Positions 1 through 64,000 of a stretch of 64,000 nt of DNA are shown here, piece by piece. The notes below the pieces were generated by a model that searched no databases, was not told where the DNA came from, and worked only from the letters and a program-made list of their open reading frames with translations. Both the position numbers and the translations under genes were made by a program. This DNA is from Pectobacterium parmentieri (GTDB taxonomy: Bacteria; Pseudomonadota; Gammaproteobacteria; Enterobacterales; Enterobacteriaceae): the NCBI RefSeq assembly GCF_001742145.1, contig NZ_CP015749.1, positions 4,774,001 through 4,838,000 of the forward strand, given 5' to 3'. The stretch's first letter is position 1; each line of letters opens with the position of its first letter.

Positions 1-1641
<1,641 letters not shown>

Positions 1642-2000
1642 GTTATGAGAACCGATCTGTGCGGTTTACTTTTATAACCGAATATTTAGAGGGAAGGTAA
1701 TGCGATTACTGTGAGCAAGGTTGAATAAGTAAAATAAATAGCCCCACAGCTTAGAAAGGGGAATGGAGCAAAATAGCAAGTGTGTGTCAAATCGCTCTGC
1801 TAATTCAGCTCTGTTCCCCATGATCCAAGTGTGAAAGTACTGCTATATCATGGCACCTTAGTGGCGGTAATAATTGAATCCGTTGCTGGCTACAGGTAAA
1901 TGATTTGGATAAGCGACGAGCCTGCCAGAGGCAAATTTTAACACGGCCTGTAGCAACCTCTTCGGGGAATAGATACGTAGTAATTGATTACTCAGAAACG
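1642..2000. other. Intergenic region after metH
   Basis: About 360 bases without a convincing gene. A weak stem (arms 1650-1654 and 1662-1666) followed by TACTTTT lies just behind the metH stop and may be its terminator. Short open frames here have no ribosome site or recognisable product. Base composition is more AT-rich than the flanking metH gene. Confidence 0.5.
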
Positions 2001-2435
2001 TTATGCTTCCTGGTTAGGCCAGTTGATCTTATTCAGAAAATAATCCGGTTGCTGGCTCATATGGGTCTGAATTTTCAAATAGATATCTGAAGATGACGTT
2101 CCTTTCGCTTTTTCTTCATTATATATTTGAGTTGTCATAGCTAAAATGCTCTGATCCCATTCTGCAAACATAGCCGTAGATTCTGATGTTACCTTTTCAC
2201 CTGTATAAGCGTTAAACACATCAGGGTAATGTTCAATAGAGACTAATTCATGAGATTGCCGAGGGGTGGCATATAAGTCCTTTATATAGGAATCAACTTC
2301 ATTTTGATCGACGTTACTGCGCAGTTGCTGATATTTATTCAACACGACTTCAGATAATTTAGTCTGTTGTTGTGCTTGAGATGAGAATGATACCTTAGTG
2401 CTAGACTCCGATTTGACTAAATTAGCAATAGTCAA
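2001..2435 (-). CDS. Small unknown protein, start uncertain, possibly a decaying gene
   Basis: Not recognised. The frame encodes a polar, glutamine- and serine-rich protein of about 144 residues from a TTG codon at 2435, with no signal peptide or membrane segment. No ATG gives a full-length product. The same frame continues upstream to a TGA at 2490-2492, and beyond that stop lies an in-frame ATG at 2517-2519 with AGG seven bases before it. The nine codons between that ATG and the TGA suggest either a nonsense-mutated gene or a non-ATG start. Codons just after the TGA read ILSL, resembling the N-terminus (MISL) of the unknown protein at 25632-26423. Base composition is AT-rich. Confidence 0.5.
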   Translation of the reverse strand: MTIANLVKSESSTKVSFSSQAQQQTKLSEVVLNKYQQLRSNVDQNEVDSYIKDLYATPRQSHELVSIEHYPDVFNAYTGEKVTSESTAMFAEWDQSILAMTTQIYNEEKAKGTSSSDIYLKIQTHMSQQPDYFLNKINWPNQEA

Positions 2436-2519
2436 TTCATCGCGAGCATTTATATCCTGTTTTTTCCCAGTGGCTTTTAAAGAAAGTATTCAAGATGTTA
2501 TATCGATCTTTGATAACAT

Positions 2520-2894
2520 TTTTATACCTATTCGTAATACAACAGCGTTAAGCTAGAGTGAAATCGGCTGAATAAGTATCCACTCTGGCTATAGGGGGCA
2601 CTCGTTCAGCTACTCTAACTACCCGTGCATTTCCTGCAAGGAAGAAAATACAGTACTAGCAGAAATCTATTTTAAATTTTTCTAAAAATCCATTTTGAAT
2701 AAAAGAGGTGTTTTTATATCACATTCTTGTTTGTTAATGAAAACAACATAACAAATTAATAAATATGTGAAAACTTAAGATTGGAAAACAAAAAAAAGAA
2801 AAATAATAAAAACAATATTTTGTATTGAAATTTTAGGTAGTAAACGAAAAAGCCGAGGAAACTCGGCTTTTTCACATCATGTATTAGCTAGCGA
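2520..2894. other. AT-rich intergenic region
   Basis: No gene is supported. The stretch from about 2660 to 2840 is very AT-rich with A-tracts. Its right end holds the terminator described at 2847-2872. Part of it may be the promoter for the small unknown gene on the minus strand, but no clear -35/-10 pair stands out. Confidence 0.5.
2847..2872 (-). terminator. Rho-independent terminator of the DASS transporter gene
   Basis: Perfect stem AAAAGCCGAG / CTCGGCTTTT with a GAAA-type loop, about 20 bases past the transporter stop codon on the minus strand. A- and U-tracts flank the stem on both sides, so it could work in both directions. Confidence 0.85.
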
Positions 2895-4349
2895 TCAATA
2901 CAGCCCAATCACTTTCCACCACAGCAGACCCGCACTCATGAAGATCGCCTGATTCACCAGACTGACGACAAAACCGGTGCGCCACCAGACAGCGGTGGGC
3001 ACGTAGCCTGCGCCGAACAGGATCGGACCGCGTGCATGGGTATATTGCGTTAGTGAGCAGTACAGGCTACTGGTAAACGCCAGCATGAACGCCATCGGTA
3101 CTGCTGGAATGTTCAGGTTGATCCCAACACCGAGGAATACCGCAAAAAGTGCGGCGATCTGTGCATTACCGCTGGCGAAGAAATAGTGAGTGTAGAAATA
3201 GGCTGCGTTCAGCAGCAACAGCACCAAGACCCAGCTTGTTCCCTGCATCAAATGGCCGATGTTGCTGCCGATGAGATCGCCGAACCAGTTGGTGAAGCCG
3301 AGCTTTTTCAACTGATTCGCCATCATCAGCAGGGCAGCGAACCAAATCAACGTATCCCAGGCGCCTTTCTCGCTCTTCACGTCTTCCCAACTCAGTACAC
3401 CAGTTAACAGCAAGAAGGAAAGCCCGACGAAGGAGGCCGTTGTGGCATCTACGCCTAAACGGTCGCCAAAAATCCACAGTACCAGTAGTAGGATCACGGT
3501 GAATGCCATCAGCCATTCGCCACGGCTCATATTGCCCATCTTTGCCAACTCGGCGACGGCCAGTTTTGGCGCATCTGGCGTATGGCGAATTTCTGGCTTG
3601 GTCAGCCAGTAGACGAGCAACGGGACAATCGCCAGAGAGATCAAACAGGGGACGAGTGCTGCCAGAAACCAGCTTCCCCAGGTAATGGTAACGCCTGCGT
3701 TGGCTGCGAGTTTTACCGCCAGCAGGTTGCCGGTGTAGGCGGTCATAAACAGCGCCGCCGTCACATCGTTAACGTTACCAATACAGGTGATCAGGAATGT
3801 GCCAATCTTACTGCGCGATGCGTCTTCCGGTTTGGAGTCGAAGCTGCGCGACAGTGAATCGGCAATCGGATAAATAATTCCGCCGCAGCGTGCGGTGTTG
3901 CTCGGCATCGCGGGGGAAAGCACCAGATCGGCAAAGGCCAGGCCGTAAGCCAGTCCCAGTGTGCGTTTTCCCAGCAGGCGGATCATCTGCAAGGCAATGC
4001 GGCGGCCCAATCCCGTTTTGATAAAGCCGCGTGCGATCATGAAGGCAACAACAATCAGCCAGATTAGCGAGCTGTTCAAATCGCTGAGTGCGGTTTGTAT
4101 GGCTCCGCTGGCCGTTTTATCCCCTGCGGCGTAAGTTAGCGCAAAAAGGGTGATGCTGATAATACCGATAGCCCCAATTGGGAGGACGTTAGCGACAATA
4201 CAAACGATTGTTGCTACAAAAATGACGGCAGAGTGCCAGGCGGCTGGATTTAAGCCTGTTGGAGGTTCCATCTGCCAAAAAAAGGCGGCGACGGCAAGGA
4301 TCACGATCAGCGGGAGCCAGTTTAGTCCATACGAGGTTTTTGTCTTCAT
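2895..4349 (-). CDS. DASS-family anion (dicarboxylate/citrate-type) symporter
   Basis: Inner-membrane carrier of the divalent anion:sodium symporter (SLC13/CitT/TtdT/YbhI-like) family, probably importing a di- or tricarboxylate. The 484 residues are almost entirely hydrophobic segments. The family's two signature regions are visible: PAMPSNTARCGGIIYPI in the first half, and the ASGNAQIAALFAVFLG stretch in the second, which corresponds to the second substrate loop. The substrate cannot be read from the sequence. It sits alone between metH and yjbB, where E. coli K-12 carries pepE and rluF nearby instead, so this is an accessory insertion in an otherwise conserved order. A 14-bp palindrome at 4417-4430 lies about 70 bases upstream and may be its operator. 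Confidence 0.88.
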   Translation of the reverse strand: MKTKTSYGLNWLPLIVILAVAAFFWQMEPPTGLNPAAWHSAVIFVATIVCIVANVLPIGAIGIISITLFALTYAAGDKTASGAIQTALSDLNSSLIWLIVVAFMIARGFIKTGLGRRIALQMIRLLGKRTLGLAYGLAFADLVLSPAMPSNTARCGGIIYPIADSLSRSFDSKPEDASRSKIGTFLITCIGNVNDVTAALFMTAYTGNLLAVKLAANAGVTITWGSWFLAALVPCLISLAIVPLLVYWLTKPEIRHTPDAPKLAVAELAKMGNMSRGEWLMAFTVILLLVLWIFGDRLGVDATTASFVGLSFLLLTGVLSWEDVKSEKGAWDTLIWFAALLMMANQLKKLGFTNWFGDLIGSNIGHLMQGTSWVLVLLLLNAAYFYTHYFFASGNAQIAALFAVFLGVGINLNIPAVPMAFMLAFTSSLYCSLTQYTHARGPILFGAGYVPTAVWWRTGFVVSLVNQAIFMSAGLLWWKVIGLY

Positions 4350-4727
4350 CCATTTTCCTTACTAAAAAGCCAGAAGGATTGCAGGGCATACGCTAACGTA
4401 CTCAATTTGCTAAATATTAAGCATGCTTAACGTTTTTTAAGTGCATACCCCATAAGGGTTAGGTGCATAAGAGGAGCATAGCGCTAACCAGACAAGGTGT
4501 GACAGGAAACCGCAGGATTATTGATTTGGATTCTGTTTTTTAAATATTGTCATTTAATTAATTTTTTTCATTTATTGATGTGAGTGATTTTCCTGTGGCG
4601 AGGACTGCCTCGCAGTACAGCCAGCTAACATCTGGTAAGATGGCGGCTCATTACCTCATCAATACCGTGTTTCCTATCTATACACGGTATTTCATCGACA
4701 TATTGTTTAACCGGAGGCGCGGACTTT
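4350..4727. promoter_or_regulatory. Divergent promoter region with a 14-bp palindrome
   Basis: The 378 bases between the transporter and yjbB must carry both promoters. The perfect palindrome TTAAGCATGCTTAA lies at 4417-4430, 68 bases before the transporter start, a typical place for an operator. The regulator is unknown. An AT-rich block lies around 4535-4580. The yjbB leader ends with GGAGG-like purines at about 4712-4716. Confidence 0.4.
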
Positions 4728-6374
4728 TTGTTAACACTGCTGAATCTCCTCTCTGCGATTGCGTTACTGGTTTGGGGCACTCACATTGTCCGTACCGGTA
4801 TCATGCGGGTTTATGGCACTCAGTTACGGCGGGTTCTCAGCGATAGCGTTGAGAAAAAACCGTTGGCTTTTATGGCAGGTATTGGCGTAACCGCGCTGGT
4901 GCAAAGCAGTAATGCGACAGCGTTGCTGACGACCTCTTTTGTCTCGCAGGGGCTGGTGGCCTTAACGCCTGCGTTGGTGATTATTCTCGGGGCAGATGTC
5001 GGTACGGCACTGATGGTGCGAATTCTGACGTTCGATCTGTCCTGGCTTTCTCCGCTGCTGATTTTTCTTGGCGTGGTGTTTTTCCTCAGCCGTAAACAGA
5101 CGCGTGTTGGCCAGATTGGTCGTGTAGCGATTGGACTTGGGCTGATTCTGCTGGCGCTGGAAATGATCGTCTTGGCTGCTGCGCCGATCACGCAAGCGTC
5201 GGGCGTGAAGGTGCTGTTCTCCTCGCTGACGGGCGACGTGATGCTGGATGCGTTGGCTGGGGCGTTGTTTGCGGTGATGACCTATTCCAGTCTGGCTGCG
5301 GTGCTGCTGACGGCGACGTTAACGGCAAGCGGTGTGATCTCGCTGGAAGTGGCGATGTGTCTGGTCATCGGGGCCAATCTGGGTAGCGGATTACTGACAA
5401 TGATGAGCACCTCGACGCAGAATGCGGCGGGACGACGTGTGGCGCTCGGCAGTATGTTGTTTAAGATGATCGGTTGTCTGGTTGTGCTGCCGCTGGTTGA
5501 GCCGCTCTCGCGCTGGCTGACGCGTATTCCGTTAAGTGCCGAAGAACTGGTGATTTACTTCCACCTGTTCTACAACTTGATCCGTTGCCTGCTGTTGATT
5601 CCGCTTACTGGCGTGGTGGCCCGGCTGTCCTGCGCAATGATTGCTGATTCGCCGCAGGTTGATATTGAGATGAAACCGCGTCATCTGGATACCAGTTCGC
5701 TGGATACGCCAGCTTTGGCGTTAGCCAATGCGGCACGGGAAACGCTGCGGATTGGCGATGTGCTGGAGCAGATGCTGAGCTTGTACCGCGAAGTCTTGCA
5801 AGGCGATCTTATGCAGCGGCGCGAGATCCGTCGGCTTGATGATGATGTCGATATACTGTACACCGCGATTAAGCTTTATCTGGCGCAGATTCAGAAAGAT
5901 GGGTTGGATGAGCGGGATTCTCAGCGCTGGGCGGAAGTGATCGAAGTGGCGCTGAATCTGGAACAGGCGGGCGATATTATTGAACGCATGGCGGATGACA
6001 TCGGCAATCATTCATCTGGTGTACGCATGGCGTTTTCCGCTCAGGGGTTGGAAGAGTTGAACCACTTGCATGACCAACTGCTGGCGAACTTGCGTCTGGG
6101 GCTGTCGGTTTTCTTGTCGGAAGACGTGACCAGTGCTAAACGTCTGCGCCGTGCCAAACACCGCTTCCGCATTATGAATCGCCGTTATGCACATGCACAC
6201 GTTGATCGCTTACATCAACACAACGTACAGAGTCTGGAAACCAGTTCGCTCCATTTGAGCCTGTTGGGAGATATGAACCGACTGAATTCACTGTTCTGTG
6301 CGGTGGCATATAACGTATTGATTGTGCAGCAGGACGGGGACGAAGAGCGCGAAGAATCGCCGCTGACATTGTGA
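4728..6374 (+). CDS. yjbB: YjbB, Na+/phosphate cotransporter-family membrane protein
   Basis: Member of the NptA/PNaS family, which moves inorganic phosphate with sodium; E. coli YjbB has been linked to phosphate export. The 548 residues match E. coli YjbB throughout. The N-terminal half has the paired membrane repeats with QSSNAT-type motifs (VQSSNATALL near residue 58). The C-terminal 200 residues form a soluble PhoU-like helical domain (NAARETLRIGD onward). TTG at 4728 is used because the next codons (LTLLNLLSAIALLVWGTHIVRTG) match the family N-terminus and GGAGG lies upstream. metH-yjbB-lysC-pgi order is as in enteric bacteria. Confidence 0.93.
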   Translation: MLTLLNLLSAIALLVWGTHIVRTGIMRVYGTQLRRVLSDSVEKKPLAFMAGIGVTALVQSSNATALLTTSFVSQGLVALTPALVIILGADVGTALMVRILTFDLSWLSPLLIFLGVVFFLSRKQTRVGQIGRVAIGLGLILLALEMIVLAAAPITQASGVKVLFSSLTGDVMLDALAGALFAVMTYSSLAAVLLTATLTASGVISLEVAMCLVIGANLGSGLLTMMSTSTQNAAGRRVALGSMLFKMIGCLVVLPLVEPLSRWLTRIPLSAEELVIYFHLFYNLIRCLLLIPLTGVVARLSCAMIADSPQVDIEMKPRHLDTSSLDTPALALANAARETLRIGDVLEQMLSLYREVLQGDLMQRREIRRLDDDVDILYTAIKLYLAQIQKDGLDERDSQRWAEVIEVALNLEQAGDIIERMADDIGNHSSGVRMAFSAQGLEELNHLHDQLLANLRLGLSVFLSEDVTSAKRLRRAKHRFRIMNRRYAHAHVDRLHQHNVQSLETSSLHLSLLGDMNRLNSLFCAVAYNVLIVQQDGDEEREESPLTL

Positions 6375-6818
6375 CAGAATCTTGTGGGGTTTCACTGGAC
6401 ACAGCAGTCTATTTTTATGCTGACTGAGAGATAGTTTCGTGCGCGATAATGCTGCCATTTTCATGCTACCTCGTAGCTCGCGCCCGACTCGGGACGGCTC
6501 AAACGCCGCTCGCCCCGAGACCCCAGGCTTTTGGCGGAAATTATGCCGCTGACTGCGGTGCCTTCGTCGATATCAGGCTTAACGGACCGCTTGCGACACG
6601 CTTACTCGCCCCATAAATAATGGGGCTCACCCTTCGGGCCAGCACAAGTGCTGTTCAAAAACGTCTCTGACGTTTTTGTCCGGCGTGGCGCAAGCTTTCG
6701 CCGCGTCCATGCGGCTCATCCTAAGCCTGCTATCTCCTCAGCATAATTTTTACGCCGGATAACGGCAAAATCGCGTTCCCATAACATATGACGAGGAGAC
6801 CGACTAGACGTTGTGAAT
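6375..6818. repeat. Hairpin-rich intergenic region between yjbB and lysC
   Basis: About 440 bases between convergent genes, packed with short inverted repeats. They include GCCCC/GGGGC around 6608-6626, AGCAC-AAG-TGCT, AAAAACGTC-TCT-GACGTTTTT (6657-6677) and a GC-rich stem around 6681-6706. No gene is supported. The 6626-6681 block aligns with the insert in the ERIC copy at 55520-55574 (see findings). The 6657-6677 stem ends in a T-run and could terminate yjbB. Confidence 0.6.
6657..6677 (+). terminator. Possible terminator hairpin downstream of yjbB
   Basis: Perfect nine-base arms AAAAACGTC and GACGTTTTT with a three-base loop; the symmetric A/T ends mean it could act for either convergent gene. 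It is also part of a repeated structural module, so termination may be incidental. Confidence 0.45.
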
Positions 6819-8195
6819 CTACTCGAATAGGCTGCGGTGCAGCGTCTGTACCACTCGCTCGGCGTCATCACCCGGTACCAGGAAGCACAAGTTGTTGCTG
6901 CTGGCACCGTAGCAGATCAGGCGAATGCGGAAAGGTTCCAGCACGCCAAATACTTCTTTCCCTACGCCACAGGCTTGAGATAGCTTGTTGCCGATCAGCG
7001 CGACCAGCGACAGATTCTCTTCAACCTCAACCCGACACAGCGATGACAGCTCGGTCAGCAAGGCGCTGGACAGCAGGCTGTCGCCCGTTGAGGTGGAGCC
7101 GGTGGTATCAAGTGTCAGGGCCACGTTGACTTCTGATGTGGTGATCAGGTCAACGGAGATGTTGTGACGGGCCAAAATACTGAATACTTCAGCCAGAAAA
7201 CCGCGAGTGTGCAGCATGTTAAGGCTGTGCAGCGTGAGCAACGTTTGCTTACGACGCAGTGCCAGCGCGCGGAACAGCGGCGGATTTTCTGTTTTGTTGC
7301 ATACCAGCGTCCCGCCTGCGGCTGGATCTTTGCTGGAGCCGACGAACACTGGGATATCGCTACGCACCGCAGGCAGCAGCGTGGCTGGGTGCAGGACTTT
7401 CGCGCCAAATGTTGCCATTTCGGCGGCTTCTTCAAACATGATTTGGTCGATGCGTTTTGCTGTCGGCACGACGCGTGGATCGGTGGTGTAGATGCCGGGA
7501 ACATCGGTCCAGATATCAATCCGGCTGACGTTGAGCGCTTCGCCCAGCAGTGCCGCCGTATAATCGCTACCGCCGCGACCCAGTGTGGTTGTACGGCCTT
7601 TTGCTTCGCTGCCGATAAAGCCCTGAGTAATCACCAGACCTTGTTCAAGGCGTGGTTGCAACTGGCTGCGAGTCAGTTCGCCCAGTACATCGCAATCCGG
7701 CTGTGCGCGACCAAAATGATCGTCGGTACGCATGATTTTACGTACATCGAACCACTCAGCCACCACATCGCGCTGGCGAAGGATCTCAACAAACAGCAGG
7801 GTAGACATCAGTTCGCCATGGCTGACCAGTTCATCGGTCAGGGCGTTGGACGTCGCGAGCGCCGCGGCTTCAGACAGCGTGGTGACGCTATCTAACATGC
7901 GATCAATTTCATCACGAATAACGCTCTGATTGGTCAGCTTGTCGATAATGGCGTATTGGATTTGGCGGATCTTCGCCAGATGTTCGACGCGCGTTTCCGG
8001 CGTCTGGCCTTCCGCGAGTGCGACCAATAAATTGGTGATACCCGCCGATGCCGATAGCACGACAACGCGTACATTCGGATTAGATAACACCACATCGGCG
8101 CTACGATTCATGGCGTCAAAGTCCGCCACGCTGGTGCCGCCAAATTTGGCAATAACGGTAGAATTCGCGTTTGCGGATACTTCAGTTGCAGACAT
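6819..8195 (-). CDS. lysC: Lysine-sensitive aspartokinase III
   Basis: Phosphorylates aspartate, the first step to lysine, threonine, methionine and diaminopimelate. The 458 residues match E. coli LysC. The amino-acid-kinase domain begins with KFGGTSVADFD and contains TTLGRGGSDYTA and the FGAKVLHPATLLPAV segment. The last 170 residues are the paired ACT domains that bind lysine. The frame stays open to 8300, but the start at 8195 is chosen because it gives the family N-terminus and places the lysine riboswitch in the leader. Regulation is therefore likely double: riboswitch control of expression and allosteric inhibition by lysine. Confidence 0.96.
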   Translation of the reverse strand: MSATEVSANANSTVIAKFGGTSVADFDAMNRSADVVLSNPNVRVVVLSASAGITNLLVALAEGQTPETRVEHLAKIRQIQYAIIDKLTNQSVIRDEIDRMLDSVTTLSEAAALATSNALTDELVSHGELMSTLLFVEILRQRDVVAEWFDVRKIMRTDDHFGRAQPDCDVLGELTRSQLQPRLEQGLVITQGFIGSEAKGRTTTLGRGGSDYTAALLGEALNVSRIDIWTDVPGIYTTDPRVVPTAKRIDQIMFEEAAEMATFGAKVLHPATLLPAVRSDIPVFVGSSKDPAAGGTLVCNKTENPPLFRALALRRKQTLLTLHSLNMLHTRGFLAEVFSILARHNISVDLITTSEVNVALTLDTTGSTSTGDSLLSSALLTELSSLCRVEVEENLSLVALIGNKLSQACGVGKEVFGVLEPFRIRLICYGASSNNLCFLVPGDDAERVVQTLHRSLFE

Positions 8196-8315
8196 GTCAA
8201 AAAACCTCGTGTCAGGGTAGGCTGTTTTCAGTAAACAGCATTCCATTAAATCAGCCTTGGCACAGGGGGAGGGCGGTAAGTTGGGGGCAGGCGTAGACAA
8301 TCGCTACGATACACC

Positions 8316-8500
8316 CAGAAGCGCTCCACCTTGCTGAACGTCCATCAGGACGAATCTGGTGACAACCCAGAGGATTCAGCCTCTGTAGTCGATAGGGTGA
8401 AAGCCGTACTTCACCTCATCTCGGCGTCGCTCCCCCTCAGATACCATCAGCGGATTACGGTTCCTCCGATATCTTACCTGGGCGACGCGCCTCTTCTGGC
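8316..8500 (-). promoter_or_regulatory. Lysine riboswitch (L box) of lysC
   Basis: On the minus strand the leader contains the conserved L-box blocks in order: AGAAGAGGCGCG (8486-8497), the GAGGGGGAGCGACGCCGA-like core, CTGGGTTGTCACCAGA-type sequence, and the closing GCTTCTGGGTG near 8311-8325. These match the E. coli lysC aptamer block by block. About 120 bases separate the aptamer from the lysC start. That spacer holds a hairpin GCTGTTT/AAACAGC (8221-8239) just before the ribosome site, a candidate expression platform. Confidence 0.93.
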
Positions 8501-10351
<1,851 letters not shown>

Positions 10352-10394
10352 TCGGGCCTGTGCCCTTTGGTTTTTCAATCGCAAGGAGGAAGAA

Positions 10395-10739
10395 ATGCAG
10401 GTTCGTATTTTGTTGGGGCTATCAGCGGCAGTCTTGCTGGCGGGGTGCAGCAGCACCAGTCAACTCAGCACCGCTGGGCAGGCCGTGACGTTCACGGATA
10501 CCAAGCCAGGAAGCGAATGCCAACTATTAGGGCAAGTTAGCGGTAGCCAGTCGAACTGGCTGGCGGGCAACCATGGCGGCGGTAGTGCTATGCGCGGCGC
10601 GGCGAACGATCTGCGTAATAAAGCGGCGGCGATGGGCGGCAATACCATCTATGGTGCCACCAGCCCGAGTGAAACCTTCTGGTCAAGCTTTGCGCCGCTG
10701 GACAGCAAGATGAACGGTAGCGTTTACAAGTGTCCTTAA
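10395..10739 (+). CDS. yjeI: YjeI-type DUF4156 lipoprotein
   Basis: Small lipoprotein of 114 residues, related to E. coli YjeI (DUF4156); function unknown. The signal peptide ends in the lipobox LAGC with cysteine 18 as the predicted lipidation site. The mature part carries the family features QSNWL, SMRGAANDLRNKAAAMGGN and a C-terminal VYKCP, with two cysteines that could pair. AAGGAGG eight bases before ATG is a strong ribosome site. It follows pgi and is closed by the hairpin at 10751-10779. Confidence 0.88.
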   Translation: MQVRILLGLSAAVLLAGCSSTSQLSTAGQAVTFTDTKPGSECQLLGQVSGSQSNWLAGNHGGGSAMRGAANDLRNKAAAMGGNTIYGATSPSETFWSSFAPLDSKMNGSVYKCP

Positions 10740-10748
10740 GCTAAAAAG

Positions 10749-10785
10749 AAACCCGGTGAGAGCGTCGCTCTCACCGGGTTCTTAA
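10749..10785. terminator. Bidirectional terminator between yjeI and epmB
   Basis: Long GC-rich stem, arms ACCCGGTGAGAGC and its complement (10751-10779), with A-rich sequence on the left and TTCTT on the right. It lies between two convergent genes and can serve both. Confidence 0.85.
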
Positions 10786-10799
10786 CGAATTGAACAACG

Positions 10800-11846
10800 T
10801 CATTGTTCAGTGTCGTCCTGATGCTGCTTCATCCCTAAATCCAGCGGCGTTTTACTGGCTTCCCCACCGATTTCCCGCGCCAGACGCGGCACCAGATAGC
10901 CGGATACCTTTTTCATTAATGCTTTGACTAAGACTCGCGCTTCGTTGTCATCCACCAGAAAATGGGCTGCCCCCTGTACTTTATCCAGCACGTGTAGGTA
11001 ATAAGGGAGAATACCTGCGTCAAATAATGCATTACTGAGCTGAGCCAGCGTCTCAGCGCTATCATTTACCCCACGCAGCAGCACGCTTTGGTTGAGTAAC
11101 GTCACGCCTGCACGGCGTAAACGCGCCATACTTTGTGTTAAATCAGGATCGATTTCCTGCGGATGGTTAATATGCGTCACCAGCAGTACCTGAAGTGAAC
11201 TGCGTGATAGACGATCGCACAGCGCATCGGTAATACGGGCGGGGATCACCACAGGCAAACGGCTGTGAATACGCAGGCGTTTCAGATGTGGGATGTGTTC
11301 CAGTTCGGTGATCAGCCAGTCCAATTCGTGGTCTTTGGCCATCAGTGGGTCGCCACCGGAAAAAATGATTTCATTCAGCTCAGGGTGCTGGCGGATATAA
11401 TCCAGCGCCTGACGCCAGTTTGCCTTATTGCCCTGATTATCCTGATATGGGAAATGGCGGCGGAAGCAGTAGCGGCAGTTTACCGCGCAGCCGCCTTTAA
11501 CCAGCAGCAGGGCGCGGTTGTGGTATTTGTGTAGTAGCCCAGGGACGACGCTGTGTTGCTCATCAAGCGGATCGTGGGTGAAGCCTGGCGTGGCAATAAA
11601 CTCCTCGCGTGCGGTCAATACCTGGAGCAGCAGCGGATCGTCAGGATCCCCTTTTTGCATCCGTGCAGCGAATGCGCGCGGTACACGCAGAGCAAAAAGC
11701 CTGCGTGCATCAGTACCTTGGCGGAGTTTAGCGTGATCGTTCAGTGCCAAAAGTTGCAGTAATTCATCAGGATCGGTAATTACGTCTGCAAGTTGCTGCA
11801 ACCAATCTTCTCTGGAAGGTATATTTAGGGTTACAATGTGTGCCAT
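10800..11846 (-). CDS. epmB: EF-P (R)-beta-lysine-forming lysine 2,3-aminomutase
   Basis: Radical-SAM/PLP enzyme that isomerises lysine to (R)-beta-lysine, which EpmA then attaches to elongation factor P. The 348 residues contain the iron-sulfur motif CAVNCRYCFRRHFPY (CxxxCxxC spacing of this subfamily) followed by FSGGDPL. The PLP lysine is expected in the C-terminal third. It is divergent from efp with only 41 bases between the starts, so the two genes share a promoter region. epmA, the ligase, lies 6 kb downstream in this window. Confidence 0.95.
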   Translation of the reverse strand: MAHIVTLNIPSREDWLQQLADVITDPDELLQLLALNDHAKLRQGTDARRLFALRVPRAFAARMQKGDPDDPLLLQVLTAREEFIATPGFTHDPLDEQHSVVPGLLHKYHNRALLLVKGGCAVNCRYCFRRHFPYQDNQGNKANWRQALDYIRQHPELNEIIFSGGDPLMAKDHELDWLITELEHIPHLKRLRIHSRLPVVIPARITDALCDRLSRSSLQVLLVTHINHPQEIDPDLTQSMARLRRAGVTLLNQSVLLRGVNDSAETLAQLSNALFDAGILPYYLHVLDKVQGAAHFLVDDNEARVLVKALMKKVSGYLVPRLAREIGGEASKTPLDLGMKQHQDDTEQ

Positions 11847-11887
11847 TTTTTTGGCTTCGTACCAGTGTTAAATTGTAGAGGGCCTTT

Positions 11888-12454
11888 ATGGCGACTTATT
11901 CTAGCAACGATTTCCGTTCCGGTCTTAAAATCATGTTCGAAGGCGAACCGTATGCCATCGAATCCAGTGAGTTTGTGAAGCCGGGTAAAGGCCAGGCTTT
12001 TGCTCGTGTAAAAATGCGTCGCTTGTTGACGGGTTCTCGCGTTGAAAAAACCTTCAAATCTACTGACTCAGCAGAAGGTGCCGACGTCGTTGATACCAAC
12101 ATGAACTACCTGTATAACGACGGCGAGTTCTACCACTTCATGCACCCTGAGACGTTTGAACAGCATCAGGTTGAAGATAAGACCGTTGGTGATTCTGCAA
12201 AATGGCTACAAGACAACGCAGAATGTATCGTTACGCTGTGGGATGGTCGCCCGATTACCGTTCTGCCACCGAACTTCATCGAAGCTGAAATTACCGATAC
12301 CGATCCAGGTCTGAAAGGCGATACCGCAGGAACAGGTGGTAAACCAGCAACGCTGAGCACCGGTGCCGTGGTTAAAGTGCCATTGTTCGTACAGATCGGC
12401 GAAGTTGTCAGAGTTGACACGCGTTCTGGCGAATACGTTTCACGCGTTAAGTAA
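11888..12454 (+). CDS. efp: Elongation factor P
   Basis: Translation factor that binds between the P and E sites and rescues ribosomes stalled at polyproline. The 188 residues match E. coli EF-P. Lysine 34, the residue modified by EpmA/EpmB, is present in the loop KPGKGQA. The three beta-barrel domains are complete, ending in [13 protein letters not shown]. The gene is single and ends at the terminator 12463-12495. Confidence 0.97.
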
Positions 12455-12462
12455 TTAATGCG

Positions 12463-12495
12463 AAAAAGGTCGCCTTCTGTGAGGGCGGCCTTTTT
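12463..12495 (+). terminator. Terminator of efp
   Basis: Stem AGGTCGCC/GGGCGGCCT (one G-T pair) followed by TTTTT, nine bases after the efp stop codon. Confidence 0.85.
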
Positions 12496-12637
12496 GATCC
12501 CGTGACTGACTTAAATCACTCCCTCTTGTTTTTCTCCTCATCCGAAAAAACCTCCACAAGCATCAAAATTGGCTACGCTTAGAAAGTAGTCACTTTCGTA
12601 CCGTTTAAATCCTACTCTCATAAAGAAGGAATCGAGT

Positions 12638-12769
12638 ATGTTGAAGAAAGCATTTGTTACCATTTTCTCTCTGGTTATTCTCTCTGCAGTAGTTGGGTGT
12701 AATACCACCCGAGGTGTTGGACAAGATGTTGAAGCGGGTGGGAAGGCTATTCAGCGCAGCGCCCAATAG
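12638..12769 (+). CDS. ecnB: Entericidin B-like small lipoprotein
   Basis: A 43-residue lipoprotein of the entericidin family. In E. coli, EcnB is described as a bacteriolytic lipoprotein induced in stationary phase, antagonised by EcnA. The product starts MLKKAFVTIFSLVILSAVVG and then has the lipidated cysteine 21, followed by NTTRGVGQDVEAGGKAIQRSAQ. That tail shows the family pattern G-x-G-x-D-x-x-x-x-G. GAAGGA eight bases before ATG is the ribosome site. The place directly after efp is the E. coli position. No ecnA-like frame is seen between efp and this gene, so the antidote partner is absent here. Confidence 0.87.
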   Translation: MLKKAFVTIFSLVILSAVVGCNTTRGVGQDVEAGGKAIQRSAQ

Positions 12770-12871
12770 AAATAAGTCGTAATAACTTTTCCGAGTGGAA
12801 GAAAATGCCGTGATGGTGTTTTCTTCCCCGTGGCGAGATAATGTGAAAGTGGTTCACTCGGAGAAGTAATA

Positions 12872-13225
12872 ATGTCGCCTCTTTTCATTACTGTCGGCAT
12901 GCTGACGTTGAGCAATATATTTATGACGTTCGCTTGGTATGGGCATTTACGCTATTTCAGCGGCCGAACCTGGATAATTGCTGCGTTGATCAGTTGGGGT
13001 ATCGCATTATTCGAATACCTCTTGCAGGTGCCTGCAAATAGGATTGGTTATCAGGTCGCCTCTGCCGGTCAATTGAAAATATTGCAGGAAGTGATCAGCC
13101 TTTCCGTATTTATCCCTTTCTCCATGTTTATTTTAAAAGAACCGTTCCGTACCGATTATATTTGGGCAGGGTTATGCCTGCTGGGTGCGGTTTTCTTTAT
13201 GTTTCGCGATAAGATTATGGGATAA
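12872..13225 (+). CDS. DUF486 / DMT-type small membrane protein
   Basis: A 117-residue inner-membrane protein with four predicted membrane helices. It matches the DUF486 family, which belongs to the drug/metabolite transporter group; substrate unknown. Family features include NIFMTFAWYGHL, a WGIALFEYLLQVPANRIGY core and a short C-terminal FMFRDKIMG. It occupies the place where E. coli has sugE (gdx), another small DMT protein between ecnB and blc, but the sequence is not SugE. Confidence 0.85.
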   Translation: MSPLFITVGMLTLSNIFMTFAWYGHLRYFSGRTWIIAALISWGIALFEYLLQVPANRIGYQVASAGQLKILQEVISLSVFIPFSMFILKEPFRTDYIWAGLCLLGAVFFMFRDKIMG

Positions 13226-13266
13226 CCCCATCGATTATCCCCTGTGTTGCGAGCAGTACGATTGGA

Positions 13267-13851
13267 TTACTGGTTGACCCAGATCAGCGCCTCTGTTGGG
13301 AAGCCGTAGCGTTTGGCCGTGGCGACCAATTTATCGCGTGTCGCAGTATCCAACGTTGGCGTGCGTGAGAGGATCCATAGGTAGTCACGGTTCGGCCCGC
13401 AAATCAGGGCGTAGCGGTAGTCGTCATCCAGTTCAATGATGTTGTAACCGCCATAGAACGGCCCGAAGAATGACACTTTTAGCGCCCCACGCTGGGGCGA
13501 TCCCGTGAAATACGCTTTTCCGATGCTTTCTTTCCATTCCTGCTTTTTGACGTTAAAGCCGCGATTGATGACTTTGACTCCGCCGTCATCCCGTAGGCTG
13601 TAGGTTGCCGTCACGCGTTCCAGATTGCGTTCAAAGCGGTGGTCGAGACGGGCGATTTCATACCATGTGCCGAGGTAACGATTGACGTCAACGTTTTCCA
13701 CAACGCTGACGTTATCAGGTGGTGTTACGCTACAGGCGACAGAGAAGAGTGCTACCAGAACAGCAACACATGTTTTCCCATATCGTCTGATTTTGAAGAT
13801 AAGAGATTTGAAGAACGTTGTATTAAAGCGAATAGCGTTAAAGCGCACCAT
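13267..13851 (-). CDS. blc: Outer-membrane lipocalin Blc
   Basis: Bacterial lipocalin that binds lysophospholipids or fatty acids at the outer membrane. After a signal peptide with an unusually long positively charged start (about 38 residues), the predicted lipidated cysteine lies in FSVAC. The lipocalin signature YLGTWYEIARLDHRFERNLERV is clear, followed by ATYSLRDDGG, VSFFGPFYGGYN and YLWILSRTP. Its 194 residues exceed the 177 of E. coli because of the N-terminal extension, and the ribosome site before the ATG at 13851 is weak, so the true start may differ. It lies downstream of the frd operon, as in E. coli. Confidence 0.92.
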   Translation of the reverse strand: MVRFNAIRFNTTFFKSLIFKIRRYGKTCVAVLVALFSVACSVTPPDNVSVVENVDVNRYLGTWYEIARLDHRFERNLERVTATYSLRDDGGVKVINRGFNVKKQEWKESIGKAYFTGSPQRGALKVSFFGPFYGGYNIIELDDDYRYALICGPNRDYLWILSRTPTLDTATRDKLVATAKRYGFPTEALIWVNQ

Positions 13852-13915
13852 ATTGACGTCTCATTGGTTTAATCTTTGTTCCAGTGTAGACGATGGACGT
13901 ACTCAGGCGGGGAAA

Positions 13916-13942
13916 TAAAGCGGCCTGCGATATCACAGGCCG
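13916..13942 (-). terminator. Terminator of the frd operon
   Basis: On the minus strand, stem CGGCCTG/CAGGCCG with an eight-base loop followed by CTTTATTT, 31 bases past the frdD stop codon. The hexamer CTACAG occurs three times in tandem between the stem and the frdD stop (13961-13978). Confidence 0.75.
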
Positions 13943-13972
13943 TTAAGTGCGGTGTTGCATCTACAGCTACAG

Positions 13973-14739
<767 letters not shown>

Positions 14740-14751
14740 CATTGTCCCCCC

Positions 14752-15489
14752 TTATTGTGGTTTCAGCATGGCGATCATGAAGTCTTTCGCGCTTTCGACT
14801 TTACCTTGCTGGATGGCGGCGGCAGGGTCGACGTGCTTCGGACACACTTCTGAGCAGTAGCCCACAAACGTACAGGACCAGACGCCGTTATTACCGTTCA
14901 ACTGCGCCATACGCTCTTTCTTGCCGCGATCGCGGTTGTCCAGGTTATAACGGTGTGCCAGCGTAATCGCTGCCGGGCCGATGAACTCAGGATTCAAACC
15001 AAACTGCGGACACGCCGCATAGCACAGACCGCAGTTAATACAGCCGGAGAACTGGTGATACTTCGCCATTTGCGCTGGGGTCTGATTGTTCGGGCCGTCA
15101 GCAGGTTTACGATCGTTGCCGATGATATATGGCTTGATGGCTTCCAGACTCTCGATGAAGTGAGTCATATCGACCACCAGATCGCGCTCGATAGGAAAGT
15201 TGCCCAGTGCTTCGACCTTCAGACCGTTCGTGTATTCACGCAGAAAGGTTTTACAGGCCAATTTTGGGACCTTATTCACCATCATGCCGCAGGAGCCACA
15301 GATCGCCATACGGCAGGACCAGCGGTAAGAGAGGTCCGGTGCCAGGTTATCTTTGATATAACCCAGCGCATCCAGCAGGGACGTCTGCGTGTTGTACGGG
15401 ACATCGAACGTCTCAAAATACGGTTCGCTGTCCTGTTCAGGGTTATAGCGCATGACATCCATTTTCAGGGTTTTGATCATCTCAGCCAT
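14752..15489 (-). CDS. frdB: Fumarate reductase iron-sulfur subunit
   Basis: Electron-transfer subunit linking FrdCD to the flavoprotein FrdA. The 245 residues contain cysteine groups for the three clusters: [13 protein letters not shown] with a later cysteine (2Fe-2S), and [12 protein letters not shown] plus CSEVCPK (4Fe-4S and 3Fe-4S). The start [17 protein letters not shown] at 15489 matches the family and overlaps the frdA stop by eight bases, which suggests coupled translation. Confidence 0.96.
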
Positions 15490-17278
15490 TCGCCTGCTCC
15501 TTCTTGCTACCTTCCTGTGCATCACCTTCTGCACCGTATACGCGTTTAGCCGGTGGCAGTTTGGTAATCTTCACATCGCTATACTCCAAACGAGGTGCAC
15601 CTTCCGGGTTATAGAAGGCCAGCGTATGCTTCAGGAAGTTGACGTCATCACGTTCGGTGCATCCGTCATCCAGACGCTGGTGTGCGCCACGGGATTCTTT
15701 ACGGTTGATTGCCGAGTGCGCCATACATTCCGCAACATCCAGGCTGTGGCCCAGTTCAACGGTGTACAGCAGATCGGTGTTGAACACGCTGGAGCGGTCG
15801 GTGATTTTCACGCGTTTAAAGCGTTCTTTCAGCTCCGCCATCTTATCGACAGTTTTTTGCATCAGGTCGGTGGTGCGGTAAATGCCACAGCCTTCCTCCA
15901 TCGACATGCCCATTTCGTCGCGGATTTTCGCCCAGCTTTCGGTGCCTTCCTGATTCATCAGGTCATGCAGGCGCTGTTCGATATCGCGTGTTTGTGCGTC
16001 CAGCGCCGCACCGTTGGCTGGTGCTGTCGCCTGTGCGCGTTGTACGGCATGCTCGCCTGCAACGCGACCGAAGACCACCAGTTCAGCCAGCGAGTTGGAG
16101 CCCAGACGGTTTGCCCCATGCAGACCAACAGAAGAACATTCGCCGACAGCAAACAGGCCTTTGATGCGGGTCTCGCAGTTCTGATCGGTTTCAATGCCGC
16201 CCATCGTATAGTGTGCAGTAGGACGGATGGGAATGGGTTCCTTCACGGGGTCGACGCCAACATAGGCTTTTGCCAGTTCGCAGATGAACGGCAGACGCTC
16301 CTTGAGTTTTTTCTCGCCGAGGTGGCGCAGGTCAAGGTAAACCACATCGCCCAGCGGGGTTGAAACCGTACGTCCTGCGCGCCATTCGTGCCAGAACGCT
16401 TGCGATACTTTATCGCGCGGGCCTAGCTCCATATATTTGTTTTTCGGTTCGCCCAGCGGCGTTTCTGGGCCCATACCGTAGTCTTGCAGATAGCGGTAGC
16501 CGTCTTTGTTGACCATGATGCCACCTTCGCCGCGGCAGCCTTCGGTCATCAGAATACCGGAACCGGGCAAACCTGTTGGGTGATACTGCACGAACTCCAT
16601 ATCACGCAGCGGCACGCCGTGGCGGAACGCCATGCCCATGCCGTCGCCCGTGACGATACCGCCATTGGTGTTGTAACGGTACACGCGACCTGCGCCACCG
16701 GTTGCCAGTACCACGGCGTTAGCACGGATCTGAATCAGTGAACCTTCCATCATATTGATGGCAACGAGACCGCGTGCCTGGCCGTCATCGACCAGAACGT
16801 CGAGGACAAAGTGCTCATCGAAACGTTGGATTTGTGGATATTTAAGGGAGGTTTGGAACAGCGTATGCAGCATGTGGAAGCCGGTTTTATCGGCGGCAAA
16901 CCAGGTGCGTTCAATCTTCATTCCGCCAAAGCGGCGAACGTTGACAGAACCATCTGGTTTACGGCTCCAAGGGCAGCCCCACTGTTCCAGTTGAATCATC
17001 TCTTCTGGGCAGTGTTTGACGAAGTGATCCACCACGTCTTGTTCACACAACCAGTCGCCACCGGATACGGTGTCGTTGAAGTGATAATCGAAGCTATCGT
17101 GTTCCTGAGTTACCGCTGCCGATCCACCTTCTGCTGCCACGGTATGGCTACGCATTGGATAGACTTTTGATATCAGCGCTATTTTCAGTTGGGGATTGGC
17201 TTCTGCAGCAGCAATTGCCGCTCGAAGGCCAGCTCCCCCGGCCCCAATAATGGCCAAATCGGCGTTAAAGGTTTGCAA
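15482..17278 (-). CDS. frdA: Fumarate reductase flavoprotein subunit
   Basis: Catalytic subunit reducing fumarate to succinate at the inner face of the membrane. The 598 residues begin with the FAD-binding fold [17 protein letters not shown]. The flavin-linking histidine (residue 45) sits in [10 protein letters not shown], and active-site segments GCRGEGG and [12 protein letters not shown] are present. The start is TTG at 17278 rather than ATG or GTG, with an ideal GGAGG six bases before it. The first gene of frdABCD; the operon is divergent from epmA, as in E. coli. Confidence 0.96.
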
Positions 17279-17752
17279 TGCATTCCTCCAGTTACTTAAG
17301 TTAATTAAGTTAAAATAAAAAAATAATATCTATCCGTTTCTGTCTTTATATCTGAGCTTAATATCAAACCTGCTTAAAATTGTGTGATAGACGTATAAAG
17401 AATAGATAAACCTATAATTTTTGTGTGGGAATGATTATACCGAATTATAGGTAGACGAAATTTGATGTGATCCTGCATTTTGTGGTTTTTTCAGCGGGTA
17501 CCGTATTTATTGATAAAAACGTGATCGAAAGACTTATTTACGGGGAAATAATGCTTTTATTTCTTTAATAACCCTTTTGAGAGGGATATAAAAAAATGAT
17601 TCACTAGATATAATTTGTGGCTGCTACCTTCATCGTCTCCTCCTGAAGAAAAGAATATGCATTGCGAAAACCCGCTGTGGCACTTTTTCCGCTGGAAATT
17701 TGGGCTGATGCGGGTAGACTGCACCCCCTATTTTGACTTTGGAGTAAGAACC
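17279..17752. promoter_or_regulatory. Divergent frdA-epmA promoter region
   Basis: About 470 AT-rich bases. A weak FNR-like half-site pair (TTGAT-ATTA-AGCTC, minus strand, 17354-17368) lies about 80 bases upstream of frdA. Only the first half fits the FNR consensus, so the assignment is tentative. The epmA frame is open from 17615, but the family N-terminus starts at 17753. Confidence 0.35.
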
Positions 17753-18730
17753 ATGAGCGAGACGACAAGTTGGCAACCTAGTGCTTCTGTCGCTAATTTG
17801 TTGAAAAGAGCGTCGATAGTTGCGGCTGTCCGACGTTTCTTCACCGATCGTGGGGTGCTTGAAGTTGAAACACCGGCGATGAGTCAGGCCACGGTAACGG
17901 ATGTTTTCTTATACCCGTTCCAAACCCGCTTCGTTGGTCCCGGCGCTGCGGATGGCATGACGCTGTATTTGATGACCAGCCCGGAATACCACATGAAACG
18001 TCTGCTGGCTGCCGGTAGTGGGCCGATCTTTCAACTATGCCGTAGTTTCCGCAACGAAGAATCAGGCCGACACCACAACCCTGAGTTCACGATGTTGGAA
18101 TGGTATCGCCCTCATTATGATATGTATCGCCTGATGAATGAGGTTGATGACCTGTTACAACAGGTGCTGGATTGTGAAAGCGCGGAAATGCTCTCCTATC
18201 AGCAGGCATTTTTACGCCACCTGGAAATTGATCCTCTGTCTGTCGATAAAGCGCAGTTGCGTGAAGCGGCAGAAAAGCTTGGGCTGGGCGATGTTGCCTG
18301 CCGTGAAGACGATCGCGATTCGCTGGTGCAAATGCTGTTTACCTTCGGCGTTGAGCCGAACATCGGGCGCGACAAGCCGGCGTTTGTCTACCATTTCCCA
18401 GCAACGCAAGCCTCGCTGGCAGAGATCAGCTCGGAAGACCACCGTGTTGCCGAGCGTTTTGAAGTCTATTTCAAAGGGATTGAGCTGGCGAATGGCTTCC
18501 GTGAATTAACCGATGCCGATGAGCAGCGCCAGCGTTTCGAGCAGGATAACCGCAAGCGAGCAGCGCGTGGCCTGCCACAGCAGCCGATTGATGAGAACCT
18601 GCTGGCGGCGTTGAAACACGGTCTGCCGGAGTGTTCCGGTGTGGCGCTGGGAGTGGATCGTTTGGTCATGCTGGCATTGAAGGCTGAAAGCCTGAGTGAC
18701 GTGATTGCGTTCTCCGTAGAGCGCGCGTAA
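17753..18730 (+). CDS. epmA: EF-P--(R)-beta-lysine ligase
   Basis: Lysyl-tRNA-synthetase paralogue that attaches (R)-beta-lysine to lysine 34 of EF-P. The 325 residues match E. coli EpmA and consist of the class II synthetase catalytic core without an anticodon-binding domain. Motif 2 is [14 protein letters not shown]; motif 3 is [15 protein letters not shown] 17753 is chosen over in-frame codons back to 17615 because [13 protein letters not shown] matches the family and GGAG lies nine bases upstream. The next gene, mscM, is convergent. Confidence 0.95.
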
Positions 18731-18774
18731 CAATTTTCATGTCATCAATCTCGATGTAAAACAATCCTGATGCA

Positions 18775-18812
18775 GGGCGGCGTCATATCTGACCACCGCC
18801 CGTTTTTCTTTC
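18775..18812 (+). terminator. Terminator of epmA
   Basis: Stem with arms GGGCGG (18775-18780) and CCGCCC (18796-18801) followed by GTTTTTCTTTCTT. It lies between the convergent epmA and mscM. Confidence 0.75.
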
Positions 18813-21800
18813 TTATAAGCTGCCCGGCGTTCGCTGCCGTGGCGTCAGCGTTTTCCCACTGCGCGACAGATTGTCCATTTTCACCTGGAACGGTGGGAAA
18901 GGAAGCTCCAGATTGTGCTTGCGGTAGTTTTCCAGAATCAACTGATGCAGTTCATGGCGCAGCGGCATACGGTGCCCCATTTCGGCGGCGAAAACGCGCA
19001 GCTCGAAAATTTGAATCCCCTGCTGTAGATCGACGAGGAAGGCTTCAGGCTCTGGCGTATCGAGGATCAGCGAACAACGCTTTACTGCATCCATAAGTAG
19101 CTCAGTCACTTCCTGACTGTTTGCGTTCGCCGGAGCCGGTACGGTCAGCACCACACGGGTGACGGAGTCCGACAGCGACCAGTTGATAAACTGCTCGGTG
19201 ATAAACGCTTTATTCGGCACGATGATCTCTTTGCGATCCCAGTCGGAAATGGTGGTAGCACGGGTATTAATGCGCATGACGCTCCCCGTGAGATCGCGGA
19301 TCGTGACTGTATCGCCGATGCGGATTGGTTTCTCAAACAGGATGATCAGGCCGGAGATGAAATTAGCGAAGATCTCCTGCAAGCCGAACCCGAGTCCTAC
19401 CCCCAATGCGGCAACCAGCCATTGCAGTTTCGACCATTCGATCCCGATAAGCGAGAACCCCATCAGACAGCCGATCAGCATCAGAATATATTTGCTGATG
19501 GTGGTAATCGCGTAGCCGCTGCCCGGCGACAGATCCAGATGCTGTAAGATCGCCAGCTCCAGCAGGGCGGGCAGGTTATGCACTAGCTGTGCGGTAATAA
19601 TGAAGATCAGAATGGCGATCAGTACCGATCCCAGCGTAATCGCCTGCACGCTTTCGACACCTTTAACCGTGCTGGAGACATCCCAGAGGCTGATGTTCTC
19701 TAGAAATGCGAAGGCCGAATGAATTTCTGACCACAGTGCGATCACGGAAACCAGAGCGATCAGCGTCAGAATGGATCGCACCAACTGCAAGGATTTAGCG
19801 CTGATCGCATCCAGATCGACGACGGGCTCTTCGACGGCTTCCGAACTGCTTTCATGGGACGAGGTAGGCTGCGCCTCTTCTTCGCCTTTGGCACGTTGCG
19901 CCAGAATTTCCGAACGTCGTTGCTTGGCGCGGTCGAAGGCGATGCGACGTCGCTGAATCAGCATCCAACGGCGAATAATGTGGTAAACCACCAGCAGGAA
20001 GAACCAGATCGAGACGGAGGTTTCCAGTCGCGCTAATAGTGCCTGTGCGGTCGCCAGATAGCCAATGCAGGAGGCCAGCGCAGCAACGAGCGGCACGCCG
20101 ATCAGTATGTTCCACATCGCGCGGTTAACGGAATTTTCTCCCGAGCCTTCTTTGTCCAGATACAGCGGGATACCGGCGCGTTTTAATCCGGCCGTGACCA
20201 GACTCAACGCCATACAGAGAAGGATGAAGCAGAGCCGCCCCAGTGTGCTAGAGAACTCGCGATCGTTGAGTTTATCGAAGGTAATCAGCGCCATAATCAG
20301 CGGTACGATAAAGGCGATGGAGAGGCGATAATAGCGCATCGCTCTGGCTACGTGCTCTGGCGACCAGCGGAAGTGGACAATAAATAGCCCCTGCGGGTGT
20401 GAGAACGAGGCACTGATCATCACCAGCCACATTAACGGCACGGTGGCGGTGACGCTGTCGCCGATGGCGACGGCAATCGGGTAGGGCCAGGCATTTTGCA
20501 GCCCGTAGCCCAGCGCTGCCCAGAGTACCGGCAGTGGCAGGGCGGTAAGGAGAGACCAGAACACGGTACGCAGCGTCAGCATAAAGTGATCGAGCGTGAC
20601 CTTGCCGACACGGCTGCTAGCACGCTCCATAAACGCATGATAGTGACGCCGGGAACTGATACTGAAGCCAACCAACAGTAGTGCGCCCAGCAGCGGCAGC
20701 ACGGTTTCCTGACTGGTCACCATCATCACTAACGCACTACCCAACTGCGTCAGTGTATCCAATGACAGCAGACGCGTCAGATCCTGCACCAGCTTGAGCG
20801 GATAGGTGAACGTCACGGGCTCAACATCAGCAACCCAGAACAAATCGCGGTGGGCTGCTTCGCGCGTTTCGGTCAAAGCATCCGCCAGTTGGTTATTGGC
20901 GACTTTGAGTTTGGTGAGTTCCAGTATCTGTGAATCACAGCCAGAGATCAGCGACGTCAGCAGATCGCGCTGGGTACGCATCTGATCGGTCAGAATACGC
21001 TGTTGTGCGCTGGTCAACGGATCGCCGCTATCCTGCTTGGCGTTATCAAGATCTTGCGGTTTGTTGATCAGGTCTTCAAAGTGCAGCCGCTGTACGCGTA
21101 GCTGCGCCATATCGCTATCCAGTAACTGAGGCTTGGGCATTTCCGGCAGGCGGGCGATCTGTGCGCGTAACGTTTCCCCCAATATCGGTGAAACGCCGAG
21201 CCACTGGGCCTGTTCGCGGATGGTGCTTAGCGCTTGACGGACCTGGATCGTGTGCGTCGCGGCCTGACGCTGCTGAGAAGCAATAAGATCCATCCGCTGC
21301 GCCTGTTGATTCAGCGCGACGGAGAGCTCGCGGTTAACCTGTAGTTGCTTGCTGATGATGGCGGGTAAATCACCACTTTGTTCAGCGAGAAGCTCGGTGC
21401 GTTCTAATGCTTGCTCGGCTTCACGCTGGCGGAGATTGTTGAGTCGGCTACGTAAATCTTGTTGCAGCATATCCAGCCTGTCATGACGCTTTTTATACAG
21501 ATCGACGCGTAGCCGAGATAGCTCCTGACGGTTACTGGCTGAAAGCTGTGCCAACTCCAGCTCGTCCACCCGACTTTTACGTAGGGCGGATTCGGCCTGA
21601 AGTGCGACGAGTTGTGCTTGTCCCAGCGGCGTGGCGGGTGTACCGAGAGACTGAATACGGCGTTCCGCCTCGCTTTGCATGCGGCTGGCTTCAGTTTGCT
21701 GTTGCGGAAGCTGGCTCAGTGAATCACCGATTTCACGCAGTCGATCCTGCTCTTGCTGGAGTTGGCGGGCTTGTTCCAACAGTTGGCTGCTCGCTTGTAG

Positions 21801-22136
21801 CAACTGTTGTTCGAGATCGTTACTGGAGAGGTTTTCTGAAATCGACGACGGTTTGCCGTCTTCGGCATTAAGCTGGCGACGTAGCTCTTGAACCAGCTTG
21901 GGGAAATCATCGATGACGCGTTGATACTGCGTGGCGCGTTCCTGCGCTTCTTTGCGATCCTGTAAGGTATTCAGCGCAGCCTGATATTCCTCAACGACTT
22001 TCGCCTGATCGGCTGCACCTTTGTTGGCTTCCGCCTGCTGTAGCTGCTGGCGTAACTGCGCCTCATTGGGCACAGTGGCAGCCAACGCGGCGGTTGATAA
22101 TAAACATCCCAGAAGAAAAGTCAGAATCAAACGCAC
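18813..22136 (-). CDS. mscM: Miniconductance mechanosensitive channel MscM
   Basis: Large MscS-family channel (formerly YjeP) that opens on membrane tension and protects against hypo-osmotic shock. It has 1107 residues, the length of the E. coli protein. After a signal peptide ending near ALAATVP comes a periplasmic coiled-coil domain of about 450 residues rich in Q, L and R. Then follow many membrane helices and, near residues 870-1080, the MscS pore and vestibule domain (GLGFGLQEIFANFISGLIILFEKPIRIGD). The start is GTG. psd lies 40 bases upstream, and the two are probably cotranscribed as in E. coli. Confidence 0.95.
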   Translation of the reverse strand: MRLILTFLLGCLLSTAALAATVPNEAQLRQQLQQAEANKGAADQAKVVEEYQAALNTLQDRKEAQERATQYQRVIDDFPKLVQELRRQLNAEDGKPSSISENLSSNDLEQQLLQASSQLLEQARQLQQEQDRLREIGDSLSQLPQQQTEASRMQSEAERRIQSLGTPATPLGQAQLVALQAESALRKSRVDELELAQLSASNRQELSRLRVDLYKKRHDRLDMLQQDLRSRLNNLRQREAEQALERTELLAEQSGDLPAIISKQLQVNRELSVALNQQAQRMDLIASQQRQAATHTIQVRQALSTIREQAQWLGVSPILGETLRAQIARLPEMPKPQLLDSDMAQLRVQRLHFEDLINKPQDLDNAKQDSGDPLTSAQQRILTDQMRTQRDLLTSLISGCDSQILELTKLKVANNQLADALTETREAAHRDLFWVADVEPVTFTYPLKLVQDLTRLLSLDTLTQLGSALVMMVTSQETVLPLLGALLLVGFSISSRRHYHAFMERASSRVGKVTLDHFMLTLRTVFWSLLTALPLPVLWAALGYGLQNAWPYPIAVAIGDSVTATVPLMWLVMISASFSHPQGLFIVHFRWSPEHVARAMRYYRLSIAFIVPLIMALITFDKLNDREFSSTLGRLCFILLCMALSLVTAGLKRAGIPLYLDKEGSGENSVNRAMWNILIGVPLVAALASCIGYLATAQALLARLETSVSIWFFLLVVYHIIRRWMLIQRRRIAFDRAKQRRSEILAQRAKGEEEAQPTSSHESSSEAVEEPVVDLDAISAKSLQLVRSILTLIALVSVIALWSEIHSAFAFLENISLWDVSSTVKGVESVQAITLGSVLIAILIFIITAQLVHNLPALLELAILQHLDLSPGSGYAITTISKYILMLIGCLMGFSLIGIEWSKLQWLVAALGVGLGFGLQEIFANFISGLIILFEKPIRIGDTVTIRDLTGSVMRINTRATTISDWDRKEIIVPNKAFITEQFINWSLSDSVTRVVLTVPAPANANSQEVTELLMDAVKRCSLILDTPEPEAFLVDLQQGIQIFELRVFAAEMGHRMPLRHELHQLILENYRKHNLELPFPPFQVKMDNLSRSGKTLTPRQRTPGSL

Positions 22137-22176
22137 GTTAGCTACCTTTTTACAAACAACAAAGATCGAACATTAT

Positions 22177-23133
22177 TTACGGCGCGTCGGGCTGGTGGCC
22201 CGTCTGCACGGTGCCATTTTCTTCCAGCTCGGTGTCCTCTGGGAAGACAACGGGCGTTGGCTCATCCTGACGGACTTCGGCAAACGGTTCACCCATACGG
22301 GTCACGCTCAGGGTATTCAGGTGTGCGGCAAACTGGAGATTATTGCCTGTGGCAAACAGGTTAATCACGGTTGAACCCAGCTTGAAGCGGCCCATTTCTT
22401 CGCCTTTCGCCAGCACCACTGCGCCTTCTTCACCCGCTTGTGGGTAAGTCCAACGTTTGATGATGCCTTCACGCGGTGGCGTCACCACGCCTGCCCACAC
22501 GGTTTCGATGCTGCCGACAATGGTCGCGCCGACCAGAATCTGTGCCAACGGGCCAAACTCAGTATCAAACAGGCAAATGACACGTTCGTTACGCGCAAAC
22601 AGATTAGGCACGTTATCTGCCGTCAGCAGGTTGACGGAGAACAGGTCGCCCGGGACATAAATCATTTCACGCAATACGCCGTCACACGGCATGTGGAGAC
22701 GGTGATAATCACGCGGCGAAAGATAAATGGTGGCAAACAGGCCGTCGCGGAACAGGTCGGCCATCACATAGTTGCCAGCCAGCAGCGCTTCCAGTGTGTA
22801 ATCGTGATGCTTCGCCTGAATCAGTTTGCCGTCAGTAATCGGACCAAACTGCGACAGCACGCCGTCTGCGGGTTGTACCAGCCGATGCGCATGGGGATCG
22901 ACAGGACGAATACCAGGACGAAGAGGGCGAACGAAAAATTCGTTAAACGTGCGGTAGGATGCGGTATCCGGTTGCAGCGCTTCCTGCATGTTGACGTGGT
23001 ATTGGCGGACAAACAGATCGATCACCAGCTTGGTGAGTTTTCCCGCACGCTTATTTGCTCCCCAGCCCGCTAAGCGGGTCAGCCAGATCTTGGGAAGCCA
23101 ATACTGTAATTTGATCTTGATATTATCCAGCAC
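22177..23133 (-). CDS. psd: Phosphatidylserine decarboxylase proenzyme
   Basis: Makes phosphatidylethanolamine from phosphatidylserine at the inner membrane. The proenzyme cuts itself at the LGST motif (G253-S254), turning serine 254 into the pyruvoyl group; asp90, his147 and ser254 of the self-cleavage site are all present. The 318 residues start at GTG 23133 with AGAGG six bases before it. The C-terminal alpha-chain tail is longer and more acidic ([10 protein letters not shown]) than its core. First gene of psd-mscM. Confidence 0.96.
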
Positions 23134-23277
23134 AGTGAGCCTCTTGGGTTAATAGTGCGCCATAAAATAAGCTTTCCGAGAAACACGCTTAGCACTGCCG
23201 ACGGTAACCCAGAAAGAGAGTAAGCGGATTCACTTACCCTCAAAGGGGGCGCATTGTAACGACGGTCATGATAAATG

Positions 23278-24327
23278 TCAGTTATCTGTATCCGAAAAGC
23301 CTTTACGCGTTTTTACTTGCGCCATGCTTTCGAGAATCCGGTGATAGTTATCAAAGCGCTCTGTAGCAATATCTCCGCGCTCACGTGCGGCGTTAATCGC
23401 ACAGCCTGGATCGTTTTCGTGCTTACAATCGCGGAATTTGCACGAGCCGATGTATTCACGTAACTCAATGAAACCACTAGTAACCTGTTCGGGTTCCAGA
23501 TGCCACAGCCCAAATTCGCGCACGCCAGGTGAGTCGATGACGTCACCGCCGTGCGGGAAGTGGTAAAGCCGGGAGGCAGTGGTGGTGTGTTGTCCCAATC
23601 CTGAGTTATCGGAAACCTCATTTACCAAAATGCGTTCTTCACCCAGCGCGAGCAGCGCGTTAAGCAGGCTGGATTTCCCTACGCCTGATTGCCCGGCGAA
23701 AATGCTGATACGGTCAGTTAAGGCCTGCTCCAGTTCGGAAATACCCTGTTGAGTATGGCTGGAAACCATCAACACGCGATACTTGAGCGCGCGGTAAATA
23801 TCCATCAATTCATCGACAAACTGGCGAGATTTATCATCCAGCAGATCAATTTTGTTCAGCACGATCAGCGGCTCGATCTCCAGCGTTTCGCAGGCGACCA
23901 GATAGCGATCGATAATGTTCAGAGACAGTTCAGGCAAGATCGCTGAAACGATCACGATCTGATCGATATTGGCCGCGATCGGTTTAATGCCATCGTAATA
24001 GTCAGGGCGTGTCAGAACTGAATGACGAGGGTGAACGGCTTCCACGATCCCGCTGATGCCAGCGAGCGACTCATGGCCGGGCCGCCAAACGACGCGGTCG
24101 CCCGTTACCAGCGATGAAAGGGTCCGACGAATGTTGCAGCGGTGCACCACGCCATCGGTGGCTTCTACATCGGCATGCATGCCGAATCGACTGATGATGA
24201 TACCTTCCTGCGCGTCACCCAGTTGACTATCTTCCCATTCGACTTTGCTTTCCGTTTTTTTCAGGCGACGCTGGTGGTTTGCGCTAACCCGACGCTGCTG
24301 ACCTTTCGACAGTTTCTTTTTGCTCAC
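23278..24327 (-). CDS. rsgA: Ribosome small-subunit-dependent GTPase RsgA
   Basis: Circularly permuted GTPase that checks late 30S maturation. The order of G motifs is the permuted one: NKID (G4) comes before [14 protein letters not shown] (G1) and DSPG (G3). An OB-fold lies N-terminal and a zinc-binding [16 protein letters not shown] element C-terminal. The 349 residues start at GTG 24327, preceded by GTGAGG. It is followed by psd after 144 bases. Confidence 0.96.
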
Positions 24328-24634
<307 letters not shown>

Positions 24635-25177
24635 ATGGTAGATGAAAATAACCTGATCTGGATCGATCTTGAGATGACCGGCCTGAACCCGGATCACGAT
24701 CGCATCATTGAGATCGCAACCTTGGTTACGGATGCAAATTTGAACGTGTTGGCTGAAGGGCCGGTACTGGCGGTGCATCAGCCAGATAGCCAATTAGCGC
24801 TGATGGATGACTGGAATGTGCGTACGCACGGTTCGAGCGGCCTAACGGACCGCGTTAAAGCCAGCACCATGGACGAACATGCCGCCGAGCTGGAAACGCT
24901 GGCATTTTTACAAAAATGGGTACCGGCCGGTAAATCGCCGATCTGTGGTAACAGTATCGGCCAGGATCGCCGTTTCCTGTTCCGCTATATGCCTGAGTTG
25001 GAAGCCTACTTCCACTATCGCTATTTGGATGTCAGCACGCTCAAAGAGCTGGCGCGACGCTGGAAGCCGGAAATCATGGCGGGCTTTAAGAAGCAAGGCA
25101 CGCATCAGGCGATGGACGATATTCGCGAATCACTGGCAGAGCTGGTCTATTACCGTGAGAATTTTCTGCGATTGTAG
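24635..25177 (+). CDS. orn: Oligoribonuclease
   Basis: Essential 3'-5' exonuclease that degrades 2- to 5-nucleotide RNAs to mononucleotides and completes mRNA and c-di-GMP turnover. The 180 residues have all DEDDh motifs: IDLEMTGL, the middle [15 protein letters not shown], and [14 protein letters not shown]. It is divergent from rsgA and sits before the tRNA-Gly genes, as in E. coli. Confidence 0.96.
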
Positions 25178-25279
25178 GTGAAGCGAGCCGGTAGGGTTAT
25201 AGATACGCCCCGATTTGCTGATATTTACGCCATGATGTCGCTTTTATCAGCAGTCAGACGATTTTTCATTTTCGGGGGC

Positions 25280-25307
25280 TTGCGGTTAAACGGATTTCTC
25301 GTATAAT
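25280..25307 (+). promoter_or_regulatory. Promoter of the tRNA-Gly genes
   Basis: TTGCGG (25280-25285) and a perfect TATAAT (25302-25307) with 16-base spacing, followed by a GC-rich discriminator GCGCACCCC. That is the pattern of a strong, stringently controlled stable-RNA promoter. The first tRNA starts 65 bases downstream. Confidence 0.75.
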
Positions 25308-25371
25308 GCGCACCCCATACCGATGAAGAATTTCAATTAAAGAACTTTAACATCGTATGCAGATTTCCCGA

Positions 25372-25447
<76 letters not shown>

Positions 25448-25523
25448 AGTTTTATCACAGTTTGTCACCATACAAACTGTGTGCAGTAATCAGACGTAAC
25501 GCCTGTTAGTGTCTGTCCGATAT

Positions 25524-25599
<76 letters not shown>

Positions 25600-25631
25600 A
25601 TTTTTTCATCCTCTCTTTTAATTTCCTTTCT

Positions 25632-26423
25632 TTAATCTGACTCTGGCTTTTGTAAAGCACCTTGTTCGATATTACGCGGTAAAAGCAAATCGAACAGACT
25701 GTTCAGCGGGTTTGCATTTTTTCCTGATTCACCGGTTACAAAGTTGTAATCCATTGCTATCAGATGGTTGAGCCGAGATTCGTAGTTGGCGGGAGCCTGT
25801 ACCTGTTCGATTCGCGGTAAGTCCTCGTAGTGTTTCAGAACGAGCTTGAAGAATTCTGTTTGTTTAAATTCCCCTTGATTCCATTCTTGTTTACTTTTCG
25901 CTACCACCCAATGGCTCCAAGCGCTCTCCTGTTCGTTTGATTCATGTAATGCTGCCCTGCGCTCGTTGACGGTAAAAGTATTGCTGTCGTCATAAGTAAT
26001 GAGCGCGAGCTGATCGCGAGATAGCCCTTTAAAGGGGTTTGTACCGCGGCCATTAGCGAAATCATTAGCTTGTTTGGCTCGTGCAAGCAATTCGGGATCG
26101 TCAGTGGCGGGTAATTCTTCAGCATGTGTTTTGTGGCTGTTTATGTAACTGACGCCAGCCAACTCCTGAATAACAGACTGTGCATACGATGCCAGCTCGC
26201 TACGGCTATGACTGGCATCTCTTGCTTCTGCGCGTGCTGCGGCATCACTCAACTGACGCGCCAGTGACGATACGCTGCTTTTATCTTTTGTTGCTGACTC
26301 ATTTGATGGTACAGACGATGCTGTTTTGTTTGGTGTCTCGCTGGTTGCCGCCGACGAGTTGGTTTTCGCTGTGTCTCTAACATCAATATTCGTGGTGCCA
26401 ACAAAGTTATTTAGACTAATCAT
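25632..26423 (-). CDS. Unknown protein of 263 residues
   Basis: Not recognised. The ATG at 26423 is used rather than a TTG two codons upstream. The first 70 residues are a low-complexity, Ser/Thr/Ala/Asn-rich and probably disordered leader (MISLNNFVG... to about SSVSSLARQL), without a signal peptide or membrane helix. The rest is polar and helical (YAQSVIQELAGVSYI, RDQLALITYDDSNTFTVNERRAAL, EFFKLVLKHYEDL). A disordered leader and a folded C-terminal domain are also the build of secreted effectors, but nothing else supports that role. It follows the tRNA-Gly pair in opposite orientation, at the left edge of the segment that separates those tRNAs from queG. Confidence 0.6.
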   Translation of the reverse strand: MISLNNFVGTTNIDVRDTAKTNSSAATSETPNKTASSVPSNESATKDKSSVSSLARQLSDAAARAEARDASHSRSELASYAQSVIQELAGVSYINSHKTHAEELPATDDPELLARAKQANDFANGRGTNPFKGLSRDQLALITYDDSNTFTVNERRAALHESNEQESAWSHWVVAKSKQEWNQGEFKQTEFFKLVLKHYEDLPRIEQVQAPANYESRLNHLIAMDYNFVTGESGKNANPLNSLFDLLLPRNIEQGALQKPESD

Positions 26424-26689
26424 CTTCAATTAATTTTTAAGGTGGTTATCTATATAGAATCGGCAATGATTTTAAATTACTTTAATTCTTTGTGGTTATT
26501 TGGACATGAACTTTTGGCTTTATATTAATATGTCCGTGATTATTGAAGATGTTTGATTTTATGTGGTGGGGAGTGCGGCCCTTTGTGCTGCCGCACAGCC
26601 GGAATTTGCACGCGATGTGGACTCGCTGACGATGCGAATTCACGATCGGTTTTTAGGTGGTTAAATTCGCATATTGAGGTTTATTAGGT

Positions 26690-26719
26690 GCAGGCGGTGG
26701 AATCGTTTCTACCGCCTGC
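26690..26719 (-). terminator. Possible terminator of the autotransporter gene
   Basis: Nine-base perfect arms GCAGGCGGT/ACCGCCTGC with a 12-base loop, downstream of the autotransporter on the minus strand. No strong T-run follows, so the role is uncertain. Confidence 0.4.
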
Positions 26720-26788
26720 ATACTCGTGATATTTCAAGTTACTGTGTGTTGTTCAACAGGTTAACGTTTTTCCTGAAACTCGAATTAA
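26719..26788 (+). repeat. Internally deleted ERIC remnant
   Basis: The left 28 bases (CATACTCGTGATATTTCAAG and on) match the ERIC left end at 16 of the first 20 positions. The right end, TCCTGAAACTCGAATTA, matches the ERIC right end. The central primer-site region is gone, leaving about 70 bases. Confidence 0.65.
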
Positions 26789-26812
26789 TAAAAACATATA
26801 TGTCGTTATTTC

Positions 26813-29800
26813 TTAGAAACGGACATTCAGTTTCAGGTGAGCAGCATTGTCGGTAACGCCGCTACCGAATTGGCCACCATAGGATAATGACAGGTTCGCA
26901 TTATCGGTTAGTTTTTTGCCGATACCCGCTTCAACGCGTACGCTATTTTCAGCCAGTGGCGTTCCCGTCACGTTATAGTTATCAGCTCCAATGAAGTGCA
27001 GGCGTGCTGTGGGATCGATGTCGCCAAAAGCATGTCGCCAGCCGATGCTGCTATTCACTGTCCATGCGCGTTCTTGCGTGCCGAAGCTGTGTTCCAGACG
27101 TACGCCGAGGGTAGAAAAGGTGGTATCCATTTTGAGCGCTTCTCCGCCTAATGCGGCAGCACCGCCAGCTTCGTTGAAACTGTCCATTTTACTGGCGACG
27201 TGCGCTAATCTGGCGAAAGGTTCTACAGTAACTACGTTTGCATCGAATTTCATACGCGCCTCACCAAATACCTGGAGAGTGCGGGCATCCAGATCCGCTG
27301 ACAATTTCTCGTTCAGGGAACCGACGGTGACGTCGCGCTTCGCTGCGATATCGCCCCAGCTTCCCACTGTACCGAAGGTCAATCCCAACCGGTTATACGT
27401 GTAATTGGCATAAGCACCTAACTGGTAGTTGTCGACATCTGCGGAGAAACGGCGCCCATTTACGTCAAAATCTCCCTTGTCAGCTCCGGCGAAAATACCG
27501 AGCGTCATGTTATCGGACAGCGCACCATCAATGCCGAGCAGAAAACCATTGCTGCGATAGTCAGTATCGGCAGTGCCGTTAGCGCCATTCGCATCATTGC
27601 GACTCCCATAAACATTGAGCCAGACGTTATCATCATGCGTGGTACGGGCATGTTCTGTAACCGTATCGCTGACCGTCAATGCACCGCGTGTCATGGCACC
27701 AGCCAGAGAGGCATAGCCTTCACCCGATAACGCGTCAAAGGCGTTCTGTGGTACGCCTCGGTCGAGCATCGCTACTGCGTTATAAACGGCATTGCCAGTA
27801 CCTAGGGATTCTACCGCATTGGCGGTGGCTGATTGATTGGCTGTGGTAGCGACCGACGCAAATGTGATGTCGTTACGTGCGAGCTGCATCGTCACCGCAT
27901 TAGCGCTGTAACCCAGATTGGCATCGAGGAAAGCATAGCGACTCGTCACCGCACCGAAGGTGCCGGAGATACCCTTGTCTGCGGTCAGAATGGTATAGGT
28001 GGAAGCAATACGATAATCCCCATTCTGGCCGACGTGCAGCACTGAAGCATCGCCCAGTGTGGCCGTGCCTGTCACCGCGATCAGATCGCTTTCGGTCGTC
28101 TCTGGATTGACTTCAACTTCATAAATAGCCCCATTGGTTAACGTTAGATCGCCGTCCACTTTTAGTGTGCCAATCGAGTTACCGGGAGCCAGCGTACTGC
28201 CACTGGCGACGGTCAGACTGCCTATCGTGCCGCTGCCCGAAACGGTCGCGCCATCGGCCACAACGATTGAACCGCCCAGTGAGCCGTTAATTGCCAATCT
28301 GCCGTTTGTCACCTGCGTTGTGCCGGTAAAGGAAGATCCATTACCCGTATAGGTCAGCTTAGCTGCACCGTCTTTGCGCAGTGTCCCGTTACCTGAAATG
28401 TCATTCGCGAGCGTATCGTCGGTATTGATGTCAAAAGCCAACGTTGCGTTGTTGACGATAGCGCCAGTGCCGAAAGCCCGACCATTGGTGCCAACCAGCG
28501 TTCCACCTGACACGGTCGTGCCGCCACTCCAGCTATTACGTCCTGCGAGCGTGAGCTGTCCGCTACCTGACTTGGTAAAAGTGCCCGCACCTGTGATGTC
28601 GTTTAGCCAAAGGTCGGCGGCAGATAAACCGCCGTCTGCTGCGTTCATTGTCACAGAAACAGAGCTGTTGAACGCGCCGTAACCGTTTGCCGCCTTGAAT
28701 AGGTTCAATCGATCGTAACCCATCCCGTTATCCATCACGCCGCCTGATGCATTCGACGTGGTTGCCAGAATGTCGCGCTGTTGGGATGCGGTAAGGTAGG
28801 GATAGCGTGTTTCGATCAGCACTTCAGCATTTTGGGGAACAACGGCGGCAGCGCTGGTGTCGCCGATAGGCGTGAAGGCGTTCTCGAAGGTGTATTTGGC
28901 ATACAGAGCTTTATCGATTTGATATTGAGCATAGGCGGCTTCAGCATTCTTGCCGCTGGTATAGCATGCGGTGATAGTGCCCCCACATTGTCCGGCGAAG
29001 AAGTTCTGCGCCTGATCGTAGGCTTCTGCACGTAGCGTTGGGTTGGCGATGAGGTCCTGAATAGCGTAATAGGTGGCGTGCATTCGGCCGCCGATCACAT
29101 CCAGTGGAGAGTGAATGCCTGTCACGACGCGGCTGTAGCCAATCTCGCCAGCACGAAGGATCAGATCGGAATATTGTTGCGGAACGGCGTAGGCAAGACC
29201 GAAAGCGGCGAGATAGCCTGCATTAGTGTGTCCGCTAGGGAAACCGCCATCACCGTTTCCCGTTGCTGGCACGCGGGCAACGAGTGATTTTTGCAGAACC
29301 CAGCTTAGATCTTCACCGTCCAGCGTTTGGCGGAAGGGACGTGGATAGTTGTAGTTATTTTTGGCTGGCGTGGTGGAGGCTGGGTAGCGCACGGCGCTGA
29401 CGAGTTCGACGACCTTGCCCAGCCCGCTGGTGGCTGATCCAAGTCCGTTGCCGCCATCACTCACTCGACTGCTGTATGCGCGGTCTGGAATACCGTCGAC
29501 CGTTGTGAAAGCGCCTGTTTCCGTTTTCAAGATGCTGGCTAGCGGGCCAAGGCCAGCGATGACCGCGTAATTGGCATCTTGAGCATCGAATTCAAAAGCT
29601 GATATTTCTTGTGCCTGGGTGCGCGAACGGGCGATATCAATCACCGTTTGGATATTCTGTCGCAGTACGATCGCGCCAAGCGTAGTGGGTATGCCGTTAT
29701 TCCAGGCTGTACCCGCAGTCCAGAATTTGTTAAACCCTGAGAGAACATCAATTGCAGAGGCCGGTTCTGCCTCTGCGGCAGAGGCACCAAACGGTATCAA

Positions 29801-29845
29801 TGAGGCTATTGCCGTAGCCAAAAGCGCTTTAGTGGGGAATGCCAT
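26813..29845 (-). CDS. Autotransporter with an N-terminal PAP2-type acid phosphatase domain
   Basis: A 1010-residue type V secreted protein. Residues 1-23 are a signal peptide ending ASA. Residues about 60-290 are a PAP2/class A acid phosphatase domain with all three motifs: KxxxxxxRP (K162, R169, P170), PSGH (203-206) and SRxxxxxHxxxD (S238, R239, H245, D249). So the active site looks intact. Cysteines 287 and 294 may form a disulfide. Residues about 415-640 contain passenger beta-helix repeats with the typical GAGTFTKSGSGQLTLAG and SGGTTVSGGTL pattern, ending in LAPGNSIGTLKVDGDLTL. The last 270 residues are the beta-barrel, closing with LKLNVRF. The likely product is a surface-displayed phosphatase; its substrate is unknown. 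It is the main accessory gene between the tRNA-Gly pair and queG. Confidence 0.93.
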   Translation of the reverse strand: MAFPTKALLATAIASLIPFGASAAEAEPASAIDVLSGFNKFWTAGTAWNNGIPTTLGAIVLRQNIQTVIDIARSRTQAQEISAFEFDAQDANYAVIAGLGPLASILKTETGAFTTVDGIPDRAYSSRVSDGGNGLGSATSGLGKVVELVSAVRYPASTTPAKNNYNYPRPFRQTLDGEDLSWVLQKSLVARVPATGNGDGGFPSGHTNAGYLAAFGLAYAVPQQYSDLILRAGEIGYSRVVTGIHSPLDVIGGRMHATYYAIQDLIANPTLRAEAYDQAQNFFAGQCGGTITACYTSGKNAEAAYAQYQIDKALYAKYTFENAFTPIGDTSAAAVVPQNAEVLIETRYPYLTASQQRDILATTSNASGGVMDNGMGYDRLNLFKAANGYGAFNSSVSVTMNAADGGLSAADLWLNDITGAGTFTKSGSGQLTLAGRNSWSGGTTVSGGTLVGTNGRAFGTGAIVNNATLAFDINTDDTLANDISGNGTLRKDGAAKLTYTGNGSSFTGTTQVTNGRLAINGSLGGSIVVADGATVSGSGTIGSLTVASGSTLAPGNSIGTLKVDGDLTLTNGAIYEVEVNPETTESDLIAVTGTATLGDASVLHVGQNGDYRIASTYTILTADKGISGTFGAVTSRYAFLDANLGYSANAVTMQLARNDITFASVATTANQSATANAVESLGTGNAVYNAVAMLDRGVPQNAFDALSGEGYASLAGAMTRGALTVSDTVTEHARTTHDDNVWLNVYGSRNDANGANGTADTDYRSNGFLLGIDGALSDNMTLGIFAGADKGDFDVNGRRFSADVDNYQLGAYANYTYNRLGLTFGTVGSWGDIAAKRDVTVGSLNEKLSADLDARTLQVFGEARMKFDANVVTVEPFARLAHVASKMDSFNEAGGAAALGGEALKMDTTFSTLGVRLEHSFGTQERAWTVNSSIGWRHAFGDIDPTARLHFIGADNYNVTGTPLAENSVRVEAGIGKKLTDNANLSLSYGGQFGSGVTDNAAHLKLNVRF

Positions 29846-30060
29846 GTGTATTATTCCTTTATTTTTCTATGCGTTATGAAATTTCGGGCGGCAGTGTAGC
29901 GATTACAAATGACTAAACGGTGACGTTGATATGAACATTAAAAATGGGAGGGTAGTGGCGGGCGTGATAAACAGTTGAAGAGACACATATTCACTCACGT
30001 TGCAGATGTTCGGTGCTACAGTAGGTCGTTCATTTATTCGTATCGACAAAAGGATTTGCT

Positions 30061-31710
30061 ATGTCTGCTAGTTCCCCATCGTTAAGGTCTTATCTGGTTA
30101 TCGGCCTGCTTCAGGGGCTGTTATTTGTCGCCGCGCTGGAAATGAAAGAAGGCATTTTTCAGACGTTATTGATAATGATGGCAGCGGTTGGCGGAATTAG
30201 CCTGCAATGGCTGGAACGTACCCTCTTTTTGAAAAAAACGTGGCTGTGGGTCAGTGTGTTGACCGTGCTGATGACGGCGATCAGCGGTTGGGTTTTCTAT
30301 GACAGTGGGCAAGAGCGTCTATCTGGTTCTTGGGTGCTGTGCGGCATCCTCCTTGGTTATATCTGCTGTACTTTTATGCGCTGCTGGTCAACCCGTGAAG
30401 GAAGATGGCCGTCCTATGACGCGCTCTGCAAACACGCCTGGAGCCATATTTTTACCGTGCTGTTGGCCTGGCTCGTCGTTCTGGTGGTCGTGCTGCTGCT
30501 GGTATTGTGCGGCATGTTGTTCAACATGTTGGGCTTCTCTCAGGTTAATAAAGTATTCGGTCATTATCGGTTCTATATGCTGCTCTTGCCGGTGGTGTTT
30601 TCTATTGGCATATATATCGGAATGACCAAAGAAGCAGTTGTCGGACTACTGCGTGGGATTTTGCTATCGGCTTGCCGTTTCCTGCTGCCGTTTAGTGCAC
30701 TAATCACGGTGGTTTTCACCTTGACGCTACCTTTTAGCGGCTTGGAACCGATATGGAATACCGGTCGTTCTGCCGTCATCCTTCTATGTCTGATGGGCGT
30801 GAACCTCTTTTTGATTAACTGCGCGTCTCAAGATGATAACGAAGGGCGTGTTTATCCGGCCATTTTACGCGGCCTGGTTAGCGCCAGCGTGCTGTGCTTG
30901 CCAGTTTTGAGCGCATTGGCGGGCTATTCCAGTTGGCTTCGCATCGAACAATACGGCCTGACACCTTTCCGTTTTCAGTCGCTCTTCGTGGTGGCGATCG
31001 CCATGCTTTACAGTCTGGCAATGCTATGGGCTGTCATTCGACGTTCTGAAGCCTGGTTAGGGCATTTACGCACGAGCAATCCGCTGCTCGCGGTTGTCAC
31101 CTGCATTCTGATGGTGTTGCTGCATACGCCGCTGTTAAGCCCGGAAGCATTTAGTGCGAGAAACCAGATTCAGCGTCTGCTGAGTGGGAAAACGCCGATC
31201 GATAAGTTTGCTCTGTGGATGCTGAGCGATGAGTTAGGCACGGTAGGTAAGCAACAGCTTGCCTGGCTGACAGAAGAATTGAAGCAAGACCGGATTCTTG
31301 ATGCTGCCGGGCGTCAGGCGCTGCGCGATCGGTTGGAAGGCCGATCTGCAAAAGTCCTTCCTGCTCAGGTCGAATGGGTGGGGCCGTTGGAGGATGGCGT
31401 TGAAAGCATGTTGCAGAGCAATAATTTTGGTGACCGATGCAGGGAGAAAGCTTGCCTGCTCTTTGCTATCGATTTGACCGGTGATGGCCATAATGAAGTG
31501 CTTGTTTTTTCCCAACTAGGCTGGGGAGGCAGTGGGAAAATCCTCGCCCGTGATGAAAAGGGGCACTGGCAGGTTGCGGCCAGTCTATTTAGCACGCTTG
31601 ACAAGGAACGACTGGTTGCACTGATTAAGGATGGCAACGTTGAAGCGGTTATGCCACGCTTCAAGACAGTCAGGATCGGTGGCGAGGATATGGAGGTCAG
31701 GTATCCCTGA
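30061..31710 (+). CDS. DUF4153 membrane protein
   Basis: Inner-membrane protein of 549 residues, family DUF4153, function unknown. About 11-12 hydrophobic segments cover residues 10-360 (for example YLVIGLLQGLLFVAALEM and VVLVVVLLLVLCGMLFNML). A soluble C-terminal region of about 180 residues follows. It includes CREKACLLFAIDLTGDGHNEVLVFSQLGWGG, which resembles an Asp-rich FG-GAP-like repeat (my reading, not proven). AGGATTTGCT upstream of ATG is the ribosome site. It is divergent from the autotransporter and about 110 bases before ahpC, but ahpC probably has its own promoter. Confidence 0.85.
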   Translation: MSASSPSLRSYLVIGLLQGLLFVAALEMKEGIFQTLLIMMAAVGGISLQWLERTLFLKKTWLWVSVLTVLMTAISGWVFYDSGQERLSGSWVLCGILLGYICCTFMRCWSTREGRWPSYDALCKHAWSHIFTVLLAWLVVLVVVLLLVLCGMLFNMLGFSQVNKVFGHYRFYMLLLPVVFSIGIYIGMTKEAVVGLLRGILLSACRFLLPFSALITVVFTLTLPFSGLEPIWNTGRSAVILLCLMGVNLFLINCASQDDNEGRVYPAILRGLVSASVLCLPVLSALAGYSSWLRIEQYGLTPFRFQSLFVVAIAMLYSLAMLWAVIRRSEAWLGHLRTSNPLLAVVTCILMVLLHTPLLSPEAFSARNQIQRLLSGKTPIDKFALWMLSDELGTVGKQQLAWLTEELKQDRILDAAGRQALRDRLEGRSAKVLPAQVEWVGPLEDGVESMLQSNNFGDRCREKACLLFAIDLTGDGHNEVLVFSQLGWGGSGKILARDEKGHWQVAASLFSTLDKERLVALIKDGNVEAVMPRFKTVRIGGEDMEVRYP

Positions 31711-31820
31711 CTCAGCATTAAGTTAGGTATTACTTATTGATTCAATAAAGACAACGGATTGGTGATAACGATCACGTTTCTGTACTTTAGCCGCATGCGA
31801 AAACACATGAGGATAACGTG

Positions 31821-32384
31821 ATGTCAGTAATTAATACCCAAGTTAAACCATTCAAAAACATGGCTTTCAAAGACGGCCAATTCATTGAAGTGACTGAGAA
31901 GAACATTGAAGGCAAATGGAGCGTGTTCTTCTTCTATCCGGCAGATTTTACGTTTGTCTGCCCGACCGAACTGGGTGATGTCGCTGACTACTACGATGAA
32001 TTCCAACAGCGTGGCGTGGAAATTTACTCTGTTTCTACTGACACCCACTTCACGCACAAAGCGTGGCACAGCAGCTCTGAAACGATTGGCAAAATCAAAT
32101 ACACCATGATCGGTGACCCAACTGGTCAGTTGACGCGTAATTTTGAAAACATGCGTGAAGCAGAAGGTCTGGCCGATCGCGGTACGTTCATCGTTGACCC
32201 ACAGGGCATCATTCAGGCGGTAGAAATCACAGCTGAAGGTATTGGCCGCGATGCCTCTGACCTGCTGCGCAAAGTCAAAGCCGCTCAATACGTTGCATCT
32301 CACCCTGGCGAAGTATGCCCAGCTAAATGGAAAGAAGGCGAAGCCACGCTGGCCCCGTCTCTGGATCTGGTTGGTAAAATCTAA
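31821..32384 (+). CDS. ahpC: Alkyl hydroperoxide reductase C (2-Cys peroxiredoxin)
   Basis: Reduces hydrogen peroxide and organic hydroperoxides and is recycled by AhpF. The 187 residues carry the peroxidatic Cys47 in FTFVCPTE and the resolving cysteine in [12 protein letters not shown] stands directly before the ATG at 31821; the ATG gives the family start [13 protein letters not shown]. OxyR control is expected from other enterobacteria, but I cannot make out a clear OxyR site in the leader. Followed by ahpF through a partial terminator. Confidence 0.96.
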
Positions 32385-32414
32385 GCTGACACCACGGAAA
32401 ATATGGCTGTTTCT

Positions 32415-32437
32415 CGGGTGCTATGCGCCCGATTTTT
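32415..32437 (+). terminator. Attenuating terminator between ahpC and ahpF
   Basis: Stem CGGGTGC-TAT-GCGCCCG followed by ATTTTT, 30 bases past ahpC; a second stem GGCCCG/CGGGCC follows at 32440-32460. Read-through would give a lower ahpF level from the ahpC promoter, as known in other enterobacteria. Confidence 0.65.
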
Positions 32438-32513
32438 CTGGCCCGGCTCCTTTTCGGGCCAACACCTCGCACTATTTTGCCTTTGTACCTCTTTACCTCA
32501 TTAAGGACGACCG

Positions 32514-34076
32514 ATGCTCGACAATACGATGAAAGTCCAGTTGAAAGCCTATCTGGAAAAATTAACCAAACCTGTTGAGTTAATGGCGACTCTAGATGAT
32601 TCCGCTAAATCTGCGGAAGTCAGAACCTTGCTGACCGATATTGCCGAGTTGTCCGATCAGGTCAACTTTATTGAAAAGAATGATCTATCCGTCCGTAAGC
32701 CTTCGTTTCTGATTACTAACCCCGGTTCCCAAAGCGGTCCACGTTTTGCCGGTGCGCCGATGGGGCATGAATTTACCTCCCTGATTCTGGCGTTATTGCA
32801 GGTGGGTGGACATCCGTCGAAAGAAGCAAAAGAATTACTCGATCAAATCCGCAATCTTAACGGTTCGTTCCACTTTGAAACGTATTACTCGCTGTCCTGC
32901 CACAACTGCCCGGACGTGGTGCAGGCGCTGAATTTAATGGCGGTGTTGAATCCGAAGATCACCCATACCGCGATAGACGGCGGCGTGTTTCAGGATGAGA
33001 TCCAAAACCGTAATGTCATGGGTGTTCCCACCATTTTCCTGAACGGCGAACATTTCAGCCAGGGGCGGACGAGTCTTGCGGAGATTGTGGCTAAAATCGA
33101 TACCGGTGCAGGCGCTAAACAGGTTGAGAAGCTGAACCAGCGTGACGTCTATGATGTGTTAATCATCGGCAGCGGCCCGGCAGGGGCGGCAGCGGCAGTC
33201 TATTCGGCGCGTAAAGGCATCCGCACCGGTTTGGTCGGTGAACGCTTTGGCGGTCAGGTGCTGGATACCGTTGATATCGAAAACTACATTTCTGTGCCGA
33301 AAACGGAAGGTGCCAAACTGGCGACCGCACTGAAGAGCCATGTTGATGACTATGATGTTGATGTGATCGACGCGCAGAGTGCAGAAGCTTTAATTCCTGG
33401 CGGAGAGCCGGGTAAACCGCATCAGGTGATTACCGTATCCGGTGCGACGCTGAAAGCGCGGAGTGTGATCATTGCGACAGGCGCGCGTTGGAGAAACATG
33501 AATGTGCCGGGTGAAGATCAGTACCGGACGCGCGGGGTAACGTACTGCCCACACTGTGATGGTCCGCTGTTTAAAGGTAAGCACGTTGCGGTGATTGGCG
33601 GTGGAAACTCCGGCGTAGAAGCGGCTATCGATCTGGCTGGTGTGGTGAAACACGTCACGCTGCTTGAGTTTGCACCGGAGCTGAAAGCGGATTCGGTATT
33701 GCAGGAGAAGGTACGCAGCCTGCCGAACGTCGATATCATTCTGAATGCGCAAACCACAGAAGTGAAGGGCGATGGGCAGAAGGTGACGGGACTGAGCTAC
33801 AAAGATCGTGTTACCGATACGGTGCAGGATTTACCCCTGGAAGGGATCTTCGTGCAGATTGGTTTGTTGCCTAACACCCACTGGTTAGAAGGCACGGTTG
33901 CCAGAAACCGCATTGGTGAAATAGAGATCGATGCCAAGTGTGAAACTAGCGTGAAAGGGATCTTTGCTGCTGGCGACTGTACGACGGTGCCGTACAAACA
34001 GATCATTATCGCGACGGGTGAAGGAGCAAAAGCGTCCTTGAGTGCTTTTGATTACCTGATCAGAACACGGGCGTAA
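32514..34076 (+). CDS. ahpF: Alkyl hydroperoxide reductase F (NADH:peroxiredoxin reductase)
   Basis: Flavoprotein that passes electrons from NADH to AhpC. The 520 residues have the tandem thioredoxin-fold N-terminal domain with redox pair C129/C132 (SCHNCPD). A thioredoxin-reductase-like part follows with FAD motif [15 protein letters not shown], redox pair C345/C348 (CPHCDGP) and [14 protein letters not shown] for NADH. The ATG at 32514 follows AAGGACGACC. Second gene of ahpCF. Confidence 0.97.
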
Positions 34077-34573
34077 TACCGGCCTGTGGGAGAGGGGGGA
34101 TATTCACCTCTCTCCTATTACTCTGACGACAATCTTAATTTTTTGCTCGGCGATGTCTCATAAAAGAGGCGTCGCCGTCATTTCGATCGTAAAAATTAGA
34201 TCTCAGCCCTTGCCAAGTGACAATAAGAAATTCATAATGCTGGCCGCTCTATGCTGTGGCCTGTTTTTTGTTGTTTTCACAACGTCGTATTTAGAGCGCT
34301 AGCGTTACCTCAATTCACATCGTTTTTTATCAGTTAATACAAAAAATCATATTCTTCTTAACAGACTTATCCACAGGCTGCCTGTTGGTTATTTATTAAT
34401 CACCCTATATTGTTGATAAAATACAGTAGAGTATCTTATTGATATTTATTCATAAAATTTACTTATAAAACGCTATAACGATCGCTTGTACTTTTTGTGA
34501 CGGTTGATTGGCAACGACTTTTTTTATTTATTCACAGCGTGTGCGACAATGTGATGACAACCATTTGAGAGGT
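34077..34573. promoter_or_regulatory. AT-rich region with DnaA-box cluster, datA-like
   Basis: Roughly 500 bases between the convergent ahpF and queG. It contains DnaA-box-like sites all in one orientation: GTTTTCACA (34273-34281, 8 of 9), perfect TTATCCACA (34367-34375), TTATTCATA (34446-34454, 8 of 9) and TTATTCACA (34528-34536, fits TTWTNCACA). Two IHF-like sites on the minus strand (34406-34418 and 34432-34444, each 12 of 13) lie between them. E. coli datA, where IHF and DnaA promote hydrolysis of ATP-DnaA, lies between the glyVXY tRNAs and queG; this is the corresponding place. A hairpin GAGAGG/CCTCTC at 34090-34116 may end ahpF. No gene is supported. Confidence 0.6.
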
Positions 34574-35713
34574 TCACGCATCGCGCGGTAATCCTTTCTC
34601 CACTGCACGAATAAGTCGTTTTTTCTGTGTGGATTGGACGTCAATTTCCAATAATGCGCGGCGTGCTAGCTGCTGCTGAATCGCCCAGTGGATATGTTCA
34701 TCCAACAATTCGCTTTCACCCAGACGGGTTTGCAGTGCTAATACGATATTATCCTGATAGGGAGCATTCCCTAGTGCGACGGCAATATTGCGTAGCCAGC
34801 GGAGATGGCCGATGCGCCGGATCGGCGATCCTTCCGTAATCCGCAGAAATTTCTCTTCATTCCAGCCAAATAACACCAATAACTCTGGCGTATGCAGCGC
34901 GGCACGCGGGCTGAAATCAGCCTCGTCGGTGAGTTGTGAAAATCGATTCCACGGGCAAATAAGCTGACAATCATCGCAACCATAGATGCGATTGCCCATC
35001 AGCGGACGGAATTCTTCAGGTATCGGGCCTTCCAATTCGATGGTCAGGTAGGAAATACAGCGGCGAGCATCGACGGTATAAGGGGCGACAATCGCGCCTG
35101 TTGGACAGGTGGTCATGCAGGCGACACAGCGGCCACACTGTTCTTCCTGTGGTCGATCAACGGGTAGAGGCAGATCGATCAGCAGTTCACCAAGAAAGAA
35201 CCAGGAACCTGCTTCTCGGTTTAGAATTAGTGAGTGTTTACCAACCCAGCCAAGCCCGGCTTTTGCAGCCAAAGGGCGTTCCATGATCGGTGCGGAATCG
35301 ACGAATGGGCGAAAATTCAATTCACCGCAGTATTCCTGAATCTGATCGCCAAGCTTTTTCAAGCGCTGGCGTAACAGCTTGTGGTAATCACGGCCTAGCG
35401 CATAACGGCTGACGTAGCCGAGCTCTGGGTTCTTTAAGGTACTGGCGAACGCGGCTTTGGCGGGAAGATAATTCATACGAACGCTAATGACGCGCAGCGT
35501 GCCGGGCAAAAGCTCGTGCGGGCGCGCTCGTAGCATGCCATGACGCGCCATCCAGTCCATTTCCCCGTGATATTGCTTATCCAGCCAGGCTTGAAGCCGA
35601 GGTTCTTCTGCGGACAGGTCGGTGTCGCAGATGCCGACCTGCTGGAACCCCAATGCCTGTCCCCATTGTTTGATGTGTTGCGCTAATTCGTTGAGATCGT
35701 AGGGGTATGACAT
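34574..35713 (-). CDS. queG: Epoxyqueuosine reductase
   Basis: Performs the last step of queuosine synthesis in tRNA, reducing epoxyqueuosine with cobalamin and iron-sulfur clusters. The 379 residues match E. coli QueG. Two 4Fe-4S cysteine groups are visible: CGRCVACMTTCPTGAI and CDDCQLICPWN. The RRIGHLRWLRNIAVALGNA segment is HEAT-like. ATG 35713 is preferred over one four codons upstream because it gives the usual length. Divergent from nnr. Confidence 0.95.
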   Translation of the reverse strand: MSYPYDLNELAQHIKQWGQALGFQQVGICDTDLSAEEPRLQAWLDKQYHGEMDWMARHGMLRARPHELLPGTLRVISVRMNYLPAKAAFASTLKNPELGYVSRYALGRDYHKLLRQRLKKLGDQIQEYCGELNFRPFVDSAPIMERPLAAKAGLGWVGKHSLILNREAGSWFFLGELLIDLPLPVDRPQEEQCGRCVACMTTCPTGAIVAPYTVDARRCISYLTIELEGPIPEEFRPLMGNRIYGCDDCQLICPWNRFSQLTDEADFSPRAALHTPELLVLFGWNEEKFLRITEGSPIRRIGHLRWLRNIAVALGNAPYQDNIVLALQTRLGESELLDEHIHWAIQQQLARRALLEIDVQSTQKKRLIRAVEKGLPRDA

Positions 35714-35855
35714 GATGGGCCGCAAAAATAAACAAGACGTAGTGATGTTACCATATCCGCGTTGCGGAACCGATGTTTGCGCAGAAGTACGGAATGCTGG
35801 CGGTCGTTCCGGTTGCTTGCTAATTTTAAGTCATTGTAATGAAAACTAAGAGCAA

Positions 35856-37391
35856 ATGATGACGGGTCACGATCGGAAACGAGAGGATGATTTGCCCGAT
35901 TCGGTGTTCTACGCTGAGTGGGTGCGCCGTGAAGAGGCCGGTGCAGCTCGTGAATCAGGGCTTTCATTGTGGGATCTGATGCAGCGTGCGGGAGACGCCG
36001 CATTTCAAGTGGCTTGCCAATCTTATCCTTCAGCCCGACGCTGGCGAGTGCTGGCTGGACACGGCAATAACGGTGGAGATGGATATGTGGTCGCCAGTTT
36101 GGCGCTGGCGGCGGGTATTGCGGTGGATGTTGTTGCCTGCGCCAGCGATAAACCGCTGCCCGATGATGCCCGTTTTGCTCGGCAGCGCTGGCTGGCGCAG
36201 GGCGGGCGTATTGAAGACGTTAGGGCGCAGGATGATGCTAATACGCCGTGGCCGGATGGGATCGATCTCATTGTGGATGCTCTACTGGGGACCGGACTTT
36301 CCGCCGCACCGCGTGCACCCTATGCCGCGTTAATTACGCAGGCGAATGCCTATCCCGCTCCCATTGTTTCATTGGATATTCCCTCTGGCTTACATGCCGA
36401 AACCGGTGCCTGTGCGGGCGTTGCGATCTGTGCGGCACAGACAGTGACGTTTATCGCGCTGAAGCCGGGGCTACTGACTGGCCGCGCGCGCGAGCAGGTC
36501 GGTGCATTGCATTATCACTCGCTAGGGTTGCAGACGTGGCTGGGTGACCAAACCGCGCCGATCCGGCGACTGACTGCGGCACAGCTTCCCGAATGGTTGA
36601 TGCCTCGTCCTGCCGGACAACATAAAGGGGATAACGGCAGGCTGTTGGTGGTCGGCGGCAACGCAGGCTTAGGTGGTGCGGTACTGATGGCTGCCGATGC
36701 GGCGCTGCACAGCGGTGCAGGCTTAGTGCGAGTACTTACTCACAAACAGTATCAATCGGCGTTTCTGGCGACCCGACCTGAGTTGATGGTGCAAGAATTG
36801 ACGGCGGATACGCTGCGACAGGGGTTGGAGTGGGCTGATGTCGTGGTGATTGGACCCGGTTTAGGGCAGGATGAATGGGGTAAAAACGCCCTGCGTCTGA
36901 CAGAAAATTGTAACAAACCCATGTTATGGGACGCGGATGCGCTTAACCTGCTGGCAATCAACCCGCATAAACGGCAGAATCGCGTGCTGACACCTCATCC
37001 CGGTGAAGCGGCACGTTTACTGAATTGCCGCGTATCTGATATTGAAAGTGATCGCTTACTTGCGGCCACAAAGCTGGTAAAGCGCTATGGCGGCGTTGTC
37101 GTATTAAAAGGTGCGGGAACGGTGATTGCCAGTCAGCAAGAAGAGATTGCTATTGCTGATGTGGGAAACCCCGGTATGGCGACGGGTGGCATGGGTGATG
37201 TGCTGTCGGGTATTGTCGGCGGTTTGCTGGCGCAAAAGCTCTCGCTGTATGATGCTGCTTGTGCTGGGTGTGTCGTACACGGTGCAGCGGCTGACTGGCT
37301 GGCGACTCGACGCGGTACTCGAGGTATGCTGGCAACCGATTTACTGCCCGTGTTGTTCCGATATGTGAATCCTGATCGGGTGCTTTTTTAG
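35856..37391 (+). CDS. nnr: Bifunctional NAD(P)H-hydrate repair enzyme (epimerase/dehydratase)
   Basis: Repairs hydrated NADH/NADPH. The N-terminal YjeF_N part (residues about 20-220) epimerises NAD(P)HX and contains GHGNNGGDGYVVA. The C-terminal part (about 240-505) is the ADP-dependent dehydratase, with KGDNGRLLVVGG, LTPHPGEAARLL and the GNPGMATGGMGDVLSG nucleotide-binding loop. The 511 residues fit E. coli Nnr (515). First gene of nnr-tsaE-amiB-mutL-miaA-hfq-hflX-hflK-hflC. Confidence 0.94.
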   Translation: MMTGHDRKREDDLPDSVFYAEWVRREEAGAARESGLSLWDLMQRAGDAAFQVACQSYPSARRWRVLAGHGNNGGDGYVVASLALAAGIAVDVVACASDKPLPDDARFARQRWLAQGGRIEDVRAQDDANTPWPDGIDLIVDALLGTGLSAAPRAPYAALITQANAYPAPIVSLDIPSGLHAETGACAGVAICAAQTVTFIALKPGLLTGRAREQVGALHYHSLGLQTWLGDQTAPIRRLTAAQLPEWLMPRPAGQHKGDNGRLLVVGGNAGLGGAVLMAADAALHSGAGLVRVLTHKQYQSAFLATRPELMVQELTADTLRQGLEWADVVVIGPGLGQDEWGKNALRLTENCNKPMLWDADALNLLAINPHKRQNRVLTPHPGEAARLLNCRVSDIESDRLLAATKLVKRYGGVVVLKGAGTVIASQQEEIAIADVGNPGMATGGMGDVLSGIVGGLLAQKLSLYDAACAGCVVHGAAADWLATRRGTRGMLATDLLPVLFRYVNPDRVLF

Positions 37392-37430
37392 CGCCGATGT
37401 TTTTAGAACTTATGTTTTCAGAACAATAGA

Positions 37431-37913
37431 ATGAAAAAAATAGTCTTACTTCTGCCTGATGAGGCAGCAACCATTTCATTAGGTACGGCGCTGGCGAAAG
37501 CCTGTGACGGTGCTTGTGTTATCCATCTTTATGGCGATCTCGGCGCGGGGAAAACGACGTTTAGTCGCGGCTTCCTACAGGCGCGCGGTCACCTGGGTAA
37601 TGTCAAAAGCCCTACTTATACGTTGGTGGAACCATATGCGTTATCCCCACTGTCTGTTTATCACTTTGATCTCTATCGACTAGCTGACCCGGAAGAATTG
37701 GAGTTTATGGGTATCCGCGATTATCTGACGCAGGATGCCATTTGTCTGATTGAGTGGCCGCAGCAGGGCGCTGGCGTGCTGCCCGATGCGGATATCGAAC
37801 TGCATTTGCGCTATCAGGATGAGGGCCGACAGGCTGAACTGTCCGCTGTCTCTGCTACGGGAGACGCGATGTTACAACGTTTTTCTCTTCAGCCAGGAAC
37901 AACAGAATCATGA
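37431..37913 (+). CDS. tsaE: tRNA t6A threonylcarbamoyl-adenosine synthesis ATPase TsaE
   Basis: ATPase partner of TsaD/TsaB in making t6A37 on ANN-decoding tRNAs. The 160 residues contain the P-loop [14 protein letters not shown] and the conserved [11 protein letters not shown] and FDLYRL segments. It starts 40 bases after nnr, and its TGA overlaps the amiB ATG (ATGA), implying coupled translation. Confidence 0.95.
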
Positions 37914-39571
37914 TGAGTCGTATGGTTAAGCTGTTCATCGGCGTATGGCTATTGCTTGCGGGAGCAGCGTGGGCCGCCAATCTATCGGATATCAAGGTGG
38001 ATAATGCGTCAGGCCAAGCCACGGTGCGACTGAGCTTTAGCGGCCAGCCGATTTATGCCTTTTTCCCGCTTAGCAACCCTGCCAGAGTGGTCATCGATAT
38101 TCGTCAGAGCGGTGTCATTCAGGGGCTGCCGTTGGATTTCAGCGGGCAAAATCTGATTAAGCGCGTGCGAACCAGCAATGCGCAGGATGCACAAAGCCTG
38201 CGGTTGGTGCTGGATTTAACGCAGGCGGCCAAAACGCGAGCGGTTACGCAAAAAGAAGGTTCGGGTTACGTTGTCGTATTCACCATCACGGGTGACAAAG
38301 CGAAAATGGTGCAAGCCCCAATGCCCCCTGTTTCACGGCAGCAAAATAGTGTGCCGGCAGAGCCAGCAAAGAATCCGTTTACTAACAAGCCTACGGTCGT
38401 TGTGAGCGGCGGTTCTCCATCGCCAGCCCGGCAGGGTAATGAGCGCGTTGTTGTGGCGATTGATGCCGGTCACGGCGGGCAAGATCCTGGTGCGATTGGC
38501 ACGAACGGGCTGCGAGAGAAAAATGTCACCATCTCTATCGCCCGTAAGCTGCAAGTTTTGCTGAATAACGATCCCGCCTTTAAAGGCGTATTAACGCGTG
38601 ACGGCGACTACTTTATCTCCGTCATGGGGCGTTCGGACGTGGCGCGGAAGCAGGGCGCTAACCTGTTAGTGTCGATCCACGCCGATGCTGCGCCGAACCG
38701 CAATGCTAAAGGTGCCTCGGTCTGGGTGCTATCCAACCGTCGTGCGAATAGTGAAATGGCGAACTGGCTGGAACAGCACGAGAAACAGTCTGAGTTATTG
38801 GGCGGTGCGGGCGATTTGCTGGCGAACAGCGGCGCCGATCCTTACCTCAGTCAGGCGGTGCTGGATCTGCAATTTGGCCACTCCCAGCGTGTTGGGTATG
38901 ACGTGGCGACCAAGGTGCTGCGTGAGCTCCAGCGTGTTGGAGGCTTGCATAAACGGCGGCCGGAACATGCCAGCTTGGGAGTGTTGCGCTCACCGGATAT
39001 TCCCTCTCTGCTGGTGGAAACCGGGTTTATCACGAATATCTCGGAAGAGCGGCTATTGGGGAGTAACGACTACCAGGAAAAAATTGCCAATGCGATTTAT
39101 CAGGGGCTGAGAAGTTACTTCCAGACGCACCCGATGCAATCCCTCCCAAAGCAGGAAAGCCGCCCACGACAGTCGGCGGCAAGTGATACTGCGACATCGG
39201 GCAGCAACGTAACGGCGGCAAAAGCGAGTGCGGGCAGTACGCGTCATACCGTTGCGCGTGGCGAAACACTTTCTTCGATTGCACGGCGTTATGGTGTCAG
39301 CCTCGCGGCGATGCGTGACGTGAATAAGCTGAACAAGGATATCGTCTGGGTTGGACAGCGCCTGAATGTTCCGGCTACCGGGACGAAACAGACGGCGTCA
39401 ACGCCAGCGCCTAAAAAAACAGCGCCGGTGAAGCATAAGGTCGTAAAGGGTGATAGCCTGAGTGCGATCGCTGCCCGTTACGGTGTCAGCATGAAAGAGA
39501 TTCAACAGGCAAATAATCTGCGTTCCGGCTCGGTACAACTGGGGCAAACGCTGATTATACCGTCTGCCTGA
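37910..39571 (+). CDS. amiB: N-acetylmuramoyl-L-alanine amidase AmiB with two LysM domains
   Basis: Periplasmic septum-splitting amidase activated by EnvC. Order of parts in 553 residues: signal peptide (about 1-23, ending AWA), AMIN localisation domain (about 25-125), linker, zinc amidase domain (about 178-405; [25 protein letters not shown] and the LVETGFI segment), then two LysM repeats at about 443-486 and 506-551 ([36 protein letters not shown]). E. coli AmiB is about 445 residues with a single LysM, so the second repeat and the linker are extra here. Confidence 0.95.
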
Positions 39572-39622
39572 TTCTTCATGCTGATGATGTCGATAGATTG
39601 AGGATAGTAAGAGGGATACGCC

Positions 39623-41608
39623 ATGCCGATTCAGGTGTTGCCACCGCAGTTGGCTAACCAGATTGCCGCCGGAGAAGTGGTCGAGCGTCCAGCTTCGGTC
39701 GTGAAGGAACTGGTGGAAAACAGTCTGGATGCAGGGGCGACCCGGATTGATATCGACATTGAACGCGGCGGTGCGAAACTGATCCGCATTCGCGACAATG
39801 GCTCGGGCATCGGAAAGGATGAGCTAACGCTGGCGCTAGCACGTCATGCGACCAGTAAAATTACCACGCTCGACGATCTGGAAGCGATCGTCAGCATGGG
39901 GTTTCGCGGCGAAGCGCTAGCGAGTATCAGTTCCGTCTCCCGTCTAACTCTGACATCACGCACTGCCGAACAGTCCGAGGCTTGGCAGGCCTACGCCGAA
40001 GGGCGCGATATGGCGGTGACGGTCAAACCCGCCGCCCATCCTGTGGGCACTACGCTGGAAGTGCTGGATCTGTTTTATAACACGCCTGCTCGCCGTAAAT
40101 TTATGCGTACCGAGAAAACCGAATTCACCCACATTGATGAGGTTGTCCGCCGTATTGCGCTGGCGCGTTTTGATGTCGCCATCACGCTGCATCATAACGG
40201 TAAGTTGATGCGGCAGTATCGTGCGGCACCAGATAAAAGTCAGTATGAACGCCGTTTGGGCACTATCTGCGGTGCGACCTTCTTGCAACATGCGTTGGCG
40301 GTGTCATGGCAGCATGACGATCTCACGATTCATGGCTGGGTTGCCGATCCGGTTGGTGCCAAGCAACTGCCTGACATGCAGTATTGCTACGTGAACCAGC
40401 GCATGATGCGCGATCGACTGATTAATCATGCGATCCGACAGGCTTATCAGGATCAGCTTCGTGACGATCAACAGCCCGCTTATGTCCTGTATCTGGAGAT
40501 CGACCCGCATCAGGTTGATGTCAATGTTCATCCTGCCAAGCATGAAGTGCGGTTCCATCAGGCTCGTCTGGTGCATGACTTTATCTATCAGGCCGTGATG
40601 TCCGTTCTACAGCAGGCCTCCGCGCCGGGGCTTGGCATGACGGAGTCGGAAACCGGGAAGCCTGTACAGTGGCAGCAGGAAAATCGTCCTGCCGCAGGCG
40701 AAAATCATTTTGCCCAGCCGTCGCGTACTGAAAAATCCTCATCGGCGGAGGGAAAAACGCCACGTACTGGCCATTCTGGTCAGGCGCGAGAAGCGGCCTA
40801 TTCTGGCTATCAGCCGGAGAATCCGTATCAGAAAAAGCAGGGCGAATTGTATAAGGCGCTGCTGCAACCGACAGATAGCCTACAATTATCTGACGAACTG
40901 CCTAATATTGCCGTGTCGGCAGATAACGCTGGCTCACCTGCGATATCGCATGATGCCGCATTGACGCGAACCGCCGCAGACACTGCCACCAACAATAATA
41001 AGCAACGTGCGCCCGTTGAGCCCCCGCTGGAAAGCCAATCGAGCGGCTTTGGCCGGGTGCTGACGGTATATCCGCCGTGCTACGCGCTGCTGGAGTACCA
41101 TAGAGGATTAGCGGTGCTGTCGCTTTCCGTTGCTGAACGCTATCTGAAAGTGGTGCAACTGACGCCACCGGAAGAGGGCTTGCGGGCGCAACCATTGCTG
41201 ATTCCGCAACGCCTGACGCTAAGCAAGTCCGAACTGAATGTGTTGTCTACCCATCATGCTTTGCTGACGCATTTTGGTATTGATGTATGGGTTGAGTCAC
41301 AGCGTGCCACGTTGCGTGCCGTACCTTTACCATTGCGCCAACAAAATTTACAAAACTTGATCTCTGAACTGATAGGCTATCTGGCCAACTATCAGACGGT
41401 TGAAGCACAGCAGGTGGAACCAGGCGCGTTAGCGTCGTGGATGGCAGCGCGATTACAGAGCGAGCAGGAAAACTGGAGCCATTCTCAGGCCATACAATTA
41501 CTGGCGGATGTCGAACGGCTTTGTCCGCAACTGGCGAAAGCGCCGCCGTCTGAACTTTTATTTATGATGGATATTCAGGATGCCATCAAGGCGTTAAAGC
41601 ATGAGTGA
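39623..41608 (+). CDS. mutL: DNA mismatch repair protein MutL
   Basis: Links MutS mismatch recognition to MutH strand cutting. The 661 residues begin with the GHKL ATPase: [25 protein letters not shown] and [11 protein letters not shown]. After a variable Gln/Ser-rich linker (about 335-470), the C-terminal dimerisation domain runs to ALKHE. The end overlaps the miaA start by eight bases. Confidence 0.97.
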
Positions 41609-42542
41609 TGTAGAACAACCGTCGTTGCCACCTGCTATTTTTATCATGGGGCCGACGGCGTCAGGAAAAACGGCATTGGCAATGGCGTTACGAGAATATT
41701 TGCCTGTAGAGTTGATTAGCGTCGATTCCGCCCTTATCTATAAAGATATGGATATCGGGACGGCGAAGCCAAGCGCGGAAGAGTTGGCGCAGGCACCGCA
41801 TCGGTTAATCGATATTCTCGATCCGGCTGAATCCTATTCTGCGGCCGATTTTCGCCGCGATGCGCTACGTGAAATGGCTGATATTACCGCTGCCGGGCGC
41901 ATCCCCCTCTTGGTCGGAGGGACAATGCTCTATTTCAAGGCGCTGCTGGAAGGGCTTTCTCCTCTGCCGTCGGCCGATGCCGCCGTGCGCCAGCGTATTG
42001 AAGAGCAGGCAAAAGAAGTCGGTTGGGAAGCGATGCATCGGCAGCTTAGTGAGATCGATCCGGTAGCGGCGATTCGGATTCATCCAAATGATCCGCAGAG
42101 ACTCTCGCGAGCACTGGAAGTTTTTTTCGTTTCAGGTAACACTTTAACTGAGCTGACAAAAACGTCTGGCGATGCACTGCCTTATCAGGTTCATCAGTTT
42201 GCTATCGCCCCGGCGACGCGTGAATTGTTGCATCAGCGAATTGAACAGCGTTTTCATCAGATGTTGGCAGCGGGTTTTGAGACAGAAGCCCGGATATTGT
42301 TTACCCGGCAGGACCTTCATACGGATATGCCCTCTATTCGTTGCGTTGGTTACCGCCAGATGTGGTCATATTTATCCGGTGAAATTGATTACGATGAGAT
42401 GGTTTATCGGGGAATTTGTGCGACGCGTCAGTTAGCGAAACGGCAAATGACCTGGTTGCGCGGTTGGGATGATGTCTGCTGGTTGGATAGCGAAAAACCG
42501 ACTGAAGCACTGGACAAGGTAATAGAGGTTGTTAGTGCATAG
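41601..42542 (+). CDS. miaA: tRNA dimethylallyltransferase
   Basis: Adds the isopentenyl group to A37 of tRNAs reading UNN codons. The 313 residues contain the P-loop [13 protein letters not shown], the [17 protein letters not shown] motif and the [13 protein letters not shown] loop. It overlaps mutL and precedes hfq by 113 bases. Confidence 0.97.
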
Positions 42543-42655
42543 GTTGGGTGATTGTGTACAATCGATGAGTCTCAGCGTGCAAGTTTTTTTACACCGTTAT
42601 TTTAGAGCCATAGGGTTCTTTGTTACAAACAACATACAAATAAGGAAAATATAGA

Positions 42656-42955
42656 ATGGCTAAGGGGCAATCTTTACAAGATCCGTTCTTGAACGCTTTG
42701 CGTCGTGAACGTGTTCCGGTTTCGATTTATTTGGTGAACGGTATTAAGCTGCAAGGTCAGATCGAATCTTTCGATCAATTCGTGATTTTGTTGAAAAACA
42801 CGGTCAGTCAGATGGTTTATAAACATGCCATCTCTACAGTTGTTCCTTCTCGCCCAGTTTCTCACCATAGCAACAATCCTGGCGGCAGCAACAACTATCA
42901 TGGTAGTAACACGACTGCTCAGCAACAGTCGCAGGATGCTGATGACGCCGAATAA
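42656..42955 (+). CDS. hfq: RNA chaperone Hfq
   Basis: Hexameric Sm-like protein that pairs small RNAs with mRNAs. The 99 residues start [20 protein letters not shown], with Sm1 and Sm2 motifs intact ([35 protein letters not shown]). The C-terminal tail of about 30 residues is flexible and rich in Asn, Ser, Gln. AAGGA before the ATG is the ribosome site. The 113-base gap after miaA could carry one of the gene's own promoters. Confidence 0.97.
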
Positions 42956-43049
42956 GGCGTATTGTCAATTCACCACGGCGCGGGAGAGCTGGACGCATCG
43001 CTCGGCTCCTTCGCTGTGGTGTTTTTTGCTCGTTTGAGAGGTTACTCGC

Positions 43050-44330
43050 TTGTTTGACCGTTATGAATCAGGTGAACGGGCCATATTAGTTCATATTTTT
43101 TTCTCGCAAGATAGAGATACGGACGATCTGCTCGAGTTTGAATCTCTGGTTTCTTCAGCCGGTATTGAATCTTTGCAGGTTGTTACGGGTAGTCGTAAGG
43201 CTCCTCACCCCAAGTATTTTGTCGGGGAAGGCAAAGCCGAAGAAATTGCTCAGGTAGTGAAAGAAACTGGCGCGTTTGTCGTGCTGTTTGATCACGCGCT
43301 GACGCCTGCTCAGGAACGTAATCTGGAGCGTTTGTGCGAGTGCCGGGTGATCGATCGTACCGGACTGATTTTAGATATTTTTGCCCAGCGTGCGCGTACT
43401 CACGAGGGGAAATTACAGGTAGAGCTGGCACAACTGCGTCACCTTGCGACCCGATTGGTTCGCGGATGGACGCACCTTGAGCGCCAAAAAGGCGGTATCG
43501 GTTTGCGTGGCCCGGGTGAAACCCAGCTTGAAACGGATCGCCGCTTATTGCGTAATCGTATCTCTCAGATACTGTCGCGTCTCGAACGGGTAGAAAAACA
43601 GCGTGAACAAGGGCGTCGGTCGCGGGTTCGTGCCGATGTCCCCACCGTTTCGCTAGTGGGCTATACCAACGCGGGTAAATCCACGCTGTTTAACAAGATT
43701 ACATCGGCGGGCGTCTATGCCGCCGATCAGTTATTTGCCACACTGGACCCAACATTACGCCGCATTGAGGTGGATGATGTCGGTGATACAGTGCTGGCGG
43801 ATACCGTAGGTTTTATCCGGCAGCTACCCCACGATTTGGTGGCTGCGTTTAAGGCTACATTACAGGAAACACGTCAGGCCTCACTGCTGTTGCACGTTGT
43901 TGATGCCGCCGATCCTCGTCTTGACGAGAACATCGAGGCCGTTGATGACGTACTGGCGGAAATCGAGGCAGATGAAATACCTGCGCTGTTGGTAATGAAC
44001 AAGATTGATATGCTGGATGATTTTGTTCCGCGTATCGATCGCAACGAAGAGAATCTACCGGTACGGGTCTGGCTCTCAGCACAGACTGGCGACGGTATTC
44101 CGTTGTTATTTCAAGCATTGACTGAGCGGCTTTCCGGGGAAATTGCACAACATACTTTGCATCTTCCCCCGCAGGCAGGACGCTTGCGTAGTCGTTTTTA
44201 CCAGCTTCAGGCAATAGAAAAAGAATGGATTGAAGAGGATGGGCAAATTGGTTTAGTTATTCGTATGCCAATTGCCGACTGGCACCGCCTCTGCAAAAAA
44301 GAGCAGGAACTGATGGACTATATTGTCTGA
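43050..44330 (+). CDS. hflX: Ribosome-rescue GTPase HflX
   Basis: GTPase that splits stalled 70S ribosomes, notably after heat shock. The 426 residues have the HflX N-terminal domain, including [17 protein letters not shown] and [18 protein letters not shown]. The G domain follows: [28 protein letters not shown]. The start is TTG 43050 (LFDRYESGE), with GAGAGG eight bases before it; no ATG fits the family N-terminus. Confidence 0.95.
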
Positions 44331-44426
44331 TTTGACTGGTCGATACAGTCTGAACGGCAAAATAGTCTGACAGACTCTGGGATATTGAACCTGAAGAACA
44401 CCTATCATAAAGAATGGAGCTAAAAC

Positions 44427-45674
44427 ATGGCGTGGAATCAGCCCGGTAATAACGGACAAGACCGCGACCCGTGGGGGAGCAGCAATAATGGCGGCAACTC
44501 TGGCGGAAATAATAATAAAGGTGGCCGAGATCAGGGGCCTCCGGATCTGGACGACATCTTCCGTAAACTGAGCAAAAAACTCAGCGAACTGGGCGGCGGA
44601 AAAGGTTCAGGCTCGAACAACAGCGGAAATTCTGGCGGCCCAGCTCTGGGTGGTCGGATCGTCGGTATCGCTGCCGTCGCTGCCGTTGTCATCTGGGCGG
44701 CTACGGGTTTCTATACCATTAAAGAAGCGGAACGCGGTGTCGTTACGCGCTTTGGTAAATTCAGCCATCTGGTTGGGCCGGGTCTTAACTGGAAACCGAC
44801 CTTTATCGACTCTGTTCGTGCGGTGAACGTCGAGTCGGTACGTGAGCTGGCGACGTCGGGCGTGATGTTGACGTCAGATGAAAACGTGGTGCGCGTTGAA
44901 ATGAACGTGCAGTATCGTGTTACGCAGCCTGAACAATATCTGTTTAGTGTAACCAATGCAGATGACAGCCTGCGTCAGGCGACTGACAGTGCGTTGCGCG
45001 GCGTTATTGGTAAGTACACGATGGACAAAATTTTGACGGAAGGCCGTACCATCGTGCGTACGGATACCCAACGTGTACTGGAGGAAACCGTTCGTCCGTA
45101 CAACATGGGTATCACGTTGCTAGACGTCAACTTCCAAACCGCACGTCCGCCGGAAGAAGTGAAGGCCGCATTTGATGATGCCATTGCCGCACGTGAGAAC
45201 GAACAGCAATACATTCGTGAAGCGGAAGCGTACGCGAACGAAGTGCAGCCGAAGGCCAATGGTCAGGCACAGCGTATTCTGGAAGAGTCTCGCGCTTATA
45301 AAACCCGTACCGTACTGGAAGCGCAGGGTGATGTGGCTAGCTTTGCCCGCGTGTTGCCAGAGTATAAAGCGGCACCGGAAATTACCCGAGAGCGTTTGTA
45401 TATCGAAACGATGGAACGCGTGCTAAGCCATACCCGTAAAGTTCTGGTCAATGACAAAGGGGGCAACCTGATGGTGCTACCGTTGGATCAGATGCTACGT
45501 GGGCAAGGCAGTGAAAATACGCAAAGCAGCAGCGCTAACCCACTGCGTTTGCCTAGTAACAGCAGCAGTGCGGCGAATAGCAACCAAACGCGCAACAGTA
45601 ACAATGGAAATATCATGGATCAGCGCAAAGCAAATGCGCAGCGTGATGACTTCACTCGAGTAGGGAGAGAATAA
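44427..45674 (+). CDS. hflK: HflK, FtsH protease modulator (SPFH family)
   Basis: With HflC forms the large membrane cage around FtsH that limits its access to membrane proteins. The 415 residues start with a Gly/Asn-rich cytoplasmic leader of about 70 residues, then one membrane helix (about 75-97). The SPFH/band 7 domain (ERGVVTRFGKF..., VNVESVRELATSGVMLTSDENVV) and a coiled-coil C-terminal part follow, ending in an Asn/Ser-rich tail. Three bases separate its stop from hflC. Confidence 0.96.
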   Translation: MAWNQPGNNGQDRDPWGSSNNGGNSGGNNNKGGRDQGPPDLDDIFRKLSKKLSELGGGKGSGSNNSGNSGGPALGGRIVGIAAVAAVVIWAATGFYTIKEAERGVVTRFGKFSHLVGPGLNWKPTFIDSVRAVNVESVRELATSGVMLTSDENVVRVEMNVQYRVTQPEQYLFSVTNADDSLRQATDSALRGVIGKYTMDKILTEGRTIVRTDTQRVLEETVRPYNMGITLLDVNFQTARPPEEVKAAFDDAIAARENEQQYIREAEAYANEVQPKANGQAQRILEESRAYKTRTVLEAQGDVASFARVLPEYKAAPEITRERLYIETMERVLSHTRKVLVNDKGGNLMVLPLDQMLRGQGSENTQSSSANPLRLPSNSSSAANSNQTRNSNNGNIMDQRKANAQRDDFTRVGRE

Positions 45675-45677
45675 TCG

Positions 45678-46673
45678 ATGCGTAAGCCCTTACTATTTAT
45701 CCTGATCCTGGTACTGATGGTGGTCTATGCGTCACTGTTTGTGGTGCAGGAAGGCCAGCGCGGCATTGTCATGCGTTTTGGTAAAGTACTGCGTGATGAC
45801 GAAAACAAGCCGCTGATTTATGCACCTGGATTGCAGTTCAAGGTTCCGTTTATCGACTCAGTGAAAATGCTGGATGCGCGTATTCAGACGATGGAAAATC
45901 AGGCTGACCGCTTTATCACTAAAGAGCAGAAAGACCTGATTGTCGATTCTTATATTAAATGGCGCATCAGCGATTTCAGCCGCTACTATCTGGCAACGGG
46001 TGGTGGTGATATCTCTCAGGCTGAAGTGCTGCTGAAACGTAAATTCAGTGACCGTCTGCGTTCTGAGATTGGTCGTCTGGATGTGAAAGGTATTGTTACT
46101 GACTCGCGTGGTCAACTGATGTCTGACGTGCGTGAGGCATTGAATACGGGCACAGGGGAAACCACCGAAGCGGATAACGCGATTGCTTCTGCTGCGGCGC
46201 GCGTTGAGAAAGAGACGACGAGCAACGAACCTCACATCAACCCTAACAGCATGGCTGCGCTGGGTATTGAGGTTATCGATGTGCGGATTAAGCAAATCAA
46301 CCTGCCAACTGAAGTGTCTGACGCCATTTACCAACGTATGCGTGCAGAGCGTGAAGCGGTCGCGCGTCGCCACCGTTCACAAGGTAAGGAAGAAGCAGAA
46401 AAGCTGAAAGCGACGGCAGACTATGAAGTCGCCCGTACGCTGGCTGAAGCAGAGCGTCAAGGGCGTATCACCCGTGGTGAAGGGGATGCCGAAGCCGCGA
46501 AATTGTTTGCGAACGCATTTAGTGAAGATCCTGACTTCTACTCTTTCATTCGTAGCCTACGTGCGTATGAAAGTAGCTTTAGTAATAATCAGGACGTGTT
46601 GGTTCTCAGCCCGGATAGCGACTTCTTCCGCTACATGAAGTCACCGGAAAGCAGCATGGCACCACGCCGCTGA
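45678..46673 (+). CDS. hflC: HflC, FtsH protease modulator (SPFH family)
   Basis: Partner of HflK. The 331 residues start with a single membrane anchor (LLFILILVLMVVYASLFVVQ) and the SPFH domain EGQRGIVMRFGKVL. A long helical C-terminal part rich in Glu, Ala and Arg follows (RRHRSQGKEEAEKLKATADYEV). It is the last gene of the operon, closed by the terminator at 46699-46727. Confidence 0.96.
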   Translation: MRKPLLFILILVLMVVYASLFVVQEGQRGIVMRFGKVLRDDENKPLIYAPGLQFKVPFIDSVKMLDARIQTMENQADRFITKEQKDLIVDSYIKWRISDFSRYYLATGGGDISQAEVLLKRKFSDRLRSEIGRLDVKGIVTDSRGQLMSDVREALNTGTGETTEADNAIASAAARVEKETTSNEPHINPNSMAALGIEVIDVRIKQINLPTEVSDAIYQRMRAEREAVARRHRSQGKEEAEKLKATADYEVARTLAEAERQGRITRGEGDAEAAKLFANAFSEDPDFYSFIRSLRAYESSFSNNQDVLVLSPDSDFFRYMKSPESSMAPRR

Positions 46674-46698
46674 TTGCCATTAACTGACGTCGTCATCA

Positions 46699-46727
46699 AG
46701 CCCGGGTTATTCTCCGGGCTTTTTTTT
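46699..46727 (+). terminator. Terminator of the nnr-hflC operon
   Basis: Stem AGCCCGG/CCGGGCT with an eight-base loop followed by eight T, 25 bases past hflC. It is a strong intrinsic terminator. Confidence 0.92.
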
Positions 46728-46797
46728 GCCGTTTTCTGGCAGAGATCATTTACAGGGGTTAGTCCCGCTTGTGCTCGGAGCGGGAAAAGAGGTGGTT

Positions 46798-46998
46798 ATG
46801 AATTCAACGATTTGGCTGGCGCTTGGGCTAGTTTTGGTACTTGAAGGGCTGGGGCCGCTGCTGTTCCCTCGCCTTTGGCGACGTATGATTCTGGGTATGG
46901 CACAGTTGCCGGATACTATTTTACGCCGTTTTGGCGGCGGAATAGTCGTCGCAGGGTGCGTGATCTACTACATGTTGCGTAGCCGGATGGGTGGCTAA
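46798..46998 (+). CDS. yjeT: YjeT, DUF2065 small membrane protein
   Basis: A 66-residue protein with two hydrophobic segments, function unknown. MNSTIWLALGLVLVLEGLGP matches E. coli YjeT. The frame is open from 46726, but the ATG at 46798 gives the family start, with AAAGAGG eight bases before it. It stands between the hflC terminator and purA, the E. coli position. Confidence 0.9.
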   Translation: MNSTIWLALGLVLVLEGLGPLLFPRLWRRMILGMAQLPDTILRRFGGGIVVAGCVIYYMLRSRMGG

Positions 46999-47016
46999 AA
47001 TTAAGTGGAAAAATGT

Positions 47017-47032
47017 GCGCAATCGTGTGCTA
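47017..47032 (+). promoter_or_regulatory. Weak PurR-like site before purA
   Basis: GCGCAATCGTGTGCTA matches 11 of 16 positions of the PurR consensus ACGCAAACGTTTGCGT, 66 bases before the purA ATG. purA is a PurR target in E. coli, but this match alone is modest. Confidence 0.35.
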
Positions 47033-47064
47033 AAAGTACTGAAAGCATCCAAATGAGATGGTAG

Positions 47065-48396
<1,332 letters not shown>

Positions 48397-48426
48397 TTGC
48401 ACCACGCTTAATGGGTAATGCGAATA

Positions 48427-48455
48427 TAAAAAAGGACGGGATCCCCGTCCTTTTT
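48427..48455. terminator. Shared terminator between purA and mpl
   Basis: Stem GGACGGG-ATC-CCCGTCC (48434-48450) with seven A on one side and TTTTT on the other, between convergent genes, so it can serve both. Confidence 0.9.
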
Positions 48456-48502
48456 GCTATTTATCGTTTAACCGCCGCGGAACAACGCTGGCTTCCGACC
48501 CG

Positions 48503-49888
48503 TTATTCTTGAGCGTCTTCCGCTTTCTGCGCTTTCTTCTTCAGACCATCCAGTAGCTTATTGTGGATGTCGCTGAAGCCGCCATTGCTCATGACCAGAA
48601 TGTGATCGCCTGGCTGTGCGGTCTTGACGATGTTTTCTACCAACGTATCAATATCCGCGCTCCAGTGAGCTGGCTGTATGCAGGCTTCCGCGACTTCTAC
48701 GACCTGCCACGGAATATGCGTTGGTTGGAAGAGGAAAACTTCATCGGCGCGGGCTAATGACGGGGCCAGCTCGTTTTTACACATCCCCAATTTCATGGTA
48801 TTCGAACGGGGTTCCAGCACGGCCAAAATACGGGCTGTACCGCCCACCTTGCTGCGTAATGCCGACAGCGTAGCCAGAATGGCGGTAGGGTGGTGTGCAA
48901 AATCGTCATACACCGCGACGCCATGTTCCGTACCGCGTAATTCAAGGCGACGACGTGCGTTGATAAAACCACCGAGTGCGCGGCAGGCATCTGCGGGTAA
49001 GACGCCAACATGGTGCGCAGCCGCGATGGCCATCAACCCGTTATGCATGTTGTGTTCACCCACCAATTTCCAATGGACTTCGCCGACAAGCTCGTTGTTT
49101 AGGTAAACCTGATATTGGCTGGCATCAATAGCCACTTTCTGTGCGCGCCAAACGCCTTCTTCACCGACCAGTTCCTGTTCACTCCAGCACCCCATTGCCA
49201 TTACCTGTTTGAGGTTAAGGTCATTGGTTGGCGAGATGATTTTCCCAGTGCCCGGCACCAGTCGAACAAGGTGGTGGAACTGTTTCTGAATGGCTTTCAG
49301 ATCGTCAAAGATATCGGCGTGATCGAATTCAAGATTGTTGAGCACCAGCGTTCTTGGGCAGTAATGGACGAACTTGGAGCGTTTGTCGAAGAACGCGCAG
49401 TCATATTCATCGGCTTCGAGCACCATGAACGGGCTATCACCCAATCGTGCGGAAACGGTGAAGTTTCCGGGAACGCCACCGATCACAAAGCCAGGCTGGT
49501 AGCCACAATCTTCCAGGATCCAGGTGACCATCCCCGCCGTAGTAGTTTTACCATGCGTTCCCGCAACGGCAATCACCCAGCGATCGCGCAGCACATAATC
49601 ATGCAGCCACTGTGGACCAGAAACATAAGGTAGCCCCTGTTCTAGTACGGCCTCGACGCACGGATTCCCGCGCGACATCGCATTACCGATGATGACCAAA
49701 TCGGGGGCGGGAGCAAGCTGTGCCGGATCGTATCCTTGAACCAGTGTGATTCCCTGCTCTTCCAGTAAGGTACTCATGGGGGGATAAACATTCGCATCTG
49801 AGCCCGTGACGTCATGCCCCAGTGAGCGGGCGAGTAGGGCAAGACCACCCATAAAGGTGCCGCAGATACCTAAAATATGAATACGCAT
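48503..49888 (-). CDS. mpl: UDP-MurNAc:L-Ala-gamma-D-Glu-meso-DAP ligase
   Basis: Recycles cell-wall peptide by attaching the tripeptide to UDP-MurNAc. The 461 residues belong to the Mur ligase family: MRIHILGICGTFMGG nucleotide fold, ATP loop AGTHGKTTTAGM, EADEYDCAFFDKRSKF and YDDFAHHPTAI. ATG 49888 gives the family start; an in-frame start 11 codons upstream adds an unmatched leader. Divergent from fbp. Confidence 0.96.
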   Translation of the reverse strand: MRIHILGICGTFMGGLALLARSLGHDVTGSDANVYPPMSTLLEEQGITLVQGYDPAQLAPAPDLVIIGNAMSRGNPCVEAVLEQGLPYVSGPQWLHDYVLRDRWVIAVAGTHGKTTTAGMVTWILEDCGYQPGFVIGGVPGNFTVSARLGDSPFMVLEADEYDCAFFDKRSKFVHYCPRTLVLNNLEFDHADIFDDLKAIQKQFHHLVRLVPGTGKIISPTNDLNLKQVMAMGCWSEQELVGEEGVWRAQKVAIDASQYQVYLNNELVGEVHWKLVGEHNMHNGLMAIAAAHHVGVLPADACRALGGFINARRRLELRGTEHGVAVYDDFAHHPTAILATLSALRSKVGGTARILAVLEPRSNTMKLGMCKNELAPSLARADEVFLFQPTHIPWQVVEVAEACIQPAHWSADIDTLVENIVKTAQPGDHILVMSNGGFSDIHNKLLDGLKKKAQKAEDAQE

Positions 49889-49995
49889 ACATTTTCCATC
49901 TTCGCAGTGAGTCTGCGTCATATTCTAACGCTATGAATCCGCCATAAGAAATGGATTTGACTAGGTACTCACTTTCTCTTTGGGCTACACTGCAT

Positions 49996-50011
49996 GCGCA
50001 AACGTTGGCGG
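49996..50011 (+). promoter_or_regulatory. PurR-like operator between mpl and fbp
   Basis: GCGCAAACGTTGGCGG agrees with the PurR consensus ACGCAAACGTTTGCGT at 13 of 16 positions, including the whole central CGCAAACGTT. It lies 47 bases before the fbp ATG in the divergent gap. Occupancy is unproven. Confidence 0.5.
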
Positions 50012-50057
50012 TGCAGAAATGAAACCGCTTTTCATCCGTAGATTCTGGAATAGTGTT

Positions 50058-51062
50058 ATGAAAACGTTAGGCGAATTTATCGTCGAAAAACAGCACGATT
50101 TCTCTCACGCCACAGGTGAGCTTACCGCGCTGCTGTCTGCTATTAAACTGGGTGCCAAGATTATTCACCGTGATATCAATAAAGCAGGTCTGGTTGATAT
50201 CCTGGGAGCCAGCGGCGTTTCTAATGTTCAGGGCGAAGTGCAGATGAAGCTCGATCTGTATGCCAATGAAAAACTGAAAGCGGCATTAAAGGCACGTGGT
50301 GAAGTGGCAGGTATTGCCTCTGAAGAAGAAGACGAGATCGTTATCTTTGAAGGCGATAAGGCGGAAAACGCTAAGTATGTTGTTCTGATGGACCCGCTGG
50401 ACGGCTCGTCGAATATCGATGTGAACGTCTCTGTCGGTACGATTTTCTCTATTTACCGCCGTATTACCCCGCTGGGAACCTCCGTCACGGAAGCGGACTT
50501 CTTGCAGCCAGGTAGCCAGCAGGTTGCTGCGGGCTATATCGTTTACGGTTCTTCTACCATGCTGGTGTACACCACGGGCCATGGCGTTCACGCTTTTACC
50601 TACGATCCGTCGCTTGGCGTATTCTGCCTCTCGCATGAAAAAGTTTGCTTCCCGGAAAAAGGGAATATGTATTCCATCAACGAAGGGAACTACATCAAGT
50701 TTCCTGCCGGCGTGAAGAAATACATCAAATACTGCCAGGAGCAGGATGAAGAGACGCAGCGTCCTTATACGTCGCGTTACATCGGTTCACTGGTCGCGGA
50801 TTTCCATCGTAACCTGCTGAAAGGCGGAATTTACCTGTACCCGAGCACGGCGAGCTACCCGAAAGGCAAACTGCGTTTGCTGTACGAATGTAACCCGATG
50901 GCGTTTCTGGCTGAGCAGGCGGGCGGTAAAGCTAGCGATGGTAAAAACCGTATTCTGGATATCACGCCAGAGAAGTTGCATCAGCGCTCACCGTTCTTTG
51001 TGGGAACAGAATCCATGGTTGATGACGTCGAACGTTTCATCCGTGAATTCCCCGATGCCTAA
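50058..51062 (+). CDS. fbp: Fructose-1,6-bisphosphatase class 1
   Basis: Gluconeogenic hydrolysis of fructose-1,6-bisphosphate. The 334 residues match E. coli Fbp: metal site SEEEDEIV and [22 protein letters not shown], and the substrate region [31 protein letters not shown] (written in two parts by eye). ATG 50058 gives [12 protein letters not shown]; the frame is open further upstream, but those codons overlap the presumed promoter. Confidence 0.96.
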
Positions 51063-51183
51063 TTAATGCTATCTCGTGTTGGTGGGTAATCTGCCAGCGC
51101 GGGATGACTGCTTATGGCGTGCTATCTAGTACGCCATCTTTGTACGTCGTTGCAGCGATCTTAAAAAATACTCACCGCTTTTT

Positions 51184-51603
51184 CTAAAACTGAGCCTCGA
51201 ACCAGCTTTCCAGAATAATCACCGCAGAGGCAGCGTCTACGCTACCTTTATCCAATGCTTTAAAGCCCCCGCGTTCAAAGAGATCGGCGCGTGCTTCCAC
51301 TGTACTCAACCGTTCATCGTGTAATTCAATAGCGACGCCGAAACGACCATGCAGTCGGTTCGCAAACTTCCGCGCCCGTGCCGTCAGCGGTTGCTCGGTG
51401 CCATCCATATTGAGCGGCAGGCCGACGACGACCAGATCGGGCTGCCATTCTGACAACAGCTTCTCCACTTTTTGCCAGTCAGGGATACCCTCCTGCGCCT
51501 TGAACGATGTGAGGGCGCGAGCCGTACCGGTAATCTCCTGACCAATGGCGACACCGATGCTTTTTGTCCCAAAATCAAAGGCAAGAAGGGTTCTGTTAGC
51601 CAT
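51184..51603 (-). CDS. ruvX: RuvX/YqgF, Holliday-junction resolvase-like nuclease
   Basis: RNase H-fold nuclease that takes part in processing of pre-16S rRNA 5' ends. The 139 residues have the motifs [30 protein letters not shown] and DERLSTVEA, and a late aspartate in [14 protein letters not shown]. The ATG (51603) overlaps the algH stop in ATGA. Last gene of the minus-strand run from rsmE. Confidence 0.94.
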
Positions 51604-52166
51604 CAAGCGTGCCCTGCTTCGGTAGAGATATTATGAATATCGATGCCCAATTTTCTGGCTGCTGCCCGCCAGCGTTCGGCAATGGGCGTGTGGAACAGAA
51701 TGTCTTTGTCGGCTGGCGTCGTCAGCCAGGCATTATCCAGCAACTCCTCTTCCAACTGGCCGGTCTCCCAAGCGGAATAACCTAAGGCGACCAGCGTATT
51801 TTTCGGCTGTTTGGATGTTCCCAACGTTTCCAATACGTCTTTTGAGGTGGTGATCATGGTGTCCTCAGAAATACTGATGCTGGAACCGAAGCCGGAGCAG
51901 GGGGTATGCAGGATAAAACCACGATCGTCCGCCAGCGGGCCACCCATAAACACGGGTTTATCTAATCGGATGGCAGGATCGCGCGGTGTTGGATCTATTT
52001 TTAGCTTTTTCAGCACGTTTTCCACTGAAAACTGATCCATCGGTTTGTTGATGATCAGCCCCATGGCTCCGTCTTCATTATGTTCGCAGATATAGACCAC
52101 CGAACGTTTAAATACAGAGTCCTGTAGTGCTGGCATAGCAATGAGGAAGTGATGCTGTAAATTCAT
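51603..52166 (-). CDS. algH: YqgE/AlgH family protein (UPF0301)
   Basis: A 187-residue conserved protein of unclear biochemical role; AlgH was named as an alginate regulator in Pseudomonas. The N-terminus [29 protein letters not shown] and [11 protein letters not shown] are family features. The gene is translationally coupled to ruvX and follows gshB by 75 bases, the usual enterobacterial order. Confidence 0.93.
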
Positions 52167-52202
52167 TGTGTATTTTTATCGATATCCGTCAGCGTTTGGA
52201 GA

Positions 52203-52227
52203 AACGGCCCGTGTTGAGCGGGCCGGA
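52203..52227 (-). terminator. Possible terminator after gshB
   Basis: Stem CGGCCCG/CGGGCCG (52205-52225) followed on the minus strand by TTTCTCC. It lies between gshB and algH, so it would be an attenuator inside the gene run rather than an end. Confidence 0.55.
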
Positions 52228-52241
52228 TGGCGTATCTGGTA

Positions 52242-53201
52242 TTAGCGGGTACGTGCAGCCAGACGTTTTTCAATGGCATCCATTAGCATGCCGGTGATGG
52301 ACACGTCCGGGTAGGCCGCTTCGATTTCACGCACGCAGGTCGGGCTGGTGACGTTAATTTCTGTCAGACGGTCACCGATGATGTCCAGACCGACGAAAAT
52401 CAGGCCTTTAGCTTTTAACGTCGGTGCGACGTCGCGGGCGATTTTCCAGTCGCTTTCGGTTAGCGGGCGTGCTTCGCCACGACCACCGGCAGCCAGATTG
52501 CCGCGTGTCTCGCCGCTTTTGGGAATACGCGCGAGGCAGTAAGGAACGGGTTCGCCATCGACCACCAGCACGCGCTTGTCACCGTCTTTAATCGCAGGCA
52601 GGTAGTTTTGCGCCATGCAGTAGCGGCTGGCGTGTTCGGTCAGGGTTTCGATGATGACCGAGACGTTGGCATCATCCTGCTTCAAACGGAAAATAGACGC
52701 GCCGCCCATGCCGTCCAGCGGTTTGAGAATAACGTCACCGTGTTTTTCATGGAACTGACGCAGTTTGTCTGCACGACGCGTGACGAGCGTATCGGGTGTC
52801 AGGTGCGGGAACCAGGCCGTGAAGAGCTTTTCATTGCAATCGCGCAGGCTTTGCGGTTTGTTGACGATCAGCGTGCCTTTCTCTTCCGCCCGTTCCAGAA
52901 TATAGGTGGCGTAGATGAACTCCGTATCGAACGGCGGATCTTTACGCATCAGCACCACATCCAACTCTTCCAGTGCAATATCCTGCTCGCCGGAGAAATC
53001 GTACCAGCCGTCGTAATCGTATTGGACGCTCAAGCGGCGCGTTGTTGCACGCGCGACGCCAGCATGCATATAGAGATCGTTCATCTCCATATAGTGTAGT
53101 TCCCAACCACGACGCTGTGCTTCCAGCAGCATGGCAAAGCTGGTGTCTTTCTTGATATTGATGGTGTCAATCGGGTCCATCACGATACCGAGTTTGATCA
53201 T
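52242..53201 (-). CDS. gshB: Glutathione synthetase
   Basis: ATP-dependent joining of gamma-glutamylcysteine and glycine, second step of glutathione synthesis. The 319 residues match E. coli GshB: MIKLGIVMDPIDTINIKKD start, VILKPLDGMGGASIF ATP-grasp loop, NLAAGGRGEARPLTE, and the EINVTSPTCVREIE metal site. It starts 11 bases after rsmE ends. Confidence 0.97.
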   Translation of the reverse strand: MIKLGIVMDPIDTINIKKDTSFAMLLEAQRRGWELHYMEMNDLYMHAGVARATTRRLSVQYDYDGWYDFSGEQDIALEELDVVLMRKDPPFDTEFIYATYILERAEEKGTLIVNKPQSLRDCNEKLFTAWFPHLTPDTLVTRRADKLRQFHEKHGDVILKPLDGMGGASIFRLKQDDANVSVIIETLTEHASRYCMAQNYLPAIKDGDKRVLVVDGEPVPYCLARIPKSGETRGNLAAGGRGEARPLTESDWKIARDVAPTLKAKGLIFVGLDIIGDRLTEINVTSPTCVREIEAAYPDVSITGMLMDAIEKRLAARTR

Positions 53202-53212
53202 TCTTTTCTCCT

Positions 53213-53947
53213 TTACCCCAAATCGCCGAAACGTACCTGTAAGGCGGTCATGGCGGTGAGTGCAGTGGTTTCTGTGCGCAAGACGCGTGGCCCCAACAGG
53301 ATATCAGTGAATCCGTGTTCTGAGGTCATGGTAATTTCAGTGGCGGTCAGTCCGCCTTCCGGGCCGATCAGTAACCTGACCCGATCTACCGGTAGCGGTA
53401 GCGTATTGATGCTCTGTGTGGCGCGTGGGTGCAGATTTAATTTCAGCGCGTTGTCTTGCTCCGCACACCAAGCTTCCAGCGTCATCGCTGGCCGAACCAG
53501 CGGTACACAGTTACGGCCAGACTGTTCACAGGCGGCAACCGCGATTTTTTGCCACTGGCTAATTTTCTTCTCCATACGCTCTGCATCCAGTTTTACGCCA
53601 CAGCGTTCAGACAGCAGCGGCGTAATAACATTGACACCCAGCTCGATGGATTTCTGAATGGTAAATTCCATCTTCTCGCCGCGCGACATCACCTGTCCCA
53701 GATGCAAATGCAGGGGAGATTCTTTATCTTCCAACTTACCTGCTGTGACGCTAACGCGCACACTCTTTTTTCCAGCCGCGATGATTTCTGCATCAAAGAC
53801 ATGATTGCTGCCATCAAATAGCTGCAATGACTGACCCGTATTCATGCGTAACACGCGACCGACATGGTTGGCGGCATCGTCGCTCAGTTCGACTTCGCCA
53901 CCGTTAAGGGGGAGTGTTTCGGGATGAAAAATGCGTGGTACTCGCAT
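53213..53947 (-). CDS. rsmE: 16S rRNA m3U1498 methyltransferase
   Basis: SPOUT-family methyltransferase acting on U1498 of 16S rRNA. The 244 residues have an N-terminal PUA-like RNA-binding part and the knotted SAM site with [13 protein letters not shown] and [15 protein letters not shown]. Upstream neighbour in the run is endA; gshB follows immediately. Confidence 0.96.
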
Positions 53948-54000
53948 ACTGAATTAAGACCTTTGAATGAGGTGTCGGCACAGGTGCGCCAAAAATAGGC

Positions 54001-54028
54001 AAAACCACCGTCATCCGACGGTAGTTTT
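54001..54028 (-). terminator. Terminator of endA
   Basis: On the minus strand, arms AAAACTACCGTC and GACGGTGGTTTT (one G-T pair) with a four-base loop, 35 bases past the endA stop. The T-run is short. Confidence 0.7.
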
Positions 54029-54062
54029 GCTGGAAACTGATTCGCTATAGTAGGTAGACGAA

Positions 54063-54761
54063 TTAGCGCTGGCAAGCCTGTTGAACGTAGGGATTAGGGT
54101 TTCCCTGCTTTGCGGCGATGCGCTGATTGCGGGTACATTCCCACTGGGTGACGGGGTACTGCTTATCCCAGGCTTCAAAGAGCTGAGTCTGCTGGTTGGA
54201 AAGGCGTAACTGATAGCGGTCACGCATGTAGAAATAGGTACGCGCGATCTGGCCGCGAGCGCGAGAAGGGGGTTCTGCCAGATTATTTTTGAAGTCAACC
54301 TTCATCTCGCATTGACCATATTGGGATGCACCACCGTTCCACTGACCATACATGGCATTGCCGCGATCGCCGTTAACCTCACCGATGGCGGGTTGCAGGT
54401 TATGTAAATCCGTTTCCATCTCACGGTAGACGGGGTCGCTGTTACAGTTCTTTCTGCCGCCATCCTGCCAACACTGGCGCTGGTGGCCGAACTGCCAGGC
54501 AGGTACAACGTGCTCCCACTCAATGCGGCTGGCACGTTGTTCATTTTTCCTGACCTGATAACCGCAGGATTCCAGATCGGGCGTGCCTTTCTTACCTTGC
54601 CACGTAATTTTGCAGCCGCAGTAGAACGAACCCGGTGCGTCCCGATTAATTTCGACTGCAGCGGCTTTTGCCTGCGAGAAATTATTGATGTTTTGACTCT
54701 GCGCGGTAGCAGAAAATAGACCCGCACTAACGGCAGCGATAGCGAGAATTTTGCGTAGCAT
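54063..54761 (-). CDS. endA: Periplasmic deoxyribonuclease I (EndA)
   Basis: Secreted or periplasmic endonuclease that cuts double-stranded DNA. The 232 residues start with a signal peptide ([22 protein letters not shown]). The endonuclease_1 motifs [18 protein letters not shown] and [12 protein letters not shown] carry the metal-binding histidine and asparagine. Cysteine pairs (YCGC, CGY, CW, CN and later) suggest disulfides. ATG 54761 gives a good signal peptide; an upstream ATG adds 19 unlike residues. Confidence 0.94.
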
Positions 54762-54857
54762 ATTCCAAATAATCCACAGGCGGTAAAGTTGGCAGACTAC
54801 CGGATGTCTCAGCGGCAAGCAAACGTAAAAGCAGTTTTTAAAACTGGAAATTCCCGT

Positions 54858-55370
54858 TTAAATAGAACTTTTTACATCATGACGTAAGGTTTTCCCGCAA
54901 CGACGGCAGCGATATTCTGTTTCGCCACGCAGTATCCGATTGTGTCGGCGGATCGTTAGCTCATGCCGTTGGCAATCGCAGAGGTAGGTAAAGGTCTTCC
55001 CCTGCACAGATTGCACTGCAAACCGATGCGTGCGCTTTGCCGGGACATGCAGGACGCTTTCCATCATCCAGCGCCACTCTTTGCCATGGGGGGCGACACG
55101 ACCAAAACGCGCGTAGACCAGCAGATGAGCCAACTCATGAGGAACGACTTCATCGATAAAGGTTTGCTGGTTTTCCTGCAACAAGACGGGGTTCAGCCTA
55201 ATTTCCCAGTGTTGTAGCCAGGCCGTGCCTGCCGTAGAACCTCGCTGTTGGTAATTTACCGTCGGTTCGGTGTAGTCCGTCTGCAAGGTGAGGTTGGCCT
55301 GCTGCAATTTATCACGCAGGCAGCGCATTACAGCCTGATGGCTGGCAATGGGGATTCGGGGAGTGTTCAT
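54858..55370 (-). CDS. sprT: SprT family zinc metalloprotease-like protein
   Basis: A 170-residue cytoplasmic protein of unproven function in bacteria. It carries the zinc-protease motif [19 protein letters not shown] (HExxH) and a C-terminal zinc ribbon ([19 protein letters not shown]). ATG 55370 ([18 protein letters not shown]) matches E. coli SprT; an earlier frame start adds 12 residues. endA follows 96 bases downstream, as in E. coli, while galP, which lies between sprT and metK there, is missing here. Confidence 0.92.
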
Positions 55371-55433
55371 TTCTGTGAGCATAAATTGAGTGGCGGGGAG
55401 ACGCAATAGGCGAAGCGGAGGGGAGGTAGAATG

Positions 55434-55459
55434 AAAAACGGCGAATTTTCATTCGCCGT
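55434..55459 (-). terminator. Intrinsic terminator downstream of metK (minus strand)
   Basis: On the minus strand a perfect nine-base stem ACGGCGAAT/ATTCGCCGT with a GAAA tetraloop, followed by TTTTC. It stands 220 bases past metK, beyond the ERIC element. Confidence 0.85.
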
Positions 55460-55461
55460 CT

Positions 55462-55660
55462 TATACCCGTCATACTTCAAGCTGCATGTGTGTTGGCAAT
55501 ACTCGGCTCATCTCTGAGCCTCGCCCTGAAGGGCCGCCGCAAGCGGCGTTCAAATCGGCTAAGCCTATTTGTCCTCGCTCACCCCAGTCACTTACTGGTG
55601 TAAGCTCCTGGGGATTCGCTGTGTCGCCGCCTTCATGCAACTCGAATTATTTAGGGTATA
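55462..55660 (+). repeat. ERIC element with a ~72-bp insert
   Basis: Left end TATACCCGTCATACTTCAAG, centre CGCTCACCCCAGTCACTTAC and right end CTCGAATTATTTAGGGTATA match the 127-base copy at 24394. An additional block of about 72 bases (55498-55570) sits between TTGGC and TCCTCGCTCACC. The insert is itself made of short stems (GGCTCA/TGAGCC; GCCGC-AAG-CGGC; a GGC/GCC stem) and resembles the yjbB-lysC gap. Confidence 0.9.
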
Positions 55661-55680
55661 GTCTTTGTTGCATTACCGGA

Positions 55681-56832
55681 TTACAGACCGGCAGCTTCAC
55701 GCAACTGTGCGGCTTTGTCCGTTTTTTCCCATGGGAAATGTTCACGGCCAAAGTGGCCATAGGCTGCCGTTTCCTGATAAATCGGATGCAGCAGGTCCAG
55801 CATCTGAATTAAGCCATAAGGACGCAGATCGAAGAATTCGCGCACCAGCAGCGTCAGTTGCTCGGTAGACACTTTCTCTGTGCCGAAGGTTTCGATCATG
55901 ATGGATGTCGGTTCTGCGACGCCGATAGCGTAGGACACCTGAATCTCGCAGCGATCGGCCAGGCCAGCAGCAACGATATTTTTGGCGACATAGCGAGCGG
56001 CATAGGCAGCAGAACGGTCTACTTTAGAAGGGTCTTTACCTGAGAATGCACCACCACCGTGGCGAGCGGCACCACCGTAGGTATCCACGATGATTTTACG
56101 ACCGGTCAGACCGCAGTCACCCATTGGGCCGCCGATAACAAAGCGTCCGGTTGGGTTGATGAAATATTTGGTGTTGGCAGACAGCCACTCAGCAGGCAGA
56201 ACCGGTTTGATGATCTCTTCCATCACGGCTTCATGCAGATCTTTCTGGCTAATGTCTTCTGAATGCTGGGTAGACAGCACCACGGCATCAATACCAGCAA
56301 TCTTGCCATCGTCGTACAGGAACGTAACCTGGCTTTTCGCATCCGGGCGCAGCCACGGCAGAGAACCGCTCTTGCGAACCTCTGACTGGCGCTGAACCAG
56401 ACGGTGTGCATAAGTCACAGGCGCGGGCATCAGTACGTCGGTTTCGTTGGTGGCATAACCGAACATCAGACCTTGGTCGCCTGCGCCTTGTTCCAACGGA
56501 TCGCGGCGGTCAACGCCCTGATTGATGTCAGGAGACTGTTTGCCAATGGCGCTCAGTACGGCACAAGAGTTGGCATCAAAGCCCATTTCAGAATTGACAT
56601 AACCGATGTCACGCACGGTACGACGGGTAATTTCTTCGATATCGACCCAGGCACTGGTAGTAATTTCACCACCGACTAACACCATTCCGGTCTTTACATA
56701 CGTCTCACAAGCGACACGCGCTTTTGGGTCTTGCTCCAGAATGGCGTCGAGAACCGCATCAGAAATCTGGTCAGCAATTTTATCTGGGTGTCCTTCAGAG
56801 ACTGACTCGGACGTAAAAAGGTGTTTAGCCAT
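55681..56832 (-). CDS. metK: S-adenosylmethionine synthetase
   Basis: Makes S-adenosylmethionine from methionine and ATP. The 383 residues match E. coli Met[33 protein letters not shown], and the phosphate loop [19 protein letters not shown] 56832 ([15 protein letters not shown]) is the family start; the frame extends 23 codons upstream without likeness. Met-box-like repeats at 56887-56910 upstream point to MetJ control, which would link it to metH regulation. Confidence 0.97.
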
Positions 56833-57541
56833 GAGTTTCTTTACCTTCAAATCAAAGCCGTTAAGCAGTGTATCGGTTAATCGGTATAGACGGATTAACA
56901 TCTGGACGGCTATTCTAGGTCACCTTTTGGTCTCAGTGCCAGTAGTTTTTCGTGTTAGCTCGTCATCACATTTAAACATCGGCCATTTTTTCTTTTACAG
57001 GAGATCGCTGGTGGTAATTTTCATTTTGCTTTTCCAGTAGCATGTAGGTATAAAACGGCGAGCGATGGTGCAATCCGCAACATCTTAAATTTCTCATTGA
57101 TAGCTGACCGCATTGGCTGCGGCGCGCGTGGAGGTGATTGGATTAATGATCCGTTGTTTACTGAGTGTATTGCCTTCGCAATATGTCCCTTTTGACGCTA
57201 TCGCGTCAGCGACTCAACCCTTCTTTTCCGTTTCCAGACGTAGCCTGTCGTTAAATTCAACACAGGACTCCAGGGCTGGCTAATCTGCCTGTTATTCTTT
57301 CTGCCAGAAGCGTTTAACGCCTTTCTGGTCACGTTCGCCCGGTGGTTTTCACAACGAGTTTTCTCGACCCGTAATACGGAGCCTGACAACGTGTTTTACA
57401 CTAATAAGAGTAATAAAGTGACGGCATACTTCACTACGCCGGTTTTTTCACTGTCGATGCCGCATGTTGCAGGTATGCTCATGTGGGCTGTTTATTCAGG
57501 TACTGATGTGATCAGCAGTCTAGAAAAAGAAGAGGTTCGTT
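56833..57541. promoter_or_regulatory. Divergent metK-speA region
   Basis: About 700 bases. MetJ-like boxes lie close to metK. The rest is likely the long speA leader; a stem around 57421-57450 followed by GGTTTTTTC resembles an attenuator. A 45-codon open frame starts at 57146 but lacks a well-placed ribosome site and matches nothing I know; E. coli yqgB is not recognisable. Confidence 0.45.
56887..56910 (-). promoter_or_regulatory. Met boxes (MetJ operator) of metK
   Basis: Three adjoining 8-mers on the plus strand, AGACGGAT, TAACATCT and GGACGGCT, match the met box AGACGTCT at 6, 5 and 6 of 8 positions. They are in register, and 55-78 bases upstream of the metK start, as expected for MetJ with SAM as corepressor. 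Confidence 0.65.
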
Positions 57542-59521
57542 ATGTCTGACGACATGATTCATCACGGCTCGTCAGCGACGGGTAAACATGAAAATTTGCG
57601 CTCTATGCAGGAGGTTGCCATGAATGACCGTAATGCCAGCGAAATGCTTCGTACCTACAATATTGCCTGGTGGGGCAATAATTATTATGACGTCAATGAA
57701 CTTGGCCACATTAGCGTGTGTCCAGACCCCGACGTCCCAGAAGCCCGTGTCGATCTGGCCAGATTGGTCAAAGATATGCAGAGAGATAACCATCAGCGCC
57801 TGCCTGCGCTGTTCTGCTTTCCGCAAATTCTTCAGCATCGCCTGCGTTCGATTAACGCTGCGTTTAAACAGGCCCGCGAATCGTTTGGCTATGAAGGCGG
57901 CTATTTTCTGGTTTATCCGATTAAGGTTAACCAGCATCGTCGCGTCATTGAGTCATTGGCTAATTCTGGTGAGCCGCTGGGTCTGGAGGCGGGTTCAAAA
58001 GCTGAACTGATGGCGGTATTGGGCCACGCGGGTATGACCCGTACTGTCATTGTGTGTAACGGTTACAAAGACCGAGAATACATCCGCCTGGCACTGATCG
58101 GCGAAAAGCTGGGTCACAAGGTTTATTTGGTCATCGAGAAGATGTCCGAAATCCGGATGGTGCTGGAAGAGGCGGAGCGTTTGAATGTGGTGCCGCGCCT
58201 CGGCGTTCGCGCGCGTCTCGCCTCTCAGGGGTCGGGTAAATGGCAATCCAGCGGCGGCGAAAAATCCAAATTTGGTCTGGCGGCGGTTCAGGTGCTGCAA
58301 CTGGTTGAGATGCTGCGTGAGGCTGGGAAGTTGGATAGCCTGCAACTGCTGCATTTCCATTTGGGATCGCAACTGGCGAATATCCGTGATATCGCGACGG
58401 GCGTGCGTGAATCTGCACGCTTCTATGTCGAGCTACACAAGCTGGGCGTGAATATCCAGTGCTTTGACGTTGGCGGCGGTTTGGGGGTGGACTATGAAGG
58501 AACCCGTTCCCAGTCTGACTGTTCAGTTAACTATGGTCTGAACGAGTACGCTAACAACGTGATTTGGGGTATCGGCGACGCCTGTAACGAGCACGGGTTA
58601 CCGCATCCGACGGTTATCACCGAATCCGGTCGTGCGGTAACCGCACACCATACCGTGTTGGTTTCCAATATTATCGGTGTTGAACGTAACGAATTCAGCG
58701 AGCCTACCGAGCCGGAAGAAGATGCTCCGCGTGCGTTGGAAAGCCTGTGGTCAACCTGGAAAGAAATCAAGCAGCCGGGGAAACGCCGTTCGCTGCGTGA
58801 GTGGTTACATGATAGCCAGATGGACTTGCATGATGTGCACACCCAGTACACACACGGCATGTTGGACCTGACGCAGCGTGCAAAAGCAGAGCAGCTTTAT
58901 CTGAGCATCTGTCAGTTGATTCAGGAACAACTGGATCCGAGCAATCGCGCGCATCGGCCAGTGATTGATGAATTACAGGAACGCATGGCTGACAAACTGT
59001 ATGTCAACTTCTCGCTGTTCCAATCTATGCCGGATGCATGGGGTATCGATCAACTGTTCCCGGTACTGCCGCTGGAAGGATTGGATAAGCCGCCTGAGCG
59101 TCGTGCTGTCCTGCTGGATATTACCTGTGATTCCGATGGCACGATCGATCATTATGTCGATGGCGATGGGATCGCGACGACGATGCCAATGCCGCCTTAC
59201 GATCCAGAAAATCCGCCGTTGCTGGGCTTCTTTATGGTTGGCGCCTATCAGGAAATTCTGGGGAACATGCATAACCTGTTCGGCGATACGTCGACCGTTG
59301 ACGTATTTGTCTTCCAGGATGGCACCGTTGAGATTGAAGAGTCTGACGAAGGGAATACGGTTGCCGATATGCTGGAATATGTGCAGCTTGACCCCAAAGT
59401 ATTGATGACCCGTTTCCGCGATCAGGTGAAAGAAACCGATCTTGATGCTGAACTTCAGGCGCAGTTCATGGAAGAGTTTGAGACTGGGCTGTATGGCTAT
59501 ACTTATTTAGAAGATGAATAA
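57542..59521 (+). CDS. speA: Biosynthetic arginine decarboxylase
   Basis: PLP enzyme turning arginine into agmatine, the first step of the arginine route to putrescine. The 659 residues match E. coli SpeA. The PLP lysine is K128 in [26 protein letters not shown] and VGGGLGVDY are further cofactor-site segments; the active-site region [12 protein letters not shown] is intact. In E. coli, speB (agmatinase) follows; here a terminator and a regulator follow instead. Confidence 0.96.
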
Positions 59522-59540
59522 GTGGTGATGGGGTGAGTGA

Positions 59541-59570
59541 AAAGGGATGCGAGTGAGCATCCCTTTTTTT
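59541..59570 (+). terminator. Terminator of speA
   Basis: Perfect ten-base stem AAAGGGATGC/GCATCCCTTT with a six-base loop, followed by a T-run, 20 bases past the speA stop. Confidence 0.92.
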
Positions 59571-59579
59571 CGCCGGCGA

Positions 59580-60197
59580 TCAGATAAGCGAATGACTTAT
59601 ATTGATATCGGTTGCTGGTTTGGGAAGGGAATCAAATTCTTCAATGACGCTGTCTTTGAAGATAATTTTAGCAATAAGCAGTAGGGAGTTTTTATCCTGA
59701 ACGCCATATTTATTCAGTAATCTTGATTTGCTGTTCAGTACTGATTTCTTATTTAGCCCGATAAGATCGGCAATCGTTTCTGCTGAGTAACCCGCGCTCC
59801 AATACTGAAATACCGCATATTCAGATTTCGATAGTCTGACGGGGCTGAATAGACGGCGATCGTGGTGGTGGACGACGTCGAGCAATTTATAAAAAGAATT
59901 AATGTGTGCCGATTTTGAAATAAGGACCGTTTTTTCGTCAATGCACACGGGAGGGTGATTGGGGGAATTATTGATGATAATGAACGATGACGCCATATTA
60001 TAAAAGTGGGTTCTTATCGACTCATGGTATTCCTCAAAGCCTTCGCTACTACCGTCAATGATGAAAATACACTTTTTCTTTCCTTGCTGCAGCGTAAACC
60101 TATTGACCGGTTTTATCGAGAGCATAGGTATACTCGATAGGATTTCCCGTAATCCTACCGTGGTAAAATTGCATTTACTGAAAATTCTCACATCCAT
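59580..60197 (-). CDS. LuxR-type (GerE-fold) transcriptional regulator
   Basis: A 205-residue DNA-binding protein. The HTH of the LuxR/GerE type spans about residues 121-182 (LSKSEYAVFQYWSAGYSAETIADLIGLNKKSV...). The N-terminal 110 residues replace a receiver domain but lack the phospho-aspartate pocket of true response regulators, as in the RcsA/BglJ group. ATG 60197 is preferred over 60245 because MDVRIFSKCNFTTVGLREIL has the usual N-terminal form. It occupies the speB position and its target is unknown. AT-rich composition relative to speA suggests later acquisition. Confidence 0.82.
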   Translation of the reverse strand: MDVRIFSKCNFTTVGLREILSSIPMLSIKPVNRFTLQQGKKKCIFIIDGSSEGFEEYHESIRTHFYNMASSFIIINNSPNHPPVCIDEKTVLISKSAHINSFYKLLDVVHHHDRRLFSPVRLSKSEYAVFQYWSAGYSAETIADLIGLNKKSVLNSKSRLLNKYGVQDKNSLLLIAKIIFKDSVIEEFDSLPKPATDINISHSLI

Positions 60198-60800
60198 GAT
60201 TTTTAACACATATGAGTTTATTGTCTGAAAGTGGTCACAAACCAATAATCGTTGCTGATGTTGTCCAGTTATTAGGAAATCGCGACCCTGAAGTGTCTTG
60301 CATCACTAAAAGCTGGAGCCTCTAGATAAATCTGTGGAAGCGACAACCGATTTTATTATCTATCTCTATGAACAAACTGGAAAAATTCTTATCGGCGTAA
60401 CATAGTATGCTTGATTTACTTGTTTATTTCTATCTTTAAATACATGGGGTTATCCCATCCTTCCTGCTATTGCGCCGTGAATCCCTGTGTTAATCGTGGC
60501 TGCCTGTTTGTCCGTATGTCACTACATTCACTTTCTTCTGCTTTCCAGCATCTGGAAATCCGCTGAGCAGCGTTTCTTAAAAAGAGCACGGGACAGTAAA
60601 TATGATTGAAAATAACTATCTATTTATATTTATTAATTCTTAAATCCTATCATTATGAGGGTTTAAGCAATTAGAGATCGCTGTTACGTAACAGCTTACA
60701 GGTAATACTGCGGGGATGATAGTGGTCGGATGACTAACGGGCAATTGAGATTTTTTCAATTGCCCGGGGGGATATTTTTGCGGGTAATCAGAGCGTGTGA
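60198..60800. other. AT-rich intergenic region, with a possible broken small gene
   Basis: About 600 bases between two minus-strand genes. A plus-strand frame runs from ATG 60212 to TAG 60325 (37 codons). A frame change near 60309 would extend it to a TAG at about 60403 through a coding-like stretch ending DFIIYLYEQTGKILIGVT. No ribosome site or family is recognised, so a frameshifted remnant is only possible. A stem CGGGCAATTGA/TCAATTGCCCG (60738-60766) near the right end may be the loiP terminator. Confidence 0.35.
60738..60766 (-). terminator. Possible terminator of loiP
   Basis: Stem with arms CGGGCAATTGA and TCAATTGCCCG, 35 bases past the loiP stop. The minus-strand side lacks a clear T-run, so strength is unknown. 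Confidence 0.45.
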
Positions 60801-61553
60801 TTACTTCTCAGTAGCGATGCGTTCACGGATGTGTTTGGCGCGCCCTTCAGATGAAGGATGAGAATCAAACATACTGCTCTCATGACCGGCATCCAGTTTA
60901 GCCAGTTTCTCAAAGCTGGTTGCCAGTCCTTCTCGCTTGATGCCGCGTTTCTTCAGCAGATCAAAGGAATAGTCATCAGCCTGACTTTCCTGAGATTGAG
61001 AGAATTGGGAATTAACCAGTTCTTCGCCCAGATCGGCTAACTGTGATTGCGATAATGATGCTGCCACGCCGCCAGCAGAAGCAACGGCGGTACGTGCGGC
61101 AGTCGCAGCATAGGCAACCTGCATTGCTTTGCGGGTGTGCCCCAGTGCAACGTGGCCCATTTCGTGGCCGAGTACACCTTCTACTTCATTATCATTCATC
61201 ATATCCATCAAACCGCTGTATACACGAATACAGCCGTTAGCCATTGCCCAGGCGTTAACATCTTTTGTCAAATACACCTTATAATTCGCTGGCGTACCGT
61301 TGATATCGTGCCCCAGCGCATCTGCAATTTTATTCAGGCGCTGCGTGTATTTGCTGTCGGCAGGGGCAATTTTTGCCTCTTTATCCATTTGCACACAGGA
61401 CTGATCGCTGAGTGTTTTAACCTGAGCATCACTGAGTGTCGCTGCCTGGAAAGCCTGTGCGCCGGATTGCATTAAGGTATTGGTGTTTAAATTCTGGCAG
61501 CCGGTCAGCAACGTTGCGACACACAGAGCCAGCACAGAAGAACGAATTGCCAT
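60801..61553 (-). CDS. loiP: LoiP, outer-membrane M48 metalloprotease lipoprotein
   Basis: Zinc protease (formerly YggG) that helps outer-membrane quality control at low osmolarity. The 250 residues begin with a lipoprotein signal ending LLTGC (Cys19). The M48 motif is HEMGHVALGH, and the third zinc ligand is expected in ESQADDYSFDLL. ATG 61553 is preferred to 61562 because the latter has no room for the GGGAG ribosome site. In E. coli it lies between speB and tktA; here speB is missing. Confidence 0.93.
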   Translation of the reverse strand: MAIRSSVLALCVATLLTGCQNLNTNTLMQSGAQAFQAATLSDAQVKTLSDQSCVQMDKEAKIAPADSKYTQRLNKIADALGHDINGTPANYKVYLTKDVNAWAMANGCIRVYSGLMDMMNDNEVEGVLGHEMGHVALGHTRKAMQVAYAATAARTAVASAGGVAASLSQSQLADLGEELVNSQFSQSQESQADDYSFDLLKKRGIKREGLATSFEKLAKLDAGHESSMFDSHPSSEGRAKHIRERIATEK

Positions 61554-61962
61554 AAAAATCATCTCCCTACGATTGTGTTTGTTTTTAATGCGAAAGAAAA
61601 GCGGCTATAAACTACCCGAAAACAGCGTTGATAAATAGATCGGAAAATCTGATTTTTATTTTTTGGCGTTAACCAACAGTCGATAAATCTTGTTGCCACG
61701 CGTTCCAAAAAAGCACGATAGGTAAAGGCGAACCTACTGGAAAACAGGGCGTATGGCACTGTAATCAACTGCACAATTGGCAAAAGAACCGTGATTGATT
61801 CGTTAGCTGATTAATCCCTGTTTTTTACTCACGGTTCCATGTGCATTCGCTACATTTTTCATGTACATTTGTAATCATATTTATTTTGTCATTCCTGTTT
61901 AACTGATTGATTAGTATGGGTTATTCGGGAAGGTATTCGTTCAATCCGATCTGGAGTCAAGC
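61554..61962. other. loiP-tktA divergent intergenic region
   Basis: About 400 bases with promoters for both genes presumably inside. The one structure visible is a spaced inverted repeat GAACCGTGA (61786-61794) and TCACGGTTC (61829-61837). AT-rich DNA precedes tktA from 61840. Confidence 0.4.
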
Positions 61963-63957
61963 ATGTCCTCTCGTAAAGAACTTGCCAATGCTATCCGTGC
62001 GCTGAGCATGGATGGGGTGCAGAAAGCCAAATCCGGTCACCCGGGCGCACCGATGGGCATGGCCGATATCGCCGAAGTCCTGTGGCGTGACTATCTTAAC
62101 CATAATCCGGCCAACCCTAACTGGGCCAACCGTGACCGCTTCGTGCTGTCTAACGGCCACGCGTCCATGCTGATTTACAGCCTGCTGCACCTCTCTGGCT
62201 ACGACCTGCCGATTGAAGAACTGAAAAACTTCCGTCAACTGCATTCTAAAACGCCAGGCCACCCTGAATACGGCTACACCGCTGGCGTTGAAACCACTAC
62301 CGGTCCGTTGGGACAAGGCGTTGCCAACGCCGTCGGTATGGCGATTGCCGAGCGCACGCTGGCGGCGCAGTTCAACCGTCCGGGCCACGAGATTGTTAAC
62401 CATCACACCTACACCTTCCTCGGTGACGGCTGCATGATGGAAGGGATTTCCCACGAAGTCTGTTCGCTGGCGGGCACCATGAAGCTCGGCAAACTGACCG
62501 CGTTTTATGATGACAACGGCATCTCCATCGACGGCCACGTAGAAGGCTGGTTTACCGACGATACCGCTGCCCGCTTTGAAGCCTACGGCTGGCACGTGGT
62601 ACGTGGCGTCGACGGTCACGATGCGGACGCTATCAAGCGTGCCATCGGCGAAGCCCAGCTTGTCACCGACAAGCCGTCGCTGCTGATGTGCAAAACCGTG
62701 ATTGGCTTCGGTTCACCGAACAAGGCCGGAACGCACGACTCGCATGGCGCACCGCTGGGTGACGCAGAAGTTGCGGCTTCCCGCGAACAGTTGGGCTGGA
62801 CGCACGCGCCGTTTGATATTCCGGCTGATATTTATGCGGCCTGGGATGCAAAACCGGCCGGTCAGCGTAAGGAAGCGGCCTGGGACGAGGCGTTTGCCGC
62901 CTATTCCAGCGCGTATCCGGAACTGGCTGCCGAGTTCAAACGCCGTACCGGCGGTGAGCTGCCCGCCAACTGGCAAACTGATGCACAGAAATTTATCGAA
63001 GACTTGCAGGCCAATCCGGCGAAAATCGCCAGCCGCAAAGCGTCACAGAATGCACTGGAAGCCTACGGCAAACTGCTGCCGGAATTCCTGGGCGGCTCTG
63101 CCGATCTGGCTCCGAGCAACCTGACCATCTGGTCCGGCTCGGTCTCGCTGGATAAAGACCACGCGGGTAATTATATCCACTACGGCGTGCGTGAATTCGG
63201 CATGACGGCGATCGCCAACGGGATTGCGCTGCACGGCGGCTTTGTGCCGTACACCGCGACCTTCCTGATGTTTGTCGAATACGCGCGTAATGCGGTGCGT
63301 ATGGCTGCGCTGATGAAAATCCGCAGCATCTACGTCTACACCCATGACTCTATCGGTCTGGGCGAAGACGGCCCGACCCACCAGCCGGTTGAACAACTGG
63401 CCAGCCTGCGCGTGACGCCAAATATGAGCAACTGGCGTCCGGCGGATCAGGTGGAGACGGCGGTGGCGTGGAAATACGCGATCGAGCGTCAGGACGGCCC
63501 AACGTCACTGATCCTGTCGCGTCAGAATCTGGCACAGCAGACGCGTACCGCTGAACAGTTGGCGAACGTGGCGAAAGGTGGTTACGTGCTGAAAGACAGC
63601 GACGGCCAGCCGGAGCTGATCCTGATTGCCACCGGTTCTGAAGTGGAACTGGCTGTGGGTGCGTATGACAAACTGACTGCCGCAGGCCGCAAGGTGCGCG
63701 TGGTATCAATGCCGTCAACGGATGCGTTCGACAAGCAGGACGCAGCCTACCGTGAAGCGGTGCTGCCGAAAGCAGTTTCGGCACGTGTGGCGATTGAAGC
63801 CGGTATTGCGGACTACTGGTTCAAGTACGTCGGCCTGAACGGCGCGATTGTTGGCATGACGAGCTTCGGTGAATCGGCTCCGGCTGAGTTGCTGTTCGAG
63901 GAATTCGGTTTCACCGTCGATAACGTGGTCGAAAAAGCGCAGGCGCTGCTGAAGTAA
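61963..63957 (+). CDS. tktA: Transketolase A
   Basis: Thiamin-diphosphate enzyme of the non-oxidative pentose phosphate pathway. The 664 residues match E. coli TktA (663). Thiamin motif [14 protein letters not shown]-terminal [14 protein letters not shown], catalytic [16 protein letters not shown], and [12 protein letters not shown] are in place. ATG 61963 with GGAG upstream gives the usual start [17 protein letters not shown]. The gene is complete; 43 bases of downstream sequence remain in the window, with no terminator yet visible. Confidence 0.97.
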
Positions 63958-64000
63958 TTACGCCACGCTACACTCCCGATATAGGAAGCCGTCAGCTAAC

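What the first reader, a model, noticed from the sequence alone, without database searches (positions are those of the whole stretch)
34240..34560. datA-like DnaA/IHF site cluster beside queG
The AT-rich gap between ahpF and queG has four DnaA-box-like 9-mers in one orientation: perfect TTATCCACA (34367-34375), TTATTCACA (34528-34536), GTTTTCACA (34273-34281) and TTATTCATA (34446-34454). Two IHF-consensus-like sites (12 of 13 each, minus strand) lie between them at 34406-34418 and 34432-34444. In E. coli, datA, where IHF and DnaA promote ATP-DnaA hydrolysis, lies between glyVXY and queG. Here about 9 kb of other genes separates the tRNAs from queG, yet the boxes remain next to queG. That would be a conserved replication-control site hidden in unannotated DNA.
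Basis: partly seen in the sequence, partly recalled or inferred. Interest (0 to 1): 0.75.

Follow-up and report, generated by a model that had tools for sequence, protein, structure and literature searches.

The report
datA with its own predicted promoter
This gap in a Pectobacterium chromosome holds the counterpart of E. coli datA, a DNA site that likely switches off the replication starter DnaA, and just ahead of it stands a predicted promoter that would take over the role of the tRNA operon that lies next door in E. coli but 9 kb away here.

Summary
The finding holds. Beside queG the window carries the essential elements of E. coli datA at E. coli spacing: box 7 (34355), box 2 (34367), IHF site (34432, +65) and box 3 (34528, +161; E. 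coli +162). The two-box pattern occurs once in the 5.03-Mb genome. All four elements are kept in 25 of 25 same-genus genomes; of 70 family genera 69 have box 2 and 64 an exact box 3.

New: in E. coli, datA-IHF binding is reset by transcription from the adjacent tRNA-Gly promoter (PMC10950094). Here those tRNAs lie 9 kb off, but a predicted tRNA-type promoter (TTGCCA-17-CATAAT, 34210-34238) points into datA with no tRNA behind it. The same promoter type stands before datA in 61 of 72 loci whose tRNA-Gly is displaced (17 of 23 genus groups), against 0 of 72 on the other strand and 6 of 5,345 control windows. The pattern was set after seeing examples. Two genomes without queG keep both. Function is untested.

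The parts
34210..34238 (+). predicted sigma-70 promoter of tRNA type pointing into datA: -35 TTGCCA 34210-34215, 17-bp spacer, -10 CATAAT 34233-34238
   Evidence: TTGC[C/T]A-N17-CATAAT in 25 of 25 same-genus genomes (24, the 25th); -10 6/6 and -35 5/6 columns invariant in 24; CTTGCCA-N17-CATAAT occurs 3 times in G000, the other two before a tRNA-Gly and a tRNA-Val
34239..34246 (+). G+C-rich discriminator (GCTGGCCG) after the -10
   Evidence: sequence; at least 5 of 8 G/C required in the pattern
34325..34354 (+). conserved AT-rich block just before box 7, role unknown
   Evidence: 24/30 columns invariant in 24 same-genus genomes
34355..34363 (+). box 7 equivalent (TTCTTAACA, two mismatches), 12 bp before box 2
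   Evidence: TT[C/T]TTAACA in 25 of 25 same-genus genomes; same place as E. coli TTGTAAACA
34367..34375 (+). DnaA box 2 (TTATCCACA)
   Evidence: 9/9 columns invariant in 24; exact in 69 of 70 family genera
34406..34418 (+). second IHF-like site (TATATTGTTGATA), not at this place in E. coli
   Evidence: at most 1 mismatch in 18 of 24 same-genus genomes
34432..34444 (+). IHF-binding site (IBS) equivalent, TATCTTATTGATA, one mismatch to TAAnnnnTTGATW
   Evidence: offset +65 from box 2 as in E. coli; 12/13 columns invariant in 24
34528..34536 (+). DnaA box 3 (TTATTCACA)
   Evidence: offset +161 (E. coli +162); 8/9 columns invariant in 24
34540..34548 (-). degenerate box 4 equivalent (TGTCGCACA, two mismatches)
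   Evidence: 12 bp after box 3 start as E. coli TCATCCACA; 4/9 columns invariant
34086..34118 (+). hairpin just after ahpF, no clear T run
   Evidence: dG -24.5 kcal/mol for 34074-34150, z -3.2; 0/33 columns invariant
34242..34261 (+). terminator-like hairpin at the predicted start point
   Evidence: 34242-34271 has 11/30 columns invariant
25280..25307 (+). predicted promoter of the tRNA-Gly pair (TTGCGG-16-TATAAT)
25372..25447 (+). tRNA-Gly(GCC)
25524..25599 (+). tRNA-Gly(GCC)
31818..32384 (+). ahpC
   Evidence: Pfam AhpC-TSA; gene name by homology
32514..34076 (+). ahpF, last gene before datA, same direction as the predicted promoter
   Evidence: Pfam Pyr_redox_2 and Thioredoxin_3; gene name by homology
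34574..35725 (-). queG
   Evidence: Pfam QueG_DUF1730

Best explanation
The gap beside queG holds the orthologue of E. coli datA, with box 7, box 2, IHF site and box 3 at E. coli spacing, which likely promotes hydrolysis of DnaA-bound ATP after initiation, and a predicted tRNA-type promoter in front would supply the transcription through it that in E. coli comes from the tRNA-Gly operon. Shown: the elements, their spacing, their conservation and uniqueness; the displacement of the tRNA-Gly genes; and the conserved promoter-like sequence with no tRNA behind it, here and in most of the displaced loci examined. Inferred: DnaA and IHF bind as in E. coli, IHF bends the site so that DnaA bound at boxes 7-2 meets DnaA at box 3 and ATP is hydrolysed. 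Inferred: transcription from the predicted promoter runs through the IHF site, helps evict IHF before initiation and so sets the site's timing, as PglyVXY does in E. coli. Inferred history: insertions separated tRNA-Gly from datA; a promoter that once served a tRNA-Gly copy was kept after that copy decayed or moved.
For: Geometry matches E. coli MG1655 datA: box 7 at -12, IBS at +65, box 3 at +161 versus +162. Box 7 start to box 3 end is 182 bp; the minimal datA is given as 183 bp (PMC5742627 section 12). TTATNCACA-N150-155-TTATNCACA: 1 match in G000, 0 read backwards. TTATCCACA-N150-155-TTATNCACA: matches in 145 of 246 family genomes, one each except one tandem-repeat artefact with two, 0 in the control; queG found in 155 of the 246. 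One genome per genus: box 2 in 69 of 70, exact box 3 in 64 of 70 (48 of them at +161), IHF site with at most 2 mismatches at +64 to +67 in 62 of 70, shuffled spacers 135 of 2,760. Promoter: 25 of 25 same-genus genomes; 61 of 72 displaced loci, or 56 of 67 without five contigs fetched twice, in 17 of 23 genus groups; 0 of 72 on the minus strand; 6 of 5,345 other plus-strand windows; 4 of 3,600 shuffles. The exact motif's two other copies in G000 precede a tRNA-Gly and a tRNA-Val. tRNA-Gly 3' remnants lie between promoter and datA in Serratia sp. Ag1, g79 and g156. Two g136 genomes without queG, and one same-genus genome with a broken queG, keep promoter and datA. In E. coli, deleting PglyVXY or inserting a terminator upstream of the IBS prevents timely loss of IHF from datA and delays initiation (PMC10950094 section 13).
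Against: No transcript, binding or hydrolysis data. The promoter pattern was defined after several sequences had been read. Of the loci fetched last (L199-L217) and not yet read when it was fixed, leaving out three contigs already seen, 7 of 13 displaced ones hit; only two genera among them were new (g136 hit, g58 miss). With spacing 16-18, a looser -10 and no G+C demand the strand contrast shrinks to 67 of 72 versus 35 of 72, and with the G+C demand to 65 versus 13. Six of 23 displaced groups lack the strict pattern: g5 has a weaker variant (CATCAT or CATTAT); g4, g58, g132, g161 and g166 show none. In the window no tRNA remnant is detectable (score 12, shuffles mean 12.7). The AT block next to box 7 is more conserved than the promoter. 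Box 7 varies more across the family: T at position 2 and final ACA in 56 of 70 genera and 47 of 80 named loci. Box 4 is degenerate. A terminator-like hairpin sits at the predicted start, though only 11/30 of its columns are invariant.
Confidence: 0.66

Rival explanations
1. The promoter-like sequence serves an unrecognised small RNA or peptide gene in the 110 bases between it and datA, or is a decaying tRNA promoter; datA itself is an ordinary orthologue and the promoter has nothing to do with it.
For: The exact motif otherwise precedes tRNA genes; tRNA remnants persist in three lineages; 34282-34354 is fairly conserved (mean identity 0.90).
Against: No Rfam family there at gathering threshold. 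34247-34324 is less conserved (20/78 invariant) than the promoter block (28/43). The promoter type is found in 17 of 23 displaced groups while what lies between it and datA differs between the groups aligned.
Confidence: 0.2
2. Read-through of ahpCF, not a dedicated promoter, now drives transcription through datA and ties replication control to peroxide stress.
For: ahpC and ahpF point at datA and end next to it in 18 distinct Pectobacterium, g125 and Brenneria loci (L083 and L126 are one contig). In g4, g132, g161 and g166, displaced groups without the promoter, the last ORF also points at datA.
Against: A strong hairpin follows ahpF and a terminator-like hairpin stands at 34242, so ahpCF transcripts may stop before datA; neither hairpin is conserved letter for letter.
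Confidence: 0.1
3. The site is only a DnaA sink (titration) without hydrolysis activity.
For: E. coli datA was first described as a titration locus (PMC5835720 passages).
Against: Titration alone would not obviously demand an IHF site near +65 or the +161 spacing seen across the family.
Confidence: 0.08
4. Chance cluster of AT-rich 9-mers.
For: Two of the four named boxes are indeed not conserved.
Against: One genome-wide match, 0 in the control; spacing kept across the family.
Confidence: 0.01

Closest known systems
E. coli datA (DDAH locus, between glyVXY and queG)
   Same: box 7, box 2, IHF site and box 3 in the same order, orientation and spacing (within 1 bp); beside the 3' end of queG
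   Different: tRNA-Gly genes 8.8 kb away with ahpCF and three other genes between; a predicted stand-alone promoter instead of adjacent PglyVXY; box 4 degenerate; a second IHF-like site in 18 of 24 same-genus genomes
Enterobacterial tRNA promoters (glyVXY type, and the CTTGCCA-17-CATAAT type before a solo tRNA-Gly and a tRNA-Val)
   Same: TTGC -35, G+C-rich discriminator; the exact CTTGCCA-N17-CATAAT motif precedes two tRNA genes in this genome
   Different: no tRNA follows; the next feature is datA
DARS1 and DARS2
   Same: non-coding DnaA-box sites that control the DnaA nucleotide state (PMC5742627, PMC8682772 passages)
   Different: [quoted passage not shown] here the essential boxes all face one way as in datA

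Membership tests
datA | High-affinity boxes 2 and 3 in one orientation with fixed spacing | tested here: met
   TTATCCACA and TTATTCACA 161 bp apart; E. coli 162
datA | Single IHF site between boxes 2 and 3 at fixed distance | tested here: met
   one mismatch to consensus at +65, same place as E. coli; a further IHF-like site at +39 makes 'single' uncertain
datA | Weak essential box 7 just before box 2, same direction | tested here: met
   TTCTTAACA at -12, two mismatches; TT[C/T]TTAACA in 25 of 25 same-genus genomes. That E. [quoted passage not shown]
datA | Stimulatory box 4 after box 3 | tested here: inconclusive
   two-mismatch 9-mer in register, 4/9 columns invariant; that E. coli box 4 is TCATCCACA is my inference
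datA | Chromosomal place between tRNA-Gly and queG, near the origin | tested here: inconclusive
   next to queG; tRNA-Gly on the right side but 8.8 kb off; 0.75 Mb from dnaA of 5.03 Mb, in E. coli 0.51 Mb; oriC itself not located
datA | DnaA and IHF encoded | tested here: met
   DnaA 93% identical to E. coli; IHF-alpha model TIGR00987 above cut-off; IHF-beta not searched
datA | IHF-dependent hydrolysis of DnaA-bound ATP | not testable with these tools
   needs purified proteins
datA | Transcription through the IHF site governs IHF binding | not testable with these tools
   promoter predicted only

The most novel reading that the evidence does not exclude
Transcription through datA is an old and selected input of replication control in enterobacteria: when insertions carry tRNA-Gly away, a tRNA-type promoter is kept or remade in front of datA, giving a dedicated 'datA promoter' that makes no tRNA and would turn growth-rate-controlled transcription directly into eviction of IHF and timing of DnaA inactivation.
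Probability: 0.42. Interest if true: 0.75.

Novelty: new variant of a known kind. Interest (0 to 1): 0.6.

Why it matters
In E. coli it is open how far tRNA read-through over datA is a regulatory input of its own (PMC10950094 still invokes an unknown factor). Lineages in which tRNA-Gly has been moved away are natural experiments: most of those examined keep a tRNA-type promoter in front of datA although no tRNA gene follows it. If that promoter is active, transcription through datA is conserved for its own sake, and the coupling between growth and replication timing can be studied apart from tRNA supply. The family-wide comparison also shows which parts of datA are kept most strictly (box 2, box 3, the spacing, the IHF site) and which vary.

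Tried and rejected
Chance cluster: rejected. ahpCF read-through as the main driver: kept as a rival. tRNA-Gly remnant in the window itself: not found. The match of CTTGCCAAG to the tRNA-Gly anticodon loop as the origin of the -35: considered, because (12 shuffles each) L078, L081 and L126 clearly and L036 slightly score above shuffles there; but the Xenorhabdus and tRNA-Val promoters lack the extended match, so it is not claimed. L073 also exceeds its shuffles by one point, at the T arm. A stem-loop over box 2 as a conserved attenuator: seen by eye in E. coli and the window, not general in the sequences. An orientation error made L030 look like a lineage without datA; one search shows that genome (G027) has the pattern. 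The script picked the wrong box 2 in L095; one search shows its boxes exact and 161 apart. datA outside the GTDB family: 4 of 138 other-family genomes match the two-box pattern; only G038 also has an IHF-like site at +65. Tree: a quick tree of 399 bases of queG from 148 loci gives 9 changes between adjacent and displaced; 7 of its 9 displaced clades hold the promoter; it joins Xenorhabdus with Pectobacterium, so I use it only as a rough count. P. atrosepticum small-RNA paper PMC4710047: none of ahpF, queG, yjeS, ahpC, ECA39, ECA40 in the main text; supplements could not be read. Primary datA papers (PMC3549119, PMC5270471) are not held.

Full report
WHAT IS THERE. The AT-rich gap between ahpF (ends 34076) and queG (34574-35725, minus) was read directly. 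The genome is a Pectobacterium by its nearest named relatives; the species was not established.

IS IT datA? E. coli MG1655 was fetched. Setting the start of TTATCCACA to 0, E. coli has a two-mismatch box at -12 (TTGTAAACA), an IHF site at +65 (TAACCTATTGATA) and TTATTCACA at +162. The window has TTCTTAACA at -12, TATCTTATTGATA at +65 and TTATTCACA at +161. From box 7 to the end of box 3 this is 182 bp. The minimal datA is given as 183 bp in PMC5742627 (section 12 read; another passage of it says 262 bp) and 187 bp in PMC10380432 (passages). These reviews name boxes 2, 3 and 7 and the IBS as essential and the essential boxes as same-directed. That TTGTAAACA is box 7 is my inference from those descriptions.

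CHANCE. TTATNCACA-N150-155-TTATNCACA occurs once in the 5.03-Mb genome, at this site, and never when read backwards. The same pattern with TTATCCACA first was searched in 246 family genomes: 145 match, each once except a tandem-repeat artefact (G163, two matches), 0 in the backwards control. queG was found in 155 of the 246. Of the 101 genomes without a match 84 are 2.4 Mb or smaller.

CONSERVATION. In 24 same-genus genomes (window included) box 2 has 9/9, box 7 8/9, box 3 8/9 and the IHF site 12/13 invariant columns, against 11/30 and 47/73 in two spacers. The 25th same-genus genome (G021, broken queG) was fetched last: it has box 7, box 2, the IHF site at +65, box 3 at +159 and the promoter. 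With one genome per genus (70 genera) box 2 is exact in 69 and box 3 exact in 64 (48 at +161). An IHF site with at most two mismatches lies at +64 to +67 in 62 (at exactly +65 in 49); shuffled spacers give 135 of 2,760 for the first count. A box-7-like end (T at 2, final ACA) is present in 56. In 80 named loci box 2 is exact in 79 (the other contig ends 142 bases after queG), box 3 in 78, the IHF site in 79, box-7-like in 47. The one genus with queG and no datA is L063 (g90). Outside the family 4 of 138 genomes match the two-box pattern, one of them with an IHF-like site at +65 (G038).

queG IS NOT THE REASON. Two g136 genomes (L211, L212) have no queG match in the genome or in the fetched stretch but keep both boxes 161 bp apart near nnr; G078 (L213) has only a queG remnant and keeps datA; G021 has a queG with stops and keeps datA.

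DISPLACED tRNA-Gly. In 50 of 70 family genera tRNA-Gly ends within 150 bp of box 2. In the window two tRNA-Gly genes end 8.8 kb away, with a protein without Pfam match, a PAP2 autotransporter, a DUF4153 protein, ahpC and ahpF between. ahpCF beside datA is shared by 18 distinct Pectobacterium, g125 and Brenneria loci. Of the loci with box 2, 94 are adjacent (tRNA-Gly end at most 300 bp away) and 72 displaced (further, or none in the fetched stretch). The 72 include five contigs fetched twice (L039/L174, L083/L126, L144/L216, L138/L217, L125/L215).

THE PROMOTER. E. coli work (PMC10950094; abstract, section 3 part 1, sections 12, 13 and 15 read) shows that transcription from PglyVXY across the IHF site is needed for timely loss of IHF from datA, with an unknown further factor. 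With the tRNAs gone one would expect that input to be lost. Instead the window has TTGCCA-17-CATAAT-GCTGGCCG at 34210-34246, pointing into datA. TTGC[C/T]A-N17-CATAAT is present in 25 of 25 same-genus genomes, with the -10 invariant in the 24 aligned. The two hexamers together are more conserved than all but 4 of 237 sets of the same geometry in the non-coding gap. CTTGCCA-N17-CATAAT occurs three times in the genome: before a solo tRNA-Gly, before a tRNA-Val, and here with no tRNA. Conserved blocks of the same build stand before datA in Xenorhabdus, Brenneria and Symbiopectobacterium-type loci. A pattern (TTGN3-N17-[CTG]A[CTG]AAT, at least 5 of 8 G/C after it) was then counted in -320 to -60 of box 2: 61 of 72 displaced loci (56 of 67 without duplicates; 17 of 23 genus groups), 0 of 72 on the minus strand, 6 of 5,345 plus-strand and 16 of 5,345 minus-strand control windows away from tRNAs, 27 of 5,597 windows when those before tRNAs are included, 4 of 3,600 mononucleotide shuffles. 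The pattern was written after reading several of these sequences. Looser patterns give 67 of 72 against 35 of 72, or 65 against 13 with the G+C demand, so the contrast depends on the 17-bp spacing and the -10 form. Among loci not yet read when it was fixed (L199-L214) 7 of 13 displaced ones hit.

MISSES. g4 (3 loci), g5 (2; weaker variants CATCAT and CATTAT), g58, g132, g161 (2), g166 and one of two g113 loci (TAAAAT). In g4, g132, g161 and g166 the last ORF called points at datA and ends shortly before it, so transcription into datA may come from there; that is inference.

ORIGIN. In Serratia sp. Ag1 (L145), g79 (L057) and g156 (L092, L202) a 3' piece of tRNA-Gly lies between promoter and datA (alignment scores 31, 29, 17 and 20 against 12-shuffle maxima of 18, 20, 16 and 15). 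In two Dickeya loci (L154, L167) a complete tRNA-Gly with a promoter of this type (TTGTCA-17-CATAAT) sits next to datA. This suggests that a tRNA gene decayed or moved and its promoter stayed. In the window no remnant is left.

MECHANISM. Inferred, by analogy with E. coli: IHF at 34432 bends the site, DnaA at boxes 7-2 and at box 3 meets, and DnaA-bound ATP is hydrolysed; transcription from 34210-34238 would clear IHF before initiation. None of this was tested.

LITERATURE. Conservation of datA within E. coli (59 genomes) is in PMC4585315 (passages); DARS2 conservation across gamma-proteobacteria, a Pectobacterium (as Erwinia carotovora) included, in PMC8682772 (passages). Seven searches listed no held paper that by title or abstract start treats datA in Pectobacterium, datA with displaced tRNA-Gly, or a datA promoter of its own; most subscription papers are not held, so this is weak evidence of absence. 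Other passages seen: PMC13036160, PMC12371093.

Noticed in passing
34325-34354: AT-rich block just before box 7 is more conserved (24/30 columns invariant in 24 same-genus genomes) than the promoter; by eye a similar AT-rich stretch precedes box 7 in Brenneria and g47. Role unknown.
   Followed up: partly
L211, L212, L213, L218: queG is missing (g136, two genomes), a remnant (G078) or broken (G021) while datA stays.
   Followed up: partly
L196 and L197 (G000:C1:1155766 and 1171312): The solo tRNA-Gly and a tRNA-Val with the exact CTTGCCA-17-CATAAT promoter lie 15.5 kb apart, with short 'tagtccat'-like or 'ggactt' repeats nearby; looks like an island bounded by tRNAs.
   Followed up: no
25632-26429 (-): 265-aa protein without Pfam match; relatives also lie upstream of datA in L115, L116, L118, in L057 (g79, 49% identity) and in two Dickeya loci (41-42%).
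   Followed up: partly
34406-34418: Second IHF-like site, at most one mismatch in 18 of 24 same-genus genomes, absent at that place in E. coli; might make a two-IHF version of datA.
   Followed up: partly
26813-29845 (-): Autotransporter with a PAP2 phosphatase domain between tRNA-Gly and datA; of the stretches compared only L115 (P. polonicum) also has it (95%).
   Followed up: no
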